Below are positions 1 through 57,944 of a stretch of 57,944 nucleotides of DNA, in pieces (the first letter of the stretch is position 1; each line of letters opens with the position of its first letter). Made by a program: the position numbers and the translations under genes. The DNA comes from Pseudomonadota bacterium (GTDB lineage Bacteria > Pseudomonadota > Gammaproteobacteria > Eutrophobiales > Eutrophobiaceae). A model generated the notes under the pieces. It worked only from the letters and a program-made list of their open reading frames with translations. It did no database searches and was not told the origin of the DNA. The stretch is taken from positions 1 to 57,944 of the forward strand of contig JACZSJ010000005.1 of the NCBI GenBank assembly GCA_022574295.1. The letters run 5' to 3'.

Positions 1-64
1 AGTCCTGAGGACCATAGGCATCGAGTAAACGTCGGTATACGATCATTAACTGCGCTTGTTTCAT
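1..64 (-). CDS. Start of an endonuclease III-like (HhH-GPD) DNA repair protein, partial
   Basis: Only the first 21 codons are inside the window. They read leftward from an ATG at 64 and encode MKQAQLMIVYRRLLDAYGPQ followed by Asp. The LLxAYGPQ motif near the N-terminus resembles the start of short endonuclease III-like HhH-GPD proteins, where it is normally followed by a double Trp. The gene lies 31 bp downstream of rluB on the same strand, so it could be co-transcribed with it. The catalytic Lys/Asp and any iron-sulfur cysteines lie outside the window. The assignment rests on a short match from memory and is tentative. Confidence 0.45.
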   Translation of the reverse strand, partial: MKQAQLMIVYRRLLDAYGPQD

Positions 65-95
65 ATTCAAGATGCCGGATGGGTAGGTGATGGGT

Positions 96-953
96 CTATC
101 TTCGTCCGGATTTTCTTGCCCGACTTTTCTTTCCTGATATTTTCTTTCGTCCTGCTGGTTTTGTGCTTCTGCTGACTCGGATCGATGATGGGGTTACCTG
201 GGGTTTAAAATTGGCCCATTCAAACAATGCATCGAGATCCTTACCTTCCAGTTCCGTGACTGATCCAGGCCGTGATCGGCGGGATAATATAATAGGGCCA
301 AAACGGACACGCATCAGACGACTGACCTTAACCCCCTGAGACTCCCAGAGTCGCTTTACTTCATGGTTACGTCCTTCCATCAGAGTCACGTGATACCAGT
401 GATTTGCACCATCACCACCCGAATCAACGATATCAGAGAAGTGCGCTGGACCATCCTCAAGCTCAACCCCTTTTTGTAATTGTTTGAGCATTGCTTCATC
501 CACCCGGCCAATCACACGGACAGCATATTCCCGATCTATGTTCGATGAAGGATGCATTAAACGGTTGGCAAGATCCCCATTGTTTGTAAAAAGCAGTAAT
601 CCGGAAGTGTTGATATCCAGCCGGCCGATACTGACCCACCGTGCCCCCTTTAATCGTGGTAATTTTGAAAATACGGTAGTCCTGCCTTCTGCATCTTTAC
701 GAGTACAGATTTCACCTGCAGGTTTGTGATAAGTAATTACCTTTGGTCTGGAATCTGTCTTCCTGGGGAACTTTATCTGTTTTTTATCCAGCTGAACCCG
801 GTCATCAGTGGTGATGGAGTCCCCCAGTTTGGCAAGCTTGCCATTGACCTTGATACGTCCTGCCTTGATCCATGACTCTATTTCACGTCGCGATCCCAGG
901 CCCATACGAGCCAGGACTTTTTGAATACGTTCAGGTTTTTGTTGTCCAGACAT
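96..953 (-). CDS. rluB: 23S rRNA pseudouridine synthase RluB
   Basis: RluB converts a uridine in the helix 89-93 region of 23S rRNA (U2605 in E. coli) to pseudouridine. An S4 RNA-binding domain occupies about residues 9-55 (RIQKVLARMGLGSRREIE). The RsuA-family catalytic domain follows, with GRLDINTSGLLLFT and the catalytic Asp at residue 113. The C-terminal 30 residues are Lys/Arg/Ser-rich, a normal RNA-binding tail for RluB. The length of 285 aa matches the family. It lies downstream of scpB in the usual scpA-scpB-rluB order. RluE/RluF paralogues are less likely because of this neighbourhood. Confidence 0.93.
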   Translation of the reverse strand: MSGQQKPERIQKVLARMGLGSRREIESWIKAGRIKVNGKLAKLGDSITTDDRVQLDKKQIKFPRKTDSRPKVITYHKPAGEICTRKDAEGRTTVFSKLPRLKGARWVSIGRLDINTSGLLLFTNNGDLANRLMHPSSNIDREYAVRVIGRVDEAMLKQLQKGVELEDGPAHFSDIVDSGGDGANHWYHVTLMEGRNHEVKRLWESQGVKVSRLMRVRFGPIILSRRSRPGSVTELEGKDLDALFEWANFKPQVTPSSIRVSRSTKPAGRKKISGKKSRARKSGRR

Positions 954-1009
954 GTGCTAAAACAAATCGTCTGTATATGAAGGATGATATTTTAGAAATG
1001 AATTAAGGC

Positions 1010-1756
1010 TCAACCGAAAGGGACAACGTTATCTTTGTCGCTAACAATATCCTCTTCTGCATCTGCGTCTGATTCGACAGTCTCTACCTCATCATCTTCT
1101 GTTGGACTATCCGCCCCGGTAACAGCAAGCTGTACGCCCGAACCAGTTTGTTGCTCACCCGTCTTTGCCGCGGCTTCTTCCTGAATTTTCTTTTCCAGTT
1201 CATCGAACAGATCGGGATTGATCTGATCAAAATCTTTTATCTCGGCCAGTGCAGGCAGCTCCGAAAGTTTTTTCAGGTTGAAATAATCCAGAAATTCTTT
1301 GCTAGTGGCTAATAATTCAGGTCTACCTGGTATGTCCCTCTGACCGACCACACGGATCCAGCTGCGTTCCTGCAATGTCCTGATTATATTTGAACTGACA
1401 CTGACACCCCTGATCTCTTCAATCTCAGCACGGGTCACAGGTTGACGATAGGCAATGATGGCCAGTGTTTCCAGCAATGCCCTGGAATATCTTGGTGGCC
1501 TGTCTTCAAATAAAAGATTGATCCATTCTGAATAATCACCATTGACCTGTATACGAAAGCCACTGGCAACCTCCTTAACCTCAATACCACGCCCTGTATA
1601 GTCTTCCGTGATTTGATCAATCGCTGCCCGTACGTCTGCTTTTTCAGGTCTGTCCAACTCTTTTTCAAAGAGTGCCAATAGCCGATTTAAACTGACCGGT
1701 CTCTCTGAGACCATTAATGCAGCTTCGGCAATATTTTGTAATTGTTCCTTGTCCAT
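1010..1756 (-). CDS. scpB: Segregation and condensation protein ScpB
   Basis: ScpB is the winged-helix (kite) partner that binds ScpA and, with SMC, compacts the chromosome. The core (about residues 8-185) contains the typical ALLETLAIIAYRQPVTRAEI and RGVSVSSNIIRTL segments, matching the two tandem winged helices. Residues from about 205 form a long acidic tail rich in Asp and Glu, longer than in minimal ScpB proteins. It starts 51 bp after scpA ends and precedes rluB, consistent with one transcript. No smc gene is in the window. Confidence 0.93.
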   Translation of the reverse strand: MDKEQLQNIAEAALMVSERPVSLNRLLALFEKELDRPEKADVRAAIDQITEDYTGRGIEVKEVASGFRIQVNGDYSEWINLLFEDRPPRYSRALLETLAIIAYRQPVTRAEIEEIRGVSVSSNIIRTLQERSWIRVVGQRDIPGRPELLATSKEFLDYFNLKKLSELPALAEIKDFDQINPDLFDELEKKIQEEAAAKTGEQQTGSGVQLAVTGADSPTEDDEVETVESDADAEEDIVSDKDNVVPFG

Positions 1757-1807
1757 GTTTTTGGGTTCACGTTTCTGGATTTATATTCTTCTGAGTTCGT
1801 TTGAGTT

Positions 1808-2668
1808 TTAAGATGCTGCCTTGATATAGATAGGGCCGTTGTTCTCATTCTGTACCATCTCAATGAGTGCATCTTTTAATAATTCAAGAATTGCCAACAG
1901 CGCAACGATGACACCACCTCGACCTTCTTCTATAGCGAACAGCTCCTTAAAATCCGTAAAATCCTCAGCGTTGACCTTATCCAGTATCATGATCATGCGC
2001 TCACGCACGGACAATGCCTCACGCTGGATACGGTGGTGTGTGTACATATCTGCCCTGGCCAGTACTTCAGCAAACGCCTTCAGTAAGGTCTGCATGGCAA
2101 CTTCCGGTTCCTGCTGACTCGATTTACGGTCAGGGAACTCGACAATGGTGCCGAATATTTCACGTTCATATCGGGGCAGATTATCTAATTCCTCTGCGGC
2201 CTGCTTGTACCTTTCATATTCCTGTAATCTCCTGACCAACTCAGCACGAGGATCATCTTCATCCTCATCTTCTTCACCGGGCCTCGGCAACAACATTCTC
2301 GATTTGATCTCGGCCAGCATGGCTGCCATCAACAGATATTCTCCTGCCAGATCAAGCTGCAGGTCATCCATCAAATCAATGTAGCGCATGTATTGCTCGG
2401 TGATCTTGGCAACAGGAATATTCACAATATCCAGATTTTGTCGCTTGATTAGATAAAGCAAAAAATCCAACGGCCCTTCAAAGGCCTCAAGAAAAACCTT
2501 CAATGCATCGGGGGGAATATATAAGTCATGAGGAATCTCAGATAAGGGCTCGCCCTGAACCACTGCAAAAGGCATTTCTTTTTGATTACCCGTTGCCTGA
2601 TTATGAGTCTGGCTCTGTACCTGAATTTGATCCTGAGTCCCGCTCTCTGATAAAGATTTATCTGACAT
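1808..2668 (-). CDS. scpA: Segregation and condensation protein ScpA (kleisin)
   Basis: ScpA is the kleisin that bridges SMC heads and binds ScpB. The diagnostic segment FLEAFEGPLDFLLYLIKRQN begins near residue 59, followed by IVNIPVAKITEQYM and LAGEYLLMAAMLAEIKSRMLLP. An acidic patch, GEEDEDEDD, sits near residue 134, and a C-terminal winged helix binds the SMC cap. The first 31 residues are Gln/Ser-rich; a second ATG at 2575 gives MPFAVVQGEP, which resembles many gammaproteobacterial ScpA starts. The start is therefore uncertain between 2668 and 2575, and neither has a strong Shine-Dalgarno sequence. Confidence 0.92.
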   Translation of the reverse strand: MSDKSLSESGTQDQIQVQSQTHNQATGNQKEMPFAVVQGEPLSEIPHDLYIPPDALKVFLEAFEGPLDFLLYLIKRQNLDIVNIPVAKITEQYMRYIDLMDDLQLDLAGEYLLMAAMLAEIKSRMLLPRPGEEDEDEDDPRAELVRRLQEYERYKQAAEELDNLPRYEREIFGTIVEFPDRKSSQQEPEVAMQTLLKAFAEVLARADMYTHHRIQREALSVRERMIMILDKVNAEDFTDFKELFAIEEGRGGVIVALLAILELLKDALIEMVQNENNGPIYIKAAS

Positions 2669-2698
2669 GTCTAACGATAATTCCCTAACGATAATTGT

Positions 2699-3910
2699 TT
2701 ATCGATATTCCAGACCCATGGCTTGCCTGACTTCACGGATTGTTTCTCGGGCAATTCCCCTCGCCGCTTCACAGCCTTCGCTTATGATACCACGTACGGT
2801 TTCTGTATCTTCCTGATATTCCCTGGCCCGTTCACGTATCGGCGATTGTTCTTTCAAGATAGAATCTATTAACGGCCCCTTGCAATCCAGACAGCCAATT
2901 CCAGCTGACCGACAACCCGTCTGAACCCAGTCTTTTACCTCATCATTGGAATAGACTTCATGAAGGTTCCAGACAGGACATCTGCCTGGATCGCCCGGAT
3001 CTTCACGACGCACACGGTTGGGATCTGTCTGCATGGTTTTAATTTTTTCTTCCACACTGACAGGATTTTCCCGCAAAGATATCGTATTACCATAGGATTT
3101 GGACATCTTCCGACCATCCAGGCCCAGTAATTTCGATGCCGGTGTTAAAAGTGCCTGTGGCTCGGGCAATATGACTTTACCGCCACCTTCCAGATATCCG
3201 ATTAAACGTTCACGATCCCCAATACTGATGTTCTGTTGTCCCTCAATCAGTGCACGTGCCTTCTCAAGTGCCTGAACATCACCTTGTTCCTGATAATTCT
3301 TCCGTAAGTCATGATACAGACGGTTATTCTTTTTACCCATTTTCCTGGCAGCCGCTTCTGCCTTTTCTTCAAAACCTGCTTCTCTGCCATAAAGATAATT
3401 AAATCGGCGTGCGACTTCACGGGACAATTCCACATGGGCGACCTGATCTTCGCCAACCGGGACATTGCCGGCCTTATATATCAAAATGTCCGCAGTCTGT
3501 AACAATGGATAGCCAAGAAAGCCATAGGTTGTCAGATCTTTATTACTGAGTTTTTCCTGTTGGTCTTTGTAGCTCGGTACCCTTTCAAGCCAGCTCAGTG
3601 GGGTGCACATAGACAACAAAAGATGTAACTCTGCATGTTCCGGGACACGAGACTGAATAAAAATCTTGGCGGCACCCGGGTCGATACCTACGGCCAACCA
3701 GTCAATCACCATATCCCAGACACTTTCAGAAATTACTTGTGGGTCCTCATACTCAGTGGTTAGTGCATGCCAGTCTGCAACGAAGAAAAAACACTCGTAT
3801 TCGTTTTGTAAGTTTAACCAGTTTTTGAGTACGCCATGATAATGGCCAAGATGAAGACGCCCTGTCGGTCTCATACCGGACAGAACCCTTTGATTCGCAC
3901 TACTGATCAA
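2699..3910 (-). CDS. trpS: Tryptophanyl-tRNA synthetase, long form with a four-cysteine motif
   Basis: This class I synthetase charges tRNA-Trp. The HIGH-like motif is GHYHG (residues 22-26) and the second signature is KMSKS (268-272). At 403 aa it is about 70 residues longer than E. coli TrpRS; most of the extra length is a charged insert at about 174-247, before the KMSKS loop. The C-terminal domain carries C311, C333, C340 and C343, resembling the iron-sulfur motif described for Thermotoga TrpRS. The start is TTG at 3910, because NQRVLSGMRPTGRLHLGH must be included. A GGGGGT ribosome-binding site lies about 8 nt upstream. It lies 30 bp before scpA on the same strand. Confidence 0.95.
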   Translation of the reverse strand: MISSANQRVLSGMRPTGRLHLGHYHGVLKNWLNLQNEYECFFFVADWHALTTEYEDPQVISESVWDMVIDWLAVGIDPGAAKIFIQSRVPEHAELHLLLSMCTPLSWLERVPSYKDQQEKLSNKDLTTYGFLGYPLLQTADILIYKAGNVPVGEDQVAHVELSREVARRFNYLYGREAGFEEKAEAAARKMGKKNNRLYHDLRKNYQEQGDVQALEKARALIEGQQNISIGDRERLIGYLEGGGKVILPEPQALLTPASKLLGLDGRKMSKSYGNTISLRENPVSVEEKIKTMQTDPNRVRREDPGDPGRCPVWNLHEVYSNDEVKDWVQTGCRSAGIGCLDCKGPLIDSILKEQSPIRERAREYQEDTETVRGIISEGCEAARGIARETIREVRQAMGLEYR

Positions 3911-3960
3911 GTAAAGACCCCCGATGATTCACATTTAGTCGCGTAGTATACCTACTCTTA

Positions 3961-4003
3961 TAAACCCAAACTACTTGGAAATGTAAATTTCAGATATAGT
4001 CTA
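3961..4003. repeat. Degenerate copy of a dispersed palindromic repeat
   Basis: The stretch around CCCAAACTACTTGGAAATG, followed by a TTCAGA-TAGT segment, aligns with the intact palindrome at 47411-47458, differing by a few substitutions and a one-base insertion. The outer arm on the high-coordinate side is eroded. It lies in the gap between yciO and trpS. The relationship is seen directly in the sequence; copy number elsewhere in the genome is unknown. Confidence 0.6.
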
Positions 4004-4005
4004 GA

Positions 4006-4629
4006 TTATAGACCTATGGCAGAAATATCACCCCTTCCCTCACGGACAATCACCGCCTGACCATCTGCCATATCGACGACTGTGGTTGCCTCTAGCCCAC
4101 AGGCCCCTCCGTCGATGACCAGGTCAATCTGCCCACCTAATTTTTCCTCGATTTCTACGGGGTCAGTCATTGGCAGACTATTCCCAGGCAATATCAGGCT
4201 GGTGCTGAGCATCGGTTCACCCAATTCTTCCAGTAAGTCCAGAATAATCTGGTGATCTGGAATACGTACCCCAATGGTCTTGCGTTTGGGATGTTGCAAT
4301 CGACTTGGTACATCACGGGTTGCCACTAATAAAAAAGTATAAGGCCCCGGTGTGGCTGATTTCATCAGACGAAACGAAGAATTGTGGACCTTGGCATAGG
4401 TTCCTATTTCCGAGAGGTCTCTACATAACAGTGTCAAATTATGTTTTTTATCCAGCGCCCTTATTTTCTGGATTCTCTCCAATGCTGTTTTATCGCCGAT
4501 ATGACATCCCAGGGCATAACAGGAATCGGTTGGATACACCACGACACCTCCATCACGCACAATCAAGGCCGCAGACTGGATCAGTCGTTTTTGTGGATTT
4601 ATGGGATGAATTTCAAAAACCTGTGTCAT
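4006..4629 (-). CDS. yciO: YciO, Sua5/YrdC-family nucleotide-binding protein
   Basis: This is a YrdC-fold protein of the Sua5/TsaC superfamily, which makes threonylcarbamoyl-AMP for t6A tRNA modification; the YciO branch itself has a less certain activity. The sequence tracks E. coli YciO closely in length (207 aa) and motifs: VVVYPTDSCYALGC (about residues 29-42), FLLVATRDVPSRL, RKTIGVRIPDH, GEPMLSTSL and VVREGRGD near the C-terminus. The KRKTIGVRIP phosphate-binding segment is present. It is a single-domain protein without the Sua5 C-terminal domain. It diverges from yciB with a 70-bp gap. Confidence 0.9.
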   Translation of the reverse strand: MTQVFEIHPINPQKRLIQSAALIVRDGGVVVYPTDSCYALGCHIGDKTALERIQKIRALDKKHNLTLLCRDLSEIGTYAKVHNSSFRLMKSATPGPYTFLLVATRDVPSRLQHPKRKTIGVRIPDHQIILDLLEELGEPMLSTSLILPGNSLPMTDPVEIEEKLGGQIDLVIDGGACGLEATTVVDMADGQAVIVREGRGDISAIGL

Positions 4630-4699
4630 AACTATTAAGAGCCATTTTTTTTGATATGATTACACCATCAATTTTTATTAAATGGCGTATATTACCTTC

Positions 4700-5299
4700 A
4701 TGAAATTTTTATTCGACTTTTTACCTGCACTGGCCTTTCTCATCGCCCTATTCATTCCGGAAAATAGAGAAGAAGGGATCTATCTAGCTACTAAGGTCAT
4801 TATTGTAACATCCATTCTGCAGGTGATTATTTCCTGGTTGGTAACGCGTCGCGTTGAAAAACAATATCTGATCATCCTTGCTATCGTACTGGTATTAGGA
4901 ACGGCAACTTTACTATTGCATGATGAACGCTTTATTAAGTGGAAACCGACGCTAGTATTCTGGATCTTTTCCACAATCTGCATGGCTAGCCAGTTCATCG
5001 GTAATAAAAATATTCCGCGAAGAGTGATGGAAAAAATGTTCGATGCACCCGATATTGTCTGGCTGCGCGTCAACATCAGCCTAGTATCATTTTTTGTACT
5101 CTTAGGTTTTTCCAATCTCTATGTTGCAAAATACTATACAACAGAAACATGGGCTTTTTTTAAAGTGTTTGGCATCATGGGCATCAATTTTGTCTTCATG
5201 ATTGGACTGGTAGTATACCTATCGCGTTATATGATCGAATCAAAAGAAGATACCGAAGAAATAGAGGCCAGTACTAAAACTGAAAAATTAGAGGAGTAA
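4700..5299 (+). CDS. yciB: Inner-membrane septation protein A family, YciB/IspZ
   Basis: This small inner-membrane protein is linked to septation and cell-envelope synthesis. About five hydrophobic segments are visible, and the N-terminus MKFLFDFLPALAFLIAL matches the family start (MKQxxDFxP). For this reason ATG 4700 is preferred over ATG 4682, which would add six residues; neither has a convincing ribosome-binding site. Other family marks are KWKPTLVFW near residue 78 and NxxVAKYYTTETWAFFKVFG near residue 140. The last 25 residues are a charged cytoplasmic tail. yciI and bolA follow, a common gammaproteobacterial order. Confidence 0.92.
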   Translation: MKFLFDFLPALAFLIALFIPENREEGIYLATKVIIVTSILQVIISWLVTRRVEKQYLIILAIVLVLGTATLLLHDERFIKWKPTLVFWIFSTICMASQFIGNKNIPRRVMEKMFDAPDIVWLRVNISLVSFFVLLGFSNLYVAKYYTTETWAFFKVFGIMGINFVFMIGLVVYLSRYMIESKEDTEEIEASTKTEKLEE

Positions 5300-5367
5300 C
5301 CCTGGATATCTCTATTAATTTGGTGTTTGATTCAAGTTCGAGGCGAATGGCTTTCGAGAACTGAGTG

Positions 5368-5373
5368 TATAAT
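5368..5373 (+). promoter_or_regulatory. Candidate -10 element for the yciI-bolA-dam group
   Basis: A perfect TATAAT lies in the 149-bp gap between yciB and yciI, 75 bp before the yciI start. No good -35 hexamer sits at 16-18 bp upstream, so this could be a weak or activator-dependent promoter, or chance in an AT-rich gap. Confidence 0.3.
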
Positions 5374-5448
5374 TAATACATGAGGATCGGAGAAAACCAA
5401 TCCAACGCAGAAATCGAATAAAAAATATTTAACAGAGGTGTCCATAGA

Positions 5449-5745
5449 ATGTTTTACGCAATCATAAGCCAGGATGTTGAAGATAGTCTGGAAAAACGCA
5501 TGAGTGTACGTGCTGATCACATCGCCCGACTACAGGCACTGCAGGATGAAGGTCGCATGTTGATCGCCGGACCACACCCCGCCATTGATAGCGATGATCC
5601 GGGGCCAGCAGGATTTACAGGGAGTTTAATTGTTGCAGAGTTTGATTCTCTGGAAGCAGCACAGGCATGGGCAGATGCAGATCCCTATATTGCCGCAGGC
5701 GTTTATGAAAACGTGATAGTAAAACCTTTTAAAAAGGTCTTCTAG
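5449..5745 (+). CDS. yciI: YciI-like protein
   Basis: This is a small YciI-family (dimeric alpha+beta barrel) protein of 98 aa, the usual family length; its biochemical role is not established. Visible family features are the MFYAIISQD start, [24 protein letters not shown] with the conserved His and Asp region (residues 22-45), [10 protein letters not shown] and the AADPY-like segment [16 protein letters not shown] clear AGAGGTG ribosome-binding site precedes the ATG. It is 27 bp from bolA and probably co-transcribed with it. Confidence 0.92.
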
Positions 5746-5772
5746 GATTGTCCACACTGGTAGAGAATTATT

Positions 5773-6069
5773 ATGGATCGTATTGCAGAAATTAAATCTC
5801 GGCTCGAACGTGAATTATCACCCACACGTATCGACATTGTTGATGAATCACATCTGCATGCAGGTCACGCGGGGGCAGCCAGCGGTGCCGGTCATTTCAA
5901 TGTGACTATCGTCTCAGATAAGTTCGCAGGTCAGTCCGCCATTCAACGACATCGCATGGTCTATTTGGCCGTTAACGACTTAATGCCATCGGAAATCCAC
6001 GCCTTGAGCATCAATGCCCTCGCACCAAATGAACAGGCACAAAATGGCAAAACTCCGGAAAAAACTTGA
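5773..6069 (+). CDS. bolA: BolA family protein
   Basis: BolA proteins bind monothiol glutaredoxin with a shared iron-sulfur cluster and some act as transcription regulators. The BolA signature is visible: a conserved ES-HAGH segment (about residues 25-32), HFNVTIVSDKF, then RHRMVYLAVNDLM and EIHALSINAL. The 98-aa length fits. The stop overlaps the TTG start of dam by four bases (TTGA), implying translational coupling. HAGH with a full HRMVY helix fits BolA better than the shorter IbaG/YrbA type. Confidence 0.9.
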   Translation: MDRIAEIKSRLERELSPTRIDIVDESHLHAGHAGAASGAGHFNVTIVSDKFAGQSAIQRHRMVYLAVNDLMPSEIHALSINALAPNEQAQNGKTPEKT

Positions 6070-6890
6070 ATAACCTCCACACTTCCAAACCATTTCTTAA
6101 GTGGCCGGGTGGTAAATACCGCTTAACAAACCGCATTAATAAAAAACTAGGCCAGGGTAAACGACTGGTTGAACCTTTTGTTGGTTCAGCGGCTGTGTTT
6201 CTGAATACTGACTATCAAGACTATCTACTGGCAGACACAAATCAAGATTTGATTAATCTTTATCTGCATCTGCAATCAGAAGGCCTCGTTTTCGTCGAGT
6301 ACTGTAAAACATTTTTTACAAAAAAAAATAATAACGAAGGTAAATATTACAAATTCAGAGAAGAGTTTAATGCTTCGACAGAGTCACGATTGAAATCGGC
6401 CCTGTTCCTTTATCTAAATCGCCATTGTTACAACGGACTCTGTCGTTATAATTCTAAAGGTATATTCAATACGCCTTTTGGTCGTTATAGTCGACCGTAT
6501 TTTCCACAAAATGAAATGTTAAATTTTTTTCATAAGGCAAAAAATGCCGAGTTCATCTGTGCTAGTTTCTCAGATACCATACGTCGTATCACAAAGCATG
6601 ATGTTGTCTATTGCGACCCACCTTATGTCCCATTGAGTAAAACAGCCAACTTCACTGATTACAGTGCTGGTGGATTCAACTGGAAGGACCAAATTGCACT
6701 GGCTGACTGGGCGAGCAGACTAGCAACAAAAGGAATACAGGTTGTGATCTCAAATCACAATACACCAACAACAAGGGAATTGTATCTTAAGGCGGGTGCC
6801 ACAATGGAAAATTTTAAGGTCAGGCGCACCATTAGCTGCAATCCAGATAAACGGAACCCAGTCGGAGAATTGCTCGCAGTTTTCGGGTAA
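6066..6890 (+). CDS. dam: DNA adenine methylase Dam (GATC-specific)
   Basis: Dam transfers a methyl group from S-adenosylmethionine to N6 of adenine in GATC, marking strands for mismatch repair and replication control. FLKWPGGKY is at residues 10-18, motif I EPFVGSAAVF at 36-45, and the family hallmark NRHCYNGLCRYN with FNTPFGRY at 118-141. The catalytic DPPY is at 184-187 and ISNHNTPTTRELY follows. The start is TTG at 6066 inside the bolA stop; no other in-frame start upstream of FLKW fits. The second Gly of motif I (FVGAG in E. coli) is Ala here. Its bolA neighbourhood differs from the aroKB-linked dam of enterics. Confidence 0.94.
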   Translation: MNNLHTSKPFLKWPGGKYRLTNRINKKLGQGKRLVEPFVGSAAVFLNTDYQDYLLADTNQDLINLYLHLQSEGLVFVEYCKTFFTKKNNNEGKYYKFREEFNASTESRLKSALFLYLNRHCYNGLCRYNSKGIFNTPFGRYSRPYFPQNEMLNFFHKAKNAEFICASFSDTIRRITKHDVVYCDPPYVPLSKTANFTDYSAGGFNWKDQIALADWASRLATKGIQVVISNHNTPTTRELYLKAGATMENFKVRRTISCNPDKRNPVGELLAVFG

Positions 6891-6928
6891 TCACTACAAA
6901 CAACAGCACAAGCTAAAACATCAATTTA

Positions 6929-7411
6929 TCAGGCCACTGCAGATGAATATTGTGTTGATATCTTCATGACTTTAGGTTTAACCAGACGTGCAAAGTCTTC
7001 ATATGAGATTTCAATCAGTTCATTATGCGAACATGCATTGAATGCAATCATCTTGTCCTGGCTTAAGGCCTCTTCAACGTAGACATCCATATGATAAAGG
7101 TTACCAAATGGTGGCATCGCACCAATCTCACATTCTGAAAACTGAGGCATAAATTCTGATTCAGTCGCCAGACTGACTTTCTTTGCCCCTAATGCACCTT
7201 CCAGTAATTCAAGATCGATATGATCTGTGGCAGGCAATACAACCATAGCCTGTTTACCATCAATTTTTACAATGACTGTTTTTGCCATTTCATCACCGGG
7301 AATATGTGCAAGCTGCGCAACCTCCTGTGCTGTATAAGCCGTTGAATGCTTAATGGTGGTATATTTGACATTTTCCTGATCCAGGTATTCTTTCAGTTTG
7401 GTTGATGACAT
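6929..7411 (-). CDS. YbaK/EbsC-type aminoacyl-tRNA editing protein
   Basis: This is a free-standing YbaK/ProX-type deacylase domain; family members hydrolyse mischarged aminoacyl-tRNA. The domain fills the protein: KHSTAYTAQEVAQLAHIPG, then the conserved Lys in EMAKTVIVKIDGK, VVLPATDHIDLELLE and the GAMPPFGNLYHMDVYVE segment. The frame opens upstream at 7504, but ATG 7411 (MSSTKLKEYL) is the likely start because it has a GGGGGA ribosome-binding site and matches family length (160 aa). The substrate cannot be told from sequence alone. It is convergent with dam. Confidence 0.88.
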   Translation of the reverse strand: MSSTKLKEYLDQENVKYTTIKHSTAYTAQEVAQLAHIPGDEMAKTVIVKIDGKQAMVVLPATDHIDLELLEGALGAKKVSLATESEFMPQFSECEIGAMPPFGNLYHMDVYVEEALSQDKMIAFNACSHNELIEISYEDFARLVKPKVMKISTQYSSAVA

Positions 7412-7609
7412 TTCACAGTCCCCCCTTTTAAAAATTGGAACCAAATAACTGACCTTTATAAGCAAGTATAGCTCTGAATATCCCTGTTTAAATGGTCTGA
7501 ACAATATATATATAAATTGATTGATAATTTCACCATTACAGGAATTTAAATATCACTTAGAATGTCCCCGACATTAATTCCACATCCGGACAGGATCTAT
7601 TTTTTGTAA

Positions 7610-8740
<1,131 letters not shown>

Positions 8741-8744
8741 TAAT

Positions 8745-10133
8745 TTACTTTTTTATCCCGCCTTTAGTCAGTTCCGCCGGATCAAGTAATCGATCAAGTT
8801 CTTCATCAGAAAGATCTGTCATTTCCTTTGCAACTTCTTTTACAGATCGGCTTTCGGCGTAAGCTTTCTTGGCAATCTCAGCGCCTTTCTCATAGCCAAT
8901 CACAGAATTCAGCGCCGTTACCAGGATTGGATTTTGCTCCAATACCTTATTCAGTTGATCCTGGTTCACGGTAAAACCTGCAATTGCTGTATCTGCCAAT
9001 AGACGTGAAACATTGGCAAGTATCTCCATACTTTGTGCTAGATTATAGGCAATGACCGGTAACATGACATTCAATTGAAAGTTACCTGACTGTCCAGCAA
9101 CTGTGATCGTAACGTCGTTACCGATTACCTGTGCAGACACCATACAGACTGCTTCAGGTATTACCGGATTAACCTTGCCAGGCATTATGCTACTGCCTGG
9201 CTGTAATGATGGCAGGACAATTTCTCCTAATCCTGCCAGCGGTCCACTATTCATCCAACGTAGATCATTAGCTATCTTCATCAGACTAACAGCCACGGTC
9301 TTAAGCTGGCCGCTCATTTCAACTGCAGCATCTTGTGTACTTAAGCCTTCAAAATAATTTTCCTTTGTGGTAAATTTAATTCCTGTGGCTGCAGATAGAT
9401 TTGCGGTAACTTTTTTTCCAAATTCAGGATCTGCATTGATCCCGGTACCGACCGCCGTACCCCCTATTGGTAAAGCAGACAATCTTTCCAGTGCCGAAGT
9501 GATGCGCTGATGCCCTTGTTTTATTTGCGTTTCCCAACCACTCATCTCTTGAGCAAGAGTAACAGGCATGGCATCCATTAAATGGGTACGCCCGGTCTTG
9601 ACAAAACTATTCATTTCAGAAAGACGTGCATGAATAGTATCGGCAAGGTATTCAAGGGCCGGTAATAGAGATTCACTTGCCAGCAAACTGCCACCAACAT
9701 GGATGGCCGTTGGAATTACATCATTACTGCTCTGTCCCATATTAATATGATCATTGGGATGTACCTTGCGGCCCAGTCGTTGACTGGCCAGATTGGCTAT
9801 CACCTCATTGGCATTCATGTTGGAACTGGTGCCTGACCCGGTTTGAAAGATATCCACCGGAAAATGCTCATCATGATTCCCATCAGCCACTTCATTAGCG
9901 ACTGCCTTGATAGCTTCAGCCATGTCTGATTCCAGTAATCCAAGTTCCTGGTTAGCAATTGCCGCCGACGCTTTTATCAAACCCAGGGCACGGATTACCG
10001 CTCTCGGCATAGTTAATCCGCTTACAGGAAAATTTTCAACAGCTCTTTGAGTTTGCGCTGCATATAATGCATTAGCGGGTACTTGAATTTCACCCATACT
10101 GTCTTTTTCAATACGATATTTTTTATCTTTCAT
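8745..10133 (-). CDS. fumC: Fumarate hydratase class II (fumarase C)
   Basis: This iron-free fumarase interconverts fumarate and malate in the citric acid cycle. The lyase superfamily signature GSSIMPGKVNPVIPE is present, as are GSGTSSNMNANEV, the HPNDHINMGQSSND active-site segment and TGRTHLMDAMPVTL. The frame opens at 10247, but the family N-terminus (KYRIEKDSMGEIQVP) fits the ATG at 10133, giving 462 aa; the upstream 38 residues look non-coding. It could be confused with aspartase, but the overall motif set favours fumarase. Confidence 0.93.
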   Translation of the reverse strand: MKDKKYRIEKDSMGEIQVPANALYAAQTQRAVENFPVSGLTMPRAVIRALGLIKASAAIANQELGLLESDMAEAIKAVANEVADGNHDEHFPVDIFQTGSGTSSNMNANEVIANLASQRLGRKVHPNDHINMGQSSNDVIPTAIHVGGSLLASESLLPALEYLADTIHARLSEMNSFVKTGRTHLMDAMPVTLAQEMSGWETQIKQGHQRITSALERLSALPIGGTAVGTGINADPEFGKKVTANLSAATGIKFTTKENYFEGLSTQDAAVEMSGQLKTVAVSLMKIANDLRWMNSGPLAGLGEIVLPSLQPGSSIMPGKVNPVIPEAVCMVSAQVIGNDVTITVAGQSGNFQLNVMLPVIAYNLAQSMEILANVSRLLADTAIAGFTVNQDQLNKVLEQNPILVTALNSVIGYEKGAEIAKKAYAESRSVKEVAKEMTDLSDEELDRLLDPAELTKGGIKK

Positions 10134-10265
10134 CGCAGATAATATAATCCTTAAAATGAGACGAACATAGTTAAGTTTTGAAACTTCATAATCATGAGTA
10201 AAAAAAAGGATGGAGTCAATTTTACGAAATATACAGTAATCAACCAATTTAGAACAACACCTTGT

Positions 10266-10320
10266 GCCTTATTGATAATTAACAGGAATAGCAACCATTC
10301 CTGTTAATTATCAATAAGGC
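10266..10320. repeat. Perfect 24-bp inverted repeat with a 7-nt loop
   Basis: Arms at 10266-10289 and 10297-10320 are exact reverse complements, with a loop at 10290-10296. The stem is AT-rich. The high-coordinate arm covers the stop codon and last residues of the upstream amidotransferase gene, so on the transcribed (minus) strand the hairpin forms at that mRNA's 3' end before fumC. No U-tract follows, so it is not a textbook intrinsic terminator. It may act as an mRNA 3'-end stabiliser, a Rho-assisted end or a palindromic repeat. Confidence 0.75.
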
Positions 10321-11081
10321 AGAGCGTGGCCATTCTGGAATATTTTAAATTCGCCTTTCTCCATTAGTATCCATTCTTCATTATCGGTTAGTGCCCGAGA
10401 AGCAACCACTGTGACGACGTCTTTTGCTGTCGTGTGTTCCCTGAAATCTATAGTTTCCCCGGTGTCAATCAGACGTGCCTTTCCGAATGGATGGCGACGT
10501 GTGATCCAACACATATTGTTCGTACAATAGGCATATAGATAGCGGGAATCGCTTAATAAAAAACTGAAGACGCCCAACTGATTAATGTCTTTTGCCAATG
10601 CATGAATCATTTTCCATAACGCCTTAATGTTTTTTGTTTTTTCAGGAAATTTTTCTCTGATTTGACCCATCATCCAGCAAAATGCATGTTCACTATCTGT
10701 TGCCCCGATAGGTTGGTAAAATGTTAGAGGACGCTTTTTAATCCCTTTTAACTGTCCATTGTGTGCAAATACCCAACTACATCCCCAAAGCTCCCTCGAA
10801 AAAGGATGGGTATTTTCCAGGCAGACCTTGCCTCGGTTTGCCTTTCGTATATGACTGATGATAATTTTGCTTTTTATGGAATAACGCTGAATAAGCTCAG
10901 CAATCTCTGATGCGACACTGGCTCGGGGATCATGAAACGAGCGACTGCCACGGCCCTCATAGAGACTGATACCCCAGCCATCCTTATGAGGCCCTGTTTT
11001 ACCACCACGCTGTACCAGTCCTTTGAAACTAAAGCATATATCTGTAGGGACATTTGCATTCAAACCCAAAAGCTCGCACAT
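10311..11081 (-). CDS. Class II glutamine amidotransferase, YafJ-like
   Basis: This is an N-terminal-nucleophile amidohydrolase. Cys2 is the predicted catalytic nucleophile (MCELLGLNANVP), followed by RGGKTGPHKDGWGISLYEG, SHIRKANRG, ENTHPFSRELWGCSWVFAHNG and ATDSEHAFCW, all typical of the YafJ/DUG3 group. The 256-aa length matches YafJ. No synthetase domain is fused, and the in vivo acceptor of the released ammonia is unknown; yeast relatives act in glutathione breakdown. It is transcribed toward fumC, and its last three codons and stop lie in the perfect hairpin. Confidence 0.88.
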   Translation of the reverse strand: MCELLGLNANVPTDICFSFKGLVQRGGKTGPHKDGWGISLYEGRGSRSFHDPRASVASEIAELIQRYSIKSKIIISHIRKANRGKVCLENTHPFSRELWGCSWVFAHNGQLKGIKKRPLTFYQPIGATDSEHAFCWMMGQIREKFPEKTKNIKALWKMIHALAKDINQLGVFSFLLSDSRYLYAYCTNNMCWITRRHPFGKARLIDTGETIDFREHTTAKDVVTVVASRALTDNEEWILMEKGEFKIFQNGHALPY

Positions 11082-11214
11082 CGTTAAATATTCCTGTCAG
11101 TTAAAGTTGCCCATTCTAACCCATTATTTAGCGTCATAACGGCAGTGCATTGAACCTGGTATATAGCACTCTGCTAACTGGTACAATAGCAGTTTTTATG
11201 ATATTGCTTGCACA

Positions 11215-11766
11215 ATGAAATTACACAACAAAATTCGGGACTGTTTGCCTGTACTGTTTGGACTTTTATTGTTGCTGGGCTGCGAACAAGATCATCAGGC
11301 AGCCACTGCGATTGTCGGACCAGTGACTGGACAAGAACCTGTAATCTCACTAACCGAACCTTCAAAGCCAATGTATGCTCAAACTGATAGCCAATTCACA
11401 ATCGGTAATAAACGCTACCTGTATGATATATCAGAGCACTCCATTGAAGATTTAAAACTATTACTTCAGCGAGCAGAAGAGATCACACAGGCGGGGACAG
11501 AGAAGCTTGAGGATCTCAAGATTGTGATGATACTGCATGGCCCTGATATTGGTTGGTTCACACTGGATAGTTATGATGACAACAAGGAGCTTGTAGACCT
11601 GGCAAAGCGACTGGATACATTTGATATTATTGACTTGAAAGTATGTGAAACTACGATGGAAAACATGAAAATTGATAGAAATCAATTACCTGCATTTATT
11701 GAATCTGTTCCCTATGCCCCTGATGAACTCAATCGATTATTAAATGAAGGCTATACACATTTATAA
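11215..11766 (+). CDS. DsrE-fold lipoprotein
   Basis: A lipoprotein signal peptide ends at LLLLLGC, with Cys23 the predicted lipidated residue. After a 40-residue linker the domain resembles the DsrE/DsrF-like family: LKIVMILHGPDIGWF (about 101-115), DLAKRLDTFDIIDLKVCETTMENMKI in pieces up to about residue 153 with the conserved Cys144, then ESVPYAPDELNRLLNEGYTHL at the end. Most DsrE proteins are cytoplasmic sulfur-relay proteins, so an envelope-anchored copy is unusual. No dsr or sox genes are in the window. It diverges from the YafJ-like gene. Function unknown. Confidence 0.75.
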   Translation: MKLHNKIRDCLPVLFGLLLLLGCEQDHQAATAIVGPVTGQEPVISLTEPSKPMYAQTDSQFTIGNKRYLYDISEHSIEDLKLLLQRAEEITQAGTEKLEDLKIVMILHGPDIGWFTLDSYDDNKELVDLAKRLDTFDIIDLKVCETTMENMKIDRNQLPAFIESVPYAPDELNRLLNEGYTHL

Positions 11767-11780
11767 ATATAACAATAAAA

Positions 11781-11932
11781 ATGGAAAATAACATGACGAC
11801 TGAAGAAGATGAAAAAACGCTGCATATGACCGTATTGATGACTCCAGTATGCGTAAGGAAATTACTGGGCGGAATAAAATAATTACTGCGAAGATCCCGG
11901 ACTACAATCCGGATATCACTCAAAAAGCATAG
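11781..11932 (+). pseudogene. Small ORF apparently broken by a one-base slip in an A-run
   Basis: From ATG 11781 (or ATG 11793, which has GGA about 8 nt upstream) a frame reads MENNMTTEEDEK and then stops at 11882 with an odd C-terminus. In the -1 frame after the six-A run at 11812-11817, a more protein-like stretch continues (NAAYDRIDDSSMRKEIT, then KIIPD-like residues) to a TAG at 11930-11932. Adding one A joins them into about 50 residues. This may be a mutation, a sequencing error in the homopolymer, or slippage. It lies directly after the DsrE-fold lipoprotein and converges with thiL. Confidence 0.4.
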
Positions 11933-11934
11933 AA

Positions 11935-12903
11935 TTAAAAATGACGATATGGGCTGCCCGAGGGTTCAAATAGTCTGCCCTCAGGACTTTTGCAGCTCAA
12001 TCCCCTTTCCCCAGTAATTTTACCAATACAACTCACCGCTAGCTTTAATTCCTTAAAGGTATTGATAATCAGGTCATGCTTCTCTGCTGATGCTGTAAAA
12101 CATAATTTATAATCATCACCAGAGGTCAGTGCATGATTCCAGGCAGTTGTTTCATCTATGCATTGTTGCATTGCCTCTGACAATGGTATTTTTTTAACTT
12201 CAATTTCAGCGCCGACACGACTAGCGCCCAGTATATGACCTAAATCAGCCATTAACCCATCTGATATATCAATCGCGCTGCTGGCAATATTTCTCAATCG
12301 GATACCAGTATCAATACTGATATCCGGTCTATTTAAACTATTCAGAAAAAACATTCTTTGCTTTTCCCCAACCGACAGTTTCCCGTTCATGATATCCAGA
12401 CCGACACCAGCATCACCTAGCGTCCCTGTGACATAAATCAGATCGTCTTTCCGTGCACCATTACGCTTAAGTGCTGACCCTGTTGGGAGCAATCCTTGTA
12501 TCTGTACTGTGATTGAAAGGGGCCCTCTACTGAGATCGCCACCAATGAGGTTAATCGAATGTGGTTTGGCGAGTTCGAGAAAACCAGAAACAAATTTTTC
12601 TAACCAGTCTTCATCTTTCTCAGGAAGGCTGATGGATAACAAAACCCACTTCGGCACCGCGCCCATAGCCGCCATGTCACTAAGATTGACTGCCAGTGCT
12701 TTATAAGCAATATCAGACGGCTGTGTCTCTGCTGGAAAATGCGTACCTTCCAGTAAGGTGTCTATTGAAAGTGCAACTTCCATACCATGGGGAATATGAA
12801 TAATCGCTGCATCGTCGCCAATGCCACATTGAACAGATGGATCGTCATCTGTAAGGTTTTTAAAATACTTATTGATTAATTCAAATTCTGACGAGGACAT
12901 CAA
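11935..12903 (-). CDS. thiL: Thiamine-monophosphate kinase ThiL
   Basis: ThiL phosphorylates thiamine monophosphate to the active cofactor thiamine diphosphate using ATP. Family features are GIGDDAAIIHIP (about residues 27-38), SIDTLLEGTHFP, KALAVNLSDMAAMGAVPKW with its Asp, LIGGDLSRGPL, AIDISDGLMADLGHI and TSGDDYKLCFT. The length of 322 aa is normal. It is the last gene of the leftward nrdR-rib-nusB operon, 12 bp after nusB, a very common arrangement in gammaproteobacteria. Confidence 0.95.
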   Translation of the reverse strand: MMSSSEFELINKYFKNLTDDDPSVQCGIGDDAAIIHIPHGMEVALSIDTLLEGTHFPAETQPSDIAYKALAVNLSDMAAMGAVPKWVLLSISLPEKDEDWLEKFVSGFLELAKPHSINLIGGDLSRGPLSITVQIQGLLPTGSALKRNGARKDDLIYVTGTLGDAGVGLDIMNGKLSVGEKQRMFFLNSLNRPDISIDTGIRLRNIASSAIDISDGLMADLGHILGASRVGAEIEVKKIPLSEAMQQCIDETTAWNHALTSGDDYKLCFTASAEKHDLIINTFKELKLAVSCIGKITGERGLSCKSPEGRLFEPSGSPYRHF

Positions 12904-12915
12904 TTAAACCATCAA

Positions 12916-13431
12916 TCAAGAAGCACGCTTCATTTCTGCCGCTCTGATTTTTTGTGCTGCCTTATCCAGGACACCGTTGATATATTTGTATGACTGCTCT
13001 GCACCAAACATTTTTGCCAGATCAACTGCTTCATTCAACACGACCCGATACGGAAGCTCCGGATGAAATGTCAGCTCATAGAGCCCAATGTGCAATATGG
13101 CTTTTTCAACAGGGTCCAGATCATCAATGGCTCTATCCAGCAATGGGGCTAATTGTTTGTCCAGATTTTCGCCTTCCTTTGCGGTTCCGCGTAATATCTC
13201 TTTAAAATAATCTGTATCCGCTTTTTTTAATTCAGATCGTTCTCTGACAAATTCATTAATTACATCCTCTATCGGCATATCAGACATAGACCATTGATAC
13301 AAAGCCTGTACTGCTGAGCGACGCGCTCGTATGCGCGCATGTCTGGAAAATGATTTCTTTTCCAGAGATTTTTTTTCTGGTAATTTTTTACCGGAGGATT
13401 TATTTTCCACGGGTTTATCTTTTGAGGCCAT
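12916..13431 (-). CDS. nusB: Transcription antitermination factor NusB
   Basis: NusB binds boxA RNA together with NusE (S10) in rRNA antitermination. The all-helical core begins at about residue 33 with RARRSAVQALYQWSMSD and includes LDRAIDDLDPVEKAILHIGLYEL and VVLNEAVDLAKMFG near the end. The protein is 171 aa, about 30 longer than E. coli NusB, because of a Lys-rich N-terminal extension with repeated EKKS units. The ATG overlaps the ribH stop by one base (TAATG), so translation is probably coupled. An alternative start inside the extension has no better support. Confidence 0.93.
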   Translation of the reverse strand: MASKDKPVENKSSGKKLPEKKSLEKKSFSRHARIRARRSAVQALYQWSMSDMPIEDVINEFVRERSELKKADTDYFKEILRGTAKEGENLDKQLAPLLDRAIDDLDPVEKAILHIGLYELTFHPELPYRVVLNEAVDLAKMFGAEQSYKYINGVLDKAAQKIRAAEMKRAS

Positions 13432-13904
13432 TAGACCAACGCTCTGAAAATATTGATCATTTCTATTGCGGCCTGTGCAGCCTCGGCACCTTTATTACTT
13501 TCTTCTTCACCTGCTCTGTCCATGGCTTGTTCTGTATTATCGACAGTAAGTACACCAAAAATTACCGGGGTGTCATTCTCCAGAGAAATTTGTCCCAGAC
13601 CGCGAATACATTCTGAGCATATATAATCAAAGTGTGGTGTTTCGCCTCGAATCACCGCCCCCAATGCAATCACTGCATCACAACTTGTATGTTTAATTAC
13701 ATATTGAACCGTCGATGGAATTTCAAATGCACCTGGCACACGAACGATAGTAATATCTTCATCCTGCAAACCGGATTTTTTTAATGTGGCAAGACAGGCA
13801 TCAAGCAACAGATCAACAACGAAGCTATTGAAACGACTCGCAACAATAGTAATTTTTGCGCTATCCAGCTTCTGATTACCTTCAACTAAATGATATTCAG
13901 ACAT
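13431..13904 (-). CDS. ribH: 6,7-dimethyl-8-ribityllumazine synthase
   Basis: Lumazine synthase condenses the ribityl-aminopyrimidine with dihydroxybutanone phosphate in the penultimate riboflavin step and usually forms a 60-mer shell or smaller rings. Features are VASRFNSFVVDLLLDA (residues 22-37), VRVPGAFEIP, ALGAVIRGETPHFDYICSE with the catalytic His, and PVIFGVLTVDN. The length of 157 aa is typical. It sits between ribBA and nusB in the operon. Confidence 0.95.
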   Translation of the reverse strand: MSEYHLVEGNQKLDSAKITIVASRFNSFVVDLLLDACLATLKKSGLQDEDITIVRVPGAFEIPSTVQYVIKHTSCDAVIALGAVIRGETPHFDYICSECIRGLGQISLENDTPVIFGVLTVDNTEQAMDRAGEEESNKGAEAAQAAIEMINIFRALV

Positions 13905-13919
13905 ATGATAATGACTTCA

Positions 13920-15029
13920 TCAGGTTACGTATTCAACAACTTCAAGACCAAACCCGGAAATTGCATGAAACCGTTTTGGAGCACTGAGTACACGCATTTT
14001 TTGTACGCCAAGATCAGATAAAATCTGTGCACCAAGACCTATCGTCCGTTGATCTTTTGTATTTTGTTTATTCATATGTCCCAGTTCCTGCGACTCTCCC
14101 TGACAAAACAATTTCAACTGTTCTGCCAACTCCTGTGATCCAAACTGATTACACAAGATAACAACAACTCCCTGGCCTTCAGATTGTATACGTCTCAATA
14201 CATTATTGATTGGCCACGCAATATCCTCTCTTATACTTCCTGTTAGATCATAAATTGGGTTTTGCATATGAACACGCACCAGGGTAGGTTCCTCCGGTGT
14301 AATCTCACCCTTGATCATTGCCAAGTGTAGATTATTATCAATGCTATCTTCATAGGCAACGATCCTGAAATCACCATATTCAGTCTGCATACCATACTCG
14401 GCGACTCGTTTAACCGTTTTTTCATTCTCGATACGGTGTTGAATCAAATCTGCAATCGTGCCAATTTTCAAACCATGTTCACTACCAAAAATCTCCAGAT
14501 CTGCTCTTCTGGCCATGCTGCCATCATCTTTTAGTACTTCTACGATCACTGCTGCCGGTGTGAGTCCTGCTAATTTGGCCAGATCACATCCCGCTTCAGT
14601 ATGCCCGGCACGTAACAGGACACCACCTGGATGCGCCATTAAGGGGAAAACATGCCCTGGTTGTACCAGATCAGATGGCTTTGCATCTTTTGCCACAGCT
14701 TTCTGTATGGTAAGTGCCCTGTCAGCAGCGGATATTCCTGTCGTCACACCCTTCGCGGCCTCGATAGATACGGTAAAGTTAGTCCCCTGGCTTGAATAAC
14801 TGTTTCCCGCCATCAATGGCAAATTTAATATTTTGCAGTGTTCGTGCGTTAAGGTAAGACAGATTAAACCTCTACCATACCGTGCCATAAAATTGATATC
14901 TTCCGCTTTCACAGCAGATGCGGCCATCACCAGATCACCTTCATTTTCACGATCCTCATCATCCATCAGGATGATGATCTTGCCATCGCGAATATCTTCA
15001 ATCAGTTCTATTGCTGTATTAAGTACCAT
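13920..15029 (-). CDS. ribB: RibBA-like: DHBP synthase fused to a degenerate GTP cyclohydrolase II domain
   Basis: The N-terminal half (about 1-200) is 3,4-dihydroxy-2-butanone 4-phosphate synthase: [15 protein letters not shown], the [10 protein letters not shown] segment, [12 protein letters not shown] and [16 protein letters not shown] carry the acidic and His residues that bind magnesium and ribulose 5-phosphate. The C-terminal half keeps a RibA-like fold ([24 protein letters not shown]) but lacks the zinc-binding cysteine cluster expected of active GTP cyclohydrolase II. This is a known variant in gammaproteobacteria. A separate active RibA is expected elsewhere. It lies between ribE and ribH. 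Confidence 0.92.
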
Positions 15030-15070
15030 TAAAATTCAGACCTGTATAATTTCATTAGTATGGCACAGTT

Positions 15071-15673
15071 TCATCGTTTGCTTTCGTGTGAAATTAATGA
15101 ATCTATATAACGAGCCACGATATCAACCTCAAGATTTACTTGCTTGCCTTCCACATAGTCAGAAATAATTGTTTCTCCTTTGGTGTACGGAATGATATTG
15201 ACAGAGAAGGTTGCTTGTTCGACTTCATTGATTGTCAGACTGACACCATCAACACAGATAGAACCTTTTTTACAAATATATTTTCCAAGTTCGGCAGGAA
15301 ATATTATTTCAAAGCGTTCCGATCTTGCATCGGCAGTTTTTTTCTGAATCATTCCCTTGCCATCGATGTGACCACTCACCATGTGCCCGCTGAGCCGTGA
15401 CGAAAGTAAGAGTGATTTTTCGAGATTGACTTTTCCACCTGTTACAAAATCATTAAATGTTGTACATGAAAGCGTTTCAACGGAAACATCTGCAGAAAAG
15501 CCGTTTTCCTGTAATTCCACAACAGACAGGCAAACGCCATTGACACTGATACTGTCACCTTGTTTAACATCTGATAAATCAAGTAATTTAGTATTGAATA
15601 CGAATCTTTTGTCGGAGCCAATATCTTCGATCAATTCTATGGTACCAACGGCTTCTATAATCCCGGTGAACAT
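15071..15673 (-). CDS. ribE: Riboflavin synthase, alpha chain
   Basis: This enzyme dismutates two lumazine molecules to riboflavin and the pyrimidine precursor. Two tandem lumazine-binding repeats are visible: the first starts MFTGIIEAVGTIELIED with GDSISVNGVCLSV, the second starts near residue 95 with SGHMVSGHIDGKGMI and contains GSICVDGVSLTINEV. The length of 200 aa is slightly short but complete. It is 2 bp downstream of ribD and 41 bp before ribBA, in the same operon. The symbol follows the ribE (also called ribC) usage. Confidence 0.95.
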   Translation of the reverse strand: MFTGIIEAVGTIELIEDIGSDKRFVFNTKLLDLSDVKQGDSISVNGVCLSVVELQENGFSADVSVETLSCTTFNDFVTGGKVNLEKSLLLSSRLSGHMVSGHIDGKGMIQKKTADARSERFEIIFPAELGKYICKKGSICVDGVSLTINEVEQATFSVNIIPYTKGETIISDYVEGKQVNLEVDIVARYIDSLISHESKR

Positions 15674-15675
15674 AT

Positions 15676-16809
15676 TTATTCTTTTCTGTTGATAGTTGCT
15701 TTAATTCTTATATCTTTTCCAATCGTTCTGATGTCGGAAATATTCAGTGAAATCCGATCTGACATATTGTCGATCAACGGCAATTGAAACAGGGCTTTCG
15801 CATCCTGACCTAACAAGGTCGGTGCGAGATAGATAATCAACTCGTCAATGAAACCTGCCTGTAACATTTCACCTGATAAGGTAGAACCTGTCTCCAGAAG
15901 TACTTCATTGATTTCCTTTTCTCTGGCCAGATAGCGTAAAACATATTCAAGAAACGCCGAACCTCTTTTCGCTTCTACAGAGACCATTTCAACACCGAGA
16001 TTTGCGAGCTGCTTTTTCTTGTCTCCACACTCTGAAGCATTAAAGATGATTACGTCTCCGGGCAAACCTAATATTTTTGCATCTGGTGAGATTTCAAGAT
16101 CAGAATCGAGTATCACTCTCAGTGGCTGTCTTCCGTGTTTAGTCCACTCCGATGATCCAGATAACCTGACACTCATTGATGGGTCATCGGCAATGACAGT
16201 GCCAATCCCGGTCATTACAGCGGAACTGCGTGCGCGTAACCTCTGTACATCCATTCTGGATTCATCACTACTTATCCATTGGCTCTGACCATTGGCCAGT
16301 GCTGTTTTGCCATCCAGGCTCATCGCCAGTTTACATCTTACAAACGGGCGCCCTTGCTTCATGCGCATCTCGAAACCGGGATTTAATTCGCGCGCTTGTG
16401 CTTCCATTAAGCCACTCCCTGTTTCAATGCCGGCTTCATTTAACTGCTGCAATCCCTTGCCGGCAACGAGTGGGTTTGGATCAATTGTTGCTGCCACCAC
16501 TCTCCTGATACCTGCCTTAATCAAGGCCTCAGTGCAGGGTGGTGTACGACCATGATGTGCGCATGGTTCTAGCGACACATAACAAGTTGCCCCTGATACA
16601 TCAGCGAATGTATTATTCTCTGACGCATTTTTCAGGGCCTCAATTTCAGCGTGTGGGTGTCCTGCCTTTTGATGCCATCCTTCTGCCAGAACAGAATTAT
16701 CTTTGATAATGACACAACCAACACGGGGGTTCGGATCGGTACTATAAAGACCACGCTGCGCAATTTGTAAGGCGCGAGACATATGTTGATAGTCTGAGGC
16801 AGTCCACAT
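15676..16809 (-). CDS. ribD: Bifunctional riboflavin deaminase/reductase RibD
   Basis: RibD carries out the second and third riboflavin steps: deamination of the pyrimidine ring and NADPH-dependent reduction of the ribosyl side chain. The deaminase zinc site is HAEIEAL (near residue 50) and PCAHHGRTPPC. The reductase domain starts near residue 147 with RPFVRCKLAMSLDGKTAL and includes VMTGIGTVIADDPSM and LLETGSTLSGEML. ATG 16809 is preferred over the adjacent TTG at 16812; it overlaps the nrdR TGA by one base, suggesting coupling. Length 377 aa. Confidence 0.95.
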   Translation of the reverse strand: MWTASDYQHMSRALQIAQRGLYSTDPNPRVGCVIIKDNSVLAEGWHQKAGHPHAEIEALKNASENNTFADVSGATCYVSLEPCAHHGRTPPCTEALIKAGIRRVVAATIDPNPLVAGKGLQQLNEAGIETGSGLMEAQARELNPGFEMRMKQGRPFVRCKLAMSLDGKTALANGQSQWISSDESRMDVQRLRARSSAVMTGIGTVIADDPSMSVRLSGSSEWTKHGRQPLRVILDSDLEISPDAKILGLPGDVIIFNASECGDKKKQLANLGVEMVSVEAKRGSAFLEYVLRYLAREKEINEVLLETGSTLSGEMLQAGFIDELIIYLAPTLLGQDAKALFQLPLIDNMSDRISLNISDIRTIGKDIRIKATINRKE

Positions 16810-17321
16810 CAACTCTCTTCACCATCAGACTTTAACAAATCAAGCTGACTTTCCTTAATCTCGGGGGGCAAATCATTTTCCAGTCGTTCTATCTCATCCA
16901 GAAACGCACGTACATCTTCGAAACTTCTGTAGACCGATGCAAAACGAACATAGGCGACCTGGTCAAGACTCCGCAACTGTTCCATCACCCAATCACCCAG
17001 TTTGCGCGACTTCACTTCCCGTTCCCCTTCAGTTCTGAGTTTATGCTTGATTTGTGAAATAGCCACCTCAACTCTTTCCATTGCCACGGGCCGTTTTTCG
17101 ATGGCGCGCAGAATACCTCCGCGAAGTTTATCTTCACTGAAGGGCTCACGCCGACCATCCGATTTCAAAATTCTGGGAAAATTTAATTCCGCAGATTCAT
17201 AAGTGGTAAAACGTTCTTTACACTCTGTACATTCACGACGACGACGAATCTGATCACCTTCACCAACCAGTCGGGAATCAATAACCCGCGTATCCATATT
17301 AGAACAAAACGGACATCGCAT
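16809..17321 (-). CDS. nrdR: Transcriptional repressor NrdR
   Basis: NrdR senses ATP/dATP and represses ribonucleotide reductase genes. The N-terminal zinc ribbon is [17 protein letters not shown] with [16 protein letters not shown] (cysteines 3, 6, 31 and 34), followed by an ATP-cone domain ([18 protein letters not shown], about 50-140) and [16 protein letters not shown]. The length of 170 aa fits with a short C-terminal tail. It is the first gene before ribD, a widespread arrangement. I did not find an obvious NrdR box in its own upstream gap. Confidence 0.95.
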
Positions 17322-17372
17322 TCACATACACTCCTTTTTCAACATAGTTTATGTTTACCTTTACTTAACGAC

Positions 17373-17400
17373 GCAGGGGACCGTATAACGATCCCCCTGC
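17373..17400. terminator. Hairpin between glyA and nrdR, possible terminator or attenuator
   Basis: GCAGGGG at 17373-17379 pairs with CCCCTGC at 17394-17400, and a few inner bases can extend the stem. On the transcribed minus strand it lies about 30 nt after the glyA stop. No U-tract follows, so it would be a weak or Rho-assisted terminator, or a processing site letting some glyA transcripts run into nrdR. Confidence 0.35.
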
Positions 17401-17429
17401 AAACCTGTACCTCGTGTATTACGAATCAG

Positions 17430-18680
17430 TTATCCGTAAAGTGGCCTGCTCTTACAAAGAACAGCAACTTCACCCTTAACTCGTTCGATAACACTCTCAT
17501 CACCCAGGTTATCCATGATGTCGCAAATCCAGTTGGCAACTTGTTTGCAGTCAGCTTCATCAAAACCACGTGTTGTGATTGATGGTGTGCCGATACGGAT
17601 ACCACTGGTAACAAAGGGTGACTGAGGATCATTCGGAACCGCATTCTTATTAACAGTAATGTTGGCGCGACCCAAAGCTGCATCAACTTCTTTGCCTGTC
17701 AGTCCTTTTTCGATCAAATCCACCAGAAACAGATGATTATCTGTCCCGCCAGAAACAATTTTCAAACCACGTTCAATGAAAGTATTAGCCATGGCTGATG
17801 CATTCTTTTTGACCTGCTGGATATATCCCTTGAAGCCTGGCTCCAGACATTCCTTGAAAGCAACAGCCTTTGCAGCGATGGTGTGCATATGTGGGCCACC
17901 CTGGTAAGCAGGAAATACCATGAAGTTTATCTTCTTCTGAATATCCTCATTGGCTTTGCCCATGATAATACCGGAACGTGGACCACGTAATGTTTTGTGC
18001 GTTGTTGATGTTGTAACATCAGCAATCTGCACAGGACTTGGATATTCACCTGTGGCAATAAGACCGGCGACGTGGGCAATATCAGCCATCATCAATGCGC
18101 CAACCTTGTCTGCGATCTCACGGAACCGTTGCCAATCAACAATTCTGGAATAGGCAGAAAAACCTGTAATAATTAATTTTGGCTTGTGTTCCAAAGCGAG
18201 TTCTTCGGCCTGATTATAATCAATATAACCCTTATCATCCAGACCGTACTGAACAGCATCATAGATGCGACCAGACACGTTTACTGAGGCACCGTGGGTC
18301 AAATGGCCACCATGGGCCAGACTCATACCCATGATGTGATCACCTGGTTCCAACAAGGCATGATAAACCGCACCGTTTGCCTGTGAACCGGAATGTGGTT
18401 GTACGTTCACCCAATCTGCACCAAACAGTTCCTTAAGTCGATCAATGGCCAACTGCTCTGCAACGTCAACGTATTCACAACCACCATAATAGCGCTTGCC
18501 CGGATAGCCTTCAGCATACTTATTCGTTAAATAAGAGCCTTGACACTCCATCACGCGTGGACTTGTCATATTCTCTGATGCAATCAACTCAATGTGCTCT
18601 TCCTGACGCACGCGCTCTGAATCCATGGCTTTCCAGAGTTCTTCATCATAACCGGCAACTTTCATATCTTTGCTAAACAT
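17430..18680 (-). CDS. glyA: Serine hydroxymethyltransferase GlyA
   Basis: GlyA interconverts serine and glycine, feeding one-carbon units to tetrahydrofolate. Visible features are [30 protein letters not shown], the PLP lysine in [15 protein letters not shown] and [15 protein letters not shown]. The frame opens at 18731, but ATG 18680 ([12 protein letters not shown]) gives 416 aa, the normal size, and has a GAGGA ribosome-binding site. It lies upstream of nrdR and the riboflavin genes on the same strand with a hairpin in the gap. Confidence 0.95.
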
Positions 18681-19044
18681 GGTGTTCCTCTTCATTTGAA
18701 TAATATTTGTGTCTCTGCGGATCCTGTCCATTATTGTTGATGACTATTGCGGCCACCTGCAAGCGGGATCGCCTGGTCGAATCGACCGACAGAGTAGCAA
18801 ATAATGCATGTTAATGCATTGTTAATATTAGGATTATCAGGAATATATGATGATGGCCGAGTCATTGAAATAAACCGAGCAGAGAACCTTTAGCTTCTGC
18901 TCAGAAGAAATAATTGGTTGATTTTCAAGGTATAATCAGGCATTTTTCTGCCGCCGCTAATCATGATTGCACTGCTCACCGAGGCCTCCACAATCTGAAA
19001 ACATGATCAAAAAGTTAAATTGAGATGAGTTTAAGTAAAATTCC
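18681..19044. promoter_or_regulatory. 364-bp divergent intergenic region between glyA and the hypoxanthine phosphoribosyltransferase gene
   Basis: No ORF or RNA gene is evident. It must hold the glyA promoter (leftward) and the hpt-thioinosine phosphorylase promoter (rightward). A perfect TATAAT at 18931-18936 is oriented toward the rightward genes, 108 bp before that start, but without a good -35. Two AATGCAT copies ten bases apart (18803-18809 and 18813-18819) form a direct/inverted repeat that could be an operator. I see no riboswitch or PurR-like site. Confidence 0.4.
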
Positions 19045-19593
19045 ATGAATCCAACTGAAATTACACAGGTTCAGGCCGACGCTGATTTAATTCACTCATC
19101 TGAAGAAATTGAGGCTGCTATTGAAAGGATGTCCCGGGAGATCACTGCAGTGCTCGCGGACAAAAACCCGGTCATCCTCTGTCTGATGATAGGCGGGATT
19201 ATTCTCACGGGAAAATTGCTACCCTTGTTAAATTTCCCGTTGCAAGTCGAATACGTTCATGTCAGCCGCTATCGTGGCGAAACCCGCGGTAGAGAACTCC
19301 ACTGGATTAGAAAACCGGCAATCTCCCTGCAGGACAGACACGTCCTGATAATCGATGATATTCTTGATGAAGGGATGACCCTGATGGCAATTGTTGAAGA
19401 ATGTAAAAACAATCAGGCAAAGGCAATCCTTACGGCTGTGCTGGCAGATAAGCAACTGGATAAGGAAAGAAGTTTTAAAAATGCTGATTTCACTGGTGTA
19501 ACGGTTCCAAACCGCTATGTATTTGGTTATGGGATGGATTACAAGGAATATTTACGTAATGCTCCAGGCATATACGCAGTAAAGGGCTTATGA
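19045..19593 (+). CDS. Hypoxanthine-guanine phosphoribosyltransferase
   Basis: This type I phosphoribosyltransferase is predicted to convert hypoxanthine (and guanine) plus PRPP to IMP or GMP. The PRPP-binding loop is VLIIDDILDEGMTL (about residues 104-117); other marks are IGGIILTGKLL, YVHVSRYRGETRG and the C-terminal VPNRYVFGYGMDYKEYLRN, which matches the HPRT base-binding region. The length of 182 aa is standard. The stop overlaps the start of the thioinosine phosphorylase by four bases (ATGA), so hypoxanthine released by that enzyme would be recaptured here. Confidence 0.9.
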   Translation: MNPTEITQVQADADLIHSSEEIEAAIERMSREITAVLADKNPVILCLMIGGIILTGKLLPLLNFPLQVEYVHVSRYRGETRGRELHWIRKPAISLQDRHVLIIDDILDEGMTLMAIVEECKNNQAKAILTAVLADKQLDKERSFKNADFTGVTVPNRYVFGYGMDYKEYLRNAPGIYAVKGL

Positions 19594-20330
19594 ATAAAAT
19601 AGCGATTATTGGCGGCACTGGTCTGGCATCACTGGAAGGTGTCGAAATTGATGAAACAAAAAAAGTGGATACGCCTTATGGCAGTCCATCCAGTGCCCTG
19701 GTTTTTGGTCATTTTGGAGAAAAAAAAATCATCTTTTTATCGAGACACGGCAACCCTCATACCATCCCCCCTCACAAAATAAATTATCGCGCCAATATTC
19801 ATGCACTGAAAGAAAATGGCGTAGAAAATATCATTGCTGTTAACGCTGTTGGCGGGATTACGCCAGAAATGCATCCTGAGAGGATCGTTGTCCCTGAACA
19901 AATTATTGATTACACCCATGATCGAAATCAGACATTTTACGAAGACAATCTGAATGAAGTGACCCATATCGATTTTACAAATCCATATAGTACTGTTCTG
20001 AGAAAACAGTTGACTGAAACCAGTGCTATTTCAGGCTTAAATGTATTTGTTGGCGGTGTCTACGCTGCTACACAAGGACCTAGACTGGAAACTTCTGCAG
20101 AGATCCAAAAATTAGAAAAAGATGGCTGTGATATCGTCGGAATGACGGGTATGCCAGAGGCAGCGCTTGCACGTGAACTGGATATTCACTACGTGTGTCT
20201 TGCCCTCGTTGTAAATTGGGCGGCTGGCAAAACAGATGAAGAAATCACCATGGCAATAATCGAAAAACACCTTGAGGATGGCCTGGGGCAAGTCAAGTTA
20301 CTGCTTAAAAAATTTATGTCCTCTTGCTAA
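19590..20330 (+). CDS. S-methyl-5'-thioinosine phosphorylase
   Basis: This is a purine nucleoside phosphorylase (MTAP-like fold) that splits methylthioinosine into hypoxanthine and methylthioribose 1-phosphate. The start MNKIAIIGGTGLASLEG, SRHGNPHTIPPHKINYRAN (residues 51-69), GVYAATQGPRLETSAEI and MTGMPEAALARE are family marks. The base-contacting segment reads VVNWAAG with Asn209, where adenosine-specific MTAP has Asp; Asn favours 6-oxopurines, hence thioinosine. Translational coupling to the hypoxanthine phosphoribosyltransferase and the presence of mtaD and mtnA in this window support the call over MTAP. Confidence 0.85.
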   Translation: MNKIAIIGGTGLASLEGVEIDETKKVDTPYGSPSSALVFGHFGEKKIIFLSRHGNPHTIPPHKINYRANIHALKENGVENIIAVNAVGGITPEMHPERIVVPEQIIDYTHDRNQTFYEDNLNEVTHIDFTNPYSTVLRKQLTETSAISGLNVFVGGVYAATQGPRLETSAEIQKLEKDGCDIVGMTGMPEAALARELDIHYVCLALVVNWAAGKTDEEITMAIIEKHLEDGLGQVKLLLKKFMSSC

Positions 20331-20342
20331 GGCACAATTATT

Positions 20343-20954
20343 TTATTCTACTCCAAGGCGCGTCACTCGCATCAACACGCCAAACAATGGATGATCAAAA
20401 TAATGCAATTCATTCAGTTTAATTCGTCGTGTTTCCTTCATTTGCGCATAGGTACCAGTCATAATAATATCTTCCATAACGACCTCTTCACTACCTTCTT
20501 CCGTAAACGATGTTACTGATTCTGTGTAAAGATCAATAAAGTAAGAGATATCCAGATCCAGATGAAGTAGATGCCCACCTCTTAAATTGACTGTGCCATT
20601 TATCCTGGCCTCGGGATTTTTGATATGAACTTTCTTTGCCCTTGATTTTCTCAATTCAGGCTGTTGCCAGGCGACATGATACACGGGTCGATATTCGCTG
20701 GATAATTTAAGCACTTTGTTCACACCGCCGAGTTTATGCCTGCTTGATGGCAGCATTTTAAATGCATTGGAACCATCAGGGCCTGTAACCAGTTCTATGG
20801 CATTGCTATAATCCGGCACATTACCCGCATTCCACAGTTCACCACTGCTATCTGGTATCAAATGTTCAAACACAATCATTTCTACCTGATACCATTTGGC
20901 AAAGACATGGCTACTAAATACTAAAATAAAACCAGCGAGTAATATTCTTATCAT
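20343..20954 (-). CDS. CsiV-like periplasmic protein
   Basis: A signal peptide (MIRILLAGFILVFSSHVFA) precedes KWYQVEMIVFEH, the start of the CsiV family described in Shewanella and relatives as a peptidoglycan-binding cell-shape factor. Other family features are WQQP near residue 95, LRGGHLLHLDLDISYF and RRIKLNELHYFDHPLFGVLMRV at the C-terminus. The length of 203 aa is somewhat short. The mfd-csiV order is typical. Its ATG lies two bases from the end of a long fold-back element, so its leader sequence is the element itself. Confidence 0.8.
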   Translation of the reverse strand: MIRILLAGFILVFSSHVFAKWYQVEMIVFEHLIPDSSGELWNAGNVPDYSNAIELVTGPDGSNAFKMLPSSRHKLGGVNKVLKLSSEYRPVYHVAWQQPELRKSRAKKVHIKNPEARINGTVNLRGGHLLHLDLDISYFIDLYTESVTSFTEEGSEEVVMEDIIMTGTYAQMKETRRIKLNELHYFDHPLFGVLMRVTRLGVE

Positions 20955-20956
20955 GT

Positions 20957-21117
20957 GGGCACCACTATTAATTCTGGATGAGCCAGATTGATATTCAAAA
21001 TCTTTAAGAGCAAGGCACTAGGTGCTTGTAATAGTAATTCTATTACGAGTGCTTGACAACGCAGCCATCGGAGATTTTTGACTCAAGGTGCTCGTGCACG
21101 AATTAATAATGGTTCCC
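20957..21117. repeat. 161-bp symmetric fold-back element (MITE-like)
   Basis: Terminal arms at 20957-20974 and 21100-21117 pair at 16 of 18 positions. A second perfect 7-bp pair (21028-21034 with 21040-21046) sits at the exact centre of symmetry, 21037, and the flanks between them pair imperfectly. The element nearly fills the mfd-csiV gap: it ends 4 bp from the mfd stop and 2 bp from the csiV ATG. No ORF lies inside. It looks like a non-autonomous mobile or palindromic repeat; family membership is unverified. Confidence 0.65.
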
Positions 21118-21121
21118 ATAA

Positions 21122-24100
21122 TTATGCGGCATCCTTGTTTGTAATATCTGTCAAGAGCTTGGCCAGTATTGTGAACCTGTCAGCAGGTTCCGGCAATTCC
21201 TCATCAATTCTTAATTTGTCCTGACCTTCCAGTCTATAGGTAAACGGATTGTTTTGTATCAATGCCATTATCTTAATGGGATCAACATTATTTTTCTCAT
21301 TAAACTGTAACCGTCCGCCATGAAGTCCCAAATCTATTTTGCGCACACCGAGAGGATTGGCCAATAATTTTAATGTTGCAATCTGAAAAATATTTTTGGC
21401 AAAATCAGGCAATAAACCAAAACGATCAATCATTTCTATTTGCAGTTCCTTTAACTCTTCTTCATTCTTTACACTGGCAATTCGCTTATACATGATGAGT
21501 CGCATGTGTACGTCTGGCAAATAATCCTCAGGGATCAGTGTTGGAATGTGCAGGTCGATCTCCACACCATGATCCAGGGGCCGATCAAGCTCAGGCTGTT
21601 GACCGGATTTAAGCGCGGTCACGGCACGATCCAGCAGATCCATATAAAGGCCATAACCTATTTCCTGAATTTGTCCACTTTGTCCTTCGCCCAATATTTC
21701 CCCTGCCCCGCGGATCTCCAGATCATGAGTTGCCAGGGTAAAACCAACTCCTAATTCTTCCAGAGCTTCAATGGCCTCCAGTCTTTTCACTGCATCCGCC
21801 GTCATCTGTCTCTTTTCAGGGACAATAAGATAGGCATAGGCCTGATGATGCGAACGTCCGACACGGCCTCTCAACTGATAGAGTTGTGCCAATCCAAATT
21901 TATCAGCACGATTGATAATTATAGTATTGGCGCTCGGCACATCGATTCCTGTTTCAATGATGGTCGTGCAAACCAGTACATTAAAACGCCGATGATAAAA
22001 ATCCTGCATGACCTGCTCAAGTACTTTTTCCGGCATCTGGCCATGTGCTGTTCTGACACTTGCCTCTGGCAGAAGCAATTCCACCTGCTTCGCCATTTTT
22101 TCTATGGTTTCAACTTTATTATGTAACACGTAAACCTGACCACCACGTTTGATTTCACGCAGTAGTGCCTCTTTCAAAAGTGTATCATTCCATTCGCGTA
22201 CAAAGGTTTTTACTGCCAATCGCTTTGCTGGGGGTGTCGCGATGATTGAAAACTCGCGCAGGTCAGACAATGCCATATTCAGCGTGCGTGGGATTGGGGT
22301 TGCCGTGAGTGTCAGGACATCAATTTCTGCACGAATTGCCTTAAACTTTTCCTTTTGTCTCACACCGAAACGGTGTTCTTCATCGATGATTAATAAACCC
22401 AATCGGGCAAATTGTATATTCCCCTGGATTAATTTGTGTGTGCCAATAACGATATCGACCGTACCATCTTCAATTCCTTTAATGGCCTTTCCCTGTTGCT
22501 TGCCTGTGCGGAATCTTGATAATAATTCAACACGCACAGGCCAGTCGGCAAACCTGTCTATAAAATTTTGATAATGTTGCTGTGCCAATAATGTTGTGGG
22601 CACAAGGATGGCGACCTGTTTGCTATTCTGTACTGCGATAAACGAGGCACGCATGGCCACTTCTGTTTTACCAAAACCTGAATCACCACATATCAGACGA
22701 TCCATGGGTTTCCCCTGGGTCATATCATCAATGACTGCCGAGATAGCATCCATTTGGCCCGGTGTTTCTTCAAAGGGAAATGCTTGCACAAAAGCATGAT
22801 AGGCATCTTCATCAAGTTCAAATTTAAAACCAGAACGTGCTGCACGTTGCGCATGCATTTCCAGTAGTTCAGCAGCAACATCATATACGCGTTTGGCGGC
22901 CTTACGTCTTGCCTTCTCCCACTGGCCGCTACCCAAACGATGTAATGGCGCATGCTCTGGATCTATTCCAGTGAAACGACTGATCAGATCAAGTGCAGAA
23001 ACAGGCACATAAAGTTTGTCGCTCTCGGCATATTCTATGAAAATAAACTCTGCAGGGATGTCTCCTACCTGCAGAGTGATTAAACCCTGATACCGACCAA
23101 CACCATGTTCCTCATGCACTACTGCTGCACCCAGGGTTAACTCCGTCAGATTACGGATGATGTTTTCTGAATCCTGCTGCTTGCGTTTACGCAATCGACG
23201 TTGCATCACGCGTTCACCAAATAATTGCCCTTCACTGACAATGGCAATCCTGGGGTTATTCAATTGTGCCCCTTGCTCCAGAGGAGCAACGGTCAGTCCC
23301 AGACGCTCTTTACCATGTAAAAATTCGGACCAATCGGCATATTGCACAGGTTTAATCTGATGTTGCTGGAACAGATCTAGTAAGGTTTCTCTTCTGCCCG
23401 CCGATTCTGCGACCAATAAGATTCTGCCGTCAAAGCCATTGACGAAGCGTTTGAATAACGATAATGAATCTACCGAACGAGCATCAATTGTCAGACTTGC
23501 TGGCAGGGTTGTATCATAATTACTGGTTCCAGCACGCTCATCCTGCTGCATATGTGATATGTGGATCTGGTGGTAGTTTTTTGTTCTGCTTAACAAGTCA
23601 TGGGGATTGAGAAACATCTCTCGAGGCGGCAATACTGGACGTTCCAGATCATGTCTTGTTTGCTCATAACGTGTTTCGATGTCCTGCCAAAATGTTTCTG
23701 CAACATCAATGACATCTTCATCAAAGATAGTGATGCAGTTATCCGGCAAATAATCAAATAAGGTATTGGTCTCTTTGTAAAACAATGGTAAATAATACTC
23801 AATTCCTGCTGGAGCAAACCCCTGGCTAACATCACGATAGACGGGACATTGGTTAGGGTTCCCTTCAAATCGTGATCGCCAATTTGATCTGAAGCGAGCA
23901 ATTCCTTCATCAATCAAGGGGACTTCCCTTGCCGGTAGTATTCTAATTTCCTCTACCTTATCCAGTGAACGCTGGGTTTCAGGATCGAAGGTTCTGATAC
24001 TGTCTATTTCGTCATCGAACAAATCTATCCGATAGGGTTGCGTTGTCCCCATGGGGTACAAATCAATCAATGAACCGCGAACTGCGACATCGCCATGCTC

Positions 24101-24595
24101 AATGACCTGTGTGACAAACGTATATCCACCTTCATTCAGTTGTTTTCTGAATGCATCAACATTGAGTTGCTGTCCTTTTTTCAGAATCAGGCTATGTGAC
24201 AACAGGAATTCTTTAGGCATCAAACGATGCATTAGTGTGGTGACAGGAACAATCAGAATACCTTCCTTCAAGCTCGGCAGGATGGTCAGAGTCGCCAGCC
24301 TTTCTGAAATAATATCCTGATAGGGTGAAAACATATCGTAAGGCAATGTTTCCCAGTCAGGAAAAGACAGAAGACTGAAAGTTTTATTCTCACCTAGATA
24401 AAAACGAAGCTCTTCTGTCAGTCTGCTTGCCACAAGTGAGCTTGCCGTCATAATAACGATGGGAGCTTTTTCTTTTTGAACTAATCGGCTGATAGCCAGG
24501 GCTTTGCTACTACCGTAAAGCCTGCCCCAGAAACTTTTTTCGCCCGCCCTGAATGAACATTCTGGCTGGAATGCACTTGCGCGATTATTAGTCAT
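21122..24595 (-). CDS. mfd: Transcription-repair coupling factor Mfd
   Basis: Mfd displaces RNA polymerase stalled at DNA lesions and recruits UvrA. The domains run in order: UvrB-like module (LLSFPDWETLPYDMFSP), the RNA polymerase-interacting domain (GAAVVHEEHGVGRYQGL with EYAESDKLYVPV), a RecG-like motor with Walker A GDSGFGKTEVAMRA (roughly residue 640) and DEEH box IDEEHRFGVRQKEKFK, the RGRVGRS motif and a C-terminal D7 region. The frame opens at 24661 inside pyrF; ATG 24595 (MTNNRASAF) avoids that overlap and gives 1157 aa, close to E. coli Mfd. Confidence 0.95.
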   Translation of the reverse strand: MTNNRASAFQPECSFRAGEKSFWGRLYGSSKALAISRLVQKEKAPIVIMTASSLVASRLTEELRFYLGENKTFSLLSFPDWETLPYDMFSPYQDIISERLATLTILPSLKEGILIVPVTTLMHRLMPKEFLLSHSLILKKGQQLNVDAFRKQLNEGGYTFVTQVIEHGDVAVRGSLIDLYPMGTTQPYRIDLFDDEIDSIRTFDPETQRSLDKVEEIRILPAREVPLIDEGIARFRSNWRSRFEGNPNQCPVYRDVSQGFAPAGIEYYLPLFYKETNTLFDYLPDNCITIFDEDVIDVAETFWQDIETRYEQTRHDLERPVLPPREMFLNPHDLLSRTKNYHQIHISHMQQDERAGTSNYDTTLPASLTIDARSVDSLSLFKRFVNGFDGRILLVAESAGRRETLLDLFQQHQIKPVQYADWSEFLHGKERLGLTVAPLEQGAQLNNPRIAIVSEGQLFGERVMQRRLRKRKQQDSENIIRNLTELTLGAAVVHEEHGVGRYQGLITLQVGDIPAEFIFIEYAESDKLYVPVSALDLISRFTGIDPEHAPLHRLGSGQWEKARRKAAKRVYDVAAELLEMHAQRAARSGFKFELDEDAYHAFVQAFPFEETPGQMDAISAVIDDMTQGKPMDRLICGDSGFGKTEVAMRASFIAVQNSKQVAILVPTTLLAQQHYQNFIDRFADWPVRVELLSRFRTGKQQGKAIKGIEDGTVDIVIGTHKLIQGNIQFARLGLLIIDEEHRFGVRQKEKFKAIRAEIDVLTLTATPIPRTLNMALSDLREFSIIATPPAKRLAVKTFVREWNDTLLKEALLREIKRGGQVYVLHNKVETIEKMAKQVELLLPEASVRTAHGQMPEKVLEQVMQDFYHRRFNVLVCTTIIETGIDVPSANTIIINRADKFGLAQLYQLRGRVGRSHHQAYAYLIVPEKRQMTADAVKRLEAIEALEELGVGFTLATHDLEIRGAGEILGEGQSGQIQEIGYGLYMDLLDRAVTALKSGQQPELDRPLDHGVEIDLHIPTLIPEDYLPDVHMRLIMYKRIASVKNEEELKELQIEMIDRFGLLPDFAKNIFQIATLKLLANPLGVRKIDLGLHGGRLQFNEKNNVDPIKIMALIQNNPFTYRLEGQDKLRIDEELPEPADRFTILAKLLTDITNKDAA

Positions 24596-24623
24596 CGATT
24601 TAAAGCAATCAGACACCAAAATG

Positions 24624-25334
24624 CTACACGGCCATACTTGCAGCGCAGATTTCTTCCTCAATATTCTTTAGCACCTGTACTGGATCTACTGCTTGTGTGA
24701 TTGGTCTTCCTATCACCAGATAATCGCTCCCTGCATTGATGGCTTGACCAGGTGTCATGACACGTTCTTGATCATTATTATCGGAACCAGCCGGGCGAAT
24801 ACCGGGAGTGACTAACTTGAACTCTTTGCCTAGATTGTCTCGTAACATCTTTACTTCCTGCGCAGAACATACCACGCCATCAAGACCAGCATCAGATGCT
24901 AACTGCGCCAGTCTCATCACCTGTTCTTCAACAGAACATTGATAACCCAGTTCTCTTAATGCTTCTTCATTCATACTGGTAAGTATGGTTACACCAATCA
25001 ACAGTGGATGATGTGATTTTTTCTCGATTTCCTCTCTGGCGAGCGACATCATTTCGGATCCACCACTTGCATGCACATTGACCATCCACACACCTAAATC
25101 TGCGGCGACTGCGCACGCCTTTGCTACGGTGGTGGGGATATCGTGATATTTCAAATCAAGAAATACATCAAAACCTTTGCTGATCAATTTCTCGACCATG
25201 ACTGGCCCTGCTTTCGTGAATAGCTCTTTACCTACTTTCACTCGGCATAAAGCAGGCTGCAGTTTTTCAACCAGCTCCAGAGCCAGTTTCGGTTCAGAAT
25301 AATCCAGAGGAACAATAATACGTGAGTGATCCAC
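24624..25334 (-). CDS. pyrF: Orotidine 5'-phosphate decarboxylase PyrF
   Basis: PyrF decarboxylates OMP to UMP, the last de novo pyrimidine step. The catalytic tetrad region FLDLKYHDIPTTV gives D60, K62 and D65; VNVHASGGSEM and TPGIRPAG follow, with VIGRPITQA at the phosphate-binding end. The length of 236 aa is normal. It starts 3 bp after lapB ends, as in many gammaproteobacteria where pyrF follows lapAB, and is followed by mfd. Confidence 0.95.
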   Translation of the reverse strand: MDHSRIIVPLDYSEPKLALELVEKLQPALCRVKVGKELFTKAGPVMVEKLISKGFDVFLDLKYHDIPTTVAKACAVAADLGVWMVNVHASGGSEMMSLAREEIEKKSHHPLLIGVTILTSMNEEALRELGYQCSVEEQVMRLAQLASDAGLDGVVCSAQEVKMLRDNLGKEFKLVTPGIRPAGSDNNDQERVMTPGQAINAGSDYLVIGRPITQAVDPVQVLKNIEEEICAASMAV

Positions 25335-25337
25335 CTT

Positions 25338-26513
25338 CTACTCCCCTTCTACCCCATGGATAGGCTTTACCGTGTTCCAGTTTTTACAACCAGGGCATTG
25401 CCAGTGCAATGCCCTGGCATCAAAGCCACAATGATTACATTGATATATTGGTCGATCCTCAAGCAACTTACCTGTCAGATCCTTGATTGTCATCAGATCA
25501 TCTTTTGCCTTACCTTGAGCTGGAATAAGAGCGTATTCAATCAGTCGATCAACACCACGCACAGTCGGTCTTTTCTTCAGTTCTGTTGTGATATATTTTA
25601 TTGCTTCTTCTTCACCATCCTGTTCAGCAATCAGCTCAACAAGCTTTATCATTGGCGTGATCCCGCCATGTGTGTCGACGATGGTGTGTAAATAATCTCT
25701 GAATTCATCCAGTTTTTCCAGTTGCCTGTAACATTCAAACAGCGGAGCAACCGCTTCTGGGATGTATTCTGCATCTTGCCTTTCAATACGTTTGTATACT
25801 CGTATGGCCTGCTTGTACTTCCCCTCATCTTTAAAGATATCCGCTTCGATCAAACTTGCACGGACACAGTTTGCATCAATATTAATGGCTTTTTTCAGTA
25901 GACCACGCGCACCTCTATCTTGCCCATGGGCCATTAATTCACATGCTTGTTCACAATAGAACTGGGCGATGTTTTTTTTCAATGAACGGCCTGAGGATAA
26001 TTCCAGTTGGCGTGCCGTCTTAATCGCATTTCCCCAATCTTTTTCCTGTTGATAGATATCGAGTAATTCGGTAAATGCAGGAACTGTATACAGACCAATT
26101 TCCACTAACTCAATAAATAAACTTTCAGCACGATCAAATAATCCTGATCTCATGTAATCCATGCCGAGTTCGAGTAATGCCAATGCTCGTTGTTCTCTGT
26201 TTAAGTTTGGTCTGGCAATCAAATTCTGATGAATACGAATCGCACGATCAACCTCCCCGCGACGCCGGAACAGATTGCCCAAAGCAAGATGAGTTTCTAC
26301 CGTTTCACTATCTACTTCCAGCATTTTGACAAAGACCTCGATAGCCTTGTCTGGTTGCTCGTTCAAAACATAATTCAGGCCTTTAAAATACTCAGGGTGT
26401 AATCCACCTTGATTTGAAATCCCTGAGGATGCATTACTACGTCTACCATACAACCACCCACTAAATGCAGCGACTGGTAATAACCAGATGATTATCATCC
26501 AGTTTATCTCCAT
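25338..26513 (-). CDS. lapB: LPS assembly protein LapB
   Basis: LapB (YciM) is an inner-membrane scaffold that, in E. coli, promotes FtsH-dependent turnover of LpxC and so balances LPS synthesis. One N-terminal membrane anchor (about residues 5-22) is followed by a series of TPR repeats (from about residue 43, NYVLNEQPDKAIEVFVKMLE). A C-terminal rubredoxin-like metal site has two CxxC pairs (CNHC and CPGC, about 358-377). The length of 391 aa matches. It overlaps the lapA stop by one base. Confidence 0.94.
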   Translation of the reverse strand: MEINWMIIIWLLPVAAFSGWLYGRRSNASSGISNQGGLHPEYFKGLNYVLNEQPDKAIEVFVKMLEVDSETVETHLALGNLFRRRGEVDRAIRIHQNLIARPNLNREQRALALLELGMDYMRSGLFDRAESLFIELVEIGLYTVPAFTELLDIYQQEKDWGNAIKTARQLELSSGRSLKKNIAQFYCEQACELMAHGQDRGARGLLKKAINIDANCVRASLIEADIFKDEGKYKQAIRVYKRIERQDAEYIPEAVAPLFECYRQLEKLDEFRDYLHTIVDTHGGITPMIKLVELIAEQDGEEEAIKYITTELKKRPTVRGVDRLIEYALIPAQGKAKDDLMTIKDLTGKLLEDRPIYQCNHCGFDARALHWQCPGCKNWNTVKPIHGVEGE

Positions 26514-26818
26514 TAAAGCGTATCCTTCATGGGCATGACCCTGAGATTATCAAGCTCCTTTTCATAGAGTTTCCCCTGTTTCTCGAGCCTGGATATTCTA
26601 TGTTTCAAACTGATGATTCTCGGAAGCCATGCTAATACGCCTAACAATGCTCCAATACCGAGAGAAATAAAAAGTAGAAATGATAGCGAAATATCCTTGC
26701 TGGCGACGAGATAGTTGAAGGTAATCATCTGATTATTTTTCAGAAAGAACACCAACGACACGATAAATATCAACAGGAAAAAGATGATGGAAAAATATTT
26801 TTTAATAGTTTGAGACAT
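26513..26818 (-). CDS. lapA: LPS assembly protein LapA
   Basis: LapA (YciS, DUF1049) is a small two-helix inner-membrane protein acting with LapB. Two hydrophobic segments (about residues 9-27 and 43-65) flank a short loop containing QMITFNYLVASKDISLSF, the family signature; a coiled-coil-like cytoplasmic tail with an RISRLEKQGK stretch follows. The frame opens at 26869 but ATG 26818 (MSQTIKKYFSI) has an AGAGAG ribosome-binding site and gives 101 aa, the usual length. Confidence 0.92.
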   Translation of the reverse strand: MSQTIKKYFSIIFFLLIFIVSLVFFLKNNQMITFNYLVASKDISLSFLLFISLGIGALLGVLAWLPRIISLKHRISRLEKQGKLYEKELDNLRVMPMKDTL

Positions 26819-26944
26819 ATGCTCTCTTCTCATATTCAGTAGTTTGGCTATAAACCGAGGTAACAACAATAAGCAGAGAACACTTCAAATACAATAGTCC
26901 GCTGTCGCGGAGCATTAAAAAATGGGGATAGTCTGTCTTCAGGC

Positions 26945-27235
26945 CTATGAGTATGGCCGCTTATCGACTCTTTCGCGTAACTCTTTACCCGGCTTGAAAT
27001 GGGGGACATGTTTAGCTGGAAGTGAAACTGGTTCACCTGATTTTGGATTCCTGCCCACACGAGGAGGACGATAATGCAAAGCGAAGCTGCCAAAACCCCG
27101 GATCTCTATCCTTTCACCATTGGACAGTGTCGTTGCCATATGTTCAAGAATCGTCTTCACCGCTGATTCGACGTCCCTGTAGGCTAATTGTGTTTGTCTT
27201 CTAGCAAGTGCTTCTATGAGTTCTGATTTAGTCAT
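26945..27235 (-). CDS. ihfB: Integration host factor subunit beta
   Basis: IhfB pairs with IhfA to bend DNA in replication, recombination and transcription. The HU/IHF fold is complete: [48 protein letters not shown] in sequence, and the beta-arm with [13 protein letters not shown] and the intercalating Pro. The frame opens at 27283, but ATG 27235 gives 96 aa and the family N-terminus. It lies downstream of rpsA, the usual rpsA-ihfB order. Confidence 0.95.
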
Positions 27236-27380
27236 CAAATTTTTCTCAACTTCTGTACAAGACCGCTCCGTCATACCAGACAATAAAATTCTATCAATCT
27301 GGCCCCCTATTTTCCTTTAATTACAACAGTTTAAATCATATGTGTCCTTACTTCTACAGCAGATACACAGTTTTTTTATA

Positions 27381-29051
27381 TTATTTATCCAGGTGTTCTT
27401 TCAACAAATCTCCCAGTTTACTTCCTGCAAGCTCAGAACCTGAACCATACTCTTCCACAGCAGCTGCTTCAGCATCAGATTCCTTTGCTCTGATTGATAC
27501 ATTAATCGAACGCTTTTTACGATCAATTGCAGTAATTTTAACTTCCAGTTCATCACCCCCCTTAACCTCGGTACGCGCATCATCAACTTTCGCATCCATC
27601 GAAATCTCTGAAGATTTCATATAACCCTCGACACCCTCTGCCAATGTCAGGATAACACTTCTCATTTCAACACTTTCTACAACAGCCTTTACGATAGATC
27701 CTTTTGAATTTTCAGCAACATAATTTGAGAAAGGATCTTTTCCCATTTGCTTCACACCCAGAGAAATACGTTCTCTTTCTGCATCCACTGCGAGCACAAC
27801 CGTTTCCAGTTTGTCACCTTTACTATATCCATGAATAAACTCTTCGCCAGTACCCGACCAGGTAATATCAGAAAGATGAACCAGCCCATCAATATCACCC
27901 TCAAGCCCGATAAAGATTCCAAAATCGGTAATGGATTTAATGGTACCTACAACTCTATCACCCTTGTTGTGGGTCGCAGCAAACTGTTCCCATGGATTGG
28001 GCTGGCACTGTTTCATACCAAGCGAAATACGACGTCTTTCAGCATCAATATCCAGAATAACAACATCCACTTCTTCAGCAACCTGTACCAGTTTTGATGG
28101 ATGGACATTCTTGTTTGTCCAGTCCATTTCGGATACGTGAACAAGCCCTTCAACACCCTCTTCAAGTTCAACAAAGCAACCATAGTCTGCAAGGTTGGTC
28201 ACCTTTCCGCGGAGACGGGCACCTTCAGGATAACGCTTGCTTAAATCAACCCAGGGATCATCACCCATCTGCTTAAGGCCGAGTGAAACACGATTGCGTT
28301 CACGATCAAATTTCAACACCTTGACTTCAATTTCGTCACCGACGGTCACAATTTCACTTGGGTTTTTAACTCGTTTCCAGGCCATATCAGTGATATGAAG
28401 TAATCCGTCTACACCACCCAAATCAAGGAAGGCACCATAATCTGTGGTATTTTTCACTATACCCTTAATAACCGCCCCTTCCTGTAGGGATTCGAGCAGT
28501 TCAGCACGTTCAGTTGTGTTTTCGGTTTCTACCACCGCACGACGTGAAACAACAACATTGTTCCTGCGTTGGTCGATTTTAATCACTTTAAATTCTAGCG
28601 GCTTGCCTTCCAGATAAGTGGTGTCCTTGACCGGGCGTACATCAATCAGTGAACCTGGGAGAAATGCCCTGACCTTATCTATGTCGACGGTGAAACCACC
28701 TTTGACTCTTTCAGAGATCACGCCTTTTACGATCTCGTCTGCTTCATGCGCTTTTTCCAGCGCCGTCCAGGCCATTAATCGTTTTGCTTTTTCGCGTGAG
28801 AGTCGTGTCTCACCAAAACCATCCTCTACAGCATCCAGAGAAACGTCTACTTCATCACCAATACTCACCTCGATCTCACCGTTCTCATCAAAGAATTGTG
28901 AGGCTGGAATAAATCCTTCGGATTTGAGTCCTGCGTTTACAACGACGGTGTCCTGACTGATATCTACCACCGTAGCACTGACGATGGAACCTGGGCGCAT
29001 TTTGCCCTCAATTTGACTTTGTTCAAAAAGTTCGGCGAAACTTTCACTCAT
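27381..29051 (-). CDS. rpsA: 30S ribosomal protein S1
   Basis: S1 binds mRNA leaders and helps 30S subunits initiate on structured or weak Shine-Dalgarno mRNAs. Six S1 (OB-fold) repeats are visible through recurring segments such as [40 protein letters not shown] and [18 protein letters not shown]. The length of 556 aa matches E. coli (557). The AGAGG motif in the leader sits about 12 nt from the ATG, a long spacing, in line with the autoregulated rpsA initiation known in E. coli. Confidence 0.97.
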
Positions 29052-29084
29052 GAAAAATAATTACCTCTGCTCCAGTCCTGTCTT

Positions 29085-29116
29085 TCCCAGTTCTGGCATA
29101 TCCCAGTTCTGGCATA
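29085..29116. repeat. 16-bp tandem duplication in the rpsA leader
   Basis: TCCCAGTTCTGGCATA occurs twice in direct succession (29085-29100 and 29101-29116), 34-65 bp upstream of the rpsA ATG. On the transcribed strand this is a repeated leader segment, placed where S1 autoregulatory structure lies in E. coli. The two copies are identical, suggesting a recent duplication. Confidence 0.6.
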
Positions 29117-29208
29117 TCGTAGGCTGGTGAGTCTATGCAAATACATTACTGCACAACTGTTAGTTAATAAAATTAGCCAATACAACAACTCATCACCTCA
29201 CCTCACGC

Positions 29209-29907
29209 TCAACACTTCGAACAAGCGTCTGGCAAGGTCTCCCGAACCAGTTTTTCTATCTTCAGTATCACAGTAGAGATTTCCAATGTCGTTGTGTCGA
29301 CAACGATGGCATCGTCTGCGGGCTTTAGTGGTGATATAGTTCTCTGACTATCCCTTGTATCTCTCTCGGCTATATCAGCCGTGAGGCGCGGGAGGTTAAC
29401 ACTAAACCCTTTCTGCTTCAACTGCTTATACCGCCTTTTGGCACGTTCAGCAGCGGAAGCGATGAGGTATATTTTTAGTGGGGCATCGGCAAAAACTACG
29501 GTTCCCATATCTCGTCCATCAGCAACCAGCCCCGGCTTTTGTCGAAATTTCCTTTGTCTTTCCAGCAAGGCAGACCTTACTTCAGACAAAGTAGCTATTT
29601 GTGATGCAGAATTACCGCATTCCTCTGTCCTTATCTGCTGGCTGATATCATTGCCTTCGAAAATAACCGTCACATCCTTTCCCGGCTGGGGCCTGTCAAA
29701 CACGACGTCTAATGATTCGGCCAGTTCAGCAATGCCTGGTTCATTATCCCTTGCAAGATCATATTTTTCGGCGGCAACGGCCAGAACCCTGTAGAGGGCA
29801 CCACTATCAAGAAAATTCCAGCCCAACCAGTTTGCCAAATGACTACATACCGTGCCTTTCCCCGTACCACTTGGGCCATCAACTGTGATGACGGGAATTT
29901 CAGACAT
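29209..29907 (-). CDS. cmk: Cytidylate kinase
   Basis: Cmk phosphorylates CMP and dCMP with ATP. The P-loop is GPSGTGKGT (residues 11-19); LDSGALYRVLA, VADGRDMGTVVFADAPLKIYL in two segments and the lid RDTRDSQRTISPLKPADDA with NMP-binding residues all match. The length of 232 aa is typical. It begins immediately after the aroA stop and precedes rpsA, as in E. coli. The C-terminus PDACSKC carries two cysteines without a known role. Confidence 0.95.
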   Translation of the reverse strand: MSEIPVITVDGPSGTGKGTVCSHLANWLGWNFLDSGALYRVLAVAAEKYDLARDNEPGIAELAESLDVVFDRPQPGKDVTVIFEGNDISQQIRTEECGNSASQIATLSEVRSALLERQRKFRQKPGLVADGRDMGTVVFADAPLKIYLIASAAERAKRRYKQLKQKGFSVNLPRLTADIAERDTRDSQRTISPLKPADDAIVVDTTTLEISTVILKIEKLVRETLPDACSKC

Positions 29908-31218
29908 TTAGACTTGTTCCTGAACAAGCAGATCAAGACCAGCATTTTTTGCGAGTTCAACAAACCCTGGAAAAGAGGTTTCAACATTGGCACAGTCTTT
30001 AACCGTGATCGGTGCCCTGGCATTTAAACCCGCGATGGAAAATGCCATGGCAATCCGGTGATCGGTAAAACTATTAATCTCGCCTCCTTCAATCGTACCA
30101 CCCGTCACCGTCATGCCCGTCTCCTGTTCTTCAACCTCAATGCCTAATGTTTGTAACCCTTCGCTCATTGCTGCGATTCTGTCACTTTCCTTAACACGTA
30201 ATTCTCCCGCACCAGTGAGTCTGGTGACACCTTGTGCACAGGCGGCCGCCACCATAATGACAGGAAACTCATCGATCGCCGCAGGAACCCTCGATTCAGG
30301 GATATCGATCCCATGTAATTCTGATGTTCTTACCTGAATGTCAGCAATGGGCTCTCCACTGACAATCTTTTCATTCAACAATGTGATATCTGCACCCATC
30401 TCTCTCAATATATGAATAACAGCATCTCTGTTTGGATTGATGCCGACATTTTCGATAATTAACTCTGAGCCTTCAGCAATGCAGGCACCAACAATGAAAA
30501 AAGCAGCTGAGGATATATCTGCAGGAACCTCAATATTCGTGCCTAGTAGAGCTCCACCACCTTCAAGAGAAATCGTATTCCCGGCACACTCAACCTGGTA
30601 AGCAAATTGTCTGAGCATCCGTTCAGTATGATCACGTGTTGCGACTGGTTCGTGAATACGTGTCCTGCCTTTTGCACTCAAGCCAGCTAATAGCAAGCTG
30701 GATTTTAATTGTGCACTCGCCACCGGCATTTCAAAGTCTATTGCAGTTAAACAGGCGCCGCCTTTGATATGGATAGGTAAGGTGCCATCTTCTGAGCAAG
30801 TGATCAGAGCATGCATTTTTTGCAGGGGGTCAATAATTCTTCGCATGGGTCGGGACATCAACGAGTGATCGCCTGTCAATTCACATTCAACCCCAAGTCC
30901 TGCGAGTAAACCAGAAAGTAAACGCACAGAGGTACCTGAGTTACCCAGATTTAGTACTTTCCCAGGTGTTGAAAGGCCACCCTTGCCGACCCCATTTACA
31001 AGAACCTCGTTTTCTGAGGTGTGTTGAATTTCAACTCCCATCGCCTTAAACGCCGCCATGGTTGCCAATGTATCTCCACCATCCAGAAACCCGGTGATAC
31101 GACTTTGTCCGTCCGCAATGGCCGCCAGCATCAATGCGCGGTGTGAAATTGATTTATCTCCTGGTACGCGAAGGTTACCGCTAAGTTTGCCACCAGGTGA
31201 AATCAAGTAATTAATCAT
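29908..31218 (-). CDS. aroA: 3-phosphoshikimate 1-carboxyvinyltransferase (EPSP synthase)
   Basis: AroA joins PEP and shikimate 3-phosphate to make EPSP in aromatic synthesis. The substrate-binding segments are visible: LRVPGDKSISHRALMLAAIA near residue 17, LNLGNSGTSVRLLSGLLAG, SAQLKSSLLLAGL, then LRVKESDRIAAM and FTDHRIAMAFSIAGL. The length of 436 aa is normal. The motif pattern NSGTSVRLL (rather than NAGTAMRPL) places it with the longer, non-enteric class of EPSP synthases. It abuts cmk and follows tyrA. Confidence 0.95.
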   Translation of the reverse strand: MINYLISPGGKLSGNLRVPGDKSISHRALMLAAIADGQSRITGFLDGGDTLATMAAFKAMGVEIQHTSENEVLVNGVGKGGLSTPGKVLNLGNSGTSVRLLSGLLAGLGVECELTGDHSLMSRPMRRIIDPLQKMHALITCSEDGTLPIHIKGGACLTAIDFEMPVASAQLKSSLLLAGLSAKGRTRIHEPVATRDHTERMLRQFAYQVECAGNTISLEGGGALLGTNIEVPADISSAAFFIVGACIAEGSELIIENVGINPNRDAVIHILREMGADITLLNEKIVSGEPIADIQVRTSELHGIDIPESRVPAAIDEFPVIMVAAACAQGVTRLTGAGELRVKESDRIAAMSEGLQTLGIEVEEQETGMTVTGGTIEGGEINSFTDHRIAMAFSIAGLNARAPITVKDCANVETSFPGFVELAKNAGLDLLVQEQV

Positions 31219-31257
31219 GTTTTTGACAGATGAGAACGCGAATATTATTCAAGGTCA

Positions 31258-32160
31258 CTATTCAGGAGAATCGTTTCGCTTCTTTCTTTGATCAGTAAAC
31301 TTATCTCTTGAAGTCTTGGCTCTTTCAAATATATTCAGCAGCGCATCACTATCGTCATTCTTGATGGCTTCTCGGATACTATCTAAATGCTGCTCGAACT
31401 GATCCATCACCTTCAGGAGTTGTTTGCGGTTTGAAAAACATATGTCGTGCCACATACGTGGATGACTCGAAGCAATTCGGGTGAAATCTGCAAAACCACC
31501 CGCCGCAAACTCAAAAATCTTGTCCCGTTCCTGCATCCCTGATAAACAATCAACCAGGGCATAAGCAAGCATATGTGGTAAATGGCTGGTTGCCGCCAGG
31601 ATCTCGTCATGTTGTTCCACATCTAAACTAACAACTTCTGCACCAGTCAGTTCCCACATGTCTATAATAACATTCAGCGCTTCATGTTCTGTCTCAGCAA
31701 CGGGTGTTAGGATAACGCGATGCGCATCAAATAATTCTGCAAATGAGGCTTCGACACCACTTGCTTCCTTCCCTGCAATGGGATGTCCAGGGACAAAACG
31801 CGTAAATAGCTCCCCCAGGTTCCCCCTTGCAGATTCAACAATTTTCCCTTTCGCACTTCCGACATCGGTGACAATAACAGTCTGCTTGAGGGAACCTGAC
31901 ATGGCCGCAAATAATGAGTCAGCCGTTGATAGCGGTGTTGCCAGGACGACAATATCGGCATCATTCACGACTTCTTTAATATTCAGACTGTAGGTATCTA
32001 TGACACCCAACTGGACAGCTTTTTGCAAATGTTTTTCATCACGCCCATAGCCAGCAACCGTTTTTACCGCATTGACTTTTTTCAGTGCGCGCGCGAGTGA
32101 GCCACCAATCAGACCGACACCGATGATTGCTATTCGCCTGGCTATAAGATTGGCTATCAT
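31258..32160 (-). CDS. tyrA: Prephenate/arogenate dehydrogenase, TyrA-type
   Basis: It oxidatively decarboxylates prephenate (or arogenate) toward tyrosine using NAD(P). The Rossmann motif is IGVGLIGGSLARALK (about residues 14-28); VVLATPLS, VTDVGSAKG, FVPGHPIAGKEASGV and the helical C-terminal domain with LAATSHLPHMLAYAL follow. There is no fused chorismate mutase, unlike enteric TyrA. It overlaps hisC by four bases and precedes aroA. Substrate and cofactor choice cannot be settled from sequence. Confidence 0.92.
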   Translation of the reverse strand: MIANLIARRIAIIGVGLIGGSLARALKKVNAVKTVAGYGRDEKHLQKAVQLGVIDTYSLNIKEVVNDADIVVLATPLSTADSLFAAMSGSLKQTVIVTDVGSAKGKIVESARGNLGELFTRFVPGHPIAGKEASGVEASFAELFDAHRVILTPVAETEHEALNVIIDMWELTGAEVVSLDVEQHDEILAATSHLPHMLAYALVDCLSGMQERDKIFEFAAGGFADFTRIASSHPRMWHDICFSNRKQLLKVMDQFEQHLDSIREAIKNDDSDALLNIFERAKTSRDKFTDQRKKRNDSPE

Positions 32161-33275
32161 GACACTGCGTTTATTCCTGTTAATACTTTATCAAGTGCAT
32201 TGATAAATTTCTCATTCTCTTCTTCCAGACCAATGGTGATCCGGAGATGATTTGGCATGCCATAATTATCAACTGGTCTTACGATAACACCTTCATGTAG
32301 TAGTTTTTTGTATATTTCCATGCCAGATTGTTCGACATCAACACAGATAAAATTTCCAACTGAGGGAATGTATTGCAGTCCCATTCTATCGAAGGCACTT
32401 GTCAACTGTTGCATTCCAGTCTGATTCAATTTGACACTCTGTTGCAGATGTTCACTATCAGCCAGAGCTGTCTCGGCGGCGGACAAGGCCGGATTATTCA
32501 CATTAAAAGGTTGCCTGACGCGGTTCATCAGATCGGCGATGTCTTTGTGTGAAATACCATAACCAATTCTCAGGCCAGCAAGACCAAAGGCCTTCGAGAA
32601 AGTACGAGTCACGAGCAAATGTGGGAATTCATTCACCCATTGAACACAATTGGGATAATCATCCTCTTGTACATATTCAAAATAGGCTTCATCCACAACA
32701 ATCACCATATGTTCCGGACTCGACTCAAGCAATGTCCTTAATGTTCGTTTATTCAACCACGTTCCGGTCGGATTATTCGGATTTGCAATAAACATGACTC
32801 GTGAGTTTTTATTGATCGCAGCCTGCATCGCGACGATATCATGTCCCCAATCTTTCGCCGGAACCACAATCGCCTTTGCTCCGACCGCCTGTGTCACCAG
32901 GGGGTAAACGGCAAAAGCATGGTCTGAAAAAATGATTTCGTGTTGTGGTTCAGTAATTGCCCTGGTAATGAGTTCAAGAATTTCATTTGAGCCATTGCCT
33001 ATGGTGATCTGATCGTCGTTGACATCATGATACTTTGCCAACGCCATTTTGAGACCATGAGCATTACCATCTGGATACCTGGATATCTCTGATGTGGATA
33101 ATATAGCTTGCTTCACTTTCACTCCCGGACCGAGTGGGTTCTCGTTTGAGGCCAACTTGATAATGTTATCTATACCAAGTTCGCGTTCCAGTTCCTCTAT
33201 GGGTTTACCTGGCTGATAAGGTTGCAAGCCAGTAACACCGGGAGTAGCCAAATTTAACAAATCACAGGCCATCAT
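32157..33275 (-). CDS. hisC: Histidinol-phosphate/aromatic aminotransferase HisC
   Basis: This PLP-dependent class I/II aminotransferase has the Lys in TRTFSKAFGLAGLRIGYG, the SNENPLGP N-terminal segment, NPNNPTGTW and VVDEAYFEY. The length of 372 aa is typical of HisC. Placed between pheA and tyrA, it probably transaminates phenylpyruvate and hydroxyphenylpyruvate as well as imidazole acetol phosphate; that is inference from context. No other his gene is in the window. Confidence 0.92.
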   Translation of the reverse strand: MMACDLLNLATPGVTGLQPYQPGKPIEELERELGIDNIIKLASNENPLGPGVKVKQAILSTSEISRYPDGNAHGLKMALAKYHDVNDDQITIGNGSNEILELITRAITEPQHEIIFSDHAFAVYPLVTQAVGAKAIVVPAKDWGHDIVAMQAAINKNSRVMFIANPNNPTGTWLNKRTLRTLLESSPEHMVIVVDEAYFEYVQEDDYPNCVQWVNEFPHLLVTRTFSKAFGLAGLRIGYGISHKDIADLMNRVRQPFNVNNPALSAAETALADSEHLQQSVKLNQTGMQQLTSAFDRMGLQYIPSVGNFICVDVEQSGMEIYKKLLHEGVIVRPVDNYGMPNHLRITIGLEEENEKFINALDKVLTGINAVS

Positions 33276-33327
33276 CTTCCAGCCAAATCTATTAGATATA
33301 TATCCGTTACAATAACGACACTAGCCA

Positions 33328-34413
33328 TTACAAAACAGCACGGGGATAAGAGCCTAACAATTTCACCGTGGAGGCACGGCCATTAAGTTTGTCCAGAGCC
33401 AGTGCCACTGAAGCTTCCTCAGCATGGCCCTCGATATCGACAAAGAATACATATTCCCACATGCCCTTGCGCGATGGTCGTGATTCAATACGAGTCAAAC
33501 TGACACCGTTATCTGAAAAACAGGCAAGCATCTCTTGCAAGGCGCCGGGTTTGTTCGGCGTTGTAAAAAGTAAGGAAGTCTTGTCATTGTCACTGGGTAA
33601 GGTCTTGTGCTGACCCAAAACAAGAAATCGGGTTGTATTGTTGGTTTCATTCTCGATATTTTTCATCAACACGGAAAGCTTATAAGTTTCGGCTGCAGTT
33701 TCACCTGCAATGGCCGCAGTATTTTCTTCGCCCGCAGCAAGACGTGCTGCCTCGGCATTACTGTTCACAGGAATACGTTCTGCTTTTAATAAATGGACAT
33801 CCAGCCAGGCGCGACATTGTGCAAATGATTGTTGATGTGAATAAACGCGCGTAATCTGGTCGATGGAATCTTCATTGCTCAGTAAATGATGATGAATTCG
33901 TAATTCGACTTCACCGCAAATCATCAGGCTGGAATTAACCAACATATCCAGTGTGTGATTGACCACGCCCTCAATTGAATTTTCTACGGGGACGACACCA
34001 TATTGACATGCCCCGGATTCCACTTCCCGAAATACCTGATCAATACTATCCATTGCAGTCGATTTGACTGAATGACCAAAATGTTTCAACGCCGCAGCTT
34101 GTGTGAAGGTCCCTTCAGGTCCCAGGTAGGCAATATCCAGAATTTGTTCCAGGGCAAGACAGGCGGACATAATTTCACGAAACAATCGGGCCATTTCCTC
34201 ATCAGATAAGGGGCCCGGATTCCTGTCTAAGATTTTCCTCAGTACCTGCGCTTCACGCTCTGGTCGATAAAAGCCATTATCGTCCTGCTGCTCACTTTTA
34301 ACTCGAGCAACTTCTGTAGCAATGCGCGCACGTTCGCTAATCAACTCCAGTAGACTTGAGTCAATCTCATCAATCCGTGCCCTTAGCTCATTTAATTTTG
34401 TATCATCAGACAT
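33328..34413 (-). CDS. pheA: Bifunctional chorismate mutase/prephenate dehydratase
   Basis: The P-protein makes phenylpyruvate from chorismate. The chorismate mutase helix bundle is at about 1-90 (LNELRARIDEIDSSLLELISERA, in segments, and FYRPEREAQVL), prephenate dehydratase at about 93-270 (AYLGPEGTFTQAAALKHFG, VPVENSIEGVVNHTLDML, NTTRFLVLG) and a C-terminal ACT regulatory domain at about 280-355 with the Phe-binding GALQEML and ESRPSR motifs. The length of 361 aa is normal. It lies between serC and hisC. Confidence 0.95.
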   Translation of the reverse strand: MSDDTKLNELRARIDEIDSSLLELISERARIATEVARVKSEQQDDNGFYRPEREAQVLRKILDRNPGPLSDEEMARLFREIMSACLALEQILDIAYLGPEGTFTQAAALKHFGHSVKSTAMDSIDQVFREVESGACQYGVVPVENSIEGVVNHTLDMLVNSSLMICGEVELRIHHHLLSNEDSIDQITRVYSHQQSFAQCRAWLDVHLLKAERIPVNSNAEAARLAAGEENTAAIAGETAAETYKLSVLMKNIENETNNTTRFLVLGQHKTLPSDNDKTSLLFTTPNKPGALQEMLACFSDNGVSLTRIESRPSRKGMWEYVFFVDIEGHAEEASVALALDKLNGRASTVKLLGSYPRAVL

Positions 34414-34479
34414 GAATATTCACAATTTAAGTCATCTCAACCGGGTTAAAAAATTAACCCCAAATTTAGCAGTTTTAAT

Positions 34480-34502
34480 TATACCTAAACTACTTGAGTA
34501 TA
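34480..34502. repeat. Truncated copy of the dispersed palindromic repeat
   Basis: TATACCTAAACTACTTG repeats the left arm of the intact copy at 47411-47458 with 15 or more identical leading bases, then jumps to a GTATA end, as if the middle were deleted. It lies in the 113-bp gap between serC and pheA. Confidence 0.5.
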
Positions 34503-34526
34503 AATCTTTTTGTAAGATGAAAAATA

Positions 34527-35672
34527 TCAGCCATTACTGCATTCAAATTCCTGCATAAAGGCAATCAGGGCATCAACACCTTCCTCAGGCATGGCATTGT
34601 ACATACTGGCACGCATGCCCCCAACACTACGATGGCCTTGCAGCGCAACTAGTCCATGATCTTTTGCTTCACTGACAAATTTTTCATTTAATGAATCATC
34701 ATTCAGTGTAAATGACACGTTCATGTTAGAGCGATATTTTGGGTTAATGGAATTGTGATAAAAATCAGAATCATCAATCACCTGATACAGTTTACCAGAT
34801 CTTATGTGGCTCAATTTTTCCATGGCTTTCAGTCCACCTTGCTGTTTGATCCATTTCAATACCAAACCTGACATATACCAACTGTAGGTGGGCGGTGTAT
34901 TGAACATTGAGTCATTTTTTGCCTGCACAGCATAGTCATACATGCTGGGGATATGCTTTGGGGCATGACCAATCAAATCTTCGCGAACGATGACAATCAC
35001 CAACCCTGAGGGACCAATATTTTTTTGTGCTCCGGCAAAAATAACACCATGACGCGAGACATTCAGGGGCCTGGACAACAAATTAGAAGTCATGTCTGAC
35101 ACCAGAGGGACATCACCTACCTCTGGTATAGAAGGGAACTCAACCCCACTGATGGTCTCATTATCGGTGTAATACACATAAGCAGCATCAGAATTCAATG
35201 ACCATGTTTTCTGTTCGGGGATAGACATCATCTGTCCACCGCCAGCACCTACTTCAGGGTCGGCAATGACATTGACCTGACAGAACCGTTCTGCTTCTTT
35301 CACCGCCTTTCCAGACCAGGTGCCGGTGTGGAAATAGTCTGCCGACTTTTTGTCTGCAAGCAAATTCAAAGGCACCATGGCAAACTGACTACTGGCTCCC
35401 CCCTGCAAAAAGAGCACCTTGTAGTTGTCAGGAATATCCAGGATATCCCTGAAATCTGCTTCTGTCTGTGCAGCAATTGACATAAATTCATCACTACGAT
35501 GACTTATCTCCATCACCGACATTCCAGAGCCATGCCAATCAAGAAATTCTGCCCTCGCAAGTTGCATGACTTCCCTTGGTAACATCGCAGGGCCTGCGCC
35601 AAAGTTATAAACCAGTCCTGAATAATTCTCCTGCGCATCCACTACCTTGAGGGTATTTATTTTCTGTTCCAT
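34527..35672 (-). CDS. serC: Phosphoserine aminotransferase SerC
   Basis: SerC transaminates 3-phosphohydroxypyruvate in serine synthesis and the matching step in PLP synthesis. VYNFGAGPAMLPREVM begins near residue 22, preceded by about 20 extra N-terminal residues without an alternative ATG before the motif. The PLP lysine is in FAGAQKNIGPSGL; GGASSQFAMVPLNLL and HRSVGGMRASMYNAM are present. The length of 381 aa is slightly above average because of that extension. It is 2 bp downstream of gyrA, as in several gammaproteobacteria. Confidence 0.95.
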   Translation of the reverse strand: MEQKINTLKVVDAQENYSGLVYNFGAGPAMLPREVMQLARAEFLDWHGSGMSVMEISHRSDEFMSIAAQTEADFRDILDIPDNYKVLFLQGGASSQFAMVPLNLLADKKSADYFHTGTWSGKAVKEAERFCQVNVIADPEVGAGGGQMMSIPEQKTWSLNSDAAYVYYTDNETISGVEFPSIPEVGDVPLVSDMTSNLLSRPLNVSRHGVIFAGAQKNIGPSGLVIVIVREDLIGHAPKHIPSMYDYAVQAKNDSMFNTPPTYSWYMSGLVLKWIKQQGGLKAMEKLSHIRSGKLYQVIDDSDFYHNSINPKYRSNMNVSFTLNDDSLNEKFVSEAKDHGLVALQGHRSVGGMRASMYNAMPEEGVDALIAFMQEFECSNG

Positions 35673-35674
35673 TA

Positions 35675-38284
35675 TTATTCGTCTTTTTTGTCTTCTTTTT
35701 CGTCTTCGCCTACCCGTTCTTCATCAACCAGGTCTTTTTCAGGATCTTTATATTCAACGATGCGCTCCAGGCTCACCAGGCGCTCTCCTCCCCCCAGTTT
35801 AACCAGCGTCACACCTTGTGTATTTCTTCCCAATACTGAAACATCCTTCACGGGTGTACGAATCAAAGTACCTTGATCGCTGATGAGCATGACATCATCA
35901 TCATCATCGACAGCGACAGCACCAATCACTTGGCCATTACGCGCCGTTGTCCGAATGGAGATAACTCCCAAACCACCCCTGCCTTTTACCGCATAGTCCG
36001 TCATTGCGGTTCGTTTACCAAAACCATTCTCAGTAACGGTCAGTACAGAACTCTCTTCCGATTTAACAACAATTAATGAATTCACCTTCTGGCCTTCGGC
36101 CAATCGAATACCACGAACGCCCCGGGCTGTTCGCCCCATGGCTCTCACTTTACTTTCCTTAAAGCGCACAGCTTTCCCTGCATTATTGAACAACATGATG
36201 TCATGATCTCCATCAGTGACTTCAACACCAATCAACTGATTACCATCCACCAGTTCAATTGCCCTCAGTCCACTGGGGCGTGGACGAGAAAAATCTGTCA
36301 GCTTGCATTTTTTGACCGTTCCATCAGCTGTCGCCATAAATATAAATTTATCTTCAACAAATTCACGTATAGGCAATACAGCATTGATCCGTTCACCCTC
36401 TTCCAATGGCAACAAATTAACAATGGGCTTGCCTCGTGCCAGGCGACTGGCCTGGGGCAATTGATAGACCTTCAACCAATACAGTTTTCCCCTACTGGAA
36501 AAACACAGGAGCGTATCGTGGGTACTGGCAACGAATAATTTATCTATGAAATCCTCATCCTTCATGTTCGTCGCTGACTTACCCTTACCACCGCGACGTT
36601 GTGAGCGATAGGTATCAATCGGTTGAGATTTCGCGTAGCCCGCATGAGAAAGCGTCACAACGACATCTTCCTCAGTGATGAGATCTTCCATGCTTAAATC
36701 AAGCTGATCTTCGAGAATAATAGTGCGTCGTTCATCACCATATCGATTCCGAATATCTTCCAGCTCCTCCCTGATCACCTGCATGAGTCTGTCTGGTCGT
36801 GACAGGATATCCAGCAGATCGACAATGGCTTCCAGGATTTCACCATATTCCTTGATGATCTTTTCCTGTTCCAGTCCGGTCAATCTTTGTAACTTGAGAT
36901 CCAGAATCGCCTGGGCCTGAACTTCAGAAAGTCGATAACCGCCTTCCACCAGACCAAATTCATCAGATAAATCTTCTGGCCGTGATGCGTCTGAATCTGC
37001 CCGTCCCAGCATCTTGATCACAACGCCCGATTCCCATACAGGTTTTAACAAAGCCTGCTTGGCCTCTGCAGGTGTAGGCGATGCCTTGATTAACTCGATA
37101 ATTTGATCAATGTTCAACAGAGAAACAGCAAGGCCTTCTAAAATATGTGCGCGTGCCCTTGATTTGCGCAAATCATAACGTGTACGACGGGTGACAATTT
37201 CGCGACGATGGCGAATAAACGCCTCAAGTAGTTGCTTCAGCGTCAACAACCGTGGCCGCCCATTCTCCAGTGCAACAATATTGATACCAAACACGTTCTG
37301 CATTTGCGTGTGTTGATAAAGATTATTTAATAACACTTCAGGGACTTCGCCTTTGCGCAGATCGATGACCATACGCATCCCATCTTTATCCGATTCATCA
37401 CGCAATTCCCTAACACCACTGATTTTTTTATCCTTCACCAGTTCAGCAATTTTTTCCATCAAACGTGCTTTATTTACCTGATAAGGTAGTTCCGTGACGA
37501 TAATACTGTTCATGCCTTTCTCATCATCAGTCTCAATGTGAGTACGTGCACGCATATAAATTTTGCCACGACCTGTTTCATAGGCCTCACGAATACCTTT
37601 TGAACCATTAATAAACCCTGCCGTCGGGAAGTCCGGCCCGGGAATAAACTGCATCAGCTCAGTAATTGTCAGTTCAGCATTGCCAATGAGTGCGATAGTG
37701 GCATTAATAACTTCAGTTAAATTGTGCGGTGGAATATTGGTTGCCATACCCACTGCAATACCACTGGAACCATTAACGAGCAGATTAGGGATACGCGCAG
37801 GTAGAACGGTGGGTTCGTGTTCGGATCCATCATAATTCGGGACGAAATCAACAGTTTCTTTATCCAGATCTTCTAGTAATTCATGTGCAATGCGTGTCAT
37901 ACGGACTTCCGTGTAACGCATGGCGGCGGGTGAATCGCCATCGACCGAGCCAAAATTTCCCTGACCATCAACCAGGATATAACGCAACGAAAATGGCTGA
38001 GCCATACGTACCATGGTGTCATACACCGCAGTGTCGCCATGAGGGTGGTATTTACCGATCACATCACCCACGATACGGGCTGATTTTTTATAGGATTTGT
38101 TCCAGTCATTGCCCATCACATTCATGGCATACAGGACACGACGATGTACAGGTTTCAAACCATCTCGGACATCCGGTAGAGCCCTTCCCACGATCACGCT
38201 CATGGCGTAATCCATGTAGGATTGTCTCATTTCGTCTTCAATATTGACGGGGGTTACGGAAGGCGTTATTTCACTCTCAGTCAT
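35675..38284 (-). CDS. gyrA: DNA gyrase subunit A
   Basis: GyrA is the breakage-reunion subunit that introduces negative supercoils. The active-site Tyr is Y124 in [10 protein letters not shown]. The quinolone-determining segment reads [17 protein letters not shown] with Thr85 and Asp89 (E. coli 83 and 87); Thr occurs naturally at this site in some species, so this is not evidence of acquired resistance. The C-terminal beta-pinwheel includes the GyrA-box QRRGGKGK. The tail is acidic ([10 protein letters not shown]). The length of 869 aa is normal. Confidence 0.97.
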
Positions 38285-38439
38285 ACAAGATCAGGGCTTG
38301 ATTATGGAAGAATCTACCCCTTGTTTTCCTCATTCACAAAGGGCGAAATGTTACCACATTTAGCCACTTCTCTGTAGGATAAAAGTGGTGAAAAACAGAT
38401 TATTTTCAAATAAATAGCGACTTTGCAGCGAATTATTTT

Positions 38440-39462
38440 TTAGCGCATGGCACGCCGTATCTTTTTATTATCAGGGGCTTTGATCACGCCTTTTTCAGTG
38501 ACAATATAGTCAATCAAAGCAGCCGGCGTAACATCAAAGGCAGGGTTCCATGCTGAGACATTCTCTGGTGCTATTTTAACGCCTGAAAAGTTTAAAATTT
38601 CTTCTTTTGTTCTCTGTTCGATAGCAATCTCTTTTCCACTTCTGGTATTGAGATCGATGGTTGATGATGGCGCGACTACCATGACTCGAATGCCATGGTA
38701 TCTTGCCGTGACCGCATGCATATAGGTACCAATTTTATTACAGACATCGCCATTTGCTGCGATCCGATCTGAGCCAACAATAACCCACTTTATAGCCCCC
38801 TGATTGTACAGGTGACAAGCCGCACTATCTGTCAAAAGAGTTGTTGGTATATTGTCTTCCTGTAGTTCCCATGCAGTCAATCTCGCGCCTTGCAACCACG
38901 GACGCGTTTCGCAGACAAACACGGAGGATATCTTGCCTTGCGTATATGCAGTTCGGATAACACCCAGAGCGGTTCCGTAGCCACCAGTTGCCAGCGCACC
39001 TGTATTGCAATGGGTCAATACCTGACATTCCTCTTCAATTAATCCTGCACCCAGTTCGCCCATACGAATATTGGCTGCAATATCTTCATTATGTATAGAT
39101 TTCGCTTCTGCCAATAGAGCAGATTCTGGATTGCCCTCAATCGACACAAATAAACCCTTCATCCTGTTAATTGCCCATTGCAGGTTAACTGCCGTCGGCC
39201 TGCTTGCAATGAGTAAGGCGAGATCATCTTCAATAATATCTCGCCAGTTCTCCGGGGATTGAGCAAAGGCATCTCTGGCCGCGAGCACGACACCATACGC
39301 GGCTGTAATTCCAATCGCAGGGGCACCTCGAACAACCATGTCAGTTATCGCATCGGAGAGTGCGTGAACATTATCATAGTGAATGAGCTGTAATTCGTGT
39401 GGCAATAGTCGCTGGTCAATCAGGCTTATTCCTTCTGATTTCCATTCAACGGGGGTTAGCAT
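38440..39462 (-). CDS. mtnA: Methylthioribose-1-phosphate isomerase MtnA
   Basis: MtnA isomerises 5-methylthioribose 1-phosphate to methylthioribulose 1-phosphate in methionine salvage. Family motifs are VVRGAPAIGITAAYG (about residues 44-58), LTHCNTGALATGGYGTALGV with the catalytic Cys, ACETRPWLQGARLTAWEL-like CETRPWLQGARLTAWEL, and GSDRIAANGDVCNKIGTY with the catalytic Asp. The length of 340 aa fits; eIF2B-like proteins lack this full set. It diverges from mtaD, and its substrate would come from the thioinosine phosphorylase near 20 kb. Confidence 0.94.
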   Translation of the reverse strand: MLTPVEWKSEGISLIDQRLLPHELQLIHYDNVHALSDAITDMVVRGAPAIGITAAYGVVLAARDAFAQSPENWRDIIEDDLALLIASRPTAVNLQWAINRMKGLFVSIEGNPESALLAEAKSIHNEDIAANIRMGELGAGLIEEECQVLTHCNTGALATGGYGTALGVIRTAYTQGKISSVFVCETRPWLQGARLTAWELQEDNIPTTLLTDSAACHLYNQGAIKWVIVGSDRIAANGDVCNKIGTYMHAVTARYHGIRVMVVAPSSTIDLNTRSGKEIAIEQRTKEEILNFSGVKIAPENVSAWNPAFDVTPAALIDYIVTEKGVIKAPDNKKIRRAMR

Positions 39463-39592
39463 GGTATGTTTTCCTGTTCCAGGGAATTATTCTGCGGGGA
39501 TCGAGCAAATCTTTCGATGACAATTTAAGATCTCCCTATTAAGTTTTTTCTCGTACAATTCATATCCTAAGGTCACTGACTATGGTAACAGG

Positions 39593-40939
39593 ATGAATAT
39601 CGACACGTTGATCAATGCACGCTGGGTCATTCCAGTAGATCCTGCAAATAGTAATAAGGGAAATAATATACTGGAACATCATTCGCTTGCCATCAACAAT
39701 GGCAAGATACTTGCCATTTTACCGACTGAAAAAGCACAAAATAAATACTCTGCTTTCGATGAATATCATCTTCAGCGCCATGCGGTGATGCCTGGTTTCA
39801 TTAATTGCCACACACACACAGCAATGACACTTTTCCGTGGCCTGGCCGATGATTTACCACTGATGGAATGGCTCAATGAATATATATGGCCTGCAGAACA
39901 ACAGTGGATCGGTCCTGAGTTTGTCAGCGACGGGGCGCGGCACGCCATCGCAGAGATGATCCGGAGCGGCACGACCTGCTTCAATGATATGTATTTCTTC
40001 CCGGATAAGGTTGCGGAAGTTGCCATAGAAACCGGTATTCGTGCAATGATTGGTTTAATCTTGATCGATTTTCCCACGGCATGGGCAAAAGATGCTGATG
40101 AGTATCTCGTCAAAGGTGAACAGATCCACGACAAATATCGACACAATTCACTTATTCACACCGCCTTTGCACCTCATGCTCCCTATACCGTTTCAGATGG
40201 ACCGCTACAACGTATCAATATATTGGCCGAAGAACTCGATATCCCTATTCATATGCATATTCATGAAACGGTAGATGAAATCAACCAAAGTGAAGAGCAA
40301 CACGGTAAACGTTCATTGCAACGGCTCCACGATCTCGGATTACTCAGTCCACGTCTGATAGCGGTGCACATGACACAATTGACGGAAGAAGAAATTGCAC
40401 TGCTCAGTACACAGGGTGTGCATGTCGTCCATTGTCCAGAATCTAATTTAAAATTGGCCAGTGGTTTTTGCCCTGTCAGTGAATTACTGAGACAAGATAT
40501 TAATGTTGCATTAGGCACCGATGGCGCCGCCAGTAATAATGATCTGGATATGCTGGGTGAAATGCGGACGGCGGCCTTATTAGCTAAAGGAATCACCGGC
40601 AATAGCAGTGCATTACCCGCGCATCAGGCGCTGAAGATGGCAACAATTAATGGGGCAAAAGCCCTGGGCATTGATCACATCACTGGCTCATTAACAAAAG
40701 GCAAGGCTGCTGATGTGATTGCGATTGATCTTGATACAATTGAATCCCAGCCACTTTACGATCCTGTCTCGCATATCGTCTATGCAGCCAATCGCAACCA
40801 GGTTACTGATGTCTGGGTCGCGGGAAAACAACTCTTGAAAAATCGGACACTGACAACCATTGATGAAAACATCGTGTTAAGCAAATCACGAGACTGGCAA
40901 GAAAAAATTAATGTGGGGAAAATTAATAACCAGGCATAA
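39593..40939 (+). CDS. mtaD: 5-methylthioadenosine/S-adenosylhomocysteine deaminase (TRZ/ATZ family)
   Basis: This amidohydrolase is predicted to deaminate methylthioadenosine to methylthioinosine. The metal site starts with NCHTHTAMTLFRGLADDLPL (residues about 71-90), then GTTCFNDMYFF, HAPYTVSDGPL, HMHIHETVDEIN, IAVHMTQL, HCPESNLKLASG and the Asp in ALGTDGAASNNDLDM. The length of 448 aa is standard. SAH could also be a substrate. The ATG at 39593 has only a weak ribosome-binding site. Its divergent partner mtnA and the distant thioinosine phosphorylase support a methylthioadenosine role. Confidence 0.88.
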   Translation: MNIDTLINARWVIPVDPANSNKGNNILEHHSLAINNGKILAILPTEKAQNKYSAFDEYHLQRHAVMPGFINCHTHTAMTLFRGLADDLPLMEWLNEYIWPAEQQWIGPEFVSDGARHAIAEMIRSGTTCFNDMYFFPDKVAEVAIETGIRAMIGLILIDFPTAWAKDADEYLVKGEQIHDKYRHNSLIHTAFAPHAPYTVSDGPLQRINILAEELDIPIHMHIHETVDEINQSEEQHGKRSLQRLHDLGLLSPRLIAVHMTQLTEEEIALLSTQGVHVVHCPESNLKLASGFCPVSELLRQDINVALGTDGAASNNDLDMLGEMRTAALLAKGITGNSSALPAHQALKMATINGAKALGIDHITGSLTKGKAADVIAIDLDTIESQPLYDPVSHIVYAANRNQVTDVWVAGKQLLKNRTLTTIDENIVLSKSRDWQEKINVGKINNQA

Positions 40940-40952
40940 CGGCAAGGTAATT

Positions 40953-40972
40953 AAACAGACTTTTTTCTGTTT
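40953..40972. terminator. Weak hairpin after mtaD
   Basis: AAACAGA at 40953-40959 pairs with TCTGTTT at 40966-40972 around a T-rich loop, 14 bp after the mtaD stop. It lacks a trailing T-run, so it would be a poor intrinsic terminator. Confidence 0.25.
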
Positions 40973-41053
40973 GTACTTCTACGTTTATACTTCACCATTT
41001 ATAGAGCAACTATTCCCTACAGAAATAATCCAAACCCACGAATAAAAGGTCTA

Positions 41054-42622
41054 TTGTTGAAACTCAAACTATCGTTAATTTTGCTTCTGAGTATCGCCCT
41101 TGGTGCATGTACATCTCTGCAACAATCCACCAGGCAACATGAAGCGGATTCCAGTTTCAAAGAAGTGCGAACTTGCACATCTTTTATAGCAGATACAGAA
41201 GCAACCATAAGGACAGCAAATGTTATTGATGCTGAGGCCAAACGAATAGCTGATTATCCCTATCTACGCACGAATCGTTTTCTTTCAGATTTCCGCCACG
41301 AGAAGCTATCGAATCAGGCCTTCGATCACTGGGTAAATCACCTCCTCGCGTTAGGGTTAGATGGATGGCGGATTGAACTTGCCAATTTGCCACATGCATC
41401 CAGAAGTAAATTGACAAAACTGGCCAGTCAAATTAACTATTCTCAAATTACACTCTCGGGGATGAGCGTTGATGAAGCATTGCAATATTGCGCCAGTATC
41501 CTGATAGCTGTCGAACTTGATGAAGCAGACGAGCAGCAGAATTTAAAACTAAAAGCATCCACCCCTGACGAGTATAATACCTGGCAACGAATGCTTGGAC
41601 TTTATCCCATCACAGCGCTGATATTTCGTTCCGGAATCAGTCGTTGGCATAAAAATACCCGACGAATTTTTGCATTGCCCCTGAACAAATTACCTGTATC
41701 TGGCGAGCTGATTCAATACACACCACCACCAAATGCTGTACAGCTGACATCACTGCAAGTTTCACAAATCATAAGCAATACATCCAATAACACATTGGGC
41801 ATTCCTGAACCTGTAGATGAAGATGAAAAGAAGTTGTTTGATAGTTTCGCGCCAACTTTTGAGATTGATGTGGTCACAAACGATGATCGAATTGGGGCTG
41901 TAGAATGGGACAACAATGATCGAGCAGAAATTAACATTCATTCACCAAAGGTATATCGGCATTTTTCTTACGCACGTGTCGCCAATAATATTTTATTACA
42001 ACTAAACTATACCATCTGGTTCCCTTCTCGACCGAAGACATCATCTTTTGATTTGCTCGGTGGTCATCTGGATGGCATTACCTGGCGTGTTACTCTGCTC
42101 CCCAACGGTAAGCCATGGCTATATGACACCATGCATAACTGTGGGTGTTATTATCTTGCTTTCCCAACGAGTAATGCATCGATATTAAAGCAAACTCAAA
42201 TCATCAATGAACCTGTTCTTATACCACAAATTATTTCACCAGATATTGCAAAAAAATCATCAGATTCTCAATCAAGCCACAGCCCTATCCTGCGTATTGC
42301 ACATGGTTCTCACTACATTGAACGTGTCTATTTCGAATCTTCCCGTTCGGTACAGACCATGAACTACCAGTATGCTAATAGTAGGGAACTACGTTCATTA
42401 AAATTAGATGATGGAAACTACCGCAGTTTATATGGCCAGGATGGAATAATAAAAAGTAGCCAACGCAATGAACGTTATTTATTCTGGCCAATGGGTATCC
42501 CAAGCCCGGGCGCCATGCGGCAATGGGGGCATCATGCAATTGCCTTTGTAGGACGACGCCACTTTGATGATGCCCGATTGTTTGAAGAATATTTCGGATA
42601 TCCAGACATTGGAAATGATTAA
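41054..42622 (+). CDS. Uncharacterised large lipoprotein with an HxDG and CGC motif
   Basis: I do not recognise a named family. The signal peptide ends in LSIALGAC, with Cys19 the predicted lipidated residue. The N-terminal half is mostly helical with no clear motif. The C-terminal half looks conserved: SFDLLGGHLDGITWRVTL, GKPWLYDTMHNCGCYYLAF, an AHGSHYIERVYF segment and YLFWPMGIPSPGAMRQWGHHA, with many His and Cys that could bind metal. The start is TTG at 41054 with an AAAGGT ribosome-binding site. Its stop shares a base with the next start (TAATG), implying coupling to the secreted SRPBCC protein. Likely an envelope protein; function unknown. Confidence 0.75.
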   Translation: MLKLKLSLILLLSIALGACTSLQQSTRQHEADSSFKEVRTCTSFIADTEATIRTANVIDAEAKRIADYPYLRTNRFLSDFRHEKLSNQAFDHWVNHLLALGLDGWRIELANLPHASRSKLTKLASQINYSQITLSGMSVDEALQYCASILIAVELDEADEQQNLKLKASTPDEYNTWQRMLGLYPITALIFRSGISRWHKNTRRIFALPLNKLPVSGELIQYTPPPNAVQLTSLQVSQIISNTSNNTLGIPEPVDEDEKKLFDSFAPTFEIDVVTNDDRIGAVEWDNNDRAEINIHSPKVYRHFSYARVANNILLQLNYTIWFPSRPKTSSFDLLGGHLDGITWRVTLLPNGKPWLYDTMHNCGCYYLAFPTSNASILKQTQIINEPVLIPQIISPDIAKKSSDSQSSHSPILRIAHGSHYIERVYFESSRSVQTMNYQYANSRELRSLKLDDGNYRSLYGQDGIIKSSQRNERYLFWPMGIPSPGAMRQWGHHAIAFVGRRHFDDARLFEEYFGYPDIGND

Positions 42623-43206
42623 TGAATAGAATTTTATCAAAAATAATATTAGTAATGCCAAGTCTGCTACCTGGCCCATCCTTAGGCGCAGATGTTAATA
42701 CTGTCGAGATCAATCGAGAAAAAGGTCGATACCACTTACATACCAACACTACTGTGTACGCAAAAGCTGATAATGTTAGAAGAATTATCATGGACTACGA
42801 AAATCTCACCTCGATAATTCCTAATCTTAAAGAAAGCAAGTTAATGGATAAATCAGAAAACGGACGAACCACCGTGAGTATGCTTACTGAAATGTGTGTA
42901 TTCTTTCTGTGCTATAAGATCAGACACGTTCAGACATTCCATGCTCTGAAGAATGGCATCTTATTTTCCCGTATCATTCCTGAAAAGAGTGATTTTAAGT
43001 CAGGCTGGATGCGTTGGGAAATTAAGGAAATTGATTCAAATGAGATGGCTCCAGTCACACAAATAATACTGGATATCGAGCTAACTCCTGACTTTTTTAT
43101 CCCTCCTTTGATCGGACCGTATCAATTCAAAAAGAAATTGCTTGGAGTTACACGCGCCACAATTAATAAGCTGGAGAAAAAAGCAAAGACTATTTCTCCT
43201 GGCTAA
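42622..43206 (+). CDS. Secreted SRPBCC/START-like protein
   Basis: A signal-peptide-like N-terminus (hydrophobic to about residue 22, PSLGA) precedes a single SRPBCC (polyketide cyclase/dehydrase-like) fold: YHLHTNTTVYAKADNVRRIIMDYENLTSIIPNLKES in two segments, then SGWMRWEIKEID and a C-terminal amphipathic helix (KKKLLGVTRATINKLEKKA). Such folds bind hydrophobic ligands; the periplasmic location suggests a lipid or quinone-like ligand, which is inference. Its start overlaps the upstream lipoprotein stop, and its 3' end overlaps a convergent small gene by 17 bp. Confidence 0.75.
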   Translation: MNRILSKIILVMPSLLPGPSLGADVNTVEINREKGRYHLHTNTTVYAKADNVRRIIMDYENLTSIIPNLKESKLMDKSENGRTTVSMLTEMCVFFLCYKIRHVQTFHALKNGILFSRIIPEKSDFKSGWMRWEIKEIDSNEMAPVTQIILDIELTPDFFIPPLIGPYQFKKKLLGVTRATINKLEKKAKTISPG

Positions 43207-43480
43207 AACGCAATGTCTTCCTGTATTCAGCATAAACCTTCTTACAGCGATCGCCTAATTCTGAATCTTCATCAATTACATCCACATAAAACCGAATCAA
43301 CCCACGCATACATCCCTCTACCTTGCCATGCGTTGTTGGCGGATTTGAATTTTTTTCTATTTTTCTGAGATACCTTAAAAGGAACCACTCTGTAGATTGA
43401 AATTCGGGACTTTGTGCCTCAATCGCCCTGATATGTTCGATAACATAGATTCGAAAATCACCGAAGTAGATTTCTCTCAT
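43190..43480 (-). CDS. Conserved small protein of unknown function
   Basis: The 96-aa product has an ordinary charged, soluble composition: MREIYFGDFRIYVIEHIRAI at the start, then WFLLRYLRKIEKN, a GKVEGCMRGLIRFYVDVID segment and a Lys/Arg tail. I see no signal peptide, membrane helix or known motif. Coding looks genuine because of its balanced amino acid use and its own orientation, but the ribosome-binding site is weak. It converges on the SRPBCC gene, overlapping its last 17 bases, and lies 72 bp upstream of nothing obvious on its own strand except the region before the diguanylate cyclase. Confidence 0.65.
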   Translation of the reverse strand: MREIYFGDFRIYVIEHIRAIEAQSPEFQSTEWFLLRYLRKIEKNSNPPTTHGKVEGCMRGLIRFYVDVIDEDSELGDRCKKVYAEYRKTLRFSQEK

Positions 43481-43552
43481 ATCTGATCAGAATGATAAAC
43501 AAAACAACAGCTTATGAGAACAAAAACTCTCGTGAAGTAAATTCAGGAAAAA

Positions 43553-44518
43553 TTACTTCTCACAACAAATACAATTCCTACCGCTGTTTTTGGCCTTGTA
43601 AAGTGCACTATCTGCAGCTTTGAATAACTCCTCATAGTAAGCATCAGGTTTCGCTTGAGTCACGCCGATTGAAATCGTCACAGAAGGCAGGTCTTCAAGC
43701 CGGTTACCTATAATTTCTGTTTTCTCAACTTCATCCTTGATTCTTTCTGCAATACTTTCACTGGTCGCAAGATTAGTATCAGGCAACAGAATGACAAATT
43801 CTTCACCACCAAATCTGCCCAGCATATCACTTGGACGAATGCTGATTCTTATGGCCTCTGCGACTGCTTTCAAGCATGCATCTCCCTCCAAATGTCCATT
43901 GTCATCATTATATTTTTTAAAATGATCAATATCGAGCATCATCAGACATGATGGCATTTTTTCTGCGACACAGGCCTCTAATGCTCGCGGTAGATTAACA
44001 TCAATCCATCGTCGATTATGCAACCGCGTCAGCGCATCAACATTCGCCCTATTTTCATAATGCTGTTGAATCCTACGACTATTTGACATGCTAAAATTAC
44101 TTATACGCATGCGGCTTGAAGTTAAATGAAGAAAGTTTTTAGCAAACCCTTCACAATGATCAATCATGTTCCAGACCATCTCACCGCTCATTTTTAAGAT
44201 TCTTGAATCATCCGCCGCGACAACATAGGCTGATGGTGTGCCTGCATCAAACAGTGACATCTCCCCCGCACATTCACCAACATTGATTGTTGCAATCAGG
44301 TCAGAATTGGGTGAATCCAGATGAACTGATAATAAGCCACTCAACACAACGAATAGATCAGTATTCTCAGAACGCGGTGAGAGCAATATCTCGCCTTTGG
44401 GCAGTATATGATGTTCCGCATGATCCAGATATTTTCTGGCAGTTGGAATATCAAGTCCCTGGAAAAGGCTTAAATTGTACAGTAATTGTGTATCTAACGT
44501 ACTGTCATCTTCCAACAT
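43553..44518 (-). CDS. Diguanylate cyclase with N-terminal cyclic-nucleotide-binding domain
   Basis: This is predicted to make cyclic di-GMP from two GTP. Residues about 15-135 form a Crp/cNMP-binding-like domain (LFVVLSGLLSVHLD, GECAGEMSLFDAGTPSAYVVAADDS). The GGDEF domain spans about 160-320: DALTRLHNRRW, the LDIDHFKKYND metal site and active-site GGEEF at 237-241. The product-inhibition site RPSD (228-231) lies five residues before it and is intact. No transmembrane segment is seen, so it is cytoplasmic. The bound nucleotide is unknown, and the consensus cNMP-binding Arg-Thr/Ser pair is not obvious. Confidence 0.88.
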   Translation of the reverse strand: MLEDDSTLDTQLLYNLSLFQGLDIPTARKYLDHAEHHILPKGEILLSPRSENTDLFVVLSGLLSVHLDSPNSDLIATINVGECAGEMSLFDAGTPSAYVVAADDSRILKMSGEMVWNMIDHCEGFAKNFLHLTSSRMRISNFSMSNSRRIQQHYENRANVDALTRLHNRRWIDVNLPRALEACVAEKMPSCLMMLDIDHFKKYNDDNGHLEGDACLKAVAEAIRISIRPSDMLGRFGGEEFVILLPDTNLATSESIAERIKDEVEKTEIIGNRLEDLPSVTISIGVTQAKPDAYYEELFKAADSALYKAKNSGRNCICCEK

Positions 44519-44605
44519 GATTCATTCCCGCGATAGAATATTTTTTCTTGAATTCTTGTTCTAGCATCAGCATAGACCCAGGTACACCTCTTATTCTATC
44601 AGAAT

Positions 44606-45271
44606 CTATTGATTTTCACTTATGAGGTTTTCCCATCGATTCACAATGTTGCAGAATAATTCTGCCGTTTTTTCAGTGTCATAACGTGCCGAGTGGGCCT
44701 GTTCAGGATCCCAATGGATGCCGGCAGCAATGACAGCGCGGGACAATACTGTTTGACCATAGGCAAGACCGCCCAGTGTTGCCGTATCAAATGTGCTAAA
44801 CGGATGAAACGGATTTCGTTTGATGCCTGACCGTGCGACAGCCGCATTGATAAAACCCAGATCGAATGAGGGATTATGACCAACAAGAATGGCCCGTTTA
44901 CAGCCGTAGGCCTTCATTCGTTGTCGTACAGTCTTGAAAATATCCTGTAGCGCTTCCTTTTCAGGCACAGCAATTTGCTTACGAAAAGGATGTTCAGGAT
45001 TGATGCCGGTAAATTCCAGTGCAGCCGGCTCCATATTGGCACCCTCAAATGGAGCAACATGTCTTGATAAACATTCATCCATTGTCCAAAAGCCACTTTC
45101 ATCGATTGAGAATGTTGTTGCCGCTACCTCCAGCAATGCATCGGTCGCTGAATTGAATCCTCCGGTCTCGACATCCACAGCGACTGGGTAATAACCCCGA
45201 AACCGACCAGACACAATTTCTTTTTGTTTCTGGCTAACCTCTTTCTGGCTGATTATTGTTTTATCTTCCAT
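44606..45271 (-). CDS. rnt: Ribonuclease T
   Basis: RNase T trims the 3' ends of tRNA and other stable RNAs. The DEDD exonuclease residues are visible: [17 protein letters not shown] (Exo I), [15 protein letters not shown] (Exo II) and the late His/Asp in [14 protein letters not shown] (Exo III). The Phe-rich RNase T-type [20 protein letters not shown] context distinguishes it from DnaQ. ATG 45271 is preferred over TTG 45277 because AGGAG lies 10 nt from it. It overlaps the end of pyrC by 19 bases, a common rnt-pyrC arrangement. Confidence 0.94.
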
Positions 45272-46299
45272 TGACAATGCTCTCCTGCTCGAAATGGGAT
45301 TATTATTGACTCTCCGAATGCAAGCGTTTCAGGTATCTGCCATGACTTCTTTTCCAGGGTGATTGTGCCTTCATTTCTTGGCAAGCCGTAAAAATCTGCA
45401 CCATGATGGCTTGCAAAGGCTTCTAATTTATCCAGACAAGCTGACTTCTCAAAGATCTCGGCATAGAGCTCTATGGCATTATGAGCAGAATAAATTCCCG
45501 CACATCCACAGGCTGATTCCTTGGCCTCTCTCGCATGTGGGGCACTGTCCGTCCCAAGAAAGAATTTTGGACTGCCACTGATCGCTGCGTCGACAACAGC
45601 ACATCGATGTGCTTCTGCCTTTAATACAGGCATACAAAAATGGTGCGGGCGAATACCACCGATAAATAATGCATTACGATTTAATAAAAGATGTTGTGGC
45701 GTGATGGTTGCGGCCAGGCCACCAGGACCTTCATTAACAAAATCAACAGCATCTTTCGTGGTGATGTGTTCAAAGACAATACGTAATTCTGGAATATCCT
45801 CCATCAGCGGGCACAATTGTCGCTCGATAAAGACCGCTTCCCGATCAAATATATCAACATCTGAACTCGTCACTTCGCCATGAACCAGTAAAGGTAAATT
45901 TTGTTTTGCCATTGCTTCCAGGACAGGATATACCTTATCAAGGGCGGTAACGCCGCTTTCAGAATTCGTTGTTGCACCTGCAGGGTAATATTTCACAGCA
46001 TGAATCAAACCACTCTGTTTTGCCTGTCTAATTTCCTCTGCTGACGTTGTCTCTGTCAGATAAAGTGTCATTAACGGTTTAAAATCACCTTTTCCCTGAA
46101 TATGCTCGGGCAAACTTTCAATAATTCGTTTTCGATATTTCAATGCCTGCCCGGTTGAAACCACAGGTGACTTGAGATTGGGCATGATAATCGCGCGCGC
46201 AAACTGCCGGGTAGTATCGGCTAATACATCACGCATCTGCGCACCATCTCTGAGATGCAAATGCATATCGTCGGGTCTTGTCAGGGTCAATGTTTTCAT
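45253..46299 (-). CDS. pyrC: Dihydroorotase PyrC
   Basis: PyrC cyclises carbamoyl-aspartate to dihydroorotate in pyrimidine synthesis. It is the type II, E. coli-like enzyme: [10 protein letters not shown] (zinc ligands, residues about 11-20), the metal-bridging Lys region [46 protein letters not shown] and [14 protein letters not shown] with the catalytic Asp. The length of 348 aa is normal. It diverges from the aldo/keto reductase gene and runs into rnt. Confidence 0.95.
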
Positions 46300-46356
46300 G
46301 TTTTTTTAAGGTATCATATACGTTCATTTTTGTCTGAAATTGTGTAGGGATCATAA

Positions 46357-47397
46357 ATGGAATACAGACGACTGGGTCGAACTGATATTAATGTAAGTTT
46401 GTTATGCCTTGGCACTATGACCTGGGGCGAACAAAATACCGAAGCTGAAGCAGTTGAACAACTGGATTACGCTATTGATCAAGGCATTAACTTTATTGAT
46501 ACCGCAGAGCTTTATCCTGTCGCGCCAATGGAGGAGACACAGGGAAGAACGGAAACCTATCTTGGTCACTGGCTGAATAAACGAAAAGGTCGTGATAAGT
46601 TAATTATCTCATCAAAAGTTTGTGCTACTGCAGACTGGATACCTTACCTGAGAAATGGAAATGCCCGGCTGGACAAACAAAATATTGAGGCCGCATTGAA
46701 TGGCAGTTTAAAAAGATTACAAACAGATTATATCGATCTTTACCAACCGCACTGGCCAGAACGAGATACCAACTTCTTTGGCAAACTGGGCTACTACCAC
46801 GCGCCTGAAAAAGACGGTGTGCCCATTGAAGAAACTCTTGGGGTGCTGAACGATTTGGTGCAATCTGGAAAGATAAGACATATTGGACTTTCTAATGAAA
46901 CGGCCTGGGGTATTTCTGAATATTGTCGGCTATCAGAGCAAAATCATTTTCCACGCATTGTCTCAATACAAAACCCCTACAATTTATTAAACCGTAGTTA
47001 TGAAATTGGCATGTCAGAATTTGCTCATCGTGAAAATGTCGGGCTCCTGGCCTATTCGCCAATGGCATTTGGTGTGTTAAGTGGGAAATATCTCAATGAT
47101 GCAAAACCCGAGGGCGCACGAATTACATTGTTTGAGCGATTTTCCCGGTATACCAATGAAATGGGTATCGCTTGCACAGAAGCCTACGTCAATCTTGCAA
47201 AAGCGAGTGGCCTGGATCCGGCGCAAATGGCATTGGCTTTTGTTAACACACGTCCATTTCTGACCAGCAACATTATTGGGGCAACAAATATGACGCAATT
47301 AAGATCAAATATTGCAAGTCTGGATATTAATCTCTCGAAAGATGTTTTGCGCGAAATTGAAAATATCCATCACCAGCAGGCAAATCCGTGCCCATAA
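46357..47397 (+). CDS. Aldo/keto reductase, Tas-like
   Basis: This NADP(H)-dependent oxidoreductase of the Tas/AKR group has the catalytic tetrad D48 and Y53 (FIDTAELYPV), K87 (IISSKVCATADW) and H132 (LYQPHWPERDT). MEYRRLGRTDINVSLLCLG starts the barrel, and LAYSPMAFGVLSGKY and SNIIGATNMTQL carry cofactor contacts. The EGARITLFERFSRYTNE loop is typical of Tas. The natural substrate is unknown. A TAGGGA ribosome-binding site precedes the ATG. Confidence 0.88.
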   Translation: MEYRRLGRTDINVSLLCLGTMTWGEQNTEAEAVEQLDYAIDQGINFIDTAELYPVAPMEETQGRTETYLGHWLNKRKGRDKLIISSKVCATADWIPYLRNGNARLDKQNIEAALNGSLKRLQTDYIDLYQPHWPERDTNFFGKLGYYHAPEKDGVPIEETLGVLNDLVQSGKIRHIGLSNETAWGISEYCRLSEQNHFPRIVSIQNPYNLLNRSYEIGMSEFAHRENVGLLAYSPMAFGVLSGKYLNDAKPEGARITLFERFSRYTNEMGIACTEAYVNLAKASGLDPAQMALAFVNTRPFLTSNIIGATNMTQLRSNIASLDINLSKDVLREIENIHHQQANPCP

Positions 47398-47410
47398 ACA
47401 ACAAAAAGCT

Positions 47411-47458
47411 TATACCTAAACTACCTGGAAATGCAGGCTTCAGAGTAGTTTGGGTATA
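47411..47458. repeat. Intact copy of a dispersed palindromic repeat
   Basis: Fourteen-base arms at 47411-47424 (TATACCTAAACTAC) and 47445-47458 pair with one G-T wobble, around an inner partly paired segment containing TGGAAATGCA. Related copies lie at 3961-4003 and 34480-34502. It sits 14 bp after the aldo/keto reductase stop and 53 bp before purB, where it could also act as a transcript end. Confidence 0.7.
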
Positions 47459-47510
47459 GAATAACCATCCGAAACTCATTTGCCTGTTGGACTTTATAGG
47501 AAGCTTATAA

Positions 47511-48887
<1,377 letters not shown>

Positions 48888-48913
48888 TTATATAGATTTA
48901 ACGAGTATCGAAC

Positions 48914-49426
48914 ATGTACGATATTGGGGATTATAGACTTGGTGAGACAGACAAATTATTACAGTTAGAAACACGCGCTGAAAATAGTCTGGCCGCCAAT
49001 CATATGGCAAAGCAATGTCGAAGAACCCTGAATATCATCAGTAGAAAACTGGATCCTGTAGCCTTTGATACAGAAGAGTTTGCCGATGCGGTCAAATATC
49101 TTGCACTTCGTCATCGAAGGGCGAAGATTCAAATTATCGTATTCGAAACAGATACCATTGTAAAACGTGGACATCGCCTGCTTGAATTAGCTGGAAAATT
49201 AAGTTCCTTTATCGAATTACGGAAGGCACATTATTCTTTTGATGCTTATAACGAGTGCCTGATGGTGGCAGATGCGACTGGCTATATTCACAGAAATAAT
49301 GGTGAGCGCTACGAAGGGACATTAAATTTTAAAGACCGCCGACAGGCCGGAATTTTACTCAAACAATTTGAGGACATGTGGGAATTGGCAACCCCTGATC
49401 CAGATTTAAGAAAAATGATTCTATGA
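48914..49426 (+). CDS. Conserved hypothetical protein (DUF7931-like)
   Basis: A 170-aa soluble protein with no signal peptide. Features are an N-terminal charged stretch (MYDIGDYRLGETDKLLQLE), RRAKIQIIVFETDTIVKRGHRLLELAGKLSSFIELR in two segments resembling a PLD-like or Rossmann-type core, then DATGYIHRNNGERYEG and a final WELATPDPDLRKMIL. I recall similar domains as DUF7931, including as C-terminal parts of acetyltransferases, but no function is known. It lies 26 bp after purB and 9 bp before the secretin-like gene, suggesting one transcript. Confidence 0.7.
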   Translation: MYDIGDYRLGETDKLLQLETRAENSLAANHMAKQCRRTLNIISRKLDPVAFDTEEFADAVKYLALRHRRAKIQIIVFETDTIVKRGHRLLELAGKLSSFIELRKAHYSFDAYNECLMVADATGYIHRNNGERYEGTLNFKDRRQAGILLKQFEDMWELATPDPDLRKMIL

Positions 49427-49435
49427 TAATTATTT

Positions 49436-50302
49436 ATGACGAATAGATTTCACAAACTGATTATTTACCTTGTTCTGCTACTGCCACAATTCACCATGGC
49501 AGAAGAAATGAAATTGGAAATCATCCCGCTTCAACATCGCACGGTTGATGATGTGGTACACATTATTCGCCCGCTGGTCACCCCGGGTGGGACAATCACC
49601 GGAATGAATAATCAACTGATCATCAAAACAACACCTTCAAACCTTCGTGAAATCAGGAAAATTCTTGAAAGCATTGACCACTCCCCAAGAAGATTAATGA
49701 TTACCGTCAAACAAAATCTCGGTGGTAGCCTTAATGTCCATGAAAACACACTGACCGGAAAATACACATCTAATAACGTACACATCAACGCCGGCCATGA
49801 TCACTCCAGTGAAGGTTTATCTGTGTCGGCCGGAAATATAGATTCACATATACGTTTTCGCACACTAAACAACACCTCTCGGATTGATAACAGAAATACA
49901 TTTAGAGTCCAGACTCTGGAAGGCCATCCAGCTTTTATCAATATAGGACAATCTATTCCTGTCAATTCATCAACCACCGTTATCAATGAGAATGGCGTAA
50001 TTGTAAATAACTCAACCGATTACTATGACGTTGGTTCTGGTTTCTATATTTTACCCCGACTTAACGGCGACCGCGTAACATTGTTTGCCGCAACTGATTT
50101 ATCCAGTGTACAGCCCGGCCGCCATCCCGCGCCAAATGTACAGGGCATTGAAACCACTGTAACCGGCAGATTAGGTGAGTGGATGGAGTTAGGCGGTATT
50201 GATCAAAGCTTTCGTCAGGATACTCGTCAGAACTTTGCTTCTTCCAGTCGCCGTGGACAGGAAATACGCACTGTATTGATTAAAGTAGATGAAATAAAAT
50301 AG
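49436..50302 (+). CDS. Short secretin-like periplasmic or outer-membrane protein
   Basis: A signal peptide (about residues 1-22, ending TMA) leads into a secretin N-domain (NolW/STN-like, about 27-82): MKLEIIPLQHRTVDDVVHIIRPL, in two pieces, and GMNNQLIIKTTPSNLREIRKILE. A variable middle is followed by a C-terminal part like the secretin beta-domain (about 155-288): LEGHPAFINIGQSIPV, YDVGSGFYILPRLNGDRVTL and VTGRLGEWMELGGI. At 288 aa it is about half the size of a true secretin and has only one N-domain, so it is unlikely to form a standard secretion channel alone. No type II or pilus genes are nearby. Confidence 0.75.
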   Translation: MTNRFHKLIIYLVLLLPQFTMAEEMKLEIIPLQHRTVDDVVHIIRPLVTPGGTITGMNNQLIIKTTPSNLREIRKILESIDHSPRRLMITVKQNLGGSLNVHENTLTGKYTSNNVHINAGHDHSSEGLSVSAGNIDSHIRFRTLNNTSRIDNRNTFRVQTLEGHPAFINIGQSIPVNSSTTVINENGVIVNNSTDYYDVGSGFYILPRLNGDRVTLFAATDLSSVQPGRHPAPNVQGIETTVTGRLGEWMELGGIDQSFRQDTRQNFASSSRRGQEIRTVLIKVDEIK

Positions 50303-50350
50303 CGACTACCACTACACACGAATTTACGCTTTATTTAATCACTATTTAAT

Positions 50351-50486
50351 TAGGGAACCTCTGATTAAGTTGTCATTTCGACCAACGGGAGAAATCTTAA
50401 GTTGAAAATATTAAGTAAAATCAGTTGGCTACAAGATTTCTCGCTGCGCTCGAAATGACAGGCTGGACTTAATCAGAGGTTCCTTA
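50351..50486. mobile_element. 136-bp MITE-like inverted-repeat element before purL
   Basis: Terminal arms at 50351-50370 and 50467-50486 match at 19 of 20 positions (containing GGAACCTCTGATTAAGT). Inside, TGTCATTTCGA (50371-50381) pairs with TCGAAATGACA (50450-50460), and GAGAAATCTT pairs with AAGATTTCTC. TA dinucleotides at both ends may be a target duplication. No ORF is inside. This is the structure of a non-autonomous transposon derivative. It ends one base before the purL ATG. Confidence 0.75.
50475..50479 (+). promoter_or_regulatory. purL ribosome-binding site inside the element's terminal repeat
   Basis: AGAGG within the right terminal arm lies 8 nt before the purL ATG at 50488, an ideal Shine-Dalgarno spacing. 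No other candidate exists because the element occupies everything upstream. The start itself is fixed by the conserved PurL N-terminus. Confidence 0.6.
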
Positions 50487-50487
50487 G

Positions 50488-53400
50488 ATGCATATTCTTC
50501 GCGGCAAAACCGCACTTTCCGAGTTTAGGCTGAATAAATTACTTCTGGCCCTAAAACAGAAAGTACCTGACATCCAGACTCTGGAATGTCAGTTTATTCA
50601 TTTTGTTCATTCTCGTACTCAGCTTGATAGTCATGAAATTAATCAGATGAATACTATCCTGGTAACATCTGAGCAAGAGAACACAGCTCATAATAACAAA
50701 AAAAACAATCGTTCATTTATCCTGGTGACACCGAGACCCGGAACAATTTCACCCTGGTCAAGTAAGGCAACCGACATAGTTCACAACTGTGGTCTGGACA
50801 ATATCTTACGTATTGAACGAGGTGTCGGCTGGACGCTTTCAGGAAGTAATGGTTACGTGATCAATAGAACAGACCTCAAACAGATTAAACCATTGCTTCA
50901 CGATCGCATGACCGAAATAGTCATGGATGACATCAGGCAAGCGGAGATCCTGTTTCAAACATCAGATGCCGAGCCACTGGAAATAATTGAACTATTGACA
51001 CAGGGTAGGACCAGTCTGGAACAGGCCAATATCGAAATGGGCCTGGCACTTTCGGAGATGGAGATTGACTACTTGCTTGAACATTTTATCAAGATGGGTC
51101 GCAACCCCACTGATGTTGAATTAATGATGTTTGCCCAGGCCAATTCCGAACACTGTCGCCACAAAATATTTAACGCCAAATGGACAATTGATGGAGAGAA
51201 AAAAAACCACTCGCTCTTCGATATGATTCGGCAAACACATCAGAAAAATCCTGGCAAGGTGTTATCTGCATACAGTGATAATTCTGCCGTCACTACGGGT
51301 TACTCAGCATCCAGGTTTTTTCCTCAACCGGCAACACATCAGTATCAATTTAGTCAGGAGGACGTTCATATCTTGATGAAGGTAGAAACCCATAACCATC
51401 CCACTGCCATCTCACCTTACGCAGGGGCATCGACAGGCTCTGGTGGTGAAATCAGGGACGAAACTGCCACTGGTCGGGGTGCAAAGCCCAAAGCGGGTTT
51501 GACTGGGTTTTCCGTATCAAATCTTAAAATCCCTGATTTCCATCAACCATGGGAAGTCGATCATGGCAAACCTGATCGAATAGTTTCTGCGCTGGATATT
51601 ATGCTGGAAGGCCCCATCGGTGCGGCATCTTTCAATAATGAATTTGGCCGACCAGCTCTGGCCGGCTATTTCCGCAGCTATGAACAAAAAGAAAAAGAGG
51701 GTCATATCATTCGTGGCTACCATAAACCTATTATGCTTGCGGGTGGTTACGGCATGATACGGCATGTTCATATTGAAAAAGGCAACATCCCTGTCGGTGC
51801 AAAACTCATTGTCCTTGGCGGTCCGGCCATGCTTATCGGACTGGGGGGCGGTGCCGCATCGTCCATGGCCTCAGGTGAGAGTGTAGAAGATCTTGATTTC
51901 GCTTCTGTACAGAGAGACAACCCGGAGATGGAACGTCGCTGCCAGGAGGTAATTGACGCCTGCTGGGCTATGAAAGAGTCAAACCCCATTATATCAATAC
52001 ACGATGTCGGTGCCGGTGGTTTGTCCAATGCACTCCCGGAACTGGTCAATGACAGTGACCGAGGTGCAACATTTGAATTACGCAAGATCCCAAATGATGA
52101 ACCTGGTATGTCACCCATGGCTGTCTGGTGCAATGAATCTCAGGAGCGTTATGTACTTGCCATTGCCCCTGATGCCATCGCACTCTTCAAGCGTCTTTGT
52201 GAACGTGAACGGGCACCTTTCGCCATCCTTGGCGAGGCGACCAAGGAAGAACAACTCATTCTGAATGACGAATTGTTTCACAACAGGGCAGTCGATTTAC
52301 CCTTATCCGTATTGTTTGGCAAGTTGCCGCGTACGCAAAAAGAAGCCCATACAAATGAGCATATCGATACCGAATTCAAAACCGATGACATAGTACTGGA
52401 GGATGCAATACATCGCATATTGCATTTACCTGCCGTTGCAGATAAACATTTTCTCATTACCATTGGTGATCGTACTATCTCCGGTCTGGTCGCTCGAGAT
52501 CAAATGGTTGGTCCCTGGCAAACACCCGTTGCAGATTGCGCTGTTACATCCAGCTCATTTGATGCCTATACGGGAGAAGCAATGGCCATTGGTGAACGTG
52601 CGCCAATTGCATTAATCAATGCCCCTGCTTCTGGACGAATGGCCGTTGGCGAGGCGCTGACAAATATCGCAGCTGCAAGAATTCTCGATATAGAAGATAT
52701 CGTTTTTTCCGCCAACTGGATGGCAGCTTGCGGACAAGGCGATGAAGATGCAAAACTCTTCCACACGGTTCAGACAGTTAGCGAGCTCTGCCAGGAGCTT
52801 GGAATATGTATTCCAGTAGGCAAAGATTCTTTATCAATGAACACGGTATGGTCAGATCAAGATTCCGACACGCATTCACAGACACAGGTCACCTCGCCAC
52901 TTTCATTAATAATCACAGCATTTTCGCCTGTCGTTGATGTTCGCCATTCACTCACGCCAGAACTTAAAACGGACAAAGGTGAGACACGACTGTTACTCAT
53001 CGATCTAGGTCTCGGTAAAAATCGTTTAGGCAGTTCTTGTTTGACTCAGGTCTATCAGGAAATCTCAGGGGAAACCCCCGATGTTGAAAGTATTCATGAC
53101 CTTAAAGTGTTTTTCAGATCGATTCAGTTGTTGAATGAAATGAGCATCATCCTGGCATATCATGATCGCTCTGATGGCGGATTGTTTGCCAGTCTGTGTG
53201 AGATGGCATTTGCATCGCGGTCAGGGTTAGATCTCAATCTGGATTTCGCAGGCAATAACATATTATCCGTACTATTCAATGAAGAGTTAGGTGCCGTCAT
53301 ACAAGTACGAACGGAAAATCTGGAGCAAGTTTATGATGTATTTAATGATTCAGAGTTCCTGAAAGAACATATTCATGATATTGGCACGCTCAATCAGGAT

Positions 53401-54396
53401 TGCCAATTTAGAATCATTAAAAGCAACGAAACTATTTTCGAAGAAGAACTACTTTCACTACATCGTTCATGGTCAGAAACAACTTTCAGGATGCAATCAC
53501 TAAGAGACAACCCTGTCTCTGCCAAACAGGAATATGAGCGATTGCTTGACCGTAATGATACAGGTTTGTTTGTGGATATTACTTTTGATGCAGATGGAAA
53601 AATCCATGCGCCATACGTGAATAGCGAGGCCAAACCCAGAATGGCTATTCTGCGCGAACAGGGTGTCAATGGTCATATTGAAATGGCTGCAGCATTTCAT
53701 CGTGCTGAATTTGACTGTATTGATGTACATATGAGTGACATTATTTCAGGTGAATTGTCACTTGATTCGTTTAAAGGACTGGTCGCCTGTGGCGGTTTTT
53801 CCTATGGTGATGTTCTGGGTGCAGGCAGAGGCTGGGCAAACTCTATTTTATTTAACGAAACAGCACGTCATGCATTTCAGGTATTTTTTGAAAGACAGGA
53901 TACCTTCTGCCTGGGCATATGTAATGGTTGCCAGATGTTCTCTCACATAAAAGACATCATTCCTGGTGCAGAACACTGGCCTGTTTTTAGTCGTAACGTG
54001 TCTGAACAGTTTGAAGCACGTCTAGTCATGGTAGAAGTACTCGATTCCCCTTCCGTATTCTTTACTGGCATGCATGGTTCCCGACTACCCATTGTTGTCG
54101 CTCATGGTGAGGGGCAAGTTGAACATCTGAATGAGCAATCTGCGAACAATGCCATTGCAACGGTGCAATATGTTGATCACGTGGGTAAGGTGACCGAAAT
54201 GTATCCAAAAAACCCCAATGGTTCTCCCAGGGGTCAGACGGGCTTCACAACAGACGACGGACGTTTCACGATTATGATGCCACATCCAGAAAGAGTATTT
54301 TTGAAAAAACAATATTCATGGTTGCCCGATGACTGGACTGCCGAAAATGGGCCCTGGATGAGAATGTTTTATAATGCGCGCAACTGGATTACTTGA
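50488..54396 (+). CDS. purL: Phosphoribosylformylglycinamidine synthase PurL (long form)
   Basis: PurL converts FGAR to FGAM with glutamine and ATP in purine synthesis. This is the single-chain gammaproteobacterial form of 1302 aa. The N-terminal PurS-like part starts [19 protein letters not shown]. The two ATP/AIRS-like domains include [20 protein letters not shown], a [16 protein letters not shown] segment and [13 protein letters not shown]. The C-terminal glutaminase has the nucleophile in [12 protein letters not shown] and the His/Glu in MPHPERVF. The N-terminus matches E. coli, fixing the start directly next to the MITE-like element. Confidence 0.97.
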
Positions 54397-54516
54397 TGAA
54401 TTAGATACGTTATACTCTTTAAGTACCTTATTTTATTAAATATTTTTATTAAATCACTCCCCTTATCCTTCAGCCTGGGTTAGACTAAGGCCATTTTTAC
54501 AGTGCTGTGGGCAGTT

Positions 54517-55059
54517 ATGGCAGGATCTAAAAACATCACCAGGCAAGATAGTGAGCTATTCCGCCAGGCAATAGGTGAAGTGGACAAGATAGAATACGAT
54601 GGTGCTAACCTAGTTACATCTAAGCCTGCCCCTGTCCCAAATCAAACAATCCTCAGCCAGCAAGATGCATTAAATAAGATGGCTAATGATCCGTTTGACA
54701 TCCCGGATGTAGAGATCGGCGACGAATTATTTTTCAGAAGAGATGGTATACAGCAACAAGTAATGCGAAAGCTACGTCGTGGCCAATACACAATAGAGTC
54801 CGAACTTGATCTGCATGGCATGACCGTAAGTATTGCTAAAAAAGAGTTAGACGGTTTTCTTTCTTATTGTCAGTCAACAAACCGTCGTTGTATTAGAATT
54901 ATTCACGGCAAAGGTCACGGCTCGGTAAATAAAATACCTGTTTTAAAAAATAAACTGAATAAATGGTTACAGAAAGATGATTCGATATTGGCATTCTGCT
55001 CAGCGCCAGCAAATGATGGTGGCACGGGTGCTGTCTATGTCCTCATTAAGAAATATTAA
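54517..55059 (+). CDS. Smr-domain protein
   Basis: The C-terminal Smr domain (about residues 95-180) contains the signature ELDLHGMTVSIAKKEL and the nicking/RNA-binding loop RIIHGKGHGS, ending in AFCSAPANDGGTGAVYVLIKK. The N-terminal region (LFRQAIGEVDKI) is typical of the short SmrA/YdaL/SmrB-type proteins, some of which cleave mRNA at collided ribosomes. A GTG at 54502 in the same frame would add five residues (MLWAV); ATG 54517 fits the family better, though its ribosome-binding site is weak. The A+T-rich gap upstream holds a near-perfect TTTTATTAAA direct repeat. Confidence 0.88.
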   Translation: MAGSKNITRQDSELFRQAIGEVDKIEYDGANLVTSKPAPVPNQTILSQQDALNKMANDPFDIPDVEIGDELFFRRDGIQQQVMRKLRRGQYTIESELDLHGMTVSIAKKELDGFLSYCQSTNRRCIRIIHGKGHGSVNKIPVLKNKLNKWLQKDDSILAFCSAPANDGGTGAVYVLIKKY

Positions 55060-55112
55060 TCGACACATTGATGACCACCTAAACAGACAATATCAAAATC
55101 GGGAACGAACGA

Positions 55113-56204
55113 ATGACTTCAATGATTAAATATTCTGAACATCAATCATCAAAAAGCACTGTACTTATCGTTGATGATCAAGCTACAAGTCGCATTATTC
55201 TGGAAAATATTGCAAAGACCATCGGTGATGATATTAATGTGAAATGTTTTGATAATGCAGCTGACGCACTTCTGGAAATAGAATCTTCGGCACCAGATTT
55301 GATATTGACTGACTATAAAATGCCTAATATCGATGGCGTGGAATTTATAAAAAGATTAAGAAGCAATACTAATTACAGAGATATACCTATTGTTATCATC
55401 ACAGCACTAAATGATAAAAGTGCCCTGTACAAAGCGTTGGAAGCGGGTGCGACTGATTTTCTGGTAAAGCCTGTCGACCCTCACGAATGCAAGGTGCGTT
55501 GTCGCAATCTTCTCACCATGCAAAGGCAACGATTAATCATAAAAAACCATGCAAGCTCACTTGAAGTCAAAATAAAAGAGGCAACACACCAGATACTTTT
55601 ACGTGAAATGGAAACCCTTTCAAGGCTTGCCAGAGCAGGTGAATTCAAGGGCAAGATAGCAGGTAGGAATTTGATTCGCATGGGCAAATTCACCAGTATT
55701 ATCGCTGAAGAAATAGGCTTTGATAAAGAAAAAAGAGAAATACTGGAAATATCATCAAATATGCACGACATAGGTAAGATAGGTATACCCGATAGTATTT
55801 TGTTTAAGGAAGGCCCTTTGGAACCGGAAGAATTTGAGGTTATGAAAGGACATTGTCGTATGGGCTACGAAATTCTGAAAGACAGCCCCTCTCCCTATTT
55901 GCAAATGGGTGCAATCCTTGCCCTGCAACATCACGAAAAATATAATGGTAGTGGTTACCCATGTGGTTTGAAAGGTGATGAGATTTCTATCGAAACGCGT
56001 ATAGCTGCAGTTGCCGACGTGTTCGATGCGCTCATCACAAAACGTTCATACAAAGATATCTGGCCACTTGACAAGGCATATGATTACATCCTCAAGGAAA
56101 AAGGGGAACATTTTGACCCTCAGTGTGTTGATGCTTTCTTTGCTCAGAAAAAAAAGATAAACGAAACTATAGAATATTTAAAAAATAATCGTATTGATAA
56201 TTAA
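55113..56204 (+). CDS. RpfG-like response regulator with HD-GYP phosphodiesterase domain
   Basis: The receiver domain (about 16-135) has acidic pair D21/D22, phospho-acceptor D67 in LILTDYKMPNIDG and K119. The HD-GYP domain (about 165-355) has HD at 218-219 (MHDIGKIGIPD), HHEKYNGSGYP at 273-283 and VADVFDALITKRSYK. HD-GYP proteins hydrolyse cyclic di-GMP. Domain order, length (363 aa) and many segments, such as LVIVDDQATSR-like VLIVDDQATSR and METLSRLARA, closely resemble Xanthomonas RpfG. The early conserved His of some HD-GYP domains reads Asn here (GRNLIRM). An RpfC-like kinase follows 55 bp downstream. Confidence 0.85.
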   Translation: MTSMIKYSEHQSSKSTVLIVDDQATSRIILENIAKTIGDDINVKCFDNAADALLEIESSAPDLILTDYKMPNIDGVEFIKRLRSNTNYRDIPIVIITALNDKSALYKALEAGATDFLVKPVDPHECKVRCRNLLTMQRQRLIIKNHASSLEVKIKEATHQILLREMETLSRLARAGEFKGKIAGRNLIRMGKFTSIIAEEIGFDKEKREILEISSNMHDIGKIGIPDSILFKEGPLEPEEFEVMKGHCRMGYEILKDSPSPYLQMGAILALQHHEKYNGSGYPCGLKGDEISIETRIAAVADVFDALITKRSYKDIWPLDKAYDYILKEKGEHFDPQCVDAFFAQKKKINETIEYLKNNRIDN

Positions 56205-56259
56205 TTAAGAGATATCTATCATGTACAGATTTTATTAGATAAAAAAAGCAAGTTATTAA

Positions 56260-57944
56260 ATGCAAGATCCAGACGAACAAATATCAAACAAAGCGTTTTC
56301 TATAGAACGTGAACAAGCACTAGTCAGATTAATCAACTGTAGTGTCATTTTGTCATATGTAACGATTTGTTACTTCTATGATCTGCTGGGCACAACTGTA
56401 CTTATCCTGTATTTACTCGCAATTCCATTCTCTCTGTCCATGTTGCTCTGGGTCACCGCAAAACCCGAAGAGAATCACTTGCGACGTATAATAGGTATGT
56501 TTGCCGATTTGGGAACAACAACAGCAGCGATGAGCTTATCTGGAGCGGCGGCTAGTCCCTTATTTTTGTTTTATCTTTGGATAACTTTTGGAAATGGTTT
56601 CAGATTCGGGGAAAAATATTTATTTATCAGTATGTGGTTGAGTATTTTTGGCTTTTCATTGGTTATGTATTTAAGTCCATTTTGGTCTGAACAGCTATTC
56701 CTTGCTACAGGCCTGTTAATTTCCTTATTTGTTTTGCCCATCTATATCGCTTCACTACTCAAAAGATTACAGACAGCTATAGATCTTTCTGAAAAAGCGA
56801 ATAAAGCAAAAAGTCAGTTTCTTGCCAGTATGAGTCATGAGATCCGTACGCCATTAAATGGTGTTATAGGTATGAGTGATATGCTTAGTTCGACCAGGAT
56901 GACCAAAGATCAGAAAGAATTTGTTAAAACAATTCAATCATCGGCTAAAACACTTCTTGCATTAATCGAAAATATTCTTGATTTCTCAAAGATCGAAGCT
57001 GGTAAAATAGAGCAGGAAATTATTGATTTTGATTTGCACGAATTGCTTGACTCTATTGTCAAGATGTTATTCCCCCAGGCAGAATCGAAAGGTATCTCAT
57101 GCAAGCTACATATAGCAGCGGATGTTCCCTTTAGGCTGAATGGAGATTCAATGCATCTTCGTCAAATACTAATCAATTTGATCGGCAATGCTACAAAATT
57201 TACTGAAAAAGGATCAATTCAGGTGAATCTGACCACACTATCATTACGTGAGAAGCAGGTGAAACTGAGATTCGATATAAGTGATACGGGCATAGGCATC
57301 TCCGAAGAAGAGCAAAAAAGAGTATTTGAGATATTTACTCAGGCTGATCAATCAATCAACAGAAAATTTGGTGGTACTGGTCTGGGAACAGCCATTTCCA
57401 AAAAGCTTGTTAACCTTATGGGTGGTGAAATTGGGGTTAATAGCAGGTTTAATCAGGGAAGCACATTCTGGGTTGAACTGGAATTTAGCAAACAGGCTGA
57501 GTTAGCAGAAGATATTAACGATGACTCTATCATCTCAAACTCGCCAAATATACTACTGATATCATCAGCCGGAAATCGCCATGCTTCGCTTGTTCAGCAT
57601 CTGACTGACTGGAATCTTAGATGGCAGCATGCCGAAGACATGGAAGGTGCCTTTGTCATGTTTAGAAATGCTATTGATGAAGGAAAACCGTATGATGTTG
57701 CATTAATTGATCATCAAAGCCTGGGAAATAATATTGATATATTCGCAAAGAAAATATTTACAAACCCACAATCTAAACAAACTAATTTGATTTTGATAAG
57801 TAACAGTGATCTAAGTCACTATAGAAAAAACACATTACTGTCCGCAGGTTTCTTCTGCATCCTCAAGTCTCCAGTGGAAAAAAGACTTCTGTTTAATGCA
57901 CTGCATGCAACAAGCCTTGATCAATCTGAAAATAATAATATAAC
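56260..57944 (+). CDS. RpfC-like hybrid sensor histidine kinase, partial
   Basis: The first 561 residues are present; the gene runs off the window. The N-terminal membrane sensor (about 25-165, about five hydrophobic segments) has RRIIGMFADLG, ASPLFLFYLWITFGNGFRFG in segments and an LSPFW element that recall the RpfC DSF sensor. The kinase core follows: phospho-acceptor H193 in SHEIRTPLNG, N310, DTGIGI (342-347) and GGTGLGTAI (371-379). A receiver-like region (429-551) keeps D484 and K536 but lacks the acidic pair, so a functional receiver and Hpt probably follow. The start ATG 56260 has a weak ribosome-binding site. Confidence 0.82.
   Translation, partial: MQDPDEQISNKAFSIEREQALVRLINCSVILSYVTICYFYDLLGTTVLILYLLAIPFSLSMLLWVTAKPEENHLRRIIGMFADLGTTTAAMSLSGAAASPLFLFYLWITFGNGFRFGEKYLFISMWLSIFGFSLVMYLSPFWSEQLFLATGLLISLFVLPIYIASLLKRLQTAIDLSEKANKAKSQFLASMSHEIRTPLNGVIGMSDMLSSTRMTKDQKEFVKTIQSSAKTLLALIENILDFSKIEAGKIEQEIIDFDLHELLDSIVKMLFPQAESKGISCKLHIAADVPFRLNGDSMHLRQILINLIGNATKFTEKGSIQVNLTTLSLREKQVKLRFDISDTGIGISEEEQKRVFEIFTQADQSINRKFGGTGLGTAISKKLVNLMGGEIGVNSRFNQGSTFWVELEFSKQAELAEDINDDSIISNSPNILLISSAGNRHASLVQHLTDWNLRWQHAEDMEGAFVMFRNAIDEGKPYDVALIDHQSLGNNIDIFAKKIFTNPQSKQTNLILISNSDLSHYRKNTLLSAGFFCILKSPVEKRLLFNALHATSLDQSENNNI

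Follow-up and report, generated by a model that had tools for sequence, protein, structure and literature searches.

A dispersed palindromic MITE at the mfd–csiV junction of a gammaproteobacterium and its probable IS5-family mobiliser

Between mfd and csiV, two co-directional genes of a bacterium of the gammaproteobacterial family Eutrophobiaceae, a 161-base palindrome fills nearly the whole junction. Its position raises two linked questions, namely whether it arrived as a mobile repeat or evolved in place as an RNA structure of this locus, and what it might do to the gene downstream. The window, that is, the whole stretch of DNA analysed, comprises 57,944 nucleotides of contig JACZSJ010000005.1 (assembly GCA_022574295.1).

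The palindrome and its two genes

Both genes are encoded on the minus strand; in mRNA sense mfd therefore comes first, followed by the element and then csiV (Table 1). An earlier note on this DNA had described a palindrome at 20957–21117 centred on 21037, and the palindrome is real, both pairs of arms sharing that centre. The 18-bp outer arms are present where it placed them, but its wording hid their imperfection, as only 16 of 18 positions are paired (17 of 19 with a one-base extension); the inner arms (21025–21034 and 21040–21049) pair at 9 of 10. The spacing it gave, with 4 nt separating the element from the mfd stop and 2 nt separating it from the csiV ATG, is recovered from the ORF coordinates. 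The interval 20957–21117 holds no ORF of at least 80 aa, the 401 bases around the element yield no Rfam match at E ≤ 1, and a terminator scan found no terminator on the mRNA strand of the element, the terminator-like site at 20973–20987 belonging to the opposite (non-mRNA) strand. RNA folding of the element gives −58.9 kcal/mol on the plus strand (z −5.7) and −49.6 kcal/mol on the mRNA (minus) strand (z −4.5), with 0 of 200 shuffles as low in either case; folded together with its flanks, it reaches z −2.7 (1 of 200 shuffles as low).

Table 1. Coordinates of the mfd–csiV junction and its element in the window
Feature	Position	Strand	Basis
MITE copy, 161 bp imperfect palindrome, in mfd to csiV orientation	20957..21117	-	
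3' terminal inverted repeat in mRNA sense, GAATTAATAGTGGTGCCC	20957..20974	-	
5' terminal inverted repeat in mRNA sense, GGGAACCATTATTAATTC	21100..21117	-	
Presumed left target duplication TTAT, abutting the mfd stop TAA	21118..21121	-	by analogy with the 4-bp duplications flanking copies elsewhere
Presumed decayed right target duplication ACAT, matching TTAT at 2/4 and giving the AT of the csiV ATG	20953..20956	-	inference
Apical hairpin, 10-nt arms, 9/10 paired; site of the ~51-nt insert in relatives	21025..21049	-	
GTGGTG in the terminal stem, decayed form of the family's outward Shine-Dalgarno-like GAGGTG	20960..20965	-	
csiV, downstream gene	20343..20954	-	ORF and Pfam PF10972 (CsiV)
mfd, upstream gene	21122..24661	-	ORF and Pfam TRCF/Mfd domains

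Copies, target sites and a probable IS5-family mobiliser

The palindrome is a copy of a dispersed non-autonomous MITE that is widespread in Gammaproteobacteria. With the window copy as query, the host genome (G000; 2.2 Mb, 175 contigs) yielded three further copies; a second query (L003) added a copy on contig C142 and a fragment on C49, and the C142 copy in turn added a fragment on C90, giving five full-length copies of 158–163 bp in total, plus fragments. At E ≤ 1e-4, and with the own genome counted, matches occur in 6 of 53 genomes of the window's family and in 10 of 369 genomes of the class sample. In another family, 7 of 8 genomes match (one genus), the four richest carrying 51, 46, 41 and 31 matches, with G110 at the head of them (51). 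Plasmid collections searched with two family members, and phage collections searched with one, returned no match.

The junction itself is found both filled and empty. The sister genome G002 has the orthologous insertion between mfd and csiV (L026; 155 of 161 positions identical), whereas in G001 (QNEM01000010.1, isolate B40_G6) the junction is empty, with 5 nt between the mfd TAA and the csiV ATG. Among ten related csiV loci, eight have the 3' end of mfd close upstream, none of these eight contains the element, and in the other two (L042 and L044) mfd was not seen upstream of csiV. The element is therefore present at this junction in G000 and G002 and absent from G001 and seven further related mfd–csiV loci. 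The insertion would have taken place at TTAT in the short junction, in an ancestor common to the window's species and G002 but not to G001. The mfd stop would have been preserved by the left duplication, and the csiV ATG provided by the right.

Target-site duplication is evident at the level of the family. From 97 deduplicated candidates, a filter on terminal inverted repeats (TIRs) and length retained 55. Exact 4-bp duplications flank 30 of the 47 well-delimited copies outside the window's family, against 0 or 1 in each of 11 shifted controls, and duplications of 3 or 5 bp number zero among the same copies. The duplicated sequences are TTAA (14), TTTA (4), TATA (3), TAAA (2), TGAA (2) and five others found once each. 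YTAR is the 4-bp target of the IS5 subgroup; the length of 4 and TTAA fit it, while TTTA, TATA and TGAA do not. An exact 4-bp duplication is seen at just 1 of the 8 well-delimited copies from the window's own family, and the presumed duplication of the window copy is taken as decayed because its flanks read TTAT and ACAT.

The terminal repeats of the MITE family are about 18 bp long (consensus GGGCACCTCTATTAATTC), and the same type of end is carried by IS5-family transposons. A search of 19 genomes with the NF033581 profile led to an IS (L203) in G110, the copy-richest genome, which is 1254 bp long, has the ends GGGCACCTCTATTTAG and GGGCATCTCTATTTAG and is flanked by the duplication ATAA/ATAA; its transposase scores 243 bits against NF033581, above the curated IS5 cut-off of 140, and contains PF01609 and PF05598. 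Two contigs of G350 start with a relative of this IS that ends in GGGCATCTCTATTAATTC, identical to the MITE end in 17 of its 18 positions, and continue with TTAA. Extending the search for L203-type transposases to the 53 family and 369 class genomes gave 28 loci. At 11 of them, one being the L203 IS again, flanking inverted repeats match the MITE end at no fewer than 12 of 16 positions, and 6 of these 11, including L224 in G074 from the window's own family, also have an exact 4-bp duplication; at the other 17 the scan found no flanking repeat pair matching the MITE end. G000 holds no matching IS5 transposase at E ≤ 1e-10, and its NF033581 matches are without MITE-type ends. Beyond the terminal 16–18 bp or so, the L203-type IS and the MITE are unlike, so deletion within the IS found would not by itself yield the MITE. 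Since the terminal repeat recurs on IS5-family transposons, along with a duplication of 4 bp, the probable mobiliser is thereby identified: as judged from sequence, the element was very probably moved by IS5-family transposases, one of which, acting in trans, would have inserted it here.

Not every IS5 copy fits, as L202 (G253) has other ends. Three more IS5 elements (L201 in G350, L218 in G010 and L219 in G011) bear the variant end GGAACCTCTGATTAA. Twenty half-matching stretches that had been considered as candidate autonomous elements turned out to be MITEs, many with an apical insert of about 50 nt. G074 (L217, L221–L231), a genome of the window's family, contains 54 IS5-family transposase matches, many of them interrupted or partial.

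These results bear out the earlier note's reading of a non-autonomous element, given the multiple copies in the host, the relatives elsewhere, the empty orthologous site and the target duplications of the family. A single copy at the same locus in all relatives, which that note had named as the contrary case, was looked for and did not occur. The mobiliser, the target duplication and the family are additions to what it had proposed. It had also seen here a second element family lying, again, next to a start codon. The window indeed contains another MITE, at 50354–50483 (130 bp), whose ends (GGAACCTCTGATTAAGT) are related to those of the mfd–csiV element; it has an exact TTAG/TTAG duplication and ends 4 nt before the ATG at 50488 of a 1302-aa ORF, presumably purL. 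This MITE, probably the first family of that note, has ends matching those of the IS5-family IS L218 and L219 (G010, G011), from the same bacterial family.

Further variation was observed in the interior of the copies. Many copies from two bacterial families (L027:1381-1593, L181–L188, L135) carry at their apex a module of about 51 nt (CATGGATGTGCAAGTGCCGCGACGACAGGATGTCGTTGAGCGG-like), which is absent from L006, the orthologue of the L027 copy. The module presents GGA in small putative hairpin loops, as do CsrA/RsmA sites. A different insert of about 40 nt (TGGTGCCAAGCATGAGAGCATTA..TATTGTGCATGGTGC) occupies the right arm in L019, L024, L029, L030 and L009, with a tandem pair in L029. L087 (G000:C69) and L093 (G183:C196) are MITEs in which the same terminal repeats enclose unrelated interiors; ends of this kind are thus common to several MITE families. 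Derivatives of 30–53 bp that hardly extend beyond the two terminal repeats (L130, L131, L133, L137, L148–L151), several with 4-bp duplications, are internal deletions or minimal mobile forms. In L006:1501-1700, at an hpnJ–hpnK-like junction, the element, judged by eye, seems to interrupt what was the original start codon, and the downstream frame runs on into it, so the MITE may supply the start there.

Possible constraint, gene-boundary position and competing explanations

Covariation was assessed in an alignment of 27 copies chosen without inserts. In a three-helix structure 92.5% of cells are paired, and double-change cells number 57 against 14.5 in shuffles (0/500), with slid controls at 5–11. 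The two ends of one element differ by 1.55 mismatches of 18, compared with 2.58 between elements (0/2000 permutations). The large RNA hairpin suggested in the earlier note is accordingly one that folding predicts and whose stem pairs covary. Agreement of the ends and covariation may stem from selection on structure, or else from template-switch repair of palindromes, and an RNA role is not thereby proven.

Resident orthologous copies diverge slowly. The element differs at 6 of 161 positions between G000 and G002 at mfd–csiV (mfd pS 0.286), at 4 of 162, a 51-nt indel not counted, at the hpnJ–hpnK-like junction (pS 0.32), at 12 of 161 (149 of 161 the same) apart from insert and indels beside ftsY in G000 and G001 (pS 0.58), and, at a junction between aroC and an MFS gene, at 15 of 159 in G030/G073 (pS 0.67–0.74) and 8 of 159 in G073/G068 (pS 0.31); the gene names at the hpnJ–hpnK-like and aroC–MFS junctions are presumed. 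This comparison is biased towards slow copies, because orthologues were found by family similarity and fast-decaying copies were perhaps missed. The ftsY element (149/161, 93%) is only moderately better conserved than the neighbouring intergenic DNA, where 54 of 64 and 59 of 75 positions are identical without gaps (79–84%). A flank search of two of the six loci (L003 and L005) gave no match in G002 and one flank in G001, with a different upstream neighbourhood. Resident copies may thus be constrained, diverging far below synonymous sites and somewhat below nearby intergenic DNA.

The position of the copies relative to genes was examined for 57 elements (55 filtered, plus L056 and L007 by hand; 114 end-orientations) under a crude ORF definition, the set including two orthologous duplicate pairs, L001/L026 and L006/L027. 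An ORF stop codon lies −3 to +7 nt upstream in 24 of 114 cases versus 148 of 5873 control sites (Fisher p 6e-15), and an ORF ATG lies within 10 nt downstream in 14 of 114 versus 184 of 5873 (Fisher p 2e-5). The aroC–MFS copy L056 repeats the 4-nt and 2-nt spacing of the window. The outward-reading end ...AGAGGTGCCC is Shine-Dalgarno-like and held in the terminal stem; the duplex with the anti-Shine-Dalgarno string amounts to −7.1 kcal/mol for the consensus outward end AGAGGUGCCC, −2.8 for GUGGUG of the window copy and −5.2 for the native csiV leader in G001.

The enrichment of stop and ATG codons, together with the Shine-Dalgarno-like end, makes control or coupling of downstream translation the preferred candidate function. 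In the mfd–csiV transcript, a long hairpin would extend from 4 nt past the mfd stop to 2 nt before the csiV ATG. The duplex energies suggest that the native ribosome-binding site of csiV was displaced and that the end of the element takes its place within the terminal stem. A ribosome finishing mfd would then open the base of the stem, so that csiV translation would be both reduced and dependent on that ribosome. Of two models of translational coupling reviewed in PMC12548453, one has the upstream ribosome unfold the RNA. Such lowered, mfd-dependent translation of csiV is the most likely effect, yet it is put forward tentatively, and the role is weakest in the window copy, where the Shine-Dalgarno-like motif is weak (−2.8 versus −7.1 kcal/mol). 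As a whole, the explanation that an IS5-type MITE inserted at mfd–csiV and would now form a hairpin in the transcript before csiV is considered highly likely.

Other origins fare poorly. A locus-specific RNA that evolved in place, such as a riboswitch, an attenuator or an intercistronic terminator, would account for the strong folding, the covarying pairs and the slow divergence from the G002 orthologue, but not for a multi-copy repeat dispersed beside unrelated genes or for the empty site in G001 and elsewhere, and the lack of an Rfam family (E ≤ 1) and of an mRNA-strand terminator in the element (terminator scan) also speaks against it. As an origin it is refuted by the copies elsewhere and the empty site, and it is very improbable overall, although later use is possible. 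Even less probable is mobilisation by a RAYT (TnpA_REP) transposase, as in REP/BIME-type repeats. REP/BIME systems combine a palindrome of 20–40 bp, a tetranucleotide tag and a RAYT gene; the present element resembles them in being a short palindromic intergenic repeat with end-only derivatives of 30–53 bp, but its length, its long TIRs, the duplicated 4-bp target and the occurrence of its ends on IS5-family transposons argue against this reading. The long TIRs, the duplication and the IS5 ends therefore point to DDE transposition.

The effect of the insertion is more evenly contested. By analogy, RNase III or RNase E could cut the hairpin and set the mRNA stabilities of mfd and csiV, a close rival of translational coupling that is nonetheless rather unlikely: a long stem with little interruption between co-directional genes, the slow divergence of resident copies and the NEMIS and ERIC precedents in PMC2229807 would suit it, but internal loops break the stem of the window copy. 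Somewhat unlikely, too, is a MITE that no longer does anything, fixed long ago and tolerated since both the stop and the start codon survived through its duplication. The position bias may simply reflect which insertions survived, and the Shine-Dalgarno-like motif has decayed in the window copy; against this stand the 6 of 161 differences set beside an mfd pS of 0.286, a figure from copies found by similarity and hence favouring slow evolution, and the lower divergence of the element than of neighbouring intergenic DNA at ftsY. The weight left over is divided between a role at the DNA level and no function.

A broader form of the preferred translational-coupling reading, rather doubtful at present, holds that this IS5-type MITE family survives at gene boundaries and that its insertion is a selected, portable translational-coupling switch across genera. 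The W-rich target (often TTAA, which contains a stop codon) and the 4-bp duplication would preserve stop and start codons, and the end ...AGAGGUGCCC would supply a Shine-Dalgarno sequence locked in the stem until a ribosome from the upstream gene opens it; a stem-locked Shine-Dalgarno at a tight junction would thus turn an insertion into a coupling switch. Natural paired sites exist in the filled and empty mfd–csiV junctions, in the stop–element–ATG arrangements at csiV and aroC–MFS and in the element–ATG arrangement at purL, and such paired junctions are suited to asking whether a transposon end can become a ribosome-binding site coupling two genes. If the constraint is true, these are exapted MITEs and not debris.

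Comparison with known systems

A class-wide palindromic repeat is here tied to a specific transposase group, a link that, according to a 2007 review (PMC2229807), is missing for most bacterial MITEs. In open-access papers, no literature on this element was found, nor any paper for the forward terminal-repeat strings; the reverse-complement string GAATTAATAGAGGT occurs in one yeast cloning paper.

QMITEs of Coxiella burnetii are likewise gammaproteobacterial MITEs with shorter, REP-like derivatives, but according to PMC5896051 they measure about 190–400 bp, with direct repeats of 7–9 bp for QMITE2, and no sequence link to them was seen. PMC2229807 describes several further parallels. ERIC/IRU and YPAL of enterobacteria are palindromes co-transcribed in operons, ERIC being reported to affect the stability of upstream mRNA; they have different ends and a different duplication, and the element has no Rfam match. 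The Correia/NEMIS repeats of Neisseria are palindromic MITEs of about 105–155 bp in transcribed intergenic DNA and fall into two size classes set apart by an internal segment of about 50 bp, much as 158–162 and about 210 bp are found here; NEMIS, however, carry a TA motif at the termini, unlike the 4-bp W-rich duplications and IS5-type ends of the present family. RUP of Streptococcus pneumoniae offers a MITE linked to an IS (IS630-Spn1) by terminal repeats and target, although that link involves IS630 and a TA target instead of IS5-type ends and a 4-bp target. A further likeness is to IS5-family IS of the NCBIfam NF033581 group in G110, G279 (L235), G074 and others: the window element, at 161 bp, has no transposase and an interior unrelated to the IS found, but it has in common with them the terminal repeat GGGCAYCTCTATT.A and the 4-bp duplication.
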